From Lobulomyces angularis (Eukaryota > Chytridiomycota > Chytridiomycetes > Lobulomycetales > Lobulomycetaceae): a stretch of 64,000 nt of DNA. Under the pieces are notes generated by a model. It was not told the origin of the DNA and did no database searches. It worked only from the letters and a program-made list of their open reading frames with translations. Every line of letters begins with the position of its first letter. The first letter of the stretch is position 1. Shown piece after piece: positions 1-64,000 of this stretch. Made by a program: the position numbers and the translations under genes. The stretch spans positions 1,855 to 65,854 of the forward strand of contig JADHYX010000047.1 in NCBI GenBank assembly GCA_027604685.1, given 5' to 3'.

Positions 1-593
1 AAAAAAAAAAAAAAAAAAAAAATAAATTTTTTTTTGTTGCTTTTAATTTGTAAAAAGCCTCAAAAAGAGAAACTTTCTTTTCTTTCTTGCTTTGAGTTGC
101 TTAAATCAAAAAAGCGAAAAAGAAACTAGTTGCAGCAACACCATGACGTTGAATCCTTCTTTTTTTTAAGACTAACCCGCTCAGTTTGCACTGAGCTGTC
201 AAAATGAGCTTCAACAAACGTCCTCCCAATAGTTTCTCAATGAAAAAAAAAAAAAAGTGAAGAAAAAAATAAAGAGAAATTTTAAATTTAAATTATTTTA
301 TTCAGTTAAGGAACTTTTTAAAACTTTTAAAGATTTTTTAATTTCTACTTTTTTCCTTTTTGAAAATATTATCTTTTAGATATATTATTAGATGTTAAGA
401 TTTTCTAAATTTATAAACGTTGCGTTTCCAAAAAAAATACTTTATAAATATCTATTTTTTTATAAAAAATTATGCGATTTTTTATACTACAATAAATAAT
501 TTGATCTACAAAAAATTTTTTTTTATTTGGAAAAAATTAAATTAAAAATAAAAAAACTAAAATTTTATTTTTTTTTTTCTTTAAATATCGAAA
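1..593. other. Gene-free AT-rich leader region
   Basis: No coding region seen. Mostly A and T homopolymers. Bases 60-240 are less simple and hold a perfect small hairpin at 179-196 (7-bp stem, loop TTGC), but no open frame or RNA gene is recognisable. It precedes the GAA1 gene and may contain its promoter. Confidence 0.5.
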
Positions 594-3468
594 ATGGGAT
601 TGATAGATCGAATTCTTCATTTCATTAAGGTATATTGTTTAAAAACCTTTTTTTTTTTTCTTAAAATCTTGAAAGGGAAAAAATGCACCTCCAATTGAGC
701 TTTCAAAAAAGATTAGGTAAACTTAAAAAAAAAAAAACCTCTTTCTCTTTTTATATATAATCCATTAGATTGATTTTTCTAACCTTTTTTTTTTTTTTTT
801 TTTTTTTAAAAAAAAATAACCAGAAAATTTTTGTTCTACTTTAAATACTTTGTTTTAAATTACAGGTTCAAAAATAAAAAAAAAAAAGAAAAAAATATTT
901 GTTTATTTATTTTCATTACAAATTTATTTTTTTTTTTTCTAATTCTAGTTATACATCAAATATACTTGGAATTATTGGATTAGCTCTATTACCTCTTCCA
1001 GTTAATGAAATTCAAAAAAATTATTATGTTGATGAAAATGCATTGCTTGTGAATGGTAATGAAATTTTATGTTTTTTTTTTAAAATTTTTTTTTTTCATT
1101 TTTGCATTTTTATTATAATAATAACTTATTATTTTTTTTTATTTTTTTTTAAGACGCTGGAAGATCCTTTTCATTTAACGATGGCCAAAAAACTCATCAA
1201 TATCGAGATAAATTAGCTCCATTTATGGATCAAAGTTCCTCTTTGTAAATCAAAAAAAAAAAAAAAAAAATGGAAAATTCATTGATTTTTTTTTTTAAAT
1301 GATAAATTAATTTTGTAGAAGGACTAGTTTTTTTACCCACGAATTTCAAAATATGGGATTGGATACCTCCACTCAAAAGTTTGAAGCAATAGTGGATGGT
1401 AATAATATTACTGGAATAAATTCATATGGTATCTTGAGAGCCCCAAGAAGCGATGGTAAGAAAAAAATAGTTTATATTGAGGAGTGGTTAAAAGATTAAA
1501 TATTTTTTTTAATTTTGTCTTTAAAAAAAAAACTTAGGTACGGAAGCTGTTTTATTTTCCGCTCCATGGAAAGGAATTAATGGTGATTTCAATACTCAAG
1601 GATCGGCTTTACTTTTATCTTTTGCTGCATTTGTTACAAGTATTTATATTTACTTTTTTTTTTTTTTTTTTTAACAAATAAACTTTTAAAGAATTTTCAC
1701 ATTGGTCAAAGGATGTTATTTTTTTATTACCGGACCATTCTTTAATTGGGACTCAAGCTTTTTTACAAGCGTATCATGGCGAAACTCCATATAGCAGTCA
1801 AAATTTAAAATATGAAAGCTTAAAATATCACGTATACTAAAAGTTAAATTTTTTTTTTTTTTCCTAATTTATTAATTTAAACTTAGGGTGGTGAAATTGG
1901 AGAAGGGCTGAACCTAGATTTCACTGGGGTTATTGATTATACTCACATTGGACTTTTTGCCCGTAAATTAAAAATTAATACACCGAAATAATGTTTTTAG
2001 AGGGTCTTAATGGACAGCAGGCCAACGCTGATATTCTTTCGGTTGTTATAAAGATTTGCACCAGTATTGGAATTCCATTGACTATGCATTTAGAAAAGAA
2101 AGAATACGTTGATGAAGATATTTTTTTACATAAATATATTTCAAATTTACGTGGTTTAATGCAGTACGCTAGGTATCAGTCTTTAGGGTTTCCTATTTCT
2201 GACCATGCCTTGTATACCAGGTTTTTTTTTTTTTTTCTTTTTTGTTTTTTAAATTTTCTCTTTTAGATACCGAATCGAATCTGTTACAATTGTTGGACTG
2301 ATTGATGATAACGGTTATCAGATTAGTTTGACTCAAATTGCTTAGTATACATAAATATTTTTTTTTTAATGCAATTTTTAGTCTGTTGGAATCAACTCTG
2401 AGATCATATTCAAATTTATTGGAAAGATTACATCATTCATTCTGGTTTTATTTAAAACCAAGTGTTTATAAGACAGTTTTATTGAGTATTTATATTGCCC
2501 CTGTACTCTTGCTCTCTATTACATTACTATTTCAAGTACATAATTATTATCGATTTTTTAATTTATATATGTATATATGTACATTTTTGTTTTTAAAGGG
2601 TATTTCAGATTGGTTACGTTCAAATTCAAGTGATAAAATCAAACCTGTTTCAAAAACTCCCCAACAACTACCTGAAGAATTGGTTAAAGCAATCAATGCA
2701 ACTTCAGATGAACCAGATTTTCAAAAAAAAAAATATTTTATTTATTCAGAAATTGACCAACCCTTTTCGACAGAAAGTAGACCATTTTTTTTTCCAATTG
2801 TAATATTTCTCCTTTCTCACTTAATCGGATGTGGTATTATGTTACTTCCATGGGTAAGGAGTTTTTTTTTTTATGTATTTTTATTAAAAATTAAAAAAAA
2901 AATTTTTTTTTTTTTTTTTATATAGAAAGGAAGTTACTTTGTATTTGCTTCAATTTTTACAACAATTATTGGAACGAAATTGGTAGTGCCGTTAATTATA
3001 CAGCTAATAGAAACTACAACTAGTGCAAAACAAAGAAGGCAGGAACTAAGTTTATTGAAATCCTTCATTTGCACGGAATTAAGCTTAGCTTTGAGTTCAG
3101 TATCAATTTTAAACCCATCCTTATCAGTTATACTTAGCTTACCAACAGTACCAATAATGATGAATCTAAAAGATAAAAAAATCAATTCTAACTTTTCATA
3201 CTTCCTTCAAAACCTCCTTGTGATGCTTTTGATTCCACCAATATTACTTTTTATCTTCGTAACTACTTTTAAGTGCTTAAACCTCTATGACACCGAAAAC
3301 CAAGCAATAGATTTTTTTCAACTCTTGATATTATGTTTCCATACCACCACTGATATCTTTGATGCTAGTTTTTTTAACTGGAATATGTTTGGAAGCTGGT
3401 TGTATCCTTTTATTTGTGCCTTTTATTGGCCTTCAATCATCGCTGGTTTAATCTATTTAGATCTTTAA
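594..3468 (+). CDS. GAA1: GPI transamidase subunit GAA1/GPAA1
   Basis: Subunit of the ER-membrane GPI transamidase, which attaches glycosylphosphatidylinositol anchors to secretory proteins. The first exon is 594-629 (MGLIDRILHFIK). A probable exon 676-716 joins to 949-1055, then 1154 onward. Conserved GAA1 stretches are visible: HEFQNMGLDTSTQKF, GILRAPRSDGTEAVLFSAPW, WSKDVIFLLPDHSLIGTQAF and VEGLNGQ-like GLFAEGLNGQQANAD. The C-terminal third is a run of hydrophobic segments with the membrane-bundle character of the family, ending in LIYLDL before TAA. I count at least nine exons separated by T-rich introns. Some internal junctions are uncertain. The Gaa1 assignment rests on the order of these motifs over the full length. 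No frameshift or missing block was seen. Confidence 0.88.
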
Positions 3469-3868
3469 AAAAAAAAAAATTAAATAAAATATATATACAT
3501 ATATTGTAACTTATTTTGTAATATTTTTAATATATGTATATATATATTTCTTTTATTTTTTTTTTTTTAATTTTAATATTACTTTTACAAAAAAAATTAA
3601 AAAAAAAAAATTAATAAAATTAAATTAAATTAATTTTTTTTTTTTTTTATTTATTAATCAAAATTGTATATATTTATTTTATTTAAAAAAAAAAAAAAAA
3701 AAAAATTTAAGAAAATTTGAAATGAAATTTTTTTTTTGATAGAAAACTGAAAACTGAGAAATTAAAATAAAAATTAAAAAAAAAACTGAGAAACTGAAAG
3801 AGAGAAAAAGTAAAGAAACAGTTCTAATTTTTTTTTTTTTATTTTTTTTTGTGAAAAGTTAATAAAAA
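3469..3868. other. AT homopolymer intergenic spacer
   Basis: Convergent 3' ends of GAA1 and the minus-strand gene meet here. Only alternating TA, poly-A and poly-T are seen. It is likely 3' UTR and polyadenylation sequence. Confidence 0.5.
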
Positions 3869-4438
3869 TTAATTATTTAACTCTTTTTTCATTTTGTTTA
3901 ATTCATGTTCGCAAGTGATTTTTAGAATGGAGAGAGGAGAGGTGTTTTTAAAGTTATTTACAAATTCACAAGATTCCAAATTAGTTTTGAAAGAGTTTTT
4001 TAAAGGAGTTTTTAAAAGGTTGCAGTATTTTCTTTCAAAGTAAGAACTTTCTTCTTTGATAGTTTCGTTTTTTTTTTCGGTAAAGAGAGGAGACTCAAAA
4101 CTTTTGATGTAGGATAAAATTTCATCTTGAAAGTTTTCTTTATCGGCTTGCTTAAATTCCAACAAAAATTTAATCTTTCCATTAGATTTCAAATAGTCAG
4201 TTTTTAAATTCAAAAAATTTTCTTGGTAGTGAATCAAATGTTTGAAATAAATTTTAATAGTTTGAAAGTTAATAATTTTTAAATTCAATCTTTTTAGTTG
4301 AAAGCTCAAGTACTTTAAACAATTTTCAATTGACAAAGGAAAGTAACTACCTGTTGAATTTTTTTTCCATCCCTTCCTTTCTGCCAACTTTAAAAAATTT
4401 TTTATCACATCAAAATTTGACTTTGAAATCTTTTTCAT
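3869..4438 (-). CDS. Unrecognised protein, single exon, 189 aa
   Basis: An uninterrupted frame from ATG (4436-4438) to TAA, starting MKKISKSNFDVIKNFLK. Its composition is far less simple than the flanks, which supports coding. It is Lys, Asn and Leu-rich with predicted helices (SIENCLKYLSFQLKRLNLK; then YFKHLIHYQENFLNLK) and no signal peptide, membrane segment or zinc motif. The N-terminal helical part faintly recalls a SAM-like core-binding domain of tyrosine recombinases, but no catalytic domain follows, so I do not claim it. It is convergent with GAA1. Confidence 0.5.
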   Translation of the reverse strand: MKKISKSNFDVIKNFLKLAERKGWKKNSTGSYFPLSIENCLKYLSFQLKRLNLKIINFQTIKIYFKHLIHYQENFLNLKTDYLKSNGKIKFLLEFKQADKENFQDEILSYIKSFESPLFTEKKNETIKEESSYFERKYCNLLKTPLKNSFKTNLESCEFVNNFKNTSPLSILKITCEHELNKMKKELNN

Positions 4439-4780
4439 GTTTTTTTGTTTTTTTTACTTTCTTTTTTTTTTGCTTTTTTTGTAAATTTAAACTTTTTTTT
4501 TATCTATTCTAGTAAAACTTTTTATTAAGAGGTAATTTTGTAGCTGTTTTTTTTTTTTTTTGTTCCTTTTCTGAAAAAAAACAAAAAAAAAAAAAAAGAA
4601 ATTTATGATGAGATTCTAAAACCAAGGAAAAAAAAAAAAAAAAAAGTTAAATAATAAAAATTAAGAATATAGCAAAATAAAAATATTAATATTTTTTTTT
4701 TTTTAATTAAATTCTTTTTTGTTTATTATAGTACTTTACCAAAAAAAGATTTTTTTTTTTACTTTTTTTTTATTTTTTTG

Positions 4781-5224
4781 TGTAACAGTCGAAGTTTAAA
4801 TTATAAAGAAAATTAATGAAGTAGTTTTTTTTCAAATTTCTTAATGAAAAAGTTCTTGAATATTTTAAGTGTACATTATAACTGATAAGTTTTGATCATA
4901 CTGATTTGATTCAGGTAATTGAAGTTACTGGAATGTTGTTTAAGCGTTGAGGTTGCATTAACACTGCTTCTAGATTAATATTTGAGATCAATACTAAGTT
5001 AAAGCTGATTTTATGATAAAAGTTTAAAAAAATTTAACACAAGCTTAATTGAGTTTATTAGTAGTTATGATTGAAGGTACAAGTTGGTGCTTGGGCTCCA
5101 TCCATAGCGATGATCTTGGGTAATTCTATAAGCTTTTTCTTAAATTTTAAGTATCCTTTACTTAAATATTTTATTTATAATACTTTATTTTAATTTGCTG
5201 TAATTTTTATCTACTTATGTTACA
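4781..5224. mobile_element. Possible solo-LTR-like remnant
   Basis: The ends are TGTAACA at 4781-4787 and TGTTACA at 5218-5224, perfect inverted termini of LTR type, 444 bp apart. The flanking bases do not form a target-site duplication, and no gag, pol or primer-binding site is present. This is a tentative call from the termini and the sequence complexity only. Confidence 0.2.
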
Positions 5225-5371
5225 ATTTTACCTTTATAATTATTATACTTTCATTGTTTTTTTATTATACTTTTACCTCTATACTTTTATTTATAGTTTT
5301 CGTTAAACTTTATTTATACTTTATTTTATACTATAACTTGGATCTTTCTGTGTATTTTTTTACTTCAAGTA

Positions 5372-5426
5372 AATATCTTTAAATCATGTCCAATGTCACT
5401 AATATCTTCAAATCTTGTCCGGTCAC
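5372..5426. repeat. Two-copy direct repeat, 29-bp period
   Basis: AATATCTTTAAATCATGTCC at 5372 recurs as AATATCTTCAAATCTTGTCC at 5401, each followed by a short segment ending in GTCAC or TCAC. A third partial TTGTCCGG lies near 5449. Such spaced repeats upstream of a gene can be binding sites or part of a repeat element. Confidence 0.6.
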
Positions 5427-5599
5427 AAATAAGCCACTTTGTCCGGTGGCGCTATAGTTTCTACGCCACCTGCGTCCTCCAGTCCTCCAGCGGCGTAATT
5501 AAAACTTAATCTAATTTTTTTTTTATTTTTAATTTTTTTTTTTTTTTTCAAGTAAAATTACAACAGAATTATAAAAAAAAAAATTTAAAACTCTTCCAT

Positions 5600-6831
5600 A
5601 TGATGAGTAACCATGCTCTAAGTTTAAGCATTTTAAGAGGAAATTTTTATTTAATTACTATCAAAAAATCCCATCTCAAATATCTAATGAAACCAATAAT
5701 CAGTCAATTGTTTTTATCAACAAATAAAAAAAACACCTCTACCTTGTTTAGCATCACTCAAAATGCTGACGAAATAACCTTAATTGTCGATCAACCCTTC
5801 TTAAATAATAAAGATCTTATTAATTTAGATGGTTTATATATTATTAATGATAAATTTAAAGCCTTACAAGTAGATAATTTGTAACTATTTTTTTTTTTCA
5901 AATGTTTTAATTTTTTTTTTATTTTTTATTTTTTAATATTTTTTTTTTTAAAGAGATCATAATTCCAGTAGCAGTGGAAATCGTATTACCAATTTAACCG
6001 AACCTTTAGCCTCTGCTGGACTTTCAATATTTTATCTTAGTACTTACCAGACTGATTTCATATTTGTTAAAAAAAAAAGACTAACTAAAGTCATTGAAAT
6101 TTTAAAAGATCTAAAATTTAAAATTTTTTCTGATTTTGATGATGAAGAAATTTTGGATTCCAATTTAAGGTTTCTTTTTTAATTTTTCTTTTTTTAATTC
6201 TAATTTTTTTTTTTTTTTTGGACTAGATTTGATGTAGATAGTTCATCCTTAAAAAATGAAAACATTACAACTAATTTAACTACCTTAAAAGAAATAGTTG
6301 GAAAAGATGAATTTTTTTTTTTAGATCCTGACTTGGAATATTTTGAACCTGAAACTAAAAATTTTAAGGAAATCAAAAATGTTATTCAAATTGAAAAAGA
6401 GTTAAATATAGTTCCTGAAGTAAGCGATGTTATAGACTCTGGTCAAAAAGACTTTTATTATCACCATTTTTCACAACCTCCAATTTTTAAGCAAAATGAT
6501 TTTAGTAAAGGAAGTTTAAAAAAAAATGTTTTATCTAAAAATTTAGAGTTAACCGGTTTAAATAAGGAAACTTTAAAAAAAAATGTTTTAGAGTTAATTC
6601 AAATAATTTTTTTTGATGAAAATTTTGAAAATAGGTTTTTATATTTTTTTTTATTTTTTTCTTTAATTTTTTTTTTTTTTTTTTTTCAAATTAAATTTTT
6701 TTTTTATAAAAAAAAAAAAAATTTCATATAATTTAATTGTATTATCCAGTGCTAGTGTATCTGTTAAAAAAAAAAAAAAAAATGTTAAAGAAAAGACTAT
6801 AACATTAATTAATAAAAAAAAAAAAAAATAA
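5600..6831 (+). CDS. CASTOR/GATS-like ACT-domain protein
   Basis: The protein starts MMSNHALSLSILRG and has the N-terminal pattern of the CASTOR/GATS family: a first ACT-like unit ending FSITQNADEITLIVD, then after an intron the signature LASAGLSIFYLSTYQTDFIFV. In animals the family senses cytosolic arginine for TORC1; fungal members are uncharacterised. An acidic linker follows (about 100 residues), then LTGLNKETLKKNVLELIQI, which matches the start of the second ACT pair. After about 6633 the frame runs into T and A homopolymers. The best splice (acceptor AG at 6748-6749) gives only SASVSV plus a Lys-rich tail and TAA at 6829-6831. The C-terminal ACT pair thus seems missing or very degraded. 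The family call is firm; the 3' end is not. The next gene begins almost immediately. Confidence 0.72.
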
Positions 6832-6832
6832 G

Positions 6833-7977
6833 GTACAAATGGTTTTATTCAAAGAAATATATCAACTTTAAGATTTGATAATGCAACCGTACGAAACAAA
6901 ACTAGTCTTCAATTTGACACCAAACCCATGCAAGATAAAATTCCAAACAAGGAACTTTTGGAACACGAACGCAAAAGGGAAGTTGAAATTAAATTATTAC
7001 AGATCGAAGATGATTTGAGAGATCAAAACAAGGATGAGGATTATATATTAGATCACATAAGTAAAACCAGAGAAGCTTTGTTAAAAAAATTAACTAGAGA
7101 TGAAACTTTTGGATTAAAGGATAGTAAGACTGTCGGAAAAGGCGAAACTCAAAGAAATTACTTGCTCAATAAAGAAAAAAATACAAAATTTGAAAAAGCC
7201 TTCAACATTAACAAAGACCAGTTTGTTGAAGGTGCGAGTTTTGATAGAGAGTTACAAGTAAAAAAAAAAAAAAAATAATATAAAATACATAATATAGGAT
7301 AAAAATATGAATTAAAAAAAAATAAAAAAATTCAAGTATATAAAAAAGTTTATTAAAATTTTTTTTTTATTTTTTTTAGGAAAGAAAAAAACAAGAGAGA
7401 ATTGCAGAAAGAGAAAGAAAACAAACAGAATACGAAGAAAAAATGAAGGAGGAAGAAAAGAAACAATTGAAATATGAAGAAGAAAGAAAAAAAAGAGTTG
7501 AAAAGAGAAAAAAAGAAGAAAAAGAAGCTGAGGAATTAAGATTAAAAAAGTTGAAAGACATGGATGAAAAAAAAAAAAATCGTTCCCCTTCTCCTCAAAG
7601 ATCCAGGAGAAGAGAAAAGTAACAATAATTCTATTAAACATACTTTTTTTTTAATTTTTAATTACAGTGATTATTCACCAAGATCTCGTCGTAGAAACAG
7701 AGATAATTCCCCCTCCGTATCTCCAAGAAAAAGAACAACAAGTAGCAGTAACGAAAAAAAAAGATATGACAGTGATTCTAGAAGTAAAAAGGATACCTCA
7801 CCAGATAATTTTAAAAGGAGGAGAGAGCATTCTCCTCAATCTCCTAGGAGAAGGAGGAGAAGCTACTCTCCACGAAAGTATAGTGAAGCTAGTGAGCTTA
7901 GTCAGCATAAAGTGAGAAGTAAATCCCCTTCTCCTAGAAGTAGCAGTAGTTCAAGTAGTTCAAGTAATTCTAGTTGA
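6833..7977 (+). CDS. CWC21/SRRM2-like spliceosomal SR protein
   Basis: The first clear exon reads TNGFIQRNISTLRF, the conserved cwf21 start, followed by LLEHERKREVEIKLLQIEDD and ILDHISKTREALLKKL, the cwf21 domain that binds Prp8/Snu114 in the spliceosome. FEKAFNI and FVEGASFDRELQ complete it. Next come a charged Glu/Lys/Arg helix (7381-7560) and an RS tail with SPSPQRSRRR, SPRSRRRNRD and a terminal Ser run, ending TGA at 7975-7977. Introns lie near 7260-7380 and 7620-7667. The initiating exon is not securely found: homologs begin MYNGIGL, and the nearest match is 6727-6753, which lacks ATG. The start given is therefore an exon edge, not a start codon. Role: second-step splicing and splice-site choice, in the nucleus. 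Confidence 0.8.
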
Positions 7978-8166
7978 TATATCAGTGAATTTTAATTTTT
8001 TTTTTATTTTGCTTTCTGTAAATTGTTTTTTATAATTTTAATTTTTTAATTTTTTTTTTTTTACAACAATTGGACGAAAAAAAATATATATATTATGTAT
8101 ATATATTATTAAAAAGTTCATTATAAATTGTAATATTAATAATAATAAAAAAAAAATAAAAAAATA

Positions 8167-9948
8167 TTACAGATAAATATTTAATATGTACCAAGCAGCA
8201 ACAGCAGTTATTATAACCAATAAATAATCTAAACAACCTCTTTGAGTATTTGACGAAAGTTCTAAAGCTTTTAAAGTTCCTAAATCTCCACCACTACTGG
8301 AATACCTTTGCATAGTGTGAATGCTAAAAAAAGAAAGAAATTTTCCATTAATATTAAACTATATGAAAAAACAATATTTTTTTTTTTTTTGTTTACTTTA
8401 TCCAACGTTGAATTGAACCCAAATTTACAGCGATTTTAACAAAACTTTTATCAAAAGAGTTTTTTCCTATTGCATCATGATTTTTTTTATGTAATTCGTA
8501 AATAAATTTTTGATAAGTTTTTTTTAAAGTCTCTATATCCTCGCAGCAATTAATAATTAGATGTGCACTAGTTCCTCGACGAATTTTTAAAGGTTTTTTA
8601 CCAAATATCAATGAATTGTTAAAAAATAAGTTTAGAGATGCCATTGCCATTATCTACAAAAAAAAATAAAAAAAAAATTTAATAATCATAATTATTTTTC
8701 AAAATATACTTGTGGAATAGCAGCAAACTTAAACACTGTAGGATCTGACAGTAAACTTAAATATTCTAAACAGTCAGGTACAAGTTCTAAAGCATCAGCA
8801 CTACAAAAGAAAAATTAGATTCAAAAAAAAAACCATAAATGATTTAGAACTGCTAAGGCTCTACTCCTATTCTCGACCAGAGCTAAACTCTTTAGATCCT
8901 CCCCTTCCTCTACATATGCTTTCCAAATTTCTTCTGGCCAAAAAACTCTTCCCTGTTCTAAATCCTCCATGAAATCCTTAATTATGTTGATTTTTTGTAA
9001 AAATAATCCCATTCTATTAGGTAGGTTTTCTTGATCTGCACTGTCTAATTTAACTTTGGAGTTATAGTGTAAGCTGTTTTCTGGTGCAGCCAATATTAAT
9101 TTTGGATTTTTTTCTAATCCACTGTTAACAAATAGAGCGGTCAATCCAATGCCAACTAAACCAGCAACTTTAAAATATAAATAATAAATTTAGCTCTACA
9201 ATTCACATTAAATTTTTTTTACCAAAATGAGTATAAAGATTGTAATCTTTGATAGTAACAACTTTTCTGTCAGGATGACGAAATTCCGCCATTCCACTTC
9301 CCATCCTTTTTGTAATATTTGCAATAACAGTTTTATAAATATCTTTCAATTTTAAAAATTCTTCAATAACGTAATTAAATTCAACTAATAGAGGTTTATC
9401 CTTTTCACTGTCCGCATTTCCATTGTAAGTCCAACCTAACAAAAAAACATTTAAAAAAATAATTATTAAATCATTAAATATGATATAAAAAAAAAATTTG
9501 GACTTTATTTTTTTTTTTTTTTAAAAAAATACCTTCTTGATAAATATACTCATGAAAGTTGGTTAAAATTTTTACTTTTTCTTCATAGTCGATACTCAAA
9601 TCGTCCTCAACGGTATCTAATCCCCGTAACACTAAATAAAAAATACAAATTGGATGTCGAAGTTCTTCATGCAATTCTCTATCATATTTTTTTTTTTTTT
9701 TATTATTTAAAAAATAAGCAGATTAAGCATAAAAAAATAAAAATATACTGGATAACTCTAGTAAAAGAACGGGAAGTTAAATTCAGAAAATAGTAGGTCT
9801 TCGCTTTTGAATATTCCTTATCACCTTTTTCAAAAGGAATGTCATTTGGGGATGCATAAGAAAACTGAGTGGGGGAAGTTAATTTAAACTTTATCAGTGC
9901 ATGTAATTCCTGAGGATGAAATAATGAAGAAAGAAGTGTGGATGCCAT
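8167..9948 (-). CDS. ERG9: Squalene synthase (farnesyl-diphosphate farnesyltransferase)
   Basis: Condenses two farnesyl diphosphates into squalene, the first committed step of sterol synthesis, at the ER membrane. The start is [18 protein letters not shown]. Motifs in order: SFTRVIQ, the first Asp-rich motif [33 protein letters not shown], the second Asp-rich region [16 protein letters not shown] followed by [25 protein letters not shown] and a C-terminal hydrophobic anchor ending [10 protein letters not shown]. The usual DYxED is DFMED here (Tyr to Phe); both aspartates are kept. The gene has about seven exons. Length and domain order match the family. The minus-strand neighbour upstream is a membrane transporter with no evident link. 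Confidence 0.95.
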
Positions 9949-10631
9949 AAATTCAAATTTTCTTTTTTATTCAAAAAACCAAGTACTTTTTATTTTTCTT
10001 TTCTTTCTTTATTTGTGGTATCAACAAACTATATCAAATAAAAAACAAAAAAATAAAAAAATATTTGGATTTTAAAATGTACCTATTTTAATTTTTAGTT
10101 TACTTTTCTTTTTTTTTGGATTTATTAATATTATTCCTATTTAATTCGATAAATAAAATTTTTATTTTTTTTATTTATTATTCGTTTATCTTTATTTTTC
10201 TTTAAATCACACCATGTTTTATTTTTTATTTTTTTTTTTATTGTTAAAAATCTAAAAATATCGTTTCATAAAAAAAATTTTTTTTTTAAAAAAAATTAAA
10301 TTTTTCTAAATATTTTTATTTTTTTTTTATGGTGGTTCGACAAATTTTTTACTTAAATGTTTTTTTTATGTTTTTGAAAAACTAGAATCTTATCCTGTTA
10401 TTCCTGTATATCAGTTTTGAAATACAAAATCTTGATTTTGTACCATTCTTGTTTTTATTTTTTTTAATCTACGAACATTTAAAAAAGATAAAATTTTCTA
10501 AATATCAAAATATGTTTTTTATTTTTTTTAATAATTATAAAATAAAATTTAAAAAAAAAAAAAAAAAATACAATGTAAAATTTCTGTTTTTAAACGTCTA
10601 CAAAAATTTACACATTCCAATTTGTTTTACA
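9949..10631. other. AT-rich intergenic spacer
   Basis: It lies between the 5' end of squalene synthase and the 3' end of the Pns1-like gene, both on the minus strand. Only homopolymer-rich sequence and weak, low-complexity frames (Phe/Lys-rich) are seen. It presumably holds the ERG9 promoter. Confidence 0.5.
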
Positions 10632-12984
10632 TCAAAATTGAACAGTTGGATATGTAGCTACCACTTTTTGATATAAATCAGGTTTCTGTATACAGTAACA
10701 AAATAATAAAAAAAAAAATTGTAAGAAAAATTATTTTTTTTATATATTTTTTAAACGCACCGTTCTCTGTAAAGCACCGGGATCTAATTTATATATAAAA
10801 CAGTAAATTTAAAAAAATTAAATGTAAATAAAGTTTTTTTTAACAAACCTTCGGCAAGGCAAACAAAAGTCGTTGTAACTCCTGAATTTATAACTTCACT
10901 TAATATTGTGAATTCAGAAACTGCAACCAAAAAGCAAAAGAAGAAAATAAAAATGGGCCAACCAATAGATTCACGAGGAATACTTGAAGAAAAATAGTAC
11001 AATAATCCCCCTGCTCCACATAGTAATCCAATAAATAAAGACCCCATTCCCAATACGACTCCAACCAAATTGTCATTGATTATCGCATCAACACCTAATT
11101 ATATAAGTTAACCTCTAAATTATTGAGCTTTTACCTCGGCTCTGAATTAAAGCCCATGTAGCTTTAGCAGCTGAACAATAATCCTTTCCATAAATTGCTA
11201 CCTGTGTGTATGCATACTGGTTAAAATATTGCACCAATGCTAAAAAAAAATATAAGATAATGTACATATCCCTTTTCATACCTTCAATCCAGGATAATAT
11301 GCATTCCGCACAACATGCAAGAAATGCAAGCGCTATATTACCATCGCTAGCAGCCTGACGAGCTAAGAGAGAAATAAAAAAAATTATTAGAAATCCAAGA
11401 CAATTTTTTAATCTCACAAGCAGCTCTAAGCATAGCGCGAACCGTTTGAATTAATGCAATAATCAGTGAACCGTAACAAATAGATCCAAAACTGGTGGTT
11501 AAGGCTCTCTTTCCTGCTTTTACAGTAGGATTTCTTTCATTGACTTGTACTTCACCGTTTCCGGCAGTAACACCAAGAAAGTAGTATGTTGCGAAAAGCC
11601 CACTCACAGTAACATGCACGGTATTCTTTATAACTTGAGTCTAAAACATTGTTTGAAAAAATATATTGTACATAAAAAAAATCTCAAAAAAAAATTCAAT
11701 TTACCGTCCAATAAAAAGAGAATAGTAAAAAGAAGTAAATGGCATACAAGGCAGCGCCATTGTTGGTGTTAGTTTTACCACTAGGAGATGTATTTGAAGT
11801 GGTGGAATTCGGTTGCGATGCGGTTAATTGAGGTCCATTAATTCTAATCACCCATCCAAAAACGGTAACAAAAAAAATTGCAACAAAAATTGTTTGTAAA
11901 ATTAATCCGATTAATCCAGCAACTATGGTTCCAGGATATTTACTAATCACTTTGGTTACTGTTTTAAGAATGACTTTGGCAAACGGTATTCTATGTCTCC
12001 AACTCCAAAACAACCAAGCCAGGAGCAATGCAATAAAAAAAACAATACCGCCTAAGTTTATAAATAGTGATAGGAATATAAAATTAATCAATGTAAGCTT
12101 TTTTTTTTTACCTCCAACATATGAACCTAGATACAAATTAAAGGCAGCAAATCCAAACATTGACAATACAAACAATACTGACTGAATTTTTATCATTGTA
12201 CCAGCAAATTTTTGCATCAAAACAAAATATATCAATGAGAGAACAAATCCACCGCCAATCGCAATAATTATTAAATTTATTAAATGTGCAGTAGACAAAT
12301 TTAATTTAAACGTCTTAGTTCCACTGGGACCAGTATTTGATAACTCTGTGACTGCTTCTGATATCCTAAAGTTTTACACTGTTAAAATCTTAAATCCTAT
12401 TTTAGAACTACCCAAAATATGCGCAAATACCAAATGCAATTAAAACAATAAAAAACAAGAAAGTAGCCTAACAAAAAATAAAAATAGCTTAGATTAGTAA
12501 AAAAGATTTAAACTTACCCATATATCTTTATATTTCGGTTCTGCTACAAATTTTTCCCCACTTGATGTGGTTAAAGGATCGGAGGAGCCTAAAAAACAAA
12601 AAATCCAAAATTAAATGACCTAGTAATTAAAAAAAAATGCCTGGGGGTGGAAATTGCTGGTTTGCACCACCATAACTTTGAAATTGTTGCTGCTGACCTA
12701 AATGTTAGAGATTTAGAGACATCTTTATTCTGATATTGTTACCATATCCTTGGTGATTATTTTGTCCGTAAGTTTTCTCGCCATATTGTTCACCTAAAAT
12801 AGTGAAAAGTTATAGAATTTATCGTTTCGAAACCAATAATACCGTATTGTTGTTGGCCATAACCCTGTTGCCCGTAACTTTGTTGACCATAACCTTGTTG
12901 TTGACCATTTTGATATCCTGGTTGACCATACGTTTGTTGACCATAATTTTGACCATAGCCTTGACCGTAACCTTGCTGAGACAT
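10632..12984 (-). CDS. PNS1: Choline-transporter-like protein (Pns1/CTL family)
   Basis: A multi-pass plasma-membrane or endomembrane protein of the SLC44/CTL family. The N-terminus (about 64 residues) is a low-complexity QGYGQ/YGQQ repeat. Then a Pro/Gly/Gln linker leads into roughly ten hydrophobic segments. Diagnostic pieces: [14 protein letters not shown] near the first helices, an [22 protein letters not shown] stretch in two parts, [20 protein letters not shown], and the C-terminus DPGALQRT then [13 protein letters not shown]. The last block is typical of fungal Pns1. About a dozen small exons, the last at 10632 to about 10680. Yeast Pns1 is not proven to carry choline, so the substrate is open. 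The start codon at 12982-12984 gives [12 protein letters not shown]. Confidence 0.9.
12840..12984 (-). repeat. Gln/Gly/Tyr codon repeat in the Pns1 N-terminus
   Basis: This encodes repeated YGQ(Q/G)GYGQ-type units, a prion-like low-complexity tract. The DNA shows matching imperfect repeats of the GTTGACCATAA type on the plus strand. Confidence 0.8.
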
Positions 12985-13210
12985 TTATCTAATTAATATA
13001 AGGTTCGCTTTAAAATTTATTCAGTGAATTTTTTCGAAAAAGAGATTCGACAACGTATAAAATTTAATTAAGTTAACAAAAAAAAAGGTAGACAACTAGA
13101 AAATAAAAACTTTTTTAAATTTTTAAAAAAAATTATAAAAAAAGAAATTAATGAGATATAATAAAAAAAAAATATTCAATTTTTTTTTTTTAAAAGGAAA
13201 AATTTTTTTG

Positions 13211-13444
13211 TTAATAAAATTTTTTTTTTTTTAATTTGACGGAAGTTGTAATTCTTAAAATAATATCTTTTAAGTTTAGTCTATTGCGGAGTGAATATTT
13301 AACAACTTTCTTCTTTGTTGTAAGTTTTTGTGAATGCATTTTTAAAAGCTCTGTGGTTATTGATGAGCTATGTTTTTGTGTCCATAGCCTAAACTTTGGT
13401 GTAGAAAGCGTGTTGGGGATTATTTCCGTGATTTCTTTTTTCAT
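13211..13444 (-). CDS. Small basic protein, unrecognised, 77 aa
   Basis: ATG (13442-13444) to TAA, one exon. It begins MKKEITEIIPNTLSTPKFRLW and contains KYSLRNRLNLKDIILRI. It is basic, with no signal peptide or membrane segment. Codon content is more complex than the flanks, so it may be real. The opposite strand also has an open frame of similar length, so strand choice rests on amino-acid make-up (the plus frame is implausibly Phe/Ser/Cys-rich). It could also be an exon of a larger unseen gene. Confidence 0.35.
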   Translation of the reverse strand: MKKEITEIIPNTLSTPKFRLWTQKHSSSITTELLKMHSQKLTTKKKVVKYSLRNRLNLKDIILRITTSVKLKKKKFY

Positions 13445-13613
13445 AAAAAGATAAAATAAATTATATTTTTAATTTTTTAATTTTTTTGGTTTTATTTTTT
13501 TTTACAAAAAAGTAATAATTTAATTCTCAGAGATTTTTTTTTTTTTTATTGATATATCATGACTTAAATTTTTTGTTGCTTCTCCAATGGAAAAAAAAAA
13601 AAAGAAAAACACA

Positions 13614-14790
13614 TTAAACTTTTTTTTCTTCAACTTTTTCTTTCTTCTCAGCTTCAGGCAATTGAGCAAAGTTAACTTTCTCACTTGGTTTACCTTCACC
13701 AGTTTGTTCCCTATTAATTAAATAAAATGAATAAAAATAAATAAAATTTACAAAATCACATACCATGGGCTAGTATAATCAAAATATCTGAATTGTTGTG
13801 CTAATTCCAACTTTTCCGCAACAACTCTTTTTTTTTCATCATCATATCTAACTTCAACATATCCTGTTAAAGGGAAGTCTTTACGTAATGGATGTCCTTC
13901 AAACCCATAATCTGTTAAAATTCTTCTCAAGTCTGGATGGCCAGTAAAAAATATCCCATACATGTCCCATGCCTCTCTCTCAAACCAATTTGCAGCATTA
14001 TATAACTCTGCAATACTACATAATAATTGATGGGATTAAAAATATCCATAAATTGAAAAAAAGGTTGTTTGGATTTTACCTTGGAACGCTACTGACTTCA
14101 TTAGCGTACGTTTTGACTCTAATTCTAGTGTTATATCTAACACTTAACATATGATATACAACTTCAAATCTATTTTCTCTCATGGGGTAATCAACACCGC
14201 AAACATCAATACACTGCTTAAATTGAGTTGCATGGTGATCTCTCAAAAAATGAAAAACAGGTAATACTCCTGACGGTGGAATACATAAGGTCAACTCATC
14301 TTTGTACACTTGAAATTGATGAATATATTTCGGTAAACAACTCGTTATAAAATCTCCATATACTTGAAGTTTTTTGTTAATTTGTGAATGTGAAGGTTGC
14401 CTGGTTGATTCTAAATTTTATTTTAAATATTAACTTTTATTTTTTACAATTGTGAATTGAAAAGAAAAATTAAATAAAAAAAATAAAAATAAAAAATTCT
14501 TTGGAAAAAAAAAAAAAACCAAAGCAATAAACAGACGTGAGAAAAAAAATTTTCTGTGTTTTAACAAAAAAATAAAATGAAAATAAACATCTTTATTCAT
14601 AGTATAATTTTATCTTCATAATCAAGAATTTGTGGAAATTTATTTCAAGGAAAAATGTAACCAAAAAAAAAAAAAAAAAAAAACTTAAATATATACCTTC
14701 AAAACCAACATTAACACTTTTTACTTCCGAATAAAATCGATTGAGTTTACTCAAATTATATAATCTTTTTGAAGTTAGAGAAGAAAACAT
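13614..14790 (-). CDS. NDUFS3: NADH:ubiquinone oxidoreductase 30-kDa subunit (NDUFS3/NuoC)
   Basis: Core subunit of the peripheral arm of mitochondrial complex I. The N-terminus [19 protein letters not shown] is a basic, Ser-rich mitochondrial presequence. Family motifs: [36 protein letters not shown] and the hallmark [20 protein letters not shown] followed by [18 protein letters not shown]. The C-terminus is a short Lys/Glu-rich tail ending VEEKKV. There are about five exons. The presence of complex I separates this organism from microsporidia, Rozella and anaerobic chytrids. Confidence 0.96.
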
Positions 14791-14871
14791 TCCAAATTCT
14801 GCTGTTTTTTTTCTCTATATAAATTTTACAAAAAAAATTGGGTTTTATGGTTTTATAGAAAATTTATTGAA

Positions 14872-16295
14872 CTAAAAATTATCCTCAAAATCGTCAGCAA
14901 AGACAACATGACTTTTTTTTCTCAGCTGCTCTTCTTTACCCTCTTCTATTCTCATCCTATCATTTTCCAGTCTCTCTTCTTCTTTCTTTTTCTTGCGCTC
15001 TTGCTTGATCATCTTCCAGTAATCTTTCTCCTCCTCATCTAACATTCATATTTCAGAAAGATATCTTTACATTATTTACTTACCTTCAACTAATTGTAAT
15101 TTTATATAATCTTCTTTCTCAAAAGAGCACTTAGTGGTATAAGGTTCGTAATCCAAATTTAACTTTAAACAGGTGTCTGCATCACTTATTTGCTTAATTT
15201 TTTTATTTTCAAAGTAAGACAACGAAAGTTTAGCAGCATGACTTGATTTATACCTGAGCAATCCCTGTTTAAATATAAATTCAACTTAATTTTCTTTATT
15301 ATAAAAATAAATTTCACCTCATTTTCTCCACTTTTATAATCCACAAAGCAAACTTCTCCAGCAACAGAAAACAACTTCTTCAATGTTAATCTATTTGTTT
15401 TAGGATGAATACCACCAAAAAACTTTACAATACAACCCCTTTCCATTTTTGGATATTTCCTTTTTTTTAACTTCGGATTTATTGCCTCTTCTAATAACAA
15501 TTTTCGCTCATGTAATAGTACTTCATACTCTTTCATTCTCTTTAGCCATTCTTCCCTTAAAAACAAACTTAAAAAAAAAAACTGGTAAATTTTTATTTAC
15601 ATTTTCATTATATTTGAATTATTCCATGTCGTTTCTGTATCCAACTCAAAATTATACAAGAAATTTGCTTTCATTAATTTTTTTTTTTTGTATTCCACAA
15701 GGCAATATTTAAAGTCTGTTTTGGAAGGAACATATACACATTCAATAACACTTTCTGCAATCCCTTCATTTTCTCCTCTAAACTTTTGTTGAATTTTATT
15801 GAATTTATTGATTATGTCATCCGATGTACACTTATTCGGTAAATTTTCCTAGAATTGGTTAAAATAATTCTTTACTTTTGAAAATTTTAAGTTGAACATT
15901 ATTGCACACTTACCACATAAATTGTACGAGAAATACTTTTTTCAAAATTAGGTAACACTTCATTTCTTATAATAGATTTTCCATCTAATGAAATAGATAG
16001 CAACTTTGAATGAGATCTTATCGCTTTGTTTATTATAGCTGAATCTTTTTCCTGTATTTTGTGTAATATTGAAGACATTTTTACTTTCAAAATTTAATTA
16101 AAAATTTTAAAAATTCGATTCAGATGCATTTTTAGAATTTATAGAATTTAATTTTTAATTACCTTGATTGTTGTTTTGCTTTAATTCATTCAGTAATTTT
16201 AAATCAATAAATAAATTTTTTTGCGAAAAAATAAATTCAATTGAAGAAACTAAATCGAGTTCTGCATTTGAAGTACAGTGGGTATCCTGTAGCAT
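14872..16295 (-). CDS. LARP7/Pof8-like La-related protein
   Basis: The domain order is La motif, RRM1, linker, C-terminal xRRM, as in LARP7, ciliate p65 and fission-yeast Pof8, which chaperone telomerase RNA, 7SK or U6. Exon 1 (16163-16295) starts MLQDTHCTSNAELDL and carries the La-motif start SIEFIFSQKNLFIDLKLLNE. Exon 2 begins at 16083 with LLSISLDGKSIIRNEVLP and TIYV, then ENLPNKCTSDDIINKF (RRM1). The C-terminal part has GCIVKFFGGIHPKTNRLTL, GEVCFVDYKSGENEG and LLRYKSSHAAKLSL (xRRM), then a charged tail ending DDFEDNF. The La motif has Ile where the family usually has Tyr (EFYF), so 3'-uridine binding may be weak, as proposed for Pof8. It is head-to-head with SAC1. Confidence 0.8.
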
Positions 16296-16972
16296 TCAAT
16301 AAAATCTTTTCAATCTAAGTAATTTTTAAAAAATATAGAATTGAGTCATAAAAAAAAAATAGGGTTTTAGGCATCCATAAATTGGATTCAGTGATCTAAT
16401 CGAATATGAATAGGATCGCAGATTTGAGTAGGATAACAACATTGAATAGGATTTGTAAGTGTAGCCAGTATAGAGTATTGATTAAGATTTTTTAAATAAA
16501 TACGGTAAAGATTAGAAGTATTTGAGTAAGACTTTGTAGATATCAGTCAACCCTTCACTTGAAAATGAATTAGTGCTGAATTTAACAAATTTAAATAGTT
16601 CTTTTATGAATTCAATTACAAAAATTCCACGTATGATGACCATTTAGACCACTAAACCTGCAACTTTACAATATAGAGCAAAACCGTGAAGCATTGACTA
16701 TGAAACGCACATATCACTATTAAGGAAAAAAAAATCAACGCATCCTACTACTTTTCAACTACTGGCGTTATGTCTGTGTTAAGCATGTTGCAATTTTTTA
16801 AAAAGGAGCTGTGACGTCACAACGATCTAAACTTTTTATTTAAAAAAAAAAATTTTTAAAACTTAAAATCCAAACAAAAATTTAAAATAAAATTTGAATT
16901 AGCAAACTTCATCTGTTTTGTTCCAAATTTGCTTTTATATCCTTTTATATATTAATTAACTAAAAAAAAAAG
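16296..16972. promoter_or_regulatory. Divergent promoter region LARP7/SAC1
   Basis: A 677-bp spacer between two divergent start codons. Its middle (about 16370-16790) is complex, non-homopolymer sequence without a long frame. It contains a CRE-type palindrome (separate entry). Nothing else is recognised. Confidence 0.55.
16810..16821. promoter_or_regulatory. CRE/ATF palindrome TGTGACGTCACA
   Basis: A perfect 12-bp palindrome centred on TGACGTCA, the consensus for bZIP factors of the ATF/CREB class. It lies about 150 bp before the SAC1 start codon and about 515 bp before the LARP7 start. By chance it would be rare in such AT-rich DNA. The function is inferred. Confidence 0.5.
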
Positions 16973-19872
16973 ATGGCTATTGATAAGTCTATCTACAGAG
17001 TGTTTCGTTTAACTGACAACCGCTTAATTGTAGAGCAACCTTCATCAAGCACCAACGATTACGATGGCACTTCAATCCCTAGAAAAAATTCTAAATTTTT
17101 GGTAGCAATTAAATCTAATTACTAAAATACCTATTTAAATATAAAAAAATTTTTTCTCTTCTTTAGGTTGTCAACGAAAATTCGCTTTCCGTTGAAGAGT
17201 ATCCTACAATATTTGACAACGACAATGTAAATTTTCAATTAGAATTTACTTGCTCTGGGGTTATCGGTTTTATTCAATTATGCTTTAGTAAGTTAAATTT
17301 CCACATCGCGTACAAAAATGTAATGATGCCATATTTTTTTTTATAAATTGATAGCAAGATACTTATTGGTAATAACTGCAAAAAAACTCTCTGCTACTTT
17401 GCAGTCCCATAAAATTTGGAAAATTACAGCTGGTGCAGCAATACCCATTAATGTTCAGCATCCGAATATACATGATGAGAACATAGATGAGGAGACTTTA
17501 GCTAAAGTATATAAAAATATCCTTCTATCATTAATTTTTTAATTCTGTATTAATGTCTAGCTCACCTTGGATAATGAATTGCTTGAATCAATAAAACTTA
17601 TAATTAATAGTGGAAATTTGTATTTTAGTACTACATATGACTTGACGCATTCCTTACAGCATAGTTATTTGCAAACTACTAGTAATAAAGGTCAAACTAT
17701 CATAGATGACAGATATTGGTTCAATCAGTATTTACAAAAACCACTCTTAGAAGGTGGATTAGAACTAAAACCATGGTTGCTGAAAGTTATTTGTGGTAAG
17801 TTGGAAACAATTTTCACTTTGTAATTTTTTTTTTTTGTAAATAGGATTTACTGGTTCCATTAATTTTAAAGACATTCCAATTGAAGAAGATGATACATCG
17901 GTGGTCAACACATTTACTGTGACATTGATATCCCGATTAAGCATAAAAAGATTAGGCACTCGTTACATCAAAAGAGTATGCTATTGAAATTTGAGGTTTT
18001 TATAATTTTTTTTTTTTTTGAAAGGGACTTGACTGGGAAGGAAATGCAGCAAATTCTGGTAATACGATTATTATTTATTCAATAATATTTAAAAATTTTT
18101 TTTTTTAAAGTTGAAATGGAACAGCTTTGTTTTCACCATGACTATATTAATAATAAATTGATTTCTTCATACGTTCAATTAAGAGGTTCGGCTCCAGCAG
18201 TTTGGAAGCAAACGTTAGATTTGTCTTATCGACCAGAACTGGGTATTAAGCCTATGACAGATGAAAAAGTTTGGAGAAGTATCCATAAACATTTACATGA
18301 CTTAAAATGTCAGTACATCGGAGTTAATGAAAATGAAAAAGATAACGGTTTAGTTATTTGTGTTAATTTATTAGATACAACTGGATTTGAAGGCGATTTA
18401 ACGCAAAATTTCAGTGATGCCATCGAAAAATTTAACAGTGAAAAAGTTGTATACGAAGGATTTCCAATACATAAATGGTGTAAAAAATTAAACTTTAGAA
18501 ACATGGACATCTTAATGAACCGAGTTCAGGATGGATTAGTTAATTCAGGTATTTTTATTTTTTTTTAAACCTTTTGCAAGATTAAATTGCTAATATTAAC
18601 TAAAAATGGTAGGCTATTTCCTTGCTGATGGTGATGTTCCTACTTTATCGCAAAAAAAAGTTACTCCAATGCTTGTAAAGCAATTGCAAACCGGATTGTG
18701 TCGAGTTGTAAGTTTTATAGCGTTGCAGTGTATTATTAACAAACATAAAAAAAAAAAGAGCTGTTTGGATTCTCTTGATCGCACAAACTTAACCTGTTCA
18801 CTGTTTGCAAAGTTTATGATTCCCTTACAAATTAATGCACAAATAAAAAAAGAGGTGTATTATGCTATACCGATAAATGGTGTGACCTCAACATTAGATT
18901 CTGAAGGATCTTTATCAACAATAAAGAAATCCATGGATATTTCAATGAAATATTTAACTAATCTATGGGCTGACTCCGGTGATGCTATATCAATTTTATA
19001 CGCTGGTACGAAAGCTTTAAAAGGCGATGTTACGAGAACTGGAAAACGGCAATGGATTCAAGGTAGTTTGGATGATGGAGTAAACAGTTTGACTAGATAC
19101 TATTTAAATAACTTTAGTGATGGTAGAAAGCAAGGTACTTTATTTTTTTTTTCTTTTTAAGTTCCTATGCTAAAGTTTCTGTATGATAGATGCTTACGAT
19201 CTGTGGTCAGGTAAAGTAACCACATCAGAAATGCAGAAGGCTACAGAGCAATCTTCTACCAATGGTGTTTCCAAAGTTGGCCATTGTAATGGCACTCAAA
19301 AGCCGATTATAACGAAAACAAAGGGACTGGGTAAGATGTTTATATAATTTAAATTTTAATTATATGTCAAAAAACAATTTTTATTTAAAATCTGTAGGTT
19401 ACTTTTTACCTCCTTTCCTAGTCGATAGAATAGAACCATTACTACAAGCTACATTAGATTACACTGGTAGCAGCTTACCAAGCCAGATAAAAACTGCTAA
19501 ATTTATTAAAACCAATCAAAATTCAACTTTGGCAAGGTATGAAATATTAAATTAAAAAATAGGAGAAAATCTATATTTTGTTTTATTTTATTTTTTTTGA
19601 AGTTTAATTGCTGGTGTCAAGCTTTATGCACCAGAACAAGTTATCAATGTTATTGAATTTACTGGAAAAGTTACAGTTTTTATGTATTTGTTGGTAAATT
19701 GCAAAAATGATTAGAATTTTTTTTATATTTTTATCACAGTTTTTAATAAATTTTTTTTTAGATTATTGTTAAAATATTTCAAATTAATGGTGAAATCATT
19801 GTTGACAAGCAAAAACTCAACTTGAACAGAGATCAATCTAACCACGAATTTCTTATGACAGATTTGGATTAA
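16973..19872 (+). CDS. SAC1: Sac1-type phosphoinositide phosphatase
   Basis: Removes phosphate from PtdIns4P (and PtdIns3P) at ER/Golgi membranes. It starts MAIDKSIYRVFRLTDNRLIV, as in Sac1. SAC-domain motifs: FTCSGVIGFIQL, YLLVITAKK, FYFS-like NLYFSTTYDLTHSLQ, FNQYLQKPLL, RRLGTRYIKRG-like KRLGTRYIKRGLDWEGNAAN, VEMEQLCFH, YVQLRGSAPAVWKQ and the catalytic CX5R loop in RVSCLDSLDRTN. An intron falls right before the catalytic Ser-Cys and must be removed to join RV to SCLD. The C-terminal region has YFLPPFLVDRIEPLLQ and one clear hydrophobic segment (VFMYLLIIVKIF). The two-helix ER anchor usual in Sac1 is not obvious. About ten exons; the stop is TAA at 19870-19872. Confidence 0.9.
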
Positions 19873-20548
19873 AAATAAAAAATTCTTTTTTTGTTTTAGA
19901 TTTTTTGCTGATCTTCTTCCTACCTATTTATTTTCTTTAGAAACACTTTTTTTTTTGCTCAACTATTTTATTAAACTACTATCGTTTTTGTTTTATTTAA
20001 AAAATTATTCTTTAGACAAATAAAAACTTCTCTTTTTTATTTTTTTGTGCAATAAGATTTGAAGTAATTGGTAAGAATAAAATTTTATTGGAAAAAAAAG
20101 AAATTCTGCTAAAAAAATGTTAAATTTAAGATTGTAGTACCTTTTTTTACACAAAAAAAAAAAGGTAATATAAATTGTAGAAAAAAAAAAATTTTGTTTT
20201 TGCAGAAGTGGTAATTAAATTATCCAGTGTAATTTGCGTTGTAGTCTATCTCTACTTTTTTCTGCTAAGTAATTAAATTTTAATTAGTAAAAAAAAAATT
20301 TTTTTTATGAAGAAAACAGTTTTTTTTTATTCCTTTTTTTTTTTTTTTTTAATACAAATATAGCTATATTTTTATCTTTCAACCTTTTTAAAAATATATG
20401 CTATCAAATATTCTTTATATAATATTTTTTTAATCTAAATTTTAATATAGTTAAGAAAAAAAAAATAAAAAAAAAAATTTATATGTTTAGTATTTCAAAT
20501 ACAATCCATTGTAAGGGTACTTTTAAAGTTGGTTTTTTTTTTCTATAA
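19873..20548. other. Convergent intergenic spacer
   Basis: It lies between the 3' ends of SAC1 and the lipase gene. Poly-A/T runs and no coding signal. It probably holds both 3' UTRs. Confidence 0.5.
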
Positions 20549-21886
20549 TTAACAGAATGGACCAAATGGAACATCGTAATAACCCACAAGATGATCAATT
20601 AGATCTCCAGCAGTTTGAAATCTAGTAAGCAAACTCAACATCTTTGCTAAGGTGTTCAGATCTGCAAAATCTCTTTGTCCAGCAGAGCAACTTTTATCTT
20701 CGTTTACTGTGGAGGAACAGGTTTTCGTTTGTTTATTAAAATCAATCCTGAAAAAAAAATAAAAAAAAAGTTTGATAAATATCAAATTTGTAAATTTGTT
20801 TTAAAGCTTTAAAATTATGCAACTCACCAGTATTCTCTTCTATGATGCTCCCAAGCACCAACACCATTAAGGTTAACGGAAGGAAGGTGTGTTACAAGGT
20901 CAGTTTCATGAGTGACTCTAAATATCCTATCACCAAAAAGTTTGTTTACTCTGGTGGAAAACGCAGGATTACCAACTCTTGGTTGGCCGTAAGTGTATAT
21001 TTGAATTTTTGATGCTTGATTTGGAAAGTAAGTTGCTAAGTCTAATGCTGCCACAGTAGCCATTGCACCTCCTGTACAGTTCATATAATTAAATTTTGAA
21101 AAATGCAAAATTTGTTTTTACCTAAGGAATGTCCTGTTAATCTGATGTGTGAGTCAGGATAACTTTGCAGGAGTTTTCCAACATTACTTCTGATCAAATT
21201 TTGAACAACTTTATATCCACTATAAAATGAACAGGTTTTGTTAAAATTAAAAAAAATACAAAATAAAATATTACGCTTGGAATCCCTTGTGAACCTTAAC
21301 ACCTTCAGAGGCAGGAGCACTTTCCAGAGGAACTTGCTCCAAATTTAAGTCAATAATAGCACTTCTAATACTTAAAGTTCCACGAAAAGATATAATGATT
21401 GCCTTTAGTGCAGTATTGTATACAATAAAGCCAGTAGTGTCTTCTTTTAAAGTGTCAAATTTTTCTACAAAAATAGTATTTGGAGTTTTGGTGCATCGAG
21501 TATTGCAACTCCAGTTGTTTAAACCAAAAAGGCAATATGCAGCACCTGAATATAATTGCATTCTAAAATAATTAAAATTAATTTTTTAATAATTTTAGAT
21601 ACTGATTTAGATTCTGAACGACAGCACTGCTTGCTGAAATTGTGCGAGAATTGTTAGATGTTGTTACAAATTTGTCAGTGACTCCAGAAACAGCATAAAT
21701 TTGTGCAGAGGTAGGATTTTCTATGGTGGCAAGTCTGTTAATGTCAGCTTCACTTGCATTTGGAAGGTAGTCTTTGTAAACCTTTTTACGGATTTCAAAC
21801 TCTGCTGGTGTAAATTTGTTCTCCAATGGAGTGGAAAGACAAATGGAACTCAATATTGAACTGATAACCAAAAATAAAAGTTTCAT
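20549..21886 (-). CDS. Secreted class-3 (fungal) triacylglycerol lipase
   Basis: Hydrolyses ester bonds of acylglycerols outside the cell. The start is a signal peptide, MKLLFLVISSILSSICLS, followed by a propeptide-like segment. The mature domain has AAYCLFGLNNWSCNTRC, IIISFRGTLSIRSAI (oxyanion region), VHKGFQA, the nucleophile elbow GHSLGGAMATVAALDLA, TYGQPRVGNPAFS, the acid in THETDLVTHLPS and the catalytic His in WEHHRREYW. This is the complete Ser-Asp-His triad of the Rhizomucor/Thermomyces lipase family. An intron splits GHSLG from GAMA. Several Cys pairs suggest disulfides. There are about five exons. Confidence 0.93.
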
Positions 21887-23940
21887 ATCTATAAATTTTC
21901 TATAATTTTACTGTTTTTATTCTGAATTTTTAACCAGCAGTCTTTAACACTATTTATATCTAAAAAGAAAAAGAAAAACTTTACGGCATTGCACCTAAAG
22001 GAACTTTTTTTTTTTTTTTTTCTTCTCCGTAATAAAAATTTTTCCATTATTAAGTAATAGAACCATGTTTATATTTTTTTTTTTAAAAGTTTTAAAAAGA
22101 AGTGAATTATCATGAAAAATTAATAATCTTCTTTTGATGCTGAACCCCGCATCTGATGTTTACTTACCTTTAGTAAGTTTAATCACCAACAAAGCACTGG
22201 ATTTTATTCTGCGGTTTTTGAAAGAAAAAACTTGCAAATATTGCGTTAAAAGTAAATATGTTTAAAATTTAAAATTTAAGGAATTTCAAACATTTTATAC
22301 TACTAAATCTAGTAATTTTTCCAATATAAAAGTAATTAAATTATATATTTAAAAAATTTCTAAACATAATTTTTTCAGGGATAGCTAATGTGTAAATTCC
22401 TTTTCTTTTTTTTTCCCCGACGTGGAGTTAATATATTTTTTGGGCAACCCAACAAAAAACAAAAGATCAAAATAAGTTCGGTAAAATTCTATACAGTTTC
22501 AAAAAGTTTAGCAAACTTTTTAATTCTTTAATGTGATTATAGCTGCACAGGTTATTTTTGCAGAGCTTAAGTAAATTATTTCCTGTAATTTGAGTGTATT
22601 TTGATGTTAAGTTTGCAGATTCGATGGTTTTAAACAGTTGATTTTTGCGAAAGAGAATACATGAAATTACCAATAATTAAATGATCTCTTAAGTCTAAAT
22701 ATTAAAGTCTAAAAATTCTACTCCTCATTTTTCAAGAAAAAGAAAAGGTCTTTCTTTCCAAAATTCCTTCAATTTTTTTTTCTTTTTTTTATCCATATTT
22801 TGTTAATATAAAATTTAATGATTCAGTTATCTAATTGCAAATTACTACTCAATAATTTTCTGTATCTTTAGTGTATTTTCTACAACTAATTCTATGTTGA
22901 TGTTTCAAATGCATTAAGTATCTTGCCTAAAAAATTCTAAAAATTGAAAACTTAAACTAAGTTTATTGATTATCGTTGAGAGCATTTAATTTCTTTTAAT
23001 TGCATTGAAGAATTACAGAAATTGAAAACTTGTCTAGAGTCGTTAGTTCAAAAATTTAATTATAGCTTGAATATAATTAAAAACTTGATCGATTTATTAC
23101 CGCTCATTTTGGTGCACTTAAAATTATTTTCTTTATGTCACCTCTTCTGAAAAAAATGGAAAGCAGCAATTTTCCATCAACCAACGTGTGCTGTATAAAT
23201 TTCTATATGTTTTTATAATTTTACTAATTATTTACACTATTTCAGTTGAAAATTTGTATAAGATCGTACCAAAAAGCAGCTTTTACTGTTACAGTGAGAA
23301 TTTAAGAAAGATTCACAATGAGAATATCATCATTCTTTTTGATGAAGTTTGAGTCAAAAAACTCGAAGTTTATTCATTTTTAGTTGACAAAAAAAAAAAG
23401 AAGTTTGGTTTAATTGGCTTCATCAAATTTATTCATGCAATAGATAATGACTGACAGTTAAGAGATTACAAAGGTGTAAAAGAATAATTTTTCATGAAAG
23501 ATTTCACCTTAAAAATGCAAGCTATTTGTGTAGAGAAGGAAGTTACGAGTTAGGAAGTGCTAAAATTAATTTTGAATTTAAAATTTTCATATTATGTACT
23601 ACAAAGAATGTCGTTGTTTTTTTATTTTTCTTTTTGTAAAGAAATAGTTGACTTTTTTTAAAATGAAAAAAGAAATATCATTATTTTTTTATTTTTAATT
23701 ATTTTTTTAGTCTTAAATAGGCATAAATACAAGAAAAAGAATTTCAAAGTTTAAATGTGAAATTAATAATTGTACAATTTTTTTTTTTTTTTCTTATATA
23801 TTCACCTGAAATGTAGTTCCAATTGTTTTTCAAGTTCCTACCAAAAAAATTTATATTCAATATTAGTATTTCATTAATATATAAAGTGAACAGTTTGGTT
23901 AACAAATTTTGTAGAATTTTTACAAAAAAAAATTGCATTT
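21887..23940. other. Largest gene-poor stretch (2.05 kb)
   Basis: It lies upstream of the lipase and downstream of the ATAD2-like gene. Much of 22100-23600 is moderately complex sequence with many stops in all frames. A 68-codon minus frame near 22467-22673 lacks an ATG start and is not convincing. A GC-rich CCCCGC lies at 22145-22150. It may hold a decayed gene or repeat, a non-coding RNA or an extended promoter. I see nothing that can be named. Confidence 0.4.
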
Positions 23941-26900
23941 TTAAATCACCTCATAGACCATGTTCCTGTCATGCACAAATTCGTATTTAATCAAAACAGA
24001 ACTTAAAATCCTGGAAATTTTTTCTAATTGATAAACACTTTTATTTTCAGTCAACGATAAAATATTGTTTTTTAAACTTAAATATTTTGTTTCTTCCAAT
24101 GTTAAATTTTTATCAACATAATTATCAAACGATATCTTGTCTGTAAATTTTTTTTTGTTTTCTGTAATAACAACGTCAGCATCGGTGACATTTTTTAATG
24201 TTTGAATAGTAACATTCTCATCATTTTCATGGTATATCTCAGTTGAGCTATTTTCTTTTAAATTTGTAAGATTTTCTTCACAATTAAATTTGTTCAAAAA
24301 ATCCCTTCTTTTTTTTAATTCTTGTCCACGAAATCTGTAATGTTTGGATATAGTATTTTTAGTCTCATAAGCAGTAGGTAAAATTTTTGATACCTAATCA
24401 CGTAAATAACAAATTTAGTTATTCTAAAATATAAAATATACATAATTATTTATATATATATTCTTTTATATTTTTTAAAAAACAAAAAACCAACCATCAA
24501 ATGAAATTTTTGATTAGCGATTAAATTTAAACTTAATTTAACTTCTTCAATCAAAAATTCTAAATCTTCGTACCAATCGTTCCAAGTAAAATACTCTAGT
24601 CCATTTATTTTTTTTTTAATAGCATTGAACTTTTCATAAAATTTTTCTATGACAATAAATTCCTCATCAATACAATTTTCCTCTGGTAAATTTTTTTTAC
24701 TTCCAAAATTTTTTTTTATGTTTAAGGTCATTAATGCCTCTAAAAGTTTTGAATTTATTGTGTTTAAGGTATCTTTATCCTAAAAAAAAAGCAATAAAAT
24801 AAAATTAATTTTTCTTCCTTTAATTTCTATTTATTTTTTTTGTTTTACAAAAGTTTCCAAATATTTCTTGGCGGCGTTGTCATTGATCAGTTTTGGAGGA
24901 GGATTTGACACTTCCTTTAAAACTCTTTTTGGGTTAATTACAACAACCTCATCCTTTTTTTTATTCAAGTTTCGTATCTTGCTAAACATAGAATGAAAAA
25001 ATTCCTCTCTTTCAAACTAAAAAAAAAAGGATTATTTGTAAAGCCAAAAAAAAAATCTTACCAATGTTGGTTTTGCAGAAATATCAAAATTTTTTGTTTC
25101 CAAAAAATGGGTATCATTTTTTTTTAAACCAGACGTACACAGTAGAATTTTTAAATCACTAGGTAGAATATTAACAGAACACTCTACAGTAGCAATAATA
25201 ACGACTTCATTTGAGGTCTATAAAAATAAAATAAATAAAGAAATTTCATTTGTATAAAATATTAAAAAAAAAACATACACCAAGATTTTTAAATAGACTT
25301 GAAAAGACAATTTTTTGTGCAGTATTAAAATAATTCCACAAAATTTCTATATTTGGTAAATAAAGGACAGCAAAAGGATGCTTAATAATTTCTTGAAATT
25401 TTTTTACTAAAGTGCTTTCCACGTCCTATGAAGAGAAAATTATTCATTTTTTTTGTACTTTTTATTAATTTTTTCTTTAACATATTGATTGAGTTTTCTA
25501 TTATTACATTTCCTGCTTCAGAGTTTAAAGCTGTTGTATTTAAACATTGTATATAGTACTTTTCTGTTTCTAGTTTTTCCAAAATACAGCTACTAATGTA
25601 CTACAGAATCACATAAATTAAACAATTAAAATTTTTTTAAAATGAGCATTTGTTGTCAGGTTGAGTATTAAAACATTACCTTATGACCAGATCCAAATTC
25701 TCCTGATATTAAAACTATCGGATGAAACAAGGTAAAATAGTGGTAATCATTTTGAATTAATGTGTCATTGTCAATAAGCAATTTGTTCTCTTCTTTTTTA
25801 GAAAGTAAAATTTTGCAAAGCGTCTCAACGTACGGTATAATTTCTTTAATTTTCTGACTTAAAAGTGGTTTTAATTCTGGTGGTAAAGGAAACCAACACA
25901 TAGAGTTTAGTGACCCACTTCTTTTTGTGGAGGGGATTAATTTTTTCATACTTTCATTAAAATCGTTTCGAGAAACGGCAATATTACTCGCGTCAATAAT
26001 ATATTTTTTATCGTAATTTTCATAAATTTCTGGGTAAGTTCTTCTTATGGCTGTTAAAACCGCTTCAGTGCATAGAGCTTTAATATCCGCACCGCAATAT
26101 CCTAAGCAAGCAAAGATTACAAAATAATTTAACATGTGAAATTACCTGTAGTCTTTTTTGCAATATCTTGAATAAGACTTTTTGGGAGTTGTGGATTCCA
26201 AGTAGTAGTGGCAATTTCAATAATTTTTTTTCTTGCATGAAGAGATGGAATTCCAAAATAAAACTCCCGATCAAAACGTCCAGGTCTATTGGCATAAAAA
26301 AAGAGTATTTAAATAAATTTGCATACCGACGCAATGCCGGGTCAATTGCATCAATTCTATTTGTAGCCCCAATAACTATGACTTGACCTCCTTTTGAAAA
26401 AACAATATAAAAATTAAATTATTCTGTGTACAGCTGTAAATACGTGAGTCCAGTCCATCCATTAAAGCCAAAAGAGTAGATACAATTGAACTATGAATTT
26501 GATCCTGCTTGGAGCTTCTCACTGGTGCTAAACCTATATTTTTATATTTTTAAATTCTTAAATTTTAAAAAAGTAAAATGAATTTCACCATCAATTTCGT
26601 CAAAAAAAATTATACTTGGTTGCATGGTTTTTGCTTGCTCAAACAGTAATCTAAGTTGTCTTTCACTTTCGCCAATCCATTTTGAAAGAATATCAGCCCC
26701 CTTCCGCATAAAAAAGTTAACCTTTTGTGTCGAACTAGAACAACTGGATGCTAAAGCCCTCGCCATTAAAGTTTTTCCGGTTCCAGGAGGACCTTTTGTC
26801 AAGTCTCATATTAGGTATAACAAGTATCATTAAAATGCTTACCGTAAAATAAAACACCTTTAGCTGCAGCAACATTAAAATTTTTGAAAACTTGTGGGTA

Positions 26901-28353
26901 TAATAACGGTAATGTCACCTAACATATTTAGCATATTTAAGCAATATCGAAAAATTTTGCGTTACCATTTCTTTTAGAGTTCTAATATGTTCATCAAAAC
27001 CACCAATCTGCTCAAAATCGACTTTTTCTACATTTAATGGATCAATATCTGCCAAACCCAAATTTTTATACTTAGGGATTAAGTAATGTTTACAATTTTC
27101 AAAAAAAATTTTTTCTGCAGGATCTTCAGAATTCTGTGGAAGAAAATTGGTAAAAATTTAAAAAAAAAAAAAATAGATTACCTGCAACATTTTAGAATGT
27201 ATTGGTTGAAGTAATTGAAGTATACTAAACTCTTCCTCCTCTATCTCACCCTCATCCTCAGAATTTTCAACATTTTTTTTTTTTATTTGAGAAAAATTTA
27301 AGGATGAATTATTATTGTCGTTATTGCTGACACTATTACTTATTTTTAATTCTTCATCTAACAACTGTTTCAATTCTTTTCCTTCTTTCGAGTTGGTGGG
27401 AGGTAAAAAAAAAGAAGAATAATTCTTTTTTGAATTATTTCTTCTTGATTTTCTTTTATTCTGCATCCTAATTCTTTTCCTTGATCTAAGTCTGACCAGA
27501 AAAAAAAAACGGGTTAATAAAAAATTTCCTTTTTAAATTATTTTTTTATTGTACTTATAACCCGAATCTGAAATATGCTCCACAGACTCTTCTTCATCGG
27601 ATTCATCCTTAAAACTATCTCCATTGTCTTCAAAACTAGAAATTCCTTAAAATAAATGAGTGCTATATTGTACCTGGAAATAAGTTCTTCATTTGACTCA
27701 TATTTTAAAGATTCTGCTTTATCACTTGAAATCATTGAAATTGACGACGAGGACGGCGATCCAATTGTTTCCGCTTTTCTAAGAAAAAAAAAGAAAACGT
27801 TGTAAAAGTAAACTTGTTAACATTGTGTAGTAGATAATACTTGTTTGAAGCATCCACTTGTTGAACACCAAGGAATCCATTTTTATTTACATTTGGTATT
27901 TTATTTTCTATTAAATTAAATTCCGCTGTACCCAGTGAATTTCTAGTTTTTCTACCTTTTAGAACTACGTCTAACGAATTTGAAAAAGAACGGCAAGACT
28001 GACTTTTTTTAGAATTTCGTTCGTCATTATTTGAGTAAAAATTATTTTTTTTAAAAACTGCACTTTTTGTAAATTCGTCACTTTTATCAAATTCAGAAGA
28101 ATCTAAGTTAATATAAATCAATTTTCAATAATTATTTGAAGTTAAATATTAAGTTACTGTTTAAAAGATCATTTGAGTAGAAATTACTGGAGTTTGCTCT
28201 AGTACTACAACTTCTAGTTGATCTTCTAAAATTTTTCGTTAATTTTCGAGGCCTCAGGTTACAATTAAAGGAAGATTTCTTGCGGTGAACATTAGAATCG
28301 CTAGATGTCTCCGATTCGCTGGAGTGTTGCTGCAACCTCTTTCTACTTAACAT
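23941..28353 (-). CDS. ATAD2/Yta7/Abo1-type AAA ATPase with divergent bromodomain
   Basis: A nuclear AAA ATPase that acts on histone H3-H4 and chromatin. The N-terminus is Ser/Arg-rich ([20 protein letters not shown]) and then acidic ([10 protein letters not shown]). AAA1 has [15 protein letters not shown] (Walker A), [24 protein letters not shown] (Walker B), the [20 protein letters not shown] region, [12 protein letters not shown] and [13 protein letters not shown]. The family linker [15 protein letters not shown] follows. AAA2 is degenerate, as in Yta7. A bromodomain-like segment lies at 24480-24730 with [20 protein letters not shown] matching helices around the YxTVxDYxxDIxLI pattern. The final Asn is possibly kept (SLN), but the usual Pro-Val-Asp/Pro-Asp-Tyr loop is not seen. 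The C-terminus ends NMVYEVI. About 17 exons; it is the largest gene here. An upstream in-frame ATG at 28383 is possible. Confidence 0.87.
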
Positions 28354-28972
28354 TTTTATTTTTTTTTTTTTTGCAGGATACAATCATAATTCTTGGTAAG
28401 CCCCAATTATCCACAACAATTACAATGAAATCAACTCAACAAGGTAAATTATGTTCTAGTTTTAATAATCGCTGAATAGATTTCTTAATCCAAACCTTTT
28501 TCGTTGTTTAAAAAACTTCAGAGTTGCGGTAATGTTATATAGTTAGAAACTGAATACACTCATCTCTCTACTTTCTTCTTTAAATCCTTCAAATTACTTA
28601 ACCAGCTTAAAATTTACAAATAATGGTCGTTTTGTCATAAGTATAAATTTTTAATTTTACGTATATTATACAACTTTGATAACTAATTTTATTATTTTTT
28701 CTAAATATATCGTTTTTATTTTTCTTCTTATACAATTAAATACTTTGTTATCCTGGTATACTATTACTAACAATCAATTTTACTTAATGTGAATTTTAAT
28801 TTTAGTTATTTATTTTTTTATTCTTCCTTTTTAGAATTTAATATTTTATATAAGACGGCCATCAACAGTATTCTACTTTTTATTAAATGTACTTGATTGG
28901 TTAAAAAAAAAATGAAATAAAAAAAAAAATTATTGCAAAAATAAAAAGTTGAACCATAGTTTAATTGAAACA
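28354..28972. promoter_or_regulatory. Divergent promoter region ATAD2-like / membrane protein
   Basis: A 619-bp spacer between two divergent start codons. It is mixed-complexity, T-rich DNA with no coding frame of note and no recognised motif. Confidence 0.45.
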
Positions 28973-30598
28973 ATGGGAAGGAAGAACGCAAATCAAGAAA
29001 AAAGATCAGACCAAGAAAAGCAGCTCCAAAAATCTGGTTCAGAGGCAAATAATGAAAATCAAGCTTCAACCGAGCAGGAAAAAATAATAGAAAATGATAA
29101 AAAACCATCTAAATTTGCTGTCACATTTAGATACGTTAACGCTTTAAGAGCTGTTGCTACAGCTGGTTATTCAATTTACTTATCTGTGTTGGGATTTCAA
29201 AATTCCCTTTTTATTGAATATCAAGCACAGGGTATCAAAATTTATCAGTGCTATTTATTTAAATACGACGTTAAAAAATAGGTATGCTTTATGCTACTAT
29301 TGTTTCGTTATCATTGGATGTTATATTTACCATAATTAGAGCATTCCCAAGTTTGCAACAAAAATTAAAATTCAAAAAAACCACTAAAGCTTCAAGAGTT
29401 GGTGCCTGGAGTGTAATTGCCGGTAAAAAATCAATTAATCGCAAAGTTAATAAAAATAAAAATTTAAAGATCAAGAATTAATGATGGATTTATTAACACC
29501 CTTGATAAATGGAATATTAAAAATTTACAATATCAGACTGTGTGAGATAGTAAATGGAGTAACGAATTTTGATATAACAATAGTATCTCCGGAAGACCTA
29601 AATTCACCATTATTGCAGAATAGAATTTTGTTAGGAGTTTTTTGTTTAACTTTAACAATAACGATTCTCTCTAATGGAATCAGACTTTTTGGTATAATGA
29701 AGAAGAGAAAAGCGAAGATTTTGGGTTGTCTTGTTATATTCAAGACATTACTTTTAGTTTTTGATATTTTTATCAATGGGTTTTTTCTTTACATTGCATT
29801 GGTTTCGATATATTTTTTTTAATAAAAAATCTTAATAAAATATCATAATATTTTTTGTTAGGTTCCAAAAACGAAGGATTTATTTTCAGTAACAGATCCT
29901 AATACGATATTTGCTTTAATGGTTTGCAAAAATAAAAAAAAATCCTATATAAACTTAAAAAAATTGTAAATGAAGGTGGTAGTACCATCACCAATTGTGT
30001 CAATGGTATCAAACTCAGTAGTAAACTTACCATTGCATTATTACTATTTAAAAATGACCAAGGGAGAGGCAGACGAAGAAAATAAAGAAAAAGTAAAAAA
30101 CACCAATGATTTTGGCGAGGAGGATAATTTTTTTAAAAAAGCAGTTTACCAAACCTTCAATAAATATTCTGTGGGAATATTTGGATTATACGGAATTTGG
30201 TCTTGTTTTGCAATGTATTTTACTTTAACACAGTTAGATTTGATCAGTGCCGAAACTTTAATCCAAGAATCTATAAGTGCGGTCGAAGGCAGACCTAGTA
30301 AAATCATTATTTTATTGGTCTGGATTAATGTTGCCTTAAATTATGCACTGTAAGTAAAAAAAATTATGAAATCAAGTAGGTTAACTTTTATTTCAGTGGA
30401 GTGGCATGTACAGGGATATTTCTAGTATACACCATTGTAGATAACATGTTTGTGCGACCAGTACGAAAAATACATTCCGCTAGAACAGGAAGTGCTAAAC
30501 CAAAGAAATCGGCAGCATTAAATGAAGAAAGTGAGGAAAAAAACAACGCTGATCTCAGCAACAAAGTTTCCAACGTAGCCATCTCAAACGAAGTTTAA
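28973..30598 (+). CDS. Unrecognised multi-pass membrane protein
   Basis: Starts at ATG 28973 (MGRKNANQEKRSDQEKQLQK). The N-terminus is a charged, Gln/Glu/Asn-rich cytosolic tail of about 50 residues. Then come some seven or eight hydrophobic segments, for example YVNALRAVATAGYSIYLSVL, YATIVSLSLDVIFTII, ILLGVFCLTLTITILSNGI, IFKTLLLVFDIFINGFFLYI, GIFGLYGIWSCFAMYFTL and IIILLVWINVALNYALGVAC. The C-terminal tail is Lys/Ser/Asn-rich, ending SNVAISNEV. Exons join cleanly at about 29231/29281, 29424/29471 and 30350/30397. No transporter or channel signature is recognised. Topology suggests a transporter-like or scaffold membrane protein; the function is unknown. Confidence 0.6.
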
Positions 30599-30924
30599 AT
30601 ATTAAATATTATTTCTTTTTTTATGATTTTAATTATATTTAAATTTTATTTTTTAAAAAAATTGTTTTTCTACATCACAATTGAAATTTTTGGTTATTCA
30701 ACCCTTTATACAAGGGTTTTGAGGTTTTATTGTTAATTTTTTTTTTTTATTTTTTAAAAAAAAATTTTTTGAATTATTTTTTTAGATCACCAACATAAAA
30801 AAAAAAATAATTCACTAAAACCATTCAAAAAAACACAAATAATTTTATTTTAAATTAAACTTTAATTTTTTTTTTTTTTTTTGTAAAAAAAAATATATTA
30901 TTTTATTTTTTTAATGTATATAAA
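30599..30924. other. AT homopolymer spacer
   Basis: It holds the 3' UTR of the membrane protein and the promoter of the GATA gene. A TATATAAAA sequence lies at 30917-30925, immediately before the GATA start codon, too close to be a normal TATA box for that start. Nothing else is seen. Confidence 0.4.
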
Positions 30925-31837
30925 ATGACAAAAGAACTAAACAAAACTCGTATGTCAAAGATATTTTTTTCCTTTTTTACTAATTTTTTTAATTTTAATT
31001 TTTTAATTTTGTACAAAAATAGATTTAAGAGAACATTCTGATTGTGCTGAATCTATATCGAATAGTAAATTTAATGATGAAGAGGAAGAAGTCGTGGAGT
31101 TTGCTACCAAAAAACATCAAAGGTTTAATTTTTTAAAAATTTTTCGTAAATAATTTACCTTTATATAGACTTTTTAACCAACAAAATTCAAATTTTAAAT
31201 GTACTCATTGTAACTGCTCTGGAAAATTTACCCCTGCATTAAGAAAAGGTCCTTTGGGGTATTCATTTTTAGTGGTGAAGTTTTAACATTTTTAAATAGA
31301 CCGAGAACACTCTGTAATGCATGTGGTGTTTATTATAATCGTAATGGAAGTTTACCAGCGCATCGGAACTCCAATAACCTCGACCAACCACCTATAGAAA
31401 ACCGTGGTAGAAAGAAGCAAAAAGTTCCGATAGTGGAGGAAACCACTATAGTGACAATAAGAGGAGGAAAAATTACTGATGAAGTTAAGTTACCACAAAT
31501 ATACATTCCTTCCACATCCTTGCAAAGTGAGAAAGTTGTATATAACCTCAATCAAGGACAATACCAAGCAATACAACCAATATCCTGCTCAGCAACAACT
31601 ACCAACAATGGCAAATTTTATTTGGAAGAAAATAAAATTTGTTTTGTCGAAGAGAGTAAATTCAAAGATTTGAGAATAAAAACAGAGGAAGAATTTGAAA
31701 ATTTTACTGATACTGTATGCGAAGAAATCTTTAACTTTGATGATGTATTTGATCATACAAATAATCTATTCGCTACTAATTCTGATGGCTTATTTGGAGA
31801 GCAATGGCAAAAAAGTTTGCAAGTGTTAGAGCAATAA
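30925..31837 (+). CDS. GATA-type zinc-finger transcription factor
   Basis: Exon 1 is 30925-30949 (MTKELNKT) with a consensus GTATGT donor; exon 2 is 31023-31122. The single finger reads CTHCNCSGKFTPALRKG then PLGPRTLCNACGVYYNRNG, i.e. C-X2-C-X20-C-X2-C, longer than the X17 or X18 loop of most fungal GATA factors. TLCNACG is the family hallmark. A basic patch NRGRKKQKV follows as a likely nuclear signal and DNA-contact tail. The C-terminal 130 residues are acidic with FNFDDVFDHTNNLF, an activation-domain look. The target genes are unknown. A loop of 20 residues occurs in Ash1-type and some non-fungal GATA factors (recalled, not checked). Confidence 0.88.
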
Positions 31838-32436
31838 AAGATTTTCTTTTTTTTTAATTTTTTTTTTTAATTTTGTATAAAAATTGTAAAAAGGAAAGTT
31901 TATTAAAAATTGTTATAAACTTTTTTAATTTTTTTTTTTTTTTCTATTAATTTTGATATATCTTTTTTTCTTTTTTTTTGTAAGTTAAAGTAAATAGGAT
32001 AAATTGAAATTTTTTTTTAATATAGTCTTGTCTTTTAATAAGAAAAAAAACCAATATAAAAAAAAATAAAAATTAGATTTTTAACAGCTAAATAAATCCA
32101 AATAGAAACACTACAAAATAGTAAGATATTATCACTTCCTAATGGAGTAGATTAAGTTTTTTTTTTTTTTTTGGAAACTATTAAAGTTTTTGAATCATCA
32201 TTGTGAAAATTTGTAAATAGAAAAAAAAAAAAAAAAAAATTGTTTAAAATTAATGAATTAAAAAAAACTTTAAAATGTAAGATAAAAAAATTCAAAAAAA
32301 ATAAGAAAAATTTATATCTAAACAATCAAAAAAATATTAAGAAGAATTTGAAAGAAAAAAAAAGGTTAAAAAAAAAGAGGCGTTGTAAAGTTAAAAACCA
32401 AAAAGTTAAATTTTCTACAAAAATAAAAACTTATTC
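31838..32436. other. Spacer with A/T runs
   Basis: 3' UTR of the GATA gene and 5' region of the C2H2 gene. A Lys/Asn-rich low-complexity frame at 32240-32452 runs into the start region of the C2H2 gene but has the composition of poly-A DNA. I see no gene. Confidence 0.45.
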
Positions 32437-33622
32437 ATGTATCATAATTTAACACTTCCTCATACTGGATTCGCAACTGATGATCACTTTATTCAGCAAA
32501 ATCAACTTAATCACGATGCAATTAACCTACTCTCTCAAATTCACATAGACTCATTAATAAATTTTCAATCCACCGTTTCTTCCGCATCCAATTCCTTTTC
32601 TATACCTAACCAGTTTTCTTATTCCAATGAAGTCACTTCTACTTCCCCTAACGCCGATAGTATTTACCCATCAACACAACTACTTCAACACCACGAATTT
32701 ACTTCCCAGGTGAATACTACTGTAGATGATACCAGTGATAACAATAATAATTTTGATTCTGAATTTTCTAATCCAACTCTTGCACCTCAGTTTTTAACAA
32801 CTGAATGTGAATCTACCCATAATCAACAACAACAAAATGCAATAAATTTCTTTGAATCAAACAATAATTATCAGCTAGATCTTAAAAATCCACCTTCAAG
32901 TAAGATTTTCCCCATTAGTCCAATGAACTCTCTGTATAGCCCTTTATCGGAACCAAATCAATCCCCTTTAATTTCCTTCACTTCGCCAAATTTAAGTAAC
33001 TATAATTTTGAAAATAGCAACCATATACTTTTTAACACTTCCATTCTACCAACTTCCAGTCCACAAATTTCCAGTTCACAAATTTCCAGTCCTCAAGTCC
33101 CTAACCCTCAAATTTCTAGTCCTCAAATTCCTAATTCTCAAGTTTCTAGTCCTCAGATTTCTAAAAACTCACCACCTATCACTCCTTTATTAACCCCGTT
33201 GTTAATTCCATCCAGGTAACTTTTTCAAAACAATTTGTGATATCTTATTTCAATTTAAAAAACCTTTTAGTCCAAATATTCAATTAGACAATCAATTTTC
33301 ACAATCAGTAGCAAATAATTTCCTTATCTTGAAGGGTAACAAAATTTCAAAAAACGATACTCTCCATAAATGTCCTTGTGGAAAATCCTTTAAAAAGATT
33401 CATAGTTTAGAGCTCCATTCTAAATTGCATCAAAAAGATCGAGCGTATGGTTGTGATGTATGCTTCCTAAGGTTTATGCGTCCAAATGATTTAAAACGTC
33501 ACAAAATTACTCATATTGAAGGTTATAAACCTTTCCAGTGCTCAAATTGTTTACTGAATTTTACTCGTCAGGACGCAATGCAACGTCACGTACACAGTAA
33601 AAGGTGTCATGTTAAAAAATAG
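32437..33622 (+). CDS. C2H2 zinc-finger transcription factor
   Basis: Exon 1 runs from ATG 32437 to about 33214, an intron is near 33215-33269, and exon 2 runs to the stop at 33620-33622. The N-terminal 250 residues are disordered, Ser/Asn/Gln/Pro-rich, and include seven five-residue units of SSPQI type. Three C-terminal fingers follow: CPCGKSFKKIHSLELHSKLH (C-X-C spacing), CDVCFLRFMRPNDLKRHKITH split over its usual linker, and CSNCLLNFTRQDAMQRH ending HSKRC (Cys as last ligand). The layout resembles fungal Msn2/Crz1-like activators with C-terminal fingers, but the finger sequence is not specific enough to name one. No targets are inferred. Confidence 0.87.
33055..33159 (+). repeat. 15-bp coding minisatellite (SSPQI x 7)
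   Basis: Seven in-frame 15-bp units encode SSPQI, SSSQI, SSPQV, PNPQI, SSPQI, PNSQV, SSPQI inside the disordered region of the C2H2 factor. They look like recent slippage expansion. Confidence 0.85.
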
Positions 33623-33724
33623 TTCAAAGCATTAAAAAACAATTCAACCCATTTTCGTTTCAAATTATATTAACTTTTTTTCTTACTTCATTTTACTTGT
33701 AAATAATTCATAAACTTTTTTTTT

Positions 33725-33791
33725 TAATTAAATATGGTAAACTTTAAACTATTTTTTTAATTAAATATAATAAACTTTAAACTATTTTTTT
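33725..33791. repeat. Tandem duplication of about 33 bp
   Basis: AATTAAATATGGTAAACTTT at about 33726 recurs as AATTAAATATAATAAACTTT at about 33759, each followed by AAACTATTTTTTT. It lies in the spacer between the C2H2 and ketopantoate reductase genes, 70-140 bp before the latter's start. Confidence 0.75.
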
Positions 33792-33863
33792 AATAAATTG
33801 TGGTCTTAAAAATTTTTTTTAGAGCAAATATAATTTTTTATATTTAATAAATTTGTTTACAAA

Positions 33864-35089
33864 ATGAACATTTTAATCATTGGCGGTGGATCACTTGGAG
33901 CATTTTATGGTAGCAGATTACAATCACAAGCTTCGGTTTCAGTAATTTGCAGATCTAATTACAGCACTGTCAAAAATAACGGCTACACAATCATTTCTGA
34001 AAAAACTTATGGAACTTACAAATTTGTACTAAAAACAATTTTTTTGTACTTAAAAAAAAAATTATTAAATAAAAATAATAGGTACCAAAAAATACTTTTA
34101 AATCAATAGAAGAAGCAAAAGACAGCAAAGTTGAATTTAAATTTGCATTAATAACAACAAAGAATGTACCAGAGCTTGAGGATCTGAATAATATCATTCA
34201 GCATTTTCAGGATTCTTTTGTGATTTTATTACAAAATGGCTTAGGAATTGAAGACCACGTTCAATTAAAGTTCCCTAATTTAAAATTGGCATCTGCAGTA
34301 TATAAAAATTTGAATAATAATTATCAGTTATACCAAAAAGGTCTTATATTTAGGCATAAGCCAACCAGAACACGGAATTATAAAATTTGTTGATAAAAGT
34401 ATTCAAGGGTTTGTATTAGGTTTAAACACTGGAACCCATTTTTCAAACAGACATGACGCCGATGAATGTATTAATTTATTGAAAGAATTTTATAACATGG
34501 CAAAAGAATCTGGTATACAAGGCTTAAAGTATATAGAGCATAAAAATTTATTACAACCAAATTTTGAATATCAGGCTGTTAGGTGGCATAAAACGCAATG
34601 GAATGCTGTATTAATTAAAATATGAAAATAGCTAAAAAATAAAATATAAAATTTTTCATAGGCTTTTGGATGCTTAACCATTTTAACTGGATTAGATACG
34701 TTGACGTTAATAGAAGATGATGGGACAAAAAGTATTTTAAGTACTGTAATGAGTGAAGTGAGTGAAACTGCAAAAGCAGTTTTAAAATCTAATACTCCGT
34801 TTCCTCCAGTAGGAAAATTTGATATATTGGAATATTTAGAGGCCAGCAAAGGATTAGGTATTAAAATAAAGAAAAAAAAATTTTAAATTAGAAAACTTTT
34901 CAATTTTTTTTGTTAGGAAAATATTATCCTAGTATTCAAGTGGATTATGAGAAAAAAGTTCCATTCGAATTGGAAGTTATTGTTGGTGCTGTGATTAGAG
35001 AAGCTGAAAAATCAAATATTATGGTTCCTATTTTAAAAACCTTTTTTCAAATGCTAAAAGTGGTTCAAAAAACTAGGATTTCTAGTTAA
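33864..35089 (+). CDS. Ketopantoate reductase family protein (PanE/ApbA)
   Basis: NADP(H)-dependent reduction of 2-dehydropantoate to pantoate in pantothenate/CoA synthesis, or a related ketone substrate. The N-terminal Rossmann motif is MNILIIGGGSLGAFYGSRL. FALITTKN and FVILLQNGLGIED are the usual strand-loop motifs. ISQPEHG and the catalytic-Lys region RWHKTQWNA follow. The C-terminal helical domain has SIQVDYEKKVPFELEVIVGA in place of the family Ser-Met-x-Gln-Asp pattern, then IREAEKSNIMVPILKTFFQML. About five exons, stop at 35087-35089. Fungi carry several paralogs, so the exact substrate is not certain. It is convergent with the next gene, with a gap of about 90 bp. Confidence 0.88.
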
Positions 35090-35180
35090 GCGCAAATTAA
35101 ACAAACTTTTTTAGCTTTTTATTTTTTGATATGATATTATATTATACAGAGCGATTTGTAAGAATAAGCTTTGAAAATTA

Positions 35181-36497
35181 TCAAATAGTTTTTTCACAAA
35201 TAAGACCACAACTGTCACCAATAGCACTATCACCAACCGATAATCGGATATTTGTTTTCTTTTTTAGAATATGAAAAATTCTTGGTGGTTTCGGTTTGTT
35301 AAAATCAAGACCTTTTAGTGTTTTATGAGAATCAAAATTTTTTTTTGACTTTTTTAAAAACAAAGGTTGTTGATTCTTGTAGAAACAAGAGTTGTCGATT
35401 TCCTTTTTTTTTATTTCAGTCCATAAACTATCTTCACTTTTAAATGCAACCTTCGTTAATAGAATTTTAGTGGGTAAAATTAAAGGTTTAACATTTTCGT
35501 TTAAAGGAGAATTTTCTTTAGTTTCATTGTCATTTGGAAGATAAATTTTATTTGGTTTTGGTGGTAGATTTGGGGGTTTTTTAGCAGGATTCAAAGTCAA
35601 ACTATCCAATGATTTGCACTCTTGAGGGACCTTACTGGGTTTCGGTGGTAATTCGGGTTTCGTTTTGATATCATTTCCTACTGGTTTTCTTGGAAGTGGT
35701 GGAGGACCCCTTTTTTTTTCATATTCTTGGTTCTCTTTGTAATTATTTTTGTTATAACCTATAAAATTGCCAACAAAGATTTCTTCGACACTTTTAGACA
35801 AAGAGTCTGCATTCGCTTTTGAATTTGGTTTTGGAGGTAAATTTGGTTTTATTGATGAGGAAATAGTTGAATGATCATATGTGTCAATTGATCTAATGTT
35901 TTTAAAAGTTTGTTTTAGTTGACGAAGTTTTACACTCTCGTCAGCAACGTTATCATCTGCAACAAACGCCACTTGTTTGTTACTGCGTTGCTTGTTTTCA
36001 GCACCAAAAGAATCAAGTAGACCTTCAAATGCCAATTTTTTCATTAATAAGCTACTGGAACTATTCAAATTTCTGCGAACTGCAGGGCATGATTTCGGTA
36101 ACACTTCAGTTTTTTTAATAAAGCTTTCTCTAGCTTGTTTTGGTGAAGTTGGTACTGATTTTGATTCATAGGCAGATTTTCTTTGAACAACTACTTGTTT
36201 AATTTGAATTTTTTTTGCTTTTTTTATATTTTGCATTTGATGTAACTCTGCTTTTTCCAATGACACAGTTTGCTTTTTATTTTCTGAAGCTTCCTCTACA
36301 CGTTGTTCATTGGATTCATTAATCTGATGTTTTTTTGGCGTTTCAATAATTAAGTTGTGTTTTTTATCTATTTCATAGACATTTAGTCCTTCCTGTTGCC
36401 TTTCAGCTTCATGAATATCACTACATTTCTTGAGTTTCTTTCGTTCTTCCAATATTTTTAATAATTCGTTAGTTGAATTTTTTCTTGAACTTTGCAT
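35181..36497 (-). CDS. Proline-rich disordered protein with PxxP motifs
   Basis: A single-exon frame of about 438 residues from ATG 36495-36497 (MQSSRKNSTNELLKILEERK). It begins with a short charged helix, then is Lys/Ser/Glu-rich and disordered. The middle has repeated SH3-ligand-type motifs: LPPKPNSKA, GPPPLPRKPVG, ELPPKPSKVPQE, NLPPKPNKI. No catalytic or membrane segment. The sequence suggests a scaffold that binds SH3 proteins, for example in actin or endocytic patches; this is inferred from motifs only. A GTG two codons upstream is in frame but is an unlikely start. It is head-to-head with the VOC gene. Confidence 0.7.
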   Translation of the reverse strand: MQSSRKNSTNELLKILEERKKLKKCSDIHEAERQQEGLNVYEIDKKHNLIIETPKKHQINESNEQRVEEASENKKQTVSLEKAELHQMQNIKKAKKIQIKQVVVQRKSAYESKSVPTSPKQARESFIKKTEVLPKSCPAVRRNLNSSSSLLMKKLAFEGLLDSFGAENKQRSNKQVAFVADDNVADESVKLRQLKQTFKNIRSIDTYDHSTISSSIKPNLPPKPNSKANADSLSKSVEEIFVGNFIGYNKNNYKENQEYEKKRGPPPLPRKPVGNDIKTKPELPPKPSKVPQECKSLDSLTLNPAKKPPNLPPKPNKIYLPNDNETKENSPLNENVKPLILPTKILLTKVAFKSEDSLWTEIKKKEIDNSCFYKNQQPLFLKKSKKNFDSHKTLKGLDFNKPKPPRIFHILKKKTNIRLSVGDSAIGDSCGLICEKTI

Positions 36498-36802
36498 TCT
36501 CACCTTTTTTATGCTATGTGATAATTTTAAAAAATTTACAAACTTTTCAGTTCTCCATTGTATACTTTTTGATTGGTAAAAATTCTTTTAAAAAAAATTT
36601 TTTTTTTTTATATCACTGTAAAAGAAAGAAAATAAATTAAATTAAGTTTTTATTTTTAAAACTTATACAATAAAAAATTAATTAAACTAACTTTTATATA
36701 TCAACTACAATCGATATAATAAATTACTAAAAAAGAAATTTTTTTTCAGACACGTCGTGAATAAAGAGTACTAAAATAAAAATTTTTCTTTAAATATCAA
36801 TT
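36498..36802. promoter_or_regulatory. Short divergent promoter
   Basis: A 305-bp spacer between divergent start codons. AT-rich, no recognised motif. Confidence 0.45.
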
Positions 36803-38965
36803 ATGACTAGAGTAGATTATAGAAATTTAGCTAAAAAATTTCTTTTGCAAGCTCCACAACAAACTGAACAAACAACAAAGAATCAACCAAAATTATCAAG
36901 TGTTCAAAAAACTCCTGAAAAATTAAATTTTTTGAAGTACTTGAAATTTAAATGTCTTGATGTTAACTCAACCCTAGAATTTTATGTAAAATAATAACGT
37001 ATTTTATTTTAAATTATATAAAATAGCAATCTTTAGGTATGGCGGTAGACTTAAATACGACTTACGTGGTGGAGGACTCACTTCAACATGAAAATGAAGT
37101 TGGAACAACAAAAACGGTATATTTTTATCTAATTAAAATCATTAAAAACTTTTCTTTTAATTAAAAAAGATTATGGTGTTTTCTTACTGGGAATCAAGTA
37201 CTAACCAGCTACCGAATGACGGAGAAAGTAGTGATCAAATATACTTATTTAAACCCACAGTAACTAACACAGAAAATTCTCATGATTTTAAATTAATGTT
37301 TGAATACACTGACACGAAAGTAAATCTAAATTTATTGATCGTTAAATTTATAAATAACTTACTTTTTTTCCATAAAATTTTTTTTTTTAAAGACTGTAAA
37401 TAAAGTACCAGTGACTGAAGAAGAAGATAATCTAAATGAAAATAAAAAAAAATTTGGTTTCGTTGAAGAGAAACATAATTCAGAATATTTGGTAATTTAT
37501 GTGCACTTTTTAAGTAGATTGATAAAAAGGATAGCCAACAAAGGTTATTATTTTTTTAATTTTCAAAAAATAAAAAGGCGTATTATATTTTTTTTTTAGG
37601 TTTTGAAATTGTAGTTTTTCCCATTGATATTTCCGAAACAAAAATTGCAATAATTAAGGATCCTAACGGAATGGAAATTCGTTTAATGGTATCCACTTTA
37701 CTTTTTTACTTTTATGAAAAAACAAATTCATTTTCGCTTAAAGGAATTAAATGATACCCAACTGGGTGAAACTGGACCAAAAAAACTTTGGTTTGCAAGA
37801 ATTGGGTAAAAAATGTTTTAAAATGAGTTTCCCTGTTAATGTAGATCCATATTAATTGTAGATTTTATACCATACCAACAAATTGTGCAACCGATACTTG
37901 TGCAAACTATGAAAAGCTTTTCCTACCAAAGTCGAAACCTTCTGATAACCATCATAAAATTGATAAAAATGAAAAAGTGGATTTGAACAAACCTAATGTA
38001 AATAACAGTTAAAAAATTGATACTAGACTTATTATTTTAGGTACTTGGATTTCGAGTAGTTGATTCAGATGATTTTATTGTAGGATTAACTAGAACTCAA
38101 TTTTTTTGGATGGGAACCGAGCAGCGCTCACAAAATTTTACCATTTGTTTTGTTCAAAAAAAAGATATGAGTGGCGCCTATATCTCTGATGATTTAAATA
38201 CTCCAAACCTAAAGTTAGTAGCAATAGGTATATTATTTTGAATGAAAATTTATTTACAATTTTTTTTTCAAAGGATTTCAAGTTGGTAATATTGATTCCT
38301 TTGTAATAAAAGCAAGAAACGAAAAAGGAACTTTTCATATAGATGAAGGAAAGTTTAAAATACCAGGTATTTCAAGTGTATTTTGTTTTATTAAAATAAA
38401 AATTGTTTCATTATGACACTTATCTAGGTTTGGGAACTTTTCAAAGGTTTTTCATCACTTAACATCTTACTTATTTTAAATTTTTTATAGACTGCAAGAT
38501 AGAATTAATAGAATTTGCGTTGAATCTTTCACACCAGGGCTAGGATTAAAAACTGAAACACAAAAGGAAAAACAGAATAAAACAGCAGAAAAAAAACTAA
38601 AAGAAAATAATAAAAATAAGTCTCAAGAAACCAAGATTAATGTTATGGCACCAAGGTTAGATCACTGCAAAGAATTAATGTTTATAAAAAAATTTTAATG
38701 CTAACCAATTAGGTTTCCGTCGGCAGGTGTAATTGAAGTTAAAGGTAGATATTGGGAAAAAGATGATGATGAAGAAGATGAAGAAATAGAGGAGGAAAAG
38801 GAACAAGAAAAAAAAGAGTCAAAACTTTCTTTTAATGAAAAACACAAGTTGCCTAAGTTGCCCAAACTGAAGGAAGATGAAAAAAGGAAATCTACAAGGG
38901 TGAAAATGCTCCAAGAAACTTTAACTTCCAAGGACAAGTTAAAAAGCAAATCCGCTAATTTTTGA
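36803..38965 (+). CDS. Tandem VOC/glyoxalase-fold protein with charged tail
   Basis: Starts MTRVDYRNLAKKFLLQA. The first VOC-type unit: LKYLKFKCLDVNSTLEFY joined to SLGMAVDLNTTY, MVFSYWES, FKLMFEYTD, then FEIVVFPIDISE, AIIKDPNGMEIRLMEL, the classic end of a glyoxalase/dioxygenase half. The second unit: KLWFARIGFYTIPTNCATD through VLGFRVVDSDD and FQVGNIDSF. The first 40 residues are Gln-rich. The C-terminal 140 residues are Lys/Glu-rich with DDDEEDEEIEEEKEQEKKE. The metal ligands of true glyoxalase I cannot be placed with confidence. The fold is likely; the reaction is unknown. At least nine short exons. Confidence 0.65.
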
Positions 38966-39119
38966 AATCGTATATATTATATTATCTAAATTACATAATA
39001 CTTCAAGTTTATTTTAATTATAATTCAATCTTAACAATTCTTTATGGGGAATTACAATTTTCCGTTTTTTAAAATTATATTTCCATTTAACCTCAACAAA
39101 AATCTAAAAATTTAAAAAA

Positions 39120-41017
39120 ATGAGCAATAAAGTATATGTAGTTGGTGTTGGAATGACCCATTTTGACAAACCTGGAAGAAGAAAGGATGTTGATTATCCT
39201 GACTACGCGCTAGAGGTAAACTTGAGGAATTTTCTGAAATAAAATCTTTTATTGAATGTCGTAATAGGCAACTACAAAGGCGTTATTAGATGCTAATATC
39301 ACGTTTGATGATGTACAGTTTGCTGCCGGTAAGTATTTTTCATTGTTTGACTTATTTGCTCAATTACTCTTCATTTTAGTTGGTTACGTTTATGGAGATA
39401 GTACCAGTGGACAACGAGCTTTATATCAATTAGGATTAACACAAATTCCAATTATCAATGTTAATAATAACGTAACTAATATCTAAAATATCTTTAACTA
39501 TTTTTTAACAAAATAGTGTTCAACAGGGTCAACTGCATATTATCTAGCTAAACAATCCGTCGCTTCAGGACAGTATGAATGCGCTTTGGCACTAGGTTTT
39601 GAAAAAATGGCACCAGGATCTTTAGGTTACTATTTTTTAATTTTAATTGTGAAAAAGTTTGTTAACTTTAATTTGAATTGTGTAGCAAGTGTTTGGGAAG
39701 ATAGAACGAATCCTATGGATAAAACAATTGAAGTTATGAATGAACTTAGAGAAATGACTCCTGCACCTTTTGCAGCCCAAATTTTTAGCAATGCTGGATT
39801 AGAATACATTGAAAAATTTAAAAAAAGTGATTTGGCCATGCATTTAATTGCTGAGAAAAATCATAACCACAGGTAGCTGAGATTTTGTGCTGTTCCTATT
39901 TACTCTAAACCCATTTTTTTTTTTTTTGATAATTAAGCACGTTAAATCCGTATTCCCAGTTTAAAGATAAATATACATTGGAGCAAGTGCAAAAAGCTAG
40001 GAAAATTCATGGCAGTTTAACATTGTTACATTGTTCTCCAACTTCTGATGGCGCTGCCTGCGCAATTATTGCATCAGAAGATTTTGTCATCAAGCACAAT
40101 CTTGGGCCGCAGGCTGTTGAAATTGTTGGACAGTCTATGGCAACTGATTCAATTTTGGCCTTTGATCCTACTGGTAATTCAAAATCTATGATCGAAGTAG
40201 CAGGTGGCTTCTATAAATATCAATATAATTTTATTTATCAATCACTAGGATCTGACATGACCAGAAGAGCTGCTGCAGATGTTTACCGCCAAGCCAAAAT
40301 TAATCCTAAGGAAGATGTAGATGTGGTGGAACTTCATGATTGTTTCTCTGCAAATGAAGTACGTTATTAACATTACTGAAGTTGAAACTAATCAAAAATA
40401 TTAGCTAATTACTTACGATGCATTGGGCTTATGTGAACATGGAAAAGCTTGTGAATTTATGGAATCAGGTGCAACAACTAGTCCATTATTTGATAGACCT
40501 TCTGTGAAGGCTAATCCACCAAAAAAAAGGATAATTGTAAACCCAAGTGGAGGTTTAATTTCTAAAGGACATCCTTTAGGAGCCACAGGATTAGCCCAGT
40601 GCGCTGAATTAACTTGGCAATTAAGAGGCTGGGCAGGAGCAAGACAAGTGCCAAATATCAAAAATGCGCTACAGCATAATATAGGTGAGCTTTCTAAATT
40701 TTTGTTTAAAAATTTTTACACATTAATGTTATTTACTACTTTTCCCAGGTCTTGGAGGGGCAGTAGTGGTAACTTGCTCAAGAAATCCGGAGCCTAATTC
40801 CAAAATTTTGAGTTCACATAATATTAAAAGATGGGAAGATCCTCGTAAAAGATTTGGGTACAACCCAGCTGTTGAAGCAAGACCTGTGACAGAGAGCCAA
40901 GTAAGAGCTGTTATGAGCTATAGAGGTGGCCTTAGTGGAACCAAAGAAAAACTGGATGACAAGTATGCAGAGCACGTTGGAACAACTATTGTTTCTGGAA
41001 ATACTGCCCGTTTATAA
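39120..41017 (+). CDS. SCPx-type 3-ketoacyl-CoA thiolase, likely peroxisomal
   Basis: Thiolytic cleavage of 3-ketoacyl-CoA, especially branched or sterol-side-chain substrates in the SCPx class. It starts [19 protein letters not shown]. The active-site Cys is in [18 protein letters not shown]. Other motifs: [48 protein letters not shown] and [14 protein letters not shown]. After the thiolase fold there is an extra segment of about 75 residues ([20 protein letters not shown]), not an SCP2 sterol-carrier domain. The last three residues are ARL, an accepted variant of the PTS1 peroxisome signal. About eight exons. The start sits 154 bp after the VOC gene on the same strand. Confidence 0.93.
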
Positions 41018-41381
41018 TGTAGTATAGTTTGTTTATTTTTGTTTTTTTTTTGTTAAATAAAATGTTAAAAAAATTTTTCTTTTTTCTACTAAAATATTTC
41101 TCATACAAAAAATTTTGTGAAAATAGAAATTAGTTGAGATTATGAGTAGACTCAGATATTGCATTAAAAAGTTTAGTGAAGAAAAATATTTAATACATTA
41201 AATTTTATTTGTAATCTTAGAAAAAGAGAAAAAAAGAATACAGAATTTTCACCAAATTCCAAAATTTTTAGAACTAAATATATAATTTAAAATATAAAAC
41301 AAAAAAAAAAAATTAATCTTTTTTCTATCGCCTTGAAAACAAAAAAAAAAATTAAAAAAATTAAAAAAAAAGCTTTTTTTT
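41018..41381. other. Convergent AT-rich spacer
   Basis: It holds the 3' ends of the thiolase and tropomyosin genes. A/T runs only. Confidence 0.5.
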
Positions 41382-42173
41382 TTATAAATCTTCTAATCCT
41401 TGAAGAGTAGTTGTTAGTTCGGCTTTTACTGCATTGTACTTGTTAGTCATTTCTTCAAATTTCCTTTCTAACTCAGTCTTATCTTGGTCAAGTTGCTTTG
41501 CTTTTCTCTCAAATTGTTCAGCTTGTAACTCAAGTTGTCTTGCTCTAAGTCAACAAAAAAAAAGGTATATATTAGAAAACATACATTTTTAGGTATAACA
41601 TAAAAAAAAAATTTTCAAAAGAATCATTATTGCACGAGTTTTCAATACTTAATTAAAAACATACTTTTCAACTGCATCTTTTCGATCTCTATCTTTTTCA
41701 TCTAAATGTTGCTCTAGAAGTTGAACTTTCTTTTTTAAAGTTTCAACGATTGAGTCTTCCTTATCACCTTCAGCTTTTCTTAATTTAACCTGTATTACAT
41801 TACATTAAAAAAAAATTTTTTTCTTAAATCTAAATTACCTCTTCCACTCTCTTCTCTTGTCTTTCTAAATCCATTTGAAGTAATGAAACCTTATTATTAA
41901 GATTTTGCAATTCGGTTTCTTTTTTTGATAAATCTTCTTTAAGTTGTTTAGCTTCAGCTTCAGATTTTTCTGCTCTTGCGTTTGCTGTTTCACTTTCAAT
42001 ACGGAGCTTTTCTAATTTCTATCATTTCCAAAAAAAAGTAAAATAAAAAGGTTTAGATTTAGAAAGTAAAAATGTTTTTGAAAGCAGAAAGAAAATTTCA
42101 TCATAGAGGAAAAAACCGTTATGGCTTAATTTTTTGCTAAGAAAATTAAACTTACTTCTTTAATTTTATCCAT
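41382..42173 (-). CDS. Fungal tropomyosin
   Basis: An actin-filament-binding parallel coiled coil for cables and the cytokinetic ring. Exon 1 is MDKIKE with a GTAAGT donor, the usual fungal tropomyosin start. Then KLEKLRIESETANARAEKSE and further heptads, VKLRKAEGDKEDSIV, ARQLELQAEQFERKAKQLDQ, and the end LERKFEEMTNKYNAVKAELT with final LQGLEDL. The spliced length is 161 residues, the same as fission-yeast Cdc8. Four exons. No Pro and almost no aromatic residues interrupt the coil. Confidence 0.93.
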
Positions 42174-42371
42174 GTCTGGGAATGAATAGAGTAAAAAGAT
42201 CAAAAAATATTTTTGCTTGAAATCACTGTGTCACAATTTCAATGTAATTCATAAAAATAAAGAATCTGTAGTGGTTGAAATTTCTACTACATTTCTGATC
42301 ACAAATCTTTATACTTACAGCTGGACTATTTTTTGCCTTTTAGTCTATTATATTTTAAAAACTTTACAATT

Positions 42372-42638
42372 ATGATGGGTAAAAATAATAGTAACAAAGA
42401 AGACACAGTAAAAGAATTGAGAAAGTTATTTGAATTGATGGAAAATGAAGGTTTTGAATTCGATAAAAATTGTATAGAGAGAGTTTTAGACACTGATGAA
42501 AAGTCAACAAATATAACTGTTTGTCATGATACTGCAAATAAAGTTTCTAATTGTTTTAAAGGTGTGGGATATTATTATATGTATGCACTTACAAAATCTG
42601 TATGTTTTTATGATGATTTAGTTAACATAAATAAATAA
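42372..42638 (+). CDS. Small unrecognised protein, 88 aa
   Basis: One exon, ATG 42372 (or 42375) to TAA. Begins MMGKNNSNKEDTVKELRKLF and is acidic in the first half (FELMENEGFEFDKNC), with four Cys in total. Its composition is unlike the flanking spacer. It is head-to-head with tropomyosin, 198 bp away. No family recognised. Confidence 0.4.
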   Translation: MMGKNNSNKEDTVKELRKLFELMENEGFEFDKNCIERVLDTDEKSTNITVCHDTANKVSNCFKGVGYYYMYALTKSVCFYDDLVNINK

Positions 42639-42931
42639 ATCAGTGTAAATAAATGAATTAGCATATATGAAGTATTAAATATATCTTTATAAACTGATAT
42701 AATAAATAATAATCTAATAAAAAAATATATATATTTTTTTTTTTTTTTTTTTACGGCTATTTCTATGAAATTTCCTCAGTCGAAGTCAACTCTTTAATAG
42801 TCGTACTTTAAAATTAAAAATAATTTAAAAAGAAAAATCTAAACCTACGCCATACTTGGAAGCTATATGTTAATAAAAATTATATAATATTTTTCAGCTC
42901 AATTAAGTATATTATCACAAATAAATTTTAG

Positions 42932-43329
42932 ATGTCTATTGAAGGCTCCATACACTCACCATTAAGGAGGACTTCCGAAAATCAACAGCAGACTGATGTT
43001 CTGTTGAATAGTAAATTACATTTAAAAGCTCAACAAGAGGAATTGATAAAAAACTTTTCAGACATTTCTTATACTACTTTAAACGAATTAAACATTTCAG
43101 AGCAAATATCAAAAGCTATATTGAAATTTAGACAAGCCGATGTTATTATAAATAAAACAGCTCTTTCTTTACAAAAAGTTTCAGAAGATACCAAGACTAA
43201 CTTGGTATAATGTTAAATTTAATATTGTTGTAATTGTTTTGCTTTCCTTTTTTATAGATAGTTGCAAAGGAAATTTCAAGTATTTTAAAGAGTACTGTAA
43301 GTGTTGGCGAACAAAATGAAAATCTTTAA
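42932..43329 (+). CDS. Small helical protein, 3' structure uncertain
   Basis: Starts MSIEGSIHSPLRRTSENQQQ and is helical with heptad-like ISKAILKFRQADVIINKTAL and LQKVSEDTKTNL. Intron about 43207-43258, then IVAKEISSILKST. Reading on gives a stop at 43327-43329, but a consensus GTAAGT donor sits at 43299-43304. Later sequence (about 43570-43713) encodes a protein-like stretch, SLSQEIHRTYHRKQHFEKIK, so further exons to about 43713 are likely. The pattern Ala-Ile-Leu..Asp..Ile..Ser-Leu-x-Lys-Val weakly recalls BORCS7 of the lysosomal BORC complex. This is not strong enough to name it. Confidence 0.4.
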
Positions 43330-43831
43330 CTTGACTTTGTTTCTCTCTTTGAACGTTGTTTATAGTTACATTATGTTTTGTTATTTTTTTTTTTTTAAAT
43401 CACAACATCAAATTTTTAGATATATTATTTCCAAATTTTTTATCATATATGCGAACAATTGTAAATTTTTTAATAGTGCTTGGACGATATGTTTTTTAAC
43501 ACCTGGACAAAAATAAATTAAACACTCAAGTGGAATGAGGAGCCACCCAATTGCAAAACGAACAATTTTCATCGTCATTATCTCAAGAAATTCATCGTAC
43601 TTATCACAGAAAGCAACACTTTGAGAAAATTAAACTGGCCTTCATTTATTCTTTCGAAAAGGCGAGTCGATTGTATAATAAGGAAATTTTATATAGTATC
43701 TTAATAGTAGAGTAGAAATTGAAAATTGGGCAGCTTTTAATAAAAGTTTTTTAATTTTTAGGTTAATAGTTTAAAAAACGCAAGTGCATTCTGGTTTTAT
43801 TGAAAGAAAAAATTTTATTTTTTAATTTTTA
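43330..43831. other. Spacer that probably holds more exons of the preceding gene
   Basis: 43570-43713 has a plausible coding stretch as noted in the preceding entry. The remainder is T-rich and looks like intron and the DNA polymerase gamma promoter. Confidence 0.35.
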
Positions 43832-46800
43832 ATGTTCAGTAGATGGTTCTTGAACATCAAAAAAAACATCATCATTGTTAAATGTAGATTTAGTTCCAGC
43901 TCTGTCACAGCTAATGAGGTTGGAATTCAATTATTACCAGAATACTTAAGATGTGATTTATTTCCAAAAACTGCAACTGACTTCAACAGCAATAAAAAAT
44001 ATGCAGATCTATCAAAACTTATCTTAAAACATCAGAATCTCTTAGGAAAAAATAGCAAACCTTTACCTGATATGAATTTTCTGCTGCCATCTTTAACTGG
44101 AAGTGATATTGAGCAACATTTTGAAGTGATCTCTAAATTCTATTGCAAGGAGTATCTGCAATTATCAGAAGCGTTAATAAAGAATAAACAGCCTGTAATT
44201 TTATTGGAAAAATTATTAAAGGAAACAAAGTGGAATATGGATGCTGGTTGGACTAGATACCCACTAAATGGAAAAATCTGCAAAGTTGACTTTCCATTAG
44301 AAAAAAGCCTTGTCTTGGACGTTGAGGTATTAGTTAGTGATGGTATTGTTTTTTATTTTAGTTTCGATTTGCTTAATGTTTAAAAGGACCATTTCCGATT
44401 ATGGCAACAGCTGCTTCAACTGAAGCATGGTATGGATGGGTTTCTCCGAAGCTAAGTCGTCAATTAAAAAAAATGAGAAAAACTGCCAAAGACCTCAACT
44501 CTCTCATTCCTCTAGGACCTAGAAATGAAGAAAAAATAATTGTTGGTCACAATGTCGGTTATGATAGAATAAGACTTAAAGTAACTATTTCTTTCTTTAA
44601 TTTTAAGCTTTTGTTATTAATACTTTAAATGTAGGATGGCTATAGCATGGAAGTGTCAAAGACAAGGTACATTGACACAATGTCTTTACATATGTGTGTC
44701 GGAGGTCTTTCCAACCAGCAACGTCCATTTTGGCAAAAATATAAAAATTTAAGAGAAAAAAAAAATGAGGCAGAAACTGAAGAAGAAAAATTTATGAAGG
44801 AAGCTGAGTTGCGAAGCATAGAACAACCATGGTTGCCACTAGTCGCCACTAATAGTTTAAAAGAAGTATCGTATCTCTATCTTGGAATTTCAATGGACAA
44901 GTCTGTTAGGAACGTGTTTGTGGATGGAAACATTGATGAGATAGTTGACAGGTACTGTTTATTGATATTTATCAAAATACAATATATTAAATTTTGCAAC
45001 CAGATTTCAAGAACTGATGAATTATTGTGCGAATGATGTTTTAATTACTTATAAACTGTACCGAGAACTTTTTCCGTTATACAGAAAGAAGTGCCCATCT
45101 GATGTTACATTTTTTGGAATGCTAGAAATGAGCACCGGCTTCTTACCGGTAATATTAAATTGGAGAATTAATCATTTTGAATTAACAAGGTTACCGAAGA
45201 CTGGGAAAAATTCATAAAAAAAGCTGATAAGATAGTAGAAAATTATAACAACGTTATTGAACAAAATTTGACCAGTTCAGTAGAAAAAGCTTTGACTTTT
45301 CAAGAGGATGAACGATGGAAATCAGACCCTTGGCTGAAAAACTTGGATTGGACAGTCAAAGAAAAAAGAAATAAAAATCCGAATTTAGTAGGAAAGCCAC
45401 AATGGTGGAGGTATCAGTTTTAATTATATAATTATTAACACTGATGACGTTAGAGATTTATGGTGCCCTAAAGAGCAGCAGATAAAAATTACCACCAAAA
45501 AAAGAATCACACCATACCTACTTAATTTATGTTACTTAGATTATCCTTTGTACCATTCAAAAAAATTTGGATGGACTTTTAAAGTACCCAAAGAAAATAA
45601 GCTAAAACTCTTTAAGAAAATTGTTTCCTCCAATCCTTCTTCACCTGAAGCTGTTGATGAAAAGGTAGTAGATAAAGAATTCGATAAAAATATCTATCTG
45701 GACAGAGAAAAATTTAACTATTTTAAATTACCCCATAAAGATGGTGAAGGAAAAAATTGTGGAAACCCACTTTCGAAACAATTTCTTAGTTGTTTTGAAA
45801 GTGGAGTATTAGGTATTAATAATGAATTATTTTTAATATAATTTTTCCAGGTTCAAATTCGGCGAATACCATTGATTTATTGAAAAAAACATCTCAGATG
45901 TCTTATTGGGCAGGAGCGAGAAATCGAATTGTAAGTCAAGTAGTTATATGGAATGACATAAAAAATGGAAAAGGTGATTTGCAAGACATGATTGCACGTG
46001 ACCGAAAATCCAATTGTGGGGTGATCCTACCTCAGACCGTTCCAATGGGTACAGTGACTAGAAGAGCTGTTGAACCACTATGGATGGTAAAATTGAAAAT
46101 TATCTTATCTAAATAATTCAAAGACTGCTGCTAATGCAAAACTAAATTCGATTGGTTCCGAATTAAAAGCGAAAATCCAAGCTCCTTTTGGGTACAAATT
46201 TGTTGGAGCAGATGTGGATAGTGAGGAATTATGGATTGCCTCATTATTGGGAGATAGTCAGTTTGGTATTCACGGAAGCACGCCTTTGGGATTTATGACA
46301 CTACAAGGAAGTAAATCGCAGGGTACTTTTTTCAGAAGTGTTTTAATTAAAAATATATGAATAGGCACTGACATGCATTCGGTTACGGCAAAAATTCTGG
46401 ATATCAGTAGAGATAATGCCAAAGTGTTTAATTATGCTAGAATATACGGTGCACAGCAAAATTTTGCCGAAAATATTCTCAAGCAATTTAGCCCGAATCT
46501 AGAAAAAAGTGAAATAAAAAGCAAAAGCCTTAAGCTTTACAAAGAAACTAAAGGTGTATGGATGGGCAGTAAATCAAGAAATGCGGAATCTGGCTATTGG
46601 AGTGGGTAACTACAAGTTGACATACATGTTTATTTTTCCATGCAGGGGGTCTGAATCGTACACTTTTAATAAGTTAGAAGAAATTGCTAGGATGGAAGAA
46701 CCGGAAACTCCAGCATTAAAGTGTAAAATTCCAGAAGGATTATCTCCTTCCAATTTAATTTCGAGTAGAGATGTAATTTTTTAATGGTAATGTCAATTAA

Positions 46801-47855
46801 AAATTTTTTTAGTTTTTAAAAAGCAGAGTTAATTGGGTTGTTCAATCATCTGGTGTCGATTATTTACACCTGCTTTTAATTTCGATGAGATACCTTTGTG
46901 ATATAATGAATATTGATGCAAGATTTATATTAAGTATCCATGATGAAGTAAGATTTATGGTTAAAGAAAATGGAAAAAACGAATACCTTGCTGCTTTAGC
47001 ATTACAAATATCAAATGTCTGGACCAGAGCAGTTTTGGTTAACGCAGTCGGTAAGTTTTTTGAATTACACACATTAACAGTTTCGTTAGGTATGAAGGAC
47101 TTACCACTAAGCATCGCTTTTTTTTCTGCTGTAGATGTTGACCATTGCCTTAGAAAAGAGGTTACAACAGGTTGGTGGATATTACTTATATTTATGAATA
47201 ATAATGTTTTGTTTTCTTAGATTGCCTTACCTTATCTAACGATATTCCAGAAGCGAAAGGGGAATCTTTAGATATTTATCAAATTTTACAAAAATTAAAT
47301 GTGAATCTTGATAACAGCAAAGAAATTTATTTTGAAGATACTGTACCAGGCCTTAAAGATTTTATAAAATTTGAATTGCACAGAAAAAACCAAGAAGTTA
47401 TTGGCACAGATAATAGAAAAGTAAATTCGAAGTTTTTGTCAAATTTTGACAAATTGCTAAATCAGTTTCCTGCAGTAAAACCTTTTTTCAAAGATGATGA
47501 AGTTTCAAGGAGAAAATATACAAATCGAAATGAACAAAAGGTGCTGAATTTTGATGTAAATAAAAGGAATATTTTGGATGATGTAGAAAAGCCATCCATA
47601 ATGCCAGTATTGAAAAATGTGAAAAATCCAAAATTTAAAGATATATTGACTTTTAATACTAAGGAAGTAAAATTTAAAAACCTTACAATTAATGAAAGAT
47701 TTTTGGCGGTCAAAAAGGAATTACCATTGGAAAGTGGAGAGCAAAAAGAAATTAATGGTTCAAATGATGCTGAGAAAATCTCCACATCTTACTTTGAATT
47801 ACCCATTGGAACTAGAAAAAATATTCTTTCAATTCCTAAATCAAAAAGACTTTAA
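43832..47855 (+). CDS. MIP1: Mitochondrial DNA polymerase gamma (Mip1/POLG)
   Basis: Replicates mitochondrial DNA. The basic N-terminus [20 protein letters not shown] is a mitochondrial presequence. Exonuclease domain: Exo [12 protein letters not shown] (Asp/Glu), Exo [17 protein letters not shown], Exo III around [19 protein letters not shown]. Polymerase domain: motif [35 protein letters not shown] (O-helix), [10 protein letters not shown] and motif [13 protein letters not shown]. Catalytic residues of both sites are present. After motif C come [23 protein letters not shown], then about 200 more residues ending SIPKSKRL, a C-terminal extension like that of yeast Mip1. About a dozen exons. 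Confidence 0.96.
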
Positions 47856-48270
47856 AAATTTTTGTAAAATTAATTAAAATTATATTGTAAATAGTTAAAA
47901 GGATATCTAGATTGGTGAAAAATTGGAAATTTCAAGGGATATTTGTTTATACTAATATGCTTATTTTTACGTATTCCTTGTAAATTTATCTATGATGCTT
48001 ATATCAAATTAATTGTTGTTGTAGAACTTTTAGAATTTTAAAATGCATACTTTAATAAATTTATTGAGTTATATGTTTTTAATATACTTATTATCTTTTA
48101 GAATGAAAACTTGTATAAGAATAGTGGAATTTTGAATTCCGTTATCAAAGTAGCCAATCATTGACCAATTTAAAAACATAGCAGGAAAAATACCAGATTT
48201 AGGATAAATTTAAATAATTTATTGAATTTTATATTTTAAATTATTTGATAATTAAAATTACACCGTGAAT
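47856..48270. other. Intergenic spacer
   Basis: 3' UTR of the polymerase gene and promoter of the rhomboid gene. Mixed AT sequence, no coding or RNA signal recognised. Confidence 0.45.
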
Positions 48271-51200
48271 ATGTCATCAGGTATAAAAAACTTAGTTTAA
48301 GATGATTAAGTTTTTTTTATATAGCTGGTGGCAGATCCCCTTTAACCCAGAAAAGTAGCAAAGTTGTAAGTTCAAAAGATATTGCAATTTTAAAAGAGGA
48401 TAAGAAATTAAATTTAAATAATTCTTCCACTTCAAATGAATTAAAAGGATTGCCGCTTGCAAGTGGCCACAGTAACAATACAAATTCACCCAAACAAATT
48501 AAAAAATCAAAACTTACAGAAAATATAGACGAGATTAATAGAAATGAAAGCAATGATAACTATCAAAGAAATGTAAAAAATGTTGAAAAGAAAATTAACT
48601 CAGACATTCAACCTTCCATAGCCTCTAACAATAAAAATAATCCAGTGAGGTCCACTGCGCATATCAATGTTAAGCAGATAAGTTCAGATAATCTATCTGA
48701 AGATTTTCAAACAAATATGGATTACAGAAATGACAGTTTGAATGTAGCTTCTAAAGAACAAAGAAAATCTGAGGGAAAAAATATTTCTAAATCAAACTCT
48801 CAAAACAATTTAAATGCAGATACAAAATCTACTACCGATAAAAATATAGTTAAGTCCAAATCTCAGGGAAGCAACCTGCATAAAGTTGTCGAAAAAGATT
48901 TTGGAAAATCCGACTCTCAACCGAGCAAACCACTGAAAGATAACGAAAAAATTTTAGTAACATCTAACTCTCAAATAAGCAGCTTAAACAAAGATATCAA
49001 AAAAATTATAAAATCTGAGTCTCAACCAAATTTAAAAAATGCAAATATCGAAAAGAGTATGAAAATTACTCACTCTCAACAAAAGTCTAAAGAAGAGATT
49101 TCAAATTCAGAAATGGATATAATTGCTGCAAAGAAAGCTGAGAGTTGCTCAGACGGAGGAGAAAAAAAGCGTATCAGATCAGATCCACCACTTGCATTCA
49201 GTGAAACAAAAAGTGGTATGGAGTATAAAAAACCAAACGAAAAGGTTGTAACCGAAAAATTGAATTCTCAAAAAAAGTTATCTGATAGTACAAAAGGTAC
49301 ACAAAGTAAGCAAAAGGATTTAATGAAATCTGCTTCTTTGGATAAATTAGACCAAAAAACCTCGGTTCCTTTAAAAAGCAAATTGAGGTCAGAACTGGAA
49401 AAGGTAAGTACTAATGATGATATCAAAAACGAATTGAAGCAGTTAAAGTCGGAGCTGCTAAAAGAAAAAAGTCAACCACTTTTGACTACAAATCAAAAAC
49501 TAGAAAATGAAAAACTGATATTGAAAAAAAACGACCAAAATCCAAAAATTATCGACATTAATTCTAGTAAGTCACTATTGAAAGCAAAGAATTCTGATGA
49601 CAGCTTTTTAAATAAAAGCATTCAAAATAAGAATCAGTTACTTCAACCAGAGGAATTAAAAATAGAAAGTCAACGGCAAAGTAATTCTGCAACAAAAAAA
49701 TTTTTTTTTTAAATGTATTCTCTAAAAAAACATCAGGATTAATGGATCAGAATTCTGTGTCTTCAAGTTATTCTAGTGGAGGTCACATACGAAGTAGTTC
49801 AGAAACTCGTGAAAAAGATAGAAAAGAGAGTACAGTGAGATTCACCAAAGATGTGAAGAACACCTCTTTACTTCCATCTCAGTCTTCCTTAAACTTCGAT
49901 AACTCTGATTTAGCAGAAATATCAACAGGAAAATCTATTAGAAAGAAGATAAAAAATAACTCAAGCGTTAGATCGAGATTTGATGAAAATGGGGTTTATC
50001 TTCCTTCTTATCAATTACAAAACTTGGCTAGAGTAAATTATGTTTATGAGTTTTATTTAATACAACAATTGTAGGTAAACAGGCTTACTGCAAGAGGGAG
50101 ACCAGAAATATTTGTTCCACAAGGAACGTTATCAAGAAGTCAGGGAGCCTCATTGCGGTTAAAAAATTTACAAAAGGACGCTGAAAAGCGTCTAAGAATT
50201 GAGAATTACAAAAAAAAGCTTGCCGAAACTGCAAGTGATTTAAATCTAAAGAAAAAATCCAAAGAATATGGTGAAGAGGAAATATTGCCAGAAAGAACAA
50301 TACGTTACAACCAAAGCTTGCGGGGTACTTTGAAACGGGCAAGTGTGGCGGCCAGTTATTTCACAAGAAATGAAAGAGCTTCTACTATAGGCCCTGCTGG
50401 AAATCTTGGTAACTTACCAATGTTTAAAAATTATAATTCTAACTTAACAGCTTTGGGGCTAAACTCATTTCGGCCAGCAACAGTTGAAATAGATGAAACT
50501 CCTTCAAAATTTTGGATTTTTGTTGATGACATTATTTCAATGGATGCAGAGCGTTATATAAATTATTTTCCAGAGGTAAAAAATTATTCTTTTGTAATTT
50601 TAAAGCAGTTATGATTCACAAAATTTTTACCATGTAACACTAGGACATTGATTTACCAGTCCCAATTACATTATCCTTTACAATAATTATGGTAATACTG
50701 TTCATTTTAATGATAATAATGGGGGATCCGGAAGGAAAGCGTGGTTTTGCACCTTACATAGTAAATCCTATGATTGGTCCAACATTTTACACTCAAATAA
50801 TGTTTGGCGGGAGTATTGCTGTGTGGATAAGAAATGATTTTAAAGAAAATTGGTGGAGATTGTTTAATGCATCTTTTTTGCATGCAGGAATTATACATAT
50901 TCTTATAAATGGGTCAGCTTTATTGATAATGGGACCCAAAATCGATCGATGGTAAAGGATGCCGATATTAATAGTACTAAATTGATTTAAATACAAACTT
51001 CTTTAGGTTTGGGATAGGAAGAGTTTTTGTATTATTTATTCTATGTTCAGTTGGTGCACAAATATTTGATGCATTACTAAGAACAGAACTTGTCGTGGCA
51101 GTTGGTGCAGTAAGTTGCAAGAATTTAATAAATTAACCTTTCTATTCAGTCTGGAACCATTTGTGGACTTGTAGGTGTAATAATTGCTGATAATATTAAA

Positions 51201-51676
51201 AACTGGGATGCAATCAATTTACCAAAAATGCAGTTGGGATACTGGTAAAATTTATATCTTTATTCAAATTGATTTAATTAAATATCTTTTTTAGGATGAC
51301 TCAAATAATAGTTTTCTTCGCTTTTGGATTTTTGCCATTAGTGGATAACATTGTTCATGTTGGAGGATTTATCACTGGAATATTTACAGGTTTACTTATA
51401 GTTCCACGATTAAAAGCAGTTGAGGATAATATGGACTTGGAAACGTGCTGTATTTCATCAGAGGCAAGTTTAGTTGACACAGATTCTCTGAAGAATCCAG
51501 GACAGCGAATAAACCAAAAACTTCATCAAAATTTAGATATAAGGAATATTATATTAACAACCATTGGATTAATTGGAACATTATTCATATTTATATTTTT
51601 GACATATTTGCTTTGGATTGATTATGAAGTTGGAGTGCCTGTTCTCTGTAATATATTTCTTTCAAGAACTTGTTGA
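48271..51676 (+). CDS. Rhomboid intramembrane protease with long disordered N-terminus
   Basis: Exon 1 is 48271-48280 (MSS plus one base) and joins exon 2 after a short intron. An intron 49681-49736 (GTAATT..CAG) keeps the frame past a poly-T stop. The first 650 or so residues are disordered, Lys/Ser/Asn-rich, with a tandem S-x-S-Q repeat (separate entry). The C-terminal rhomboid domain: first helix VPITLSFTIIMVILFILMII, then WWRLFNASFLHAGIIHILIN (the WR and HxxxN region), GPKIDRWFGIGR, the catalytic Ser in VAVGASGTICGLVG and the catalytic His in VDNIVHVGGFITGIFTGLL, then a last helix. The Ser-His dyad is intact, so it should be active. Fungal secretory-pathway rhomboids are the closest class; the substrate is unknown. 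Confidence 0.92.
48780..49085 (+). repeat. Six-copy 17-21 residue protein repeat with S-x-S-Q core
   Basis: Successive units begin ISKSNSQ, IVKSKSQ, FGKSDSQ, LVTSNSQ, IIKSESQ and MKITHSQ, each followed by a variable Leu/Lys/Asp-rich stretch (for example xxxLNKDIKK). The regular spacing is seen in protein and DNA. SQ sites are ATM/ATR-type phosphorylation motifs; that use here is only a possibility. Confidence 0.75.
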
Positions 51677-51811
51677 TAAAATGAACATTTCTATATACTA
51701 ATTGGTTAATGCAAGAATATTTATTTATACAAACTTTATAAAAAATACAATTACTTCCTGAGACTTTTTCTTAATTGTGAGGCTGAGGCTTTTGTTTGAC
51801 TTTTTACAAAA

Positions 51812-53352
51812 ATGAATCAAAACTCAAACCACAAAATTCCAACACTACAACAAGTTCTTAAAAAATTTGTCAAAAATTTTGTTTGGGCCCTTTTCTTCAC
51901 CATTATTATTTTCACCGTTGGCATCATCGTTCAATGGAAAGCTCCATCATCTTCAGATTTTTCATCAGTTACATTTCCTTATAAATTGCAACCTAATCTA
52001 ACTCTGAAACCCTATAACTCATCTTTTCCTCTTGATTATACTGTGCTGTTAGATACGCATATACATTCCACAGCTTCTGATGGAAAACTGAACCCGCGAC
52101 AGGTTGCTGAGTGGGCTGTTGCATCTGGTTATAATGCTATTATTGTCACTGATCATAACTGTGAATATATTCAATTTTTAAAAAAAAATTATTTAACGAT
52201 ACTAATAAGCTGTTGATGGTGCTTTGCAAGTTAAAAAATTTGTCGAAAAAGATCCTTTATTTTCAAAACAGTTGATTGTCATTCCTGGAATGGAATATAC
52301 ATCTTGTACAGTACATATGAATTTTTTAAACATAAATGGTATCTATCTTGAAGGATTTTTTTAACTCAGTTTTAAGAAACGATACCACTATGTAGTGATG
52401 GTTCTAACTACTGCCCTGTTCAAACTTTAGATATGATAAAATTTTTAGTAGATAAGGTGCATGGATTAGGAGGATGGGTTTCCATTAATCATATACCTTG
52501 GTCTGTTAAACAAGAAGGGGGAAGGTTAGTTTCCACCCTACCAAATCAACCAACTTTAGATAGTTTAATTGAAATCGGAATTGATGCTGGTATTGGGCAA
52601 TTTTTAAAAGCACACTTTAATGTTTGTTTAGTTGAGATTGTTAATGGGGATATTTTTGACCTTTCTTCTTATCAGAAAGCCCTGTCTACAGGCTTAGGAA
52701 TGTTTACTGGTTAATTTATTACCGTTTTTTGTAAAAAATTTTACCAATTAACTGACTATAGGGTCTGATATGCATTATCCTCAGAAACCGTATGCTTGGA
52801 ATATAATGAAGCCAAAAAATTTCACTGCGGAGTCTATTTGGGAAGAAATTGTAGCGAAGAGGTAAAAAGTTGTAAAATATATTTATTAGTATTTACAACC
52901 CTTAGAACGTCATTTTTGTTTGACGCTTCTGGACTGAATCATTTCATGCCCACTGAGTCGCAGGCTATCATTCCAGTTTTATACACAGGTAGGTTACTCA
53001 AAGTTTAAACGAATGGTATTTATTATGAAATGCAATAGTTTTGTCTCCGCTCATTGGGATTGGAAGTTATTTAAATACTTTTTGGGGATACGATCAAGGT
53101 AAAAATTGTTCTAAATTTTATCTAAAAAAAAATTAATTTAACTTTATAAACTCGTTCAAAGGTATGTACTCCTTTCAAGGAAGTTTCTGTCATGACAATG
53201 TGGTTACAGTTGATACTCTTGCCATTGGAATGTTTTTTGTGTATTATACGTTGCTTTTATTGATTTTCACTTTGCTCTTTGAAATTTTAAATGTTGCTGT
53301 TTCAATAGTTTTTAATAAGCTAAAAGGAAAATTTAAAGATAAAGAGCCTTAG
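51812..53352 (+). CDS. Membrane-anchored PHP-family phosphoesterase
   Basis: The PHP (polymerase and histidinol phosphatase) fold is a metal-dependent phosphoesterase. The N-terminus has a short basic tail and one helix, FVWALFFTIIIFTVGIIVQW, then a lumenal or extracellular domain. Motif I is LLDTHIHSTASDGKL; motif II IIVTDHN; motif III VIPGMEYTS; motif IV region VSINHIPWSV; and the late GSDMHYPQKP. All expected metal-binding His/Asp/Glu positions appear present. The C-terminus carries a second helix, IGMFFVYYTLLLLIFTLLFE, and a Lys-rich tail. About six exons. Possible Asn-linked sites (NLT, NSS) follow the first helix. The substrate is unknown. Confidence 0.85.
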
Positions 53353-53571
53353 ATTTATTCACAATTACTTTTAACTCCCTTTCATCATTAATTTTTTTTT
53401 TCGTTTATTTATAAATAGACATTTAATTACAAATAGCATTTTCTTTTTTGTAGATAGTACCATTAATAAAATAGATAATATCGCATATATACATTCATTT
53501 TAAGGTTGAACAAAATTGGAGTCTACCAAAAAAAAAAAAAGTATATTTTAAAATAGTATTTTAATAAAATT

Positions 53572-53949
53572 ATGAGTGACTTTCAAGAAATTTTACAAGG
53601 TTTTGGAGATAAAGATAAGAAGGAAATTATAGGCTTCTTGCAGCAGGAAGAAAAGCGAATTAATTTTGTAATTATTATAAAATTTTTTTAGACAACCTTT
53701 TATAGTTTATTTTACTTTTTTAGAATCAAATTGTACATCAATATACAGATATGTGCTGGGACAAGTGCAATGTAAAAATTCAAAATTTTATGGATAAACA
53801 AGATGAAGGTACTTTTTTAATCTAAACGTTTTAACTCTTAACCTTTCACCTGTAATTCATTAGCTTGCATGATGCATTGCGTTGAAAGATTTATAGATAC
53901 CTCATACTATTTAACGTCAAAATTCGAACAAAGGAAGTTGGATAAGTAA
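53572..53949 (+). CDS. TIM8: Mitochondrial small Tim chaperone, Tim8 type
   Basis: An intermembrane-space chaperone that works with Tim13 to pass hydrophobic precursors to TIM22/TIM23. Three exons. It starts MSDFQEILQGFGDKDKKEII. The twin CX3C motif is CWDKC and CMMHC, followed by VERFIDTSYYLTSKFEQRK, the family C-terminus. The spliced protein is about 80 residues, normal size. The introns interrupt before NQIVHQYTDM and within the codon before CMMHC. Confidence 0.92.
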
Positions 53950-54298
53950 TGAATCCTAAATCTTTTTTCTATAGTTTCCCTTCTTGAAACAAATTAGTAT
54001 TTATTTGAATAAATCTTTTATATCAGTTTTTGCTTTATTTTTTTTTTTTATGAGCCTATACTAATCGAGTGAATACTTTTATTTTATCTTTTGCTTACGA
54101 AAGCGTTTAGTATATTATAATAAAAAAATTTAATAAACTATAAGATCAAATAGTTTTTTGAATATTAGCAATACTTAATTCTTTTTATTTGTTAGATTTT
54201 GGTAAAATATTTTTGGCCAATCATAAATAACGCGAAATTTATTTTTAATTTTTTAACAATTAATTTAGTTCTAAGTTTAATAAAAAATTGCTTACAAT
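53950..54298. other. Intergenic spacer
   Basis: It lies between TIM8 and CFAP45. T-rich, mixed sequence. No gene or motif recognised. Confidence 0.45.
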
Positions 54299-56343
54299 AT
54301 GCATACGAAAGTAAATACATCGCCCTTCTATTCATTAATGTATCCAATTCACATTAGGTTAGAGATACGTATGTGTCAGTTGCTGCACCATTTGCTGCTG
54401 CACCTGTAAAGGAAGTACGCTATTTTTACAATTTAACACAAATTTAAAATGAAAATTTACAATATAATTCTGTTTAGAAAATAACAATTATAACTAGAGA
54501 CAATATAAGAACATTAAAACCGCATTCAGAAGAATCCATCAAACGACAGCAACAATTAGTTCCAAAACCTAGAAGAGTTCGTCAACCTTATAATGAACAA
54601 CTACCAGTCAACACATCAAACAAAGCGAAACCTAAAATTTTAAACTTGGCTGAATTTGAGAAAGTCAGGGTAGTTAATATAAAAAGTCTCACTAAAATAA
54701 ATTTTCTGAACTTTAGAGCATTAGTACGTTTTTGAGTAAAGAAGAGCTTGAAAAAAGAAATACTGAAATCAATAATGCAAAATTTAATGCTGTCGAAGAA
54801 GCAAGATTACGAAAGGTAAATATTTAAATTCTTCTAGACAGTTCGTATGCACAAGATTAATTTTTTTTTATTTAAATATTGTTGTGAAAAATCCAGGAAA
54901 AAATGGAAGAGCATGATCACAAAAGAAGCGCTAATGCAAAATTAAACGAACTTGAACAAGAAGCTAAACAGAAAGCAAACTATTTATTGGCAAAAGCAAA
55001 AATGCAATTGGAAGAACAAGAAGATGATATCAAACATTTAAATGAATTGATGCTTTACGCTAAATGTGTTGCGATTCGTGATGTTCAAGTGGAGGAAAAG
55101 AAAATGATAATGCAAGAAAGAAAAGAGGAAGAGGCAAGGCTTGACGCCATGATGGAAGGGAAAAGGGTAGCAGAATTAAAAAAGCTTGAGGATAGAGAAA
55201 AGTGTAGAATTGAAGGTATGTAGTTCTCTAAGCCGGCTTTCATTTTTTTCTTTATGACAATTTTCATAGAATTAAGAAAAGGTGCATCGAAAATCAGAAC
55301 TCAAATTGAAGAAAGAAGGGAGGCTGCTTTACTTGAACAAGAAAGAAGAGATCAAGAAACAAAACAAATTCTTCAAACCATTGCCAATATGAACGAACAG
55401 GACAAAAAAGATAAACAGGCTAAAATAGAAAAGTCTAAACTTTTAATGCAAGAAGTAATATGACTAATAAATAAAATAAAAGTTTACTTAATGCAAACAA
55501 TTAGGTCGCCAAAGCTAATCAGGAGTCTACCGAGAGGAAAAGGCTGAATAAAGTAAAAGAGGAAGAGATAGATAAAAAAGTTTTGAAATATATTCTAGAC
55601 AAGGAGAGTAGAGAAATTGAAAATGATAGATTACTAGCGGTGAAGAAAGCGGAAAGAGAAAAAGAATTGGCGCGATTAAGAGCAGCGCAAGAGAAAATTA
55701 GTGATAAGCAAACTCAACAAGACTTACTTAGAGCCAAGAGGGCCTTTGAGAGCTACGAAAGAGAGTGGAGAAAAAAGGAAAAAGAAAGTATAGAAAAAGA
55801 AATAAGACTTTCCAAAGAGCTAAAAGAAGAAAGACTGAAGCAACAACATTCAAGGGAAAATGCAGTTGCTTTTGAAGCTCACAAGCTGAAACTAGAGTTT
55901 TTTGAAAATATTGAAAAACAAAAAAAGGTAGAAGAGAAGATAAAAGAAGAAGAAAGAATTAAAGCAGAAAAAAATAAAATTTATGCAAAAGAAGTTAAAG
56001 TAAGTGGATTACTTTACACAATTAAGTGATACTCATAATAATTATAGGCTCAGATTGCAGAAAAGGAAGCCAACAAGCGTAAAGAAAGGGAGGAATTTTT
56101 CATGGAGGGAATAAGGCTAGCGAAAGAAAGAAAAGAAAAACTACTGAAAATAGAGCAAACTAAGCAAAGAAAGATTCAAGTAATACAAAACTTCTAATGA
56201 AACCTTTATTTAATTGTTTTTAGGAATTAAAATCCTTAGGTGTACCTCAAAAATATTGCAGTGAAATTGAAAAAAAATCTCATGATAAGGAAAGGTTAAC
56301 AGTAACAATGACTCAAAAAAAGGACAAAGTGAATGCAAAATAA
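54299..56343 (+). CDS. CFAP45: Cilia and flagella associated protein 45 (CFAP45)
   Basis: A microtubule inner protein of motile axonemes. The first exon is probably MHTK (54299-54310), then VRDTYVSVAAPFAAAPVKE. Conserved features: ITIITRDNIRTL, LAEFEKVR, STFLSKEELEKRNTEINNAK, MLYAKCVAIRDVQVEEKKM, EARLDAMMEGKR, EKELARLRAAQEKISDKQTQ, LLRAKRAFESYEREWRKKEK and the C-terminal ELKSLGVPQKYCSEIEKK, all in CFAP45 order. It is almost entirely a charged coiled coil of roughly 500 residues over about ten exons. The C-terminal Gly-x-Pro-x-Lys-Tyr-Cys-x-Glu block is diagnostic. It shows the organism has, or recently had, a motile flagellum. Confidence 0.93.
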
Positions 56344-56562
56344 TTTGAAATGGAAGTTGCTTGTTTCATAACTGTTTTTCAAGTCACTTTAATATATCTT
56401 AAATAATAAAACGCCAACTTTTCATTTCTATTTTTTATTTAGTTATTTTTTTGATTTTTTCCTTGTAAATATATATTTGTATTTTAAGGTTTAATAAATA
56501 GAAATTTTGTGGTAAGCTTAAATATTTTGGACAACAAAAAATATTTTTTTAAAAAAATAATA

Positions 56563-58206
56563 ATGAACCATCATAGATATCACCCTGTCAGGAAAAACAA
56601 TAAATTAAATAAAAGCAAATCTAGGCCCATACTATGGTGTGTTTTCATTTCATTAGCCGTAATTTTTTTGTTCGCGGTTCACAATTCTGATGGTGTAAAA
56701 GAAAAATCCAGTCTTCTGAAATCAACTTCAAAAAATGAAAAATCCAAAGCCCATCAACAAAACGAGCAGCAACAAAATTTAAACTTAAAAAACAATTATT
56801 CAGTAAAAGAGGAAGAAAAAATTTCCAACACTGAAGAATCAAAAGATCAATCACAACAAGTTGCTGTTAAAATAAAACCTCCAACTGAGCTTTTAATTGA
56901 AGTGTTAAAAAAAGTTGAATGTGATAGGTTTTTCAGAAAATTAATTTAATTGTTTTTTTTAAATTTTTTTTTAGAAAAAGTGAAAAGGGTGATGTTCTTT
57001 CTGTAGACTATACAGGAACACTATTTGAAACTGGTAACTTAATTTTTTTAATTTTTTTTTTTGATGAAGCTGCTAGATAATTAAAATATTTTGTTACATA
57101 GAAATAGATTGTATTTTAATCATTTTATTTAATTAAATTTAGGAGAAAAATTTGATTCTTCCTTAGATTCAAAAAGACCATTTGTTTTTACTATTGGTAA
57201 GGGTCAAGCCATTAAAGGTTGGGACCTCGGACTTCTAGGTTTGCATATATTTTCTACACAATAACTTAAATTTATATTTGATAGATATGTGTGGTATGTA
57301 AACAAAATTAAACTTCAATGTATATTTTGTTTAGTTGGGGAAGAGCGAAAGCTAACGATTCCTAGTAAACTTGGGTATGGGGATGCAGGGTATACCAGTT
57401 TAATCAAAGGCGGTGCTGCTTTAGTTTTTGAAGTTAAATTATTGGTATTCTTCATCTCTTGATATTATTTAACTTTTTTTGTTAATTTTAGGAATTTAAG
57501 AATCCCAAGTTGGAAATGGTTGGACCAACTGTTCCTAAAGTTGAAGTGACAGTAGAGAAAAAAGCTGATGAAATCACATCCAAGGTTTTCCTTGATATTG
57601 CAATTGGAGACCGAGAAGCTAAAAGAATCGTAATTGGATTGTATGGAAATGCATTGCCCCTTACAACCGAAAATTTTAGGGCATTAGCTACTGGAGAAAA
57701 GGGTTTTGGGTTTAAGGGTAAATTGATATTGGTATTTATAGCAACTGAATGTTTTTAGGTTCAAAGTTTCATAGAGTAATAAAAAATTTTGTAATTCAAG
57801 GTGGAGATTTTACTAGAGGAGATGGAACAGGAGGGAAGTCAATTTATGATGGAAAATTTAAGGATGAAGGTACAGTTTGAGTTGAAGTTGTTTTTTTATT
57901 TTAATTTTTTTTTAAGGTTTTCCATTTAAGCACTTTGAGGCAGGACTTTTATCCATGGCAAATAGTGGGAGAGATACTAACGGTTCTCAGTTTTTTATAA
58001 CATGTGCTGCAACATTGTAATGTTATCATGTTATTTTTTATAAAATTTTTAATTGATTATGTAGGTGGTTAGATGGAAAACATGTTGTGTTTGGAAAAGT
58101 AATTGAAGGTTTAGATTTTATTTTAAATGAAGTTCAGCAAGTTGAAACTGGTGCCCACGACAAACCAAGTATTGATGTAACAATTAAAGATTGTGGTGTA
58201 TTATAG
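56563..58206 (+). CDS. Membrane-anchored FKBP-cyclophilin fusion (dual immunophilin)
   Basis: One frame joins two peptidyl-prolyl isomerases. N-terminus: basic tail [20 protein letters not shown], then a signal-anchor helix [18 protein letters not shown], then a Gln/Lys/Asn linker. The FKBP domain is FKBP2-like: [64 protein letters not shown]. The pocket residues Tyr, Phe-Asp, Phe, Ile, Trp, Tyr and Phe are kept; Glu-Val is Gln-Ala. A phase-0 intron links KLL to [12 protein letters not shown], and the cyclophilin-B-like domain follows: [69 protein letters not shown]. Active-site Arg, Phe, Gln, Phe, Trp and His are present. Likely an ER foldase. An alternative is two adjacent genes, but no stop separates them. 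Confidence 0.88.
57285..57293 (+). other. 9-nt microexon in the FKBP domain
   Basis: Bases ATATGTGTG lie between a 46-nt intron (57239-57284, ending GATAG) and a 41-nt intron (57294-57334, GTATGT..TTAG). Splicing gives GLL-D-M-C-V-GEERK, matching the FKBP2 family motif LLGMCEGEKRK. Without it the motif and frame are lost, so the microexon is well supported by homology. Confidence 0.82.
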
Positions 58207-58538
58207 TTGGATAACTTTTTTTTTTTTTCATATGTTGGCATTGTTTATTCACATTAATGTAAAAAGTTAAATTTAGTCTCAGTAAGAGAATCGATAATGT
58301 AAAAATAACTCTCATGAATATTGAGTCTTGCGCTGTTTTTATTAATAATGAATAAAGTTACAAAAAATAATCCTATCAATTTCTATTATACTATTATAAA
58401 CCAATATTTTCTTAAAGCTGTTTGAAAAAAAAAAAAAAATTAGAAACTAAAAATTTTATAAATTTTATGAAATTAAGTTACATAACATAAACTCCATTTC
58501 GTTTCATGTAAATAAAACTAGGTTTATAATTGTGTCGA
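58207..58538. other. Convergent spacer
   Basis: 3' ends of the fusion gene and the 7TM gene. AT-rich, no gene seen. Confidence 0.5.
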
Positions 58539-59848
58539 TTAATCCATAGAACTAGCCAAGGATTTCAGTTCAGACACATCTTTGCATTCAACTTCACTTA
58601 AGTTCGTCACAACTTGTTCTTCCTTTTTCTTTTTATTTGTTTTTACTTTAAATCTTGCAGTCGATTCACCAGTATAGTTAACATAAAAATGCTTTAAAAG
58701 ATGACAAGTTGTACTAAAGTGTGTGCAACTAAAGCTTGATACGATAAAACTGAATTCATATAAATATTCTGGAAATAAAAATGTAGAAATTAAGTATGCA
58801 GCGATTCCACCTTAAAAATGTTGTTAGTTTAAATTTTTTATTCACATTTTCAGTTGTTATACCAATATTGCATAGAACAATAATCAAGAATAAAAAATAC
58901 AAACTAAATTTAAAGTTTTTCAACTTTTTAGTTTTTATTTTTAAGTTAAATTGGTGATCAATGTTTTTCAAATTGATGTGTCTATCATCAGTAATCTTCT
59001 TAGTTTCAATACAACTTTGCTCTTCCGAACTGATTTTTTGCTTTAATTGTAACATTTCCAAATTTTTTTTTTTTAAGCACATTGATATCATTTTAAAGTT
59101 CAAAATTAAATCTAATATTATTGAATACAAATAAACCAAGGTATTGAGTGAGATTAGTAACGTCTCAATTGTTGATTTGAAATTTTCATTTGGAAATTCA
59201 AAAAGTTGAATAATAATAAAAGTTATTGTTACCGCTATTACAATACTAGTAACATAAAACAAATTTCCAAAATTAAACCTCAGTATGCGTCCCGGAGATT
59301 TCGCTTTTGGTATTATCAGACGATTATACTTGTCCATAACGCAAAAATCCTAGAGTTTAAGTTAATACTTTGATATTTAAAATTTATAGAACATGTAATA
59401 AAATATGGTATGTTCACTTAAAACTTTTTTTTAAATTACCATTAGCCCTAAGCAAATTAAGAATATAGTGTTTTGAATGAAGTTAACAGCTTTATAGACC
59501 TCATTTTTTTTATCAACTTTATCCTGAAAGCAGAATAATTGATTATAAAATTGTAAAATTAAATAAATGATAGTAAAAATTGAAAGCAAATTTGCTAGTA
59601 ACTTCTGTAAGGACCACTGACTAAAGGTTATTTTAAAAGTTGTAGACTTATTGGTATTAAAATTCTGAATTAAATAATAAATTGAGGGAAGAAGCGAAAT
59701 AGCGTTAAAACAAATTGACAAAACTCTTATCGGTGTAAAAGTTATTTGAAACATCTTATTTTCTGATAAATTAATTTTTTGAAATTACCCAATCATCATC
59801 CACTTTCAAATTTACAGTCTGGTTACAAAGTGTTCCAATCCATAGCAT
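58539..59848 (-). CDS. Orphan seven-transmembrane protein, GPCR-like topology
   Basis: The start at 59846-59848 gives MLWIGTLCNQTVNLKVDDDW, spliced (GTAATT..AAG) to MFQITFTPIRVLSI. Seven hydrophobic segments: VLSICFNAISLLPSIYYLI; LLANLLSIFTIIYLILQF; FIQNTIFLICLGLM; LFYVTSIVIAVTITFIIIQL; LISLNTLVYLYSIILDLIL; FSLYFLFLIIVLCNIGG with AAYLISTFLF; and YEFSFIVSSFSCTHF. The short N-terminus carries an NQT glycosylation sequon. A charged loop of about 70 residues lies between segments 5 and 6, and a Lys/Ser-rich tail ends SLASSMD. After segment 3 is DFCVMDKYNRLIIP, loosely like a DRY region. An intron GTATAA..AAG joins CNIG to GIAAY. The size and loop pattern suit a G-protein-coupled receptor, but no known family is recognised. 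Confidence 0.6.
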
Positions 59849-59957
59849 GTAATTGTTAAGTCATTTTTATGTAGTAGATTCTTTAACTGTAATTTTTCTT
59901 GTTTAAAAGTTGAAATAAACTAAAAAAAAAAAACAAAAAGTTTTTTTTGAAAACTTG

Positions 59958-61720
59958 ATGATAAATTATAAAGTATTAAAAATTTCTACGAATGTTGTAA
60001 ATAAAAGGTTTTTTTCAACAACATTTCTAAAATCTGAACAATTAAAATGTGCGATTGTTGGGTCTGGTCCAGGTAACTATTTTTAAATCATCAAAAAGGA
60101 AAACCTTAGTAAGTCCTTTGAATAGCCGCTTTTTATACTGCAATTCATTTAATTAAAAATACCAAACACGATATTAAAGTTGATATGTTCGAAAAACTTC
60201 CTTGTCCCTTTGGCCTAGGTATTTCTTAAAATTTAACGCAAAATTTAATAATTTACGAAGTCAGGTTTGGAGTAGCTCCTGATCATCCAGAAGTGAAGGT
60301 TTCTTAAATATAAAATTTGTTTTTATTTTTTATTTTACTTTTATTTTTTGAATTGCACTCCCACAATAGAACGTTTTACACAAATTTGATGCTTTTGCTT
60401 TATCTGAACCCAAATTTAACTTCTACGGGAATGTTACGATTGGGAAAGATATTTCTTTATCAGATTTACAAGAAGCATACAATTTCACAGTTTTAGCATA
60501 TGGATCCGAAAAAGATAATGAATTATATATTAAAAATGAGCACTCCAAAAATGTTTTTAGTGCTAGAGCCTTTGTTGGATGGTAAATTATTATTTACTCA
60601 CTTAAACATTTTTTGATGAAAAAAAATGTAATTTAGGTATAATGGACATCCGGAATTTTTCAATTTGAATCCAGACTTGAGCAATGTAAGAGAAGTTTCT
60701 ATAATTGGAATGGGAAATGTCTCGCTAGATTGCGCCAGATTGTTGCTTTCTCCTCCGAGTGCTTTGGAAAACACTGATATTACCAAACACGCTTTTGAAG
60801 TATTAAGAAATAGTAAAGTAGAGCGGGTGCGAATATTAGGAAGAAGAGGACCAATGGAGGTATTTTTTTATTATTTACTGTACTTTATTTTCGCTATTTA
60901 GGTTGCGTTTACTTCCAAAGAACTAAGAGAAATGGATTCTATACCAAATTTGAAATTTAAAACTGATTTAGCACTTTTGAAAAATGCATTAGAAGATTCA
61001 AAAAATTCTTTATTGTTATCAAAAGATAGACCTAGAAAGCGGCTGTTGGAAAACTTGAATAAATTTTTTAAGAAAAATATGGAAGGTTCATCGAAAAAAA
61101 CATTTCAAATAGACTTTTTGAAATCTCCAAAAGAAGTTATTTTAAATGAAGATGGTTCATTGCATAGTTTAAAAGTGGAAAAAAATGAACTTTGCGAAAA
61201 TGGAAAGGTAGAAGGAACCAACATTTTTGAAGAAATTAGGAGTGACATGATAATAAAAAGTGTAGGTTATAAATCTGTTGCTTTAGAAGGCTTGCCTTTC
61301 AATGAAAAGAAGGGATTTGTTCCGAATATCAGTGGAAGAGTTGTAGACGCAAATGTATGTAAATAATTAATATTAATGCAATTTAAACAGCAAACAATAT
61401 AGAGCACTGTTATAGCAGGATTGTATGTTTCAGGATGGCTGAAGAGAGGACCAACTGGTGTTATCGCTTCTACAATGTTCGATGCAAATGAAACAGCAGG
61501 TGCAATTTTGAAAGATTTGGAAGAATCTCCTCAAAAGCTCGATCAAGCGAAAACTGGATTTGAGGCAATTTCGAAACGTTTGAACGTAAAAAGAATAGTA
61601 ACTTTTACAGATTGGAAAAAAATTGAAAAACATGAATTTGATGAAGGAATAAAGGTGGGGAAAGTTAGAGAAAAACTTTCAAATATTGACGAAATGTTGC
61701 GTATTTGTGATAAACTATAA
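59958..61720 (+). CDS. ARH1: NADPH:adrenodoxin (ferredoxin) oxidoreductase, mitochondrial
   Basis: An FAD enzyme passing electrons from NADPH to mitochondrial ferredoxin for Fe-S cluster, heme A and CoQ synthesis. The presequence MINYKVLKISTNVVNKRFFS leads to the FAD motif CAIVGSGPAAFYTAIHL (split by an intron), MFEKLPCPFGL, FGVAPDHPEVK, the NADP motif VSIIGMGNVSLDCARLLL, RRGPMEVAFTSKELREM, IIKSVGYKSV and the C-terminal YVSGWLKRGPTGVIASTM with DANETAGAIL. These are in family order. About nine exons. The minus-strand 7TM gene starts only 110 bp upstream, so the two may share a promoter. Confidence 0.95.
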
Positions 61721-62157
61721 ACTAACAATCCAAGATATTACTTTTTATTATTTTTCGAATTGAATTTTTGTTTTATTTATTTTTAGATCTTTATATATTA
61801 CATATATTTTGTAGCGTTAGATAAAAAACTAAAAAAATTAATAGTAGGCGTTGAACAATTTAGAATTCATATGATACATTAGTGTTCTTTTAGAACAGCA
61901 CAACATTTAACACTACTGAGAATAAATTAACTGCCCTAAATTTACACTAATTTTTTTATCCATCTGAATGGACAAACATTATCGTTGCTGATTTAAAATA
62001 TATCTTTTGTCTAAATCAGTCAAAGTTGATTGAATAAAAAATGAATTGAGAAAATTGTAGGTTCGTTAAAACAAGTGTTTCTTCAGTGAAGAGGGTATCG
62101 TTATACCACTATGAGAAATTATGATTTAATAGGTGATACTACACGGAAACCAACAGA
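61721..62157. other. Convergent spacer
   Basis: It lies between the 3' ends of ARH1 and the Myb gene. Moderately complex sequence with a small GGTAT..ATACC hairpin at about 62096-62110. No gene or RNA is recognised. Confidence 0.4.
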
Positions 62158-63574
62158 CTATTTTTTTTTTGTAGGATTATGTAAGTTCCAAGCTCTTTTG
62201 CATTGTGCATCATTCATTTTATTATCCATTCTAAAAAAAATAAAACAAAACAAGAAGTTAATGAGAAACTTTTTAACTTTACCTTCTGGCAACTTCTGTA
62301 AAGGAAGAAGTACCTATTTCATTCACGATAGAAACAAGTTTTTGAATATCCTGTTGACTTAAATCTTTTAAATTTCCTTGATACAGGTCTGGACAAAGCA
62401 CATTTTCATATCGCTCTCGGCACTGTACATCACTTCTTTGAGGAACCTCACATTGAATTAAGTTCCACTTTCCTCTGCCAAATTTTTTTACCGCTTTAAT
62501 TAACAAATCATCTTCAGATTTTTTCCATCTTCCTAGTTTCCTATCAGAGCTTACATGTTTAAATTTATGTAAGCATTGCCCAGCTTCTCTAGTAAATCCT
62601 CTAATTTTTAGTTCGTTGGAAACTTGATTTGAAAAAAATTAATTTTTTTCGAAAGTAAAACAATGGGTATGTATTACTTTTTGTCCACTTTTTTCCGTAT
62701 TTACTAAAAAGATCCTTAAGCAGAGCAACTTCTTCAGCAGACCAAATTTCATGATTTAAATTATTATTGTATTCAGATTTATAATACTTGAAGCATTGCC
62801 AAGGTAACTTTCCATTCTAAAAAAGGTAAATAAAGTGTGAGAAATTAAAAAAAGAGTTTGTTATCAAAATAGCTCAGCTTTACTATCAAAAATTGATTTT
62901 TCCATCCTTTTATTTTATTCAATAATTTCTAAAATAATTTTCAAACTTACACCTAATTTTTCTGCAACGTAAAACCAGCGATTGTTCACTGGTTCATCGC
63001 CTTCAACATGCAAATCAATTAAGTGATTTAATTTAACTTTTTCAGTCTGAGTAAAGTCAGCAGTGTTAATATTAGGATCTAAATTATTCTCCCATTCAAT
63101 TCGACATTCGATAGGGGATCGACCCTTTACCTAACAAGAAAGAAATTAGTAATAGCTATTTTCTATAAGAATACATTATAGGATATAACTTCCCAATCTA
63201 ATGGAATTTTTTTGTTAGCTGAAGAGTTGTTACTTTCATAATTAAAAAAGGATATCCAATCTTGAACGGCATTAGTCAAATTACGTTTTTCTTTTAGCTC
63301 CCAGCTTGTAGCAAACATAATCCTTTGATTTAATTGATTTAAGTTAGTAACTAACTGAGGAGAATCAAATTCTTGATCTCTAAAAAAAGGTTTCGTTCTT
63401 GGAATATTATAGACTTTGTTCCTATCATAGTTTTCCTAGAAAAAGAACAGTCAGTTTATTGAGGTAGAATAGAAGTTAAACATTTTTCAATAAATTGGAG
63501 TCTTTTGAGTTGCAGTCTAGGTTACCAAGAGTTGCAGACTTTAGAGACGAAGTAATCTCTAACTCATCCCCCAT
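62158..63574 (-). CDS. SNAPC4-like multi-Myb DNA-binding protein
   Basis: Starts MGDELEITSSLKSATLG. An N-terminal segment (NIPRTKPFFRDQEFDSPQL) resembles the IPFFKD region of SNAPC4. Then Myb-type repeats: DWEVISYN joined to VKGRSPIECRIEWENNLDP; TEKVKLNHLIDLH..RWFYVAEKLG; LPWQCFKYYKSEYN; IWSAEEVALLKDLFSKYGKK; RWKKSEDDLLIKAVKKFGRG with KWNLIQCEVPQRSDVQCRER; and a last half-repeat VARRMDNKMNDAQCKRAWNL. The EVPxRSDxQCRxRY block is the SNAPC4 hallmark. The human protein is the largest subunit of the snRNA-activating complex for Pol II and Pol III snRNA promoters. Seven or eight exons; the stop is at 62158-62160. Other Myb-type regulators are possible, but SNAPC4 fits best. Confidence 0.75.
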
Positions 63575-63783
63575 TCTCAATAAGCTAATGATAGCTTTAG
63601 CTCAAACAAATAAGGTTTTTTAAAGGGCGATTTGTTGAATGATAAAACAAATTGGACGTGCAAAACAATTTTTTAAATAAAATTTTTTTTGGTGAGATAA
63701 ATTTCATGTTTAGTATTAATAGAATAAAATTCCATTTTAGTTAATAAAACATAATTATATTACAATTAAATTAATAACACTTT

Positions 63784-64000
63784 ATGACCTCTTCAATGTT
63801 TAATATCTTCAGGAAAAAACATAATACCAATGCTTCAATTCCCAATAAAGATGTTCCCAGAGTTAGTGCACTTTTAAGCAGTGAACAACCTGATTCTTCT
63901 GTTTCAAACTATTCACTGAACACCCAAAATAGTATTTCTGATATTCCCATCAACAAGCAAAGTAAAATAAAGCAATCTGTTTCTAATAAAGGTTAGTTAC
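63784..64000 (+). CDS. First exon of an unknown gene, cut by the window end
   Basis: ATG at 63784: MTSSMFNIFRKKHNTNASIP, then Ser/Asn-rich sequence ending SKIKQSVSNKG with a GTTAGT donor at about 63992. Disordered and basic at the start. Too little is visible to assign a family. It is head-to-head with the Myb gene, with a 209-bp gap. Confidence 0.5.

Follow-up and report, generated by a model that had tools for sequence, protein, structure and literature searches.

A predicted single-chain FKBP2–cyclophilin B fusion with a putative membrane anchor in the chytrid Lobulomyces angularis

The stretch of Lobulomyces angularis DNA analyzed here (64,000 nucleotides of contig JADHYX010000047.1, hereafter the window) carries on its forward (+) strand, on which all features described below lie, a gene at 56563..58206 that is predicted to encode 405 amino acids in nine exons (exons 1-5: 56563-56927, 56975-57033, 57143-57238, 57285-57293, and 57335-57444; exons 6-9: 57492-57717, 57759-57869, 57917-58016, and 58065-58206). 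The gene reads from an ATG at 56563 to a TAG closing at 58206, the limits given in a preliminary description of the locus, and the 405 codons of the spliced frame translate without an internal stop. Its eight predicted introns (47, 109, 46, 41, 47, 41, 47, and 48 nt) all have GT-AG boundaries, and in the first, seven-intron model each intron was checked and found to yield a stop codon when singly retained. Pfam identifies two domains in the product, FKBP_C (PF00254, aa 120-213, E 2.2e-31) and Pro_isomerase (PF00160, aa 247-404, E 2.7e-42), both so far above the cut-off that a chance match is excluded. Together with the intact frame and the eight GT-AG introns, these domains confirm the continuous spliced reading from an FKBP2-like into a cyclophilin-B-like domain that had been proposed at the outset, including the short phase-0 intron following the residues KLL near the domain boundary (57445-57491, 47 nt). 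That initial frame was right as a single fusion frame, but it lacked three residues (D-M-C), as does the annotated protein that constitutes the best match to the fusion (P0001, HK099_001140 of Clydaea vesicula; Lobulomycetales, Chytridiomycota).

The upstream neighbor (54888-56029) is a coiled-coil gene with two exons matching the trichohyalin-plectin-homology family PF13868, a domain type known from cilia and flagella and, as such, fitting for a zoosporic fungus. Downstream, exons at approximately 59980-60585 resemble what we take to be an adrenodoxin-reductase-type flavoprotein (GSGPG, then FGVAPDHPEVK), with no Pfam family found in the one exon scanned. An open frame at 31214-31837 contains an LCNACGVYY motif, presumably akin to a GATA-type zinc finger.

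The three missing residues can be accounted for by a predicted microexon of 9 nt (57285-57293, ATATGTGTG, encoding D-M-C and including C176). The apparent 96-nt intron at 57239-57334 contains ATATGTGTG preceded by AG and followed by GT; a microexon flanked by GT-AG introns of 46 and 41 nt is the better reading. Without it, the frame reads GLLVGEERK where, in sequence comparison, FKBP2 proteins carry GLLDMCVGEKRK or similar, and the in-frame addition of D-M-C restores both the LLDMCV motif and the second FKBP2 cysteine of the fusion. LLDMCV is the commonest form at this site among 94 FKBP2-like proteins (P0204-P0295, P0121, and P0122, two of them without a match to the pattern), being present in 37, with LLDMCI in a further 23, which together make 60/94. 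When the intron was dinucleotide-shuffled 50,000 times with the first and last six bases fixed, an in-frame microexon of 3-30 nt arose 2650 times and one of 9 nt 495 times, but no 9-nt in-frame exon encoding MC was obtained, and only two shuffles gave any in-frame 3-30 nt exon with MC. Very short exons are, moreover, not unique in this genome, with a 14-nt exon occurring in both ordinary cyclophilin B gene models. The reading implicit in the annotation, in which the FKBP domain would have lost three residues, was rejected in favor of the microexon on the basis of the splice sites and the shuffle result. The fusion thereby presents the FKBP2 cysteine pair, C120 and C176, the latter contributed by the predicted microexon. 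By position, this pair is taken to be equivalent to the cysteines that form a disulfide in FKBP13, and C176 is by analogy the likely disulfide partner of C120. The microexon would consequently correct a public gene model, that of Clydaea vesicula P0001, annotated without D-M-C and without a structural cysteine.

The FKBP2-type domain (aa 120-213, 56920..57444) is encoded by exons 1-5, and its best solved relatives by sequence are the FKBP2 structures 4nnr and 2pbc. The cyclophilin-B-type domain (approximately aa 244-405, 57582..58203) is encoded by exons 6-9 and ends in CGVL, and its best solved relatives by sequence (8cu5, 4frv, 4fru, and 3ich) are all titled cyclophilin B. Cyclophilin B chains in the PDB score 243-230 bits against this half, compared with at most 194 for chains named cyclophilin A and 207 for 2haq, which is titled cyclophilin A. 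A fold search likewise returned a putative cyclophilin B as first match; its best 50 of 747 matches were, by their titles, cyclophilins or complexes containing one, and it was silent on the FKBP half. The ER-type identity assigned to the protein in the preliminary description is in this way supported for both halves.

Phylogenetic trees of these short domains agree with an FKBP2 and cyclophilin B reading, without proving it. In the cyclophilin tree (48 rows, drawn from 23 of the best 120 listed proteins and two cyclophilin Bs of the same genome, after removal of stretches that span less than some 130 residues and of second matches at nearly the same position), the fusion falls outside a 29-row clade (96/90) made up of FCBPs (FKBP-3TPR-cyclophilin proteins), plant rows and, by our own labeling, mostly cytosolic-type rows; cyclophilin B rows lie on the side of the fusion, with no closer placement. 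In the FKBP tree (45 rows, from 36 listed proteins and three incomplete FKBP rows of the same genome, with short stretches dropped), the fusion is located among FKBP2s of chytrids and Mucoromycota and one rotifer (90/89, then 84/75), and two FCBP rows group with two FKBP12-like fragments (98/89). Placing the fusion with non-FKBP2 rows is only 0.24 log-likelihood units lower and is not rejected (AU p 0.479), and the basis for the FKBP2 label is therefore similarity, together with the cysteine pair and the PDB matches.

Most pocket residues are preserved in both domains. The FKBP half keeps the equivalents Y134, F145, D146, F155, I165, W168, Y191, and F208; in what is assumed to be FKBP12 numbering, the residues retained are Y26, F36, D37, F46, I56, W59, Y82, I91, and F99. 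By the same assumed numbering, the equivalent of E54 is Q, as in the FKBP2s compared, R42 is replaced by S151 and V55 by A164, and the 80s loop is altered, reading Y-T-S-L-I-K at residues 87-92. The cyclophilin half keeps R294, F299, Q302, F352, W360, and H365, among which R294 is presumed to be the catalytic arginine and W360 the tryptophan of the cyclosporin A pocket; in presumed CypA numbering, R55, F60, Q63, A101, N102, Q111, F113, W121, L122, and H126 are retained, A103 is S, and M61 is V300. Over 48 cyclophilin domains, the M61 position is occupied by M in 46, L in one, and V in the fusion alone. The earlier statement that both active sites look intact consequently holds for most of the pocket, but not for the R42, V55, and M61 equivalents or for the 80s loop, changes that could lower activity or drug binding. 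Both sites are likely to be active, though their activity may be changed, and binding of FK506 would appear less sure than binding of cyclosporin.

The N-terminal region of the fusion is predicted to provide a membrane-spanning signal anchor (aa 22-40, 56626..56682). Hydropathy peaks at 2.39 over these residues, the 21 residues that precede them carry a net charge of +7, and an AlphaFold model of P0001 places a helix at 22-41, all of which fit, as a prediction, the signal anchor initially proposed. The model, computed from 29 sequences (mean pLDDT 75.3, pTM 0.50), displays two folded domains and long low-confidence stretches at 44-92 and 217-232, the first of them, with pLDDT below 50, falling within a low-complexity and mostly predicted disordered stalk (aa 41-106, 56683..56880). 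A further AlphaFold model of P0001 resolves the FKBP part better (mostly >90) and the cyclophilin half poorly, its alignment being poor in cyclophilins. Both models correspond to P0001 without the microexon residues, and neither implies a fixed arrangement of the two domains. The lumenal location and the orientation of the chain are likewise predictions, and a mitochondrial or cleaved-signal reading could also be compatible with a short helix preceded by basic residues.

The two ends of the protein set it apart from its presumptive relatives. The fusion terminates in CGVL and has no KDEL-type tail, and its FKBP tail reads on as KLEMVGP. All 16 FKBP2s recognized as chytrid from our reading of organism names (14 single-domain and two double) end in an ER-retrieval-like [DE]L, and an EL or DL end is found in 82 of the 92 proteins P0204-P0295, which were new in a third protein search that lists the best 120 of 415 matches. 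The hydrophobic core starts at residue 26 in the fusion, whereas it starts at residues 4-9 in chytrid FKBP2s (10 proteins measured). Fusion and relatives so compared, the fusion lineage may, in our reading, have exchanged ER retrieval for membrane tethering. A hydrophobic stretch C-terminal to the FKBP domain was observed in at least 10 of 98 FKBP2-like proteins, those without the end-of-domain pattern being skipped. Nine of these (P0157, P0159, P0161, P0210, P0220, P0221, P0228, P0231, and P0256) have, as we read them, Mucoromycota names, and P0165 is the tenth. Other fungi may thus tether FKBP2 at the end opposite to that bearing the anchor in the fusion.

A search of the 20.76 Mb assembly (533 contigs) provides the genomic context for both halves. 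The PF00254 profile matches five places, two of which belong to the fusion, and the others are two FKBP12-like loci with the motif VPQMSLGQ (L001 and L002, on contigs C455 and C290) and a locus on C516 with the motif MSVGG that is of nuclear type by tree position. The exons of L001 and L002 are closely similar, and the two may form a duplicate pair. With a chytrid FKBP2 as query and an E limit of 10, six matches were obtained, all in the same four loci, and no second FKBP2-type gene was found in the assembly among the matches listed, where small exons or missing sequence could hide one. PF00160 yields 30 exon-level matches, including two ordinary cyclophilin Bs of 195 and 196 aa (L008 on C55 and L013 on C31), each beginning with a hydrophobic stretch that resembles a signal peptide and ending in KEEL. 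These are two close copies of each other, with nine predicted exons apiece, one of them of 14 nt. The cyclophilin half of the fusion is 64-65% identical to L008 and L013, and its origin as a recent tandem copy of either is not supported: tree placement is loose, constraining them to group lowers the log-likelihood by 11.39 units (AU p 0.122, not rejected), and intron positions, as read, differ from those of the fusion.

Protein searches place the same architecture in a second zoosporic fungus. P0001 of Clydaea vesicula displays the same fusion in a non-identical sequence, in which, the microexon apart, four of 402 aligned residues differ (398 agree), making an assembly error very unlikely and answering positively the early suggestion that the domain order be sought in zoosporic fungi. 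In the first protein search, which scored 7975 candidates sharing most words, both Pfam domains occur in four among the best 120 of 7950 matches: P0001, built as here, P0116 and P0119, built as FKBP-TPR-cyclophilin, and P0018, built as cyclophilin-cyclophilin-FKBP. The last (a JGI protein of 519 aa) is a mixed build that fits neither the CFBP (cyclophilin-linker-FKBP) nor the FCBP type as described. Both domains occur in P0001 only among the 84 matches listed in the second search, and PF00160 is absent from the best 120 of 415 in the third, the length limits of which excluded proteins as long as P0001.

The question of one chain or two genes centers on exon 6, where the cyclophilin domain starts in the same open frame (57492-57758) that carries the FKBP2 tail (EFKN). 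The exon begins at its splice acceptor with EFKNPKLEM, the C-terminal tail of the FKBP2 part, which continues unbroken into the inter-domain linker (aa 214-243, 57492..57581), the gap between the two Pfam matches being 33 residues. Among the tails of 14 single-domain chytrid FKBP2s (e.g., ELLEIKNVRNEL or ELLEIKNRPVKDEL), 10 have N at the position of the fusion's EFKN according to a pattern of our own, and a gap-free alignment by eye with the Fimicolochytrium FKBP2 (P0204) leads at the former end to NPKLEM-V in the fusion versus NVRNEL-stop, so that KLEM might possibly be a relic of a retrieval tail. The presence of FKBP tail and cyclophilin start in one exon argues against two adjacent genes merged by gene prediction, namely an anchored FKBP2 expressed by reading through the KLL intron and a cyclophilin starting at Met222 (57516). 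Such genes could make use of the in-frame ATG at 57516 and of the stop met after five codons (KLLVFFIS*) when the intron at 57445-57491 is retained, which would leave an anchored FKBP only; yet the two parts are separated by nothing but those 47 nt, the FKBP2 tail sits in the cyclophilin exon, and the product from Met222 would lack a signal peptide in spite of its cyclophilin-B-like domain. Furthermore, AATAAA is absent from 56871-57778, and the weaker ATTAAA, present four times in the FKBP part (57080-57307), recurs only at 58183. With the second public gene model carrying the same fusion, two merged genes become an exceedingly improbable explanation, rejected on account of the shared exon and this agreement. 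The same two observations support the single chain asserted in the preliminary description. In agreement with its remark on the lack of a second signal sequence, the cyclophilin domain directly follows the FKBP part without a signal peptide of its own.

If the fusion is real, its N-terminal stretch might still be a cleaved signal peptide, which would make the enzyme a soluble double isomerase, secreted or poorly retained. The lack of a KDEL-type tail and the ordinary N-terminal hydrophobic cores of chytrid FKBP2s would be in line with such a protein, but the start of the core at residue 26 behind a +7 flank, rather than at residues 4-9, points weakly to an anchor, and cleavage is considered rather unlikely. 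Descent of the fusion from an FCBP that lost its TPR part and acquired an anchor would account for the identical domain order, and a grouping of the fusion with the two FCBP rows is not rejected by AU tests (p 0.244 for the cyclophilin and 0.31 for the FKBP, or 0.333 without P0018). The best trees, however, put FCBP FKBPs with FKBP12-like fragments and FCBP cyclophilins in the 29-row clade that excludes the fusion, and the FKBP domain of the fusion is closer to five chytrid FKBP2s (63-68% identity) than to two FCBPs (54% and 62%). FCBPs are, in addition, described in the consulted portions of the main survey from apicomplexans, ciliates, dinoflagellates, oomycetes, and diatoms, and not from fungi (PMC6316441). 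Descent from an FCBP is hence disfavored, though not rejected by the AU tests, and appears very unlikely. A genuine FKBP2–cyclophilin B fusion, ER-type by family, is well supported at the sequence level, and the 405-aa chain, with its predicted anchor and FKBP2-type and cyclophilin-B-type domains, quite probably serves the secretory-pathway lumen as a membrane-tethered double prolyl isomerase, with splicing, tethering, and joint action of the domains as predictions.

In the mechanism proposed for such a membrane-tethered isomerase, the helix at aa 22-40 would enter the membrane as a type II signal anchor, with the basic N-terminus left on the cytosolic side. The stalk, with some 65 mostly disordered residues, would keep the FKBP2 domain off the membrane, a C120-C176 disulfide like that of FKBP2 would lock its fold, and the linker, some 30 residues long, would allow both active sites to act in turn on one nascent secretory or membrane protein. 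Since chytrid FKBP2s and the cyclophilin Bs of the same genome have retrieval-like tails and the fusion has none, the anchor would take the place of KDEL-receptor retrieval. The fusion probably originated when an FKBP2 gene lost its stop and read into a cyclophilin B copy devoid of a signal peptide. It appears somewhat probable that the fusion represents a third class of dual-family immunophilin, independently evolved and the first of its kind in fungi and in the secretory pathway, in which a stand-alone FKBP2 was given up and welded to a duplicated cyclophilin B, and KDEL-type retrieval was traded for a tether, to yield a processive two-headed isomerase at the ER membrane.

Why two unrelated families of prolyl isomerases share the ER, and whether they act sequentially on a shared client, is difficult to test as long as the enzymes are separate. 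In an organism where, as far as the assembly shows, FKBP2 is apparently present only in joined form, one could ask whether the pair acts processively, and the fusion would also allow one to ask whether tethering substitutes for KDEL-type retrieval. On a broader level, the fusion widens a group that is described, in the consulted portions of the survey, as consisting of CFBPs in prokaryotes and FCBPs in unicellular eukaryotes (PMC6316441).

That survey (Barik, 2018; PMC6316441) distinguishes, in the parts consulted, these two dual-family builds (278 and 40 sequences, respectively), and a text search of its main text finds neither "fungi" nor "fungal". Consulted parts of an earlier account of prokaryotic CFBPs mention two doubtful eukaryotic entries with unusual features (Barik, 2017; PMC5852385), and the table parts of a study of sixteen fungal repertoires list ER FKBPs and cyclophilins as stand-alone proteins (PMC1618848). 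By title and start of abstract, no fungal or ER-type FKBP-cyclophilin fusion was found among the open-access papers listed in literature searches. The contrast drawn at the outset with FKBP-TPR-cyclophilin and bacterial types agrees with the survey as consulted (PMC6316441).

Several known systems share individual features with the fusion. The domain sequence, the cysteine pair, and the LLDMC motif are those of FKBP2/FKBP13 (yeast Fpr2 type), whereas the 14 single-domain chytrid FKBP2s are stand-alone proteins (140-163 aa) that have a hydrophobic N-terminus and end in [DE]L. The cyclophilin half resembles cyclophilin B (PPIB), including that of the same genome, but the fused copy has neither the signal-peptide-like start nor the KEEL end of the ordinary proteins. 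Chytrid tandem isomerases known from automatic gene models, either FKBP2-FKBP2 (P0121, P0122) or CypB-CypB (P0008), also combine two domains with one hydrophobic N-terminus, although they double one family instead of joining two. P0121 and P0122 (Entophlyctis helioformis and Chytriomyces sp. MP71) end in SDEL and KEEL, and the CypB-CypB doubles P0008 (Chytridiales sp. JEL 0842) and P0013 (JGI) have a hydrophobic N-terminus and no KDEL tail; doubled secretory isomerases may thus recur. CFBPs (bacterial) share with the fusion the presence of both families in one chain and a flexible linker, but they are prokaryotic, as far as the survey was consulted, and have the opposite order (PMC6316441), the fusion placing its FKBP at 120-213 and its cyclophilin at 247-404. 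FCBPs, including P0116 and P0119, come closest in layout, with FKBP first and cyclophilin last in one eukaryotic chain. Nevertheless, the fusion has no TPR match (Pfam finds FKBP_C and Pro_isomerase only), bears a predicted anchor, and has ER-type domains, whereas the domains of the two FCBP sequences used group in the best trees with FKBP12-like and non-cyclophilin-B rows, and the hosts named for FCBPs in the survey as consulted are alveolates, oomycetes, and diatoms (PMC6316441). Judged by architecture, the fusion would accordingly count as a dual-family immunophilin in the broad sense, and as neither an FCBP nor a CFBP.
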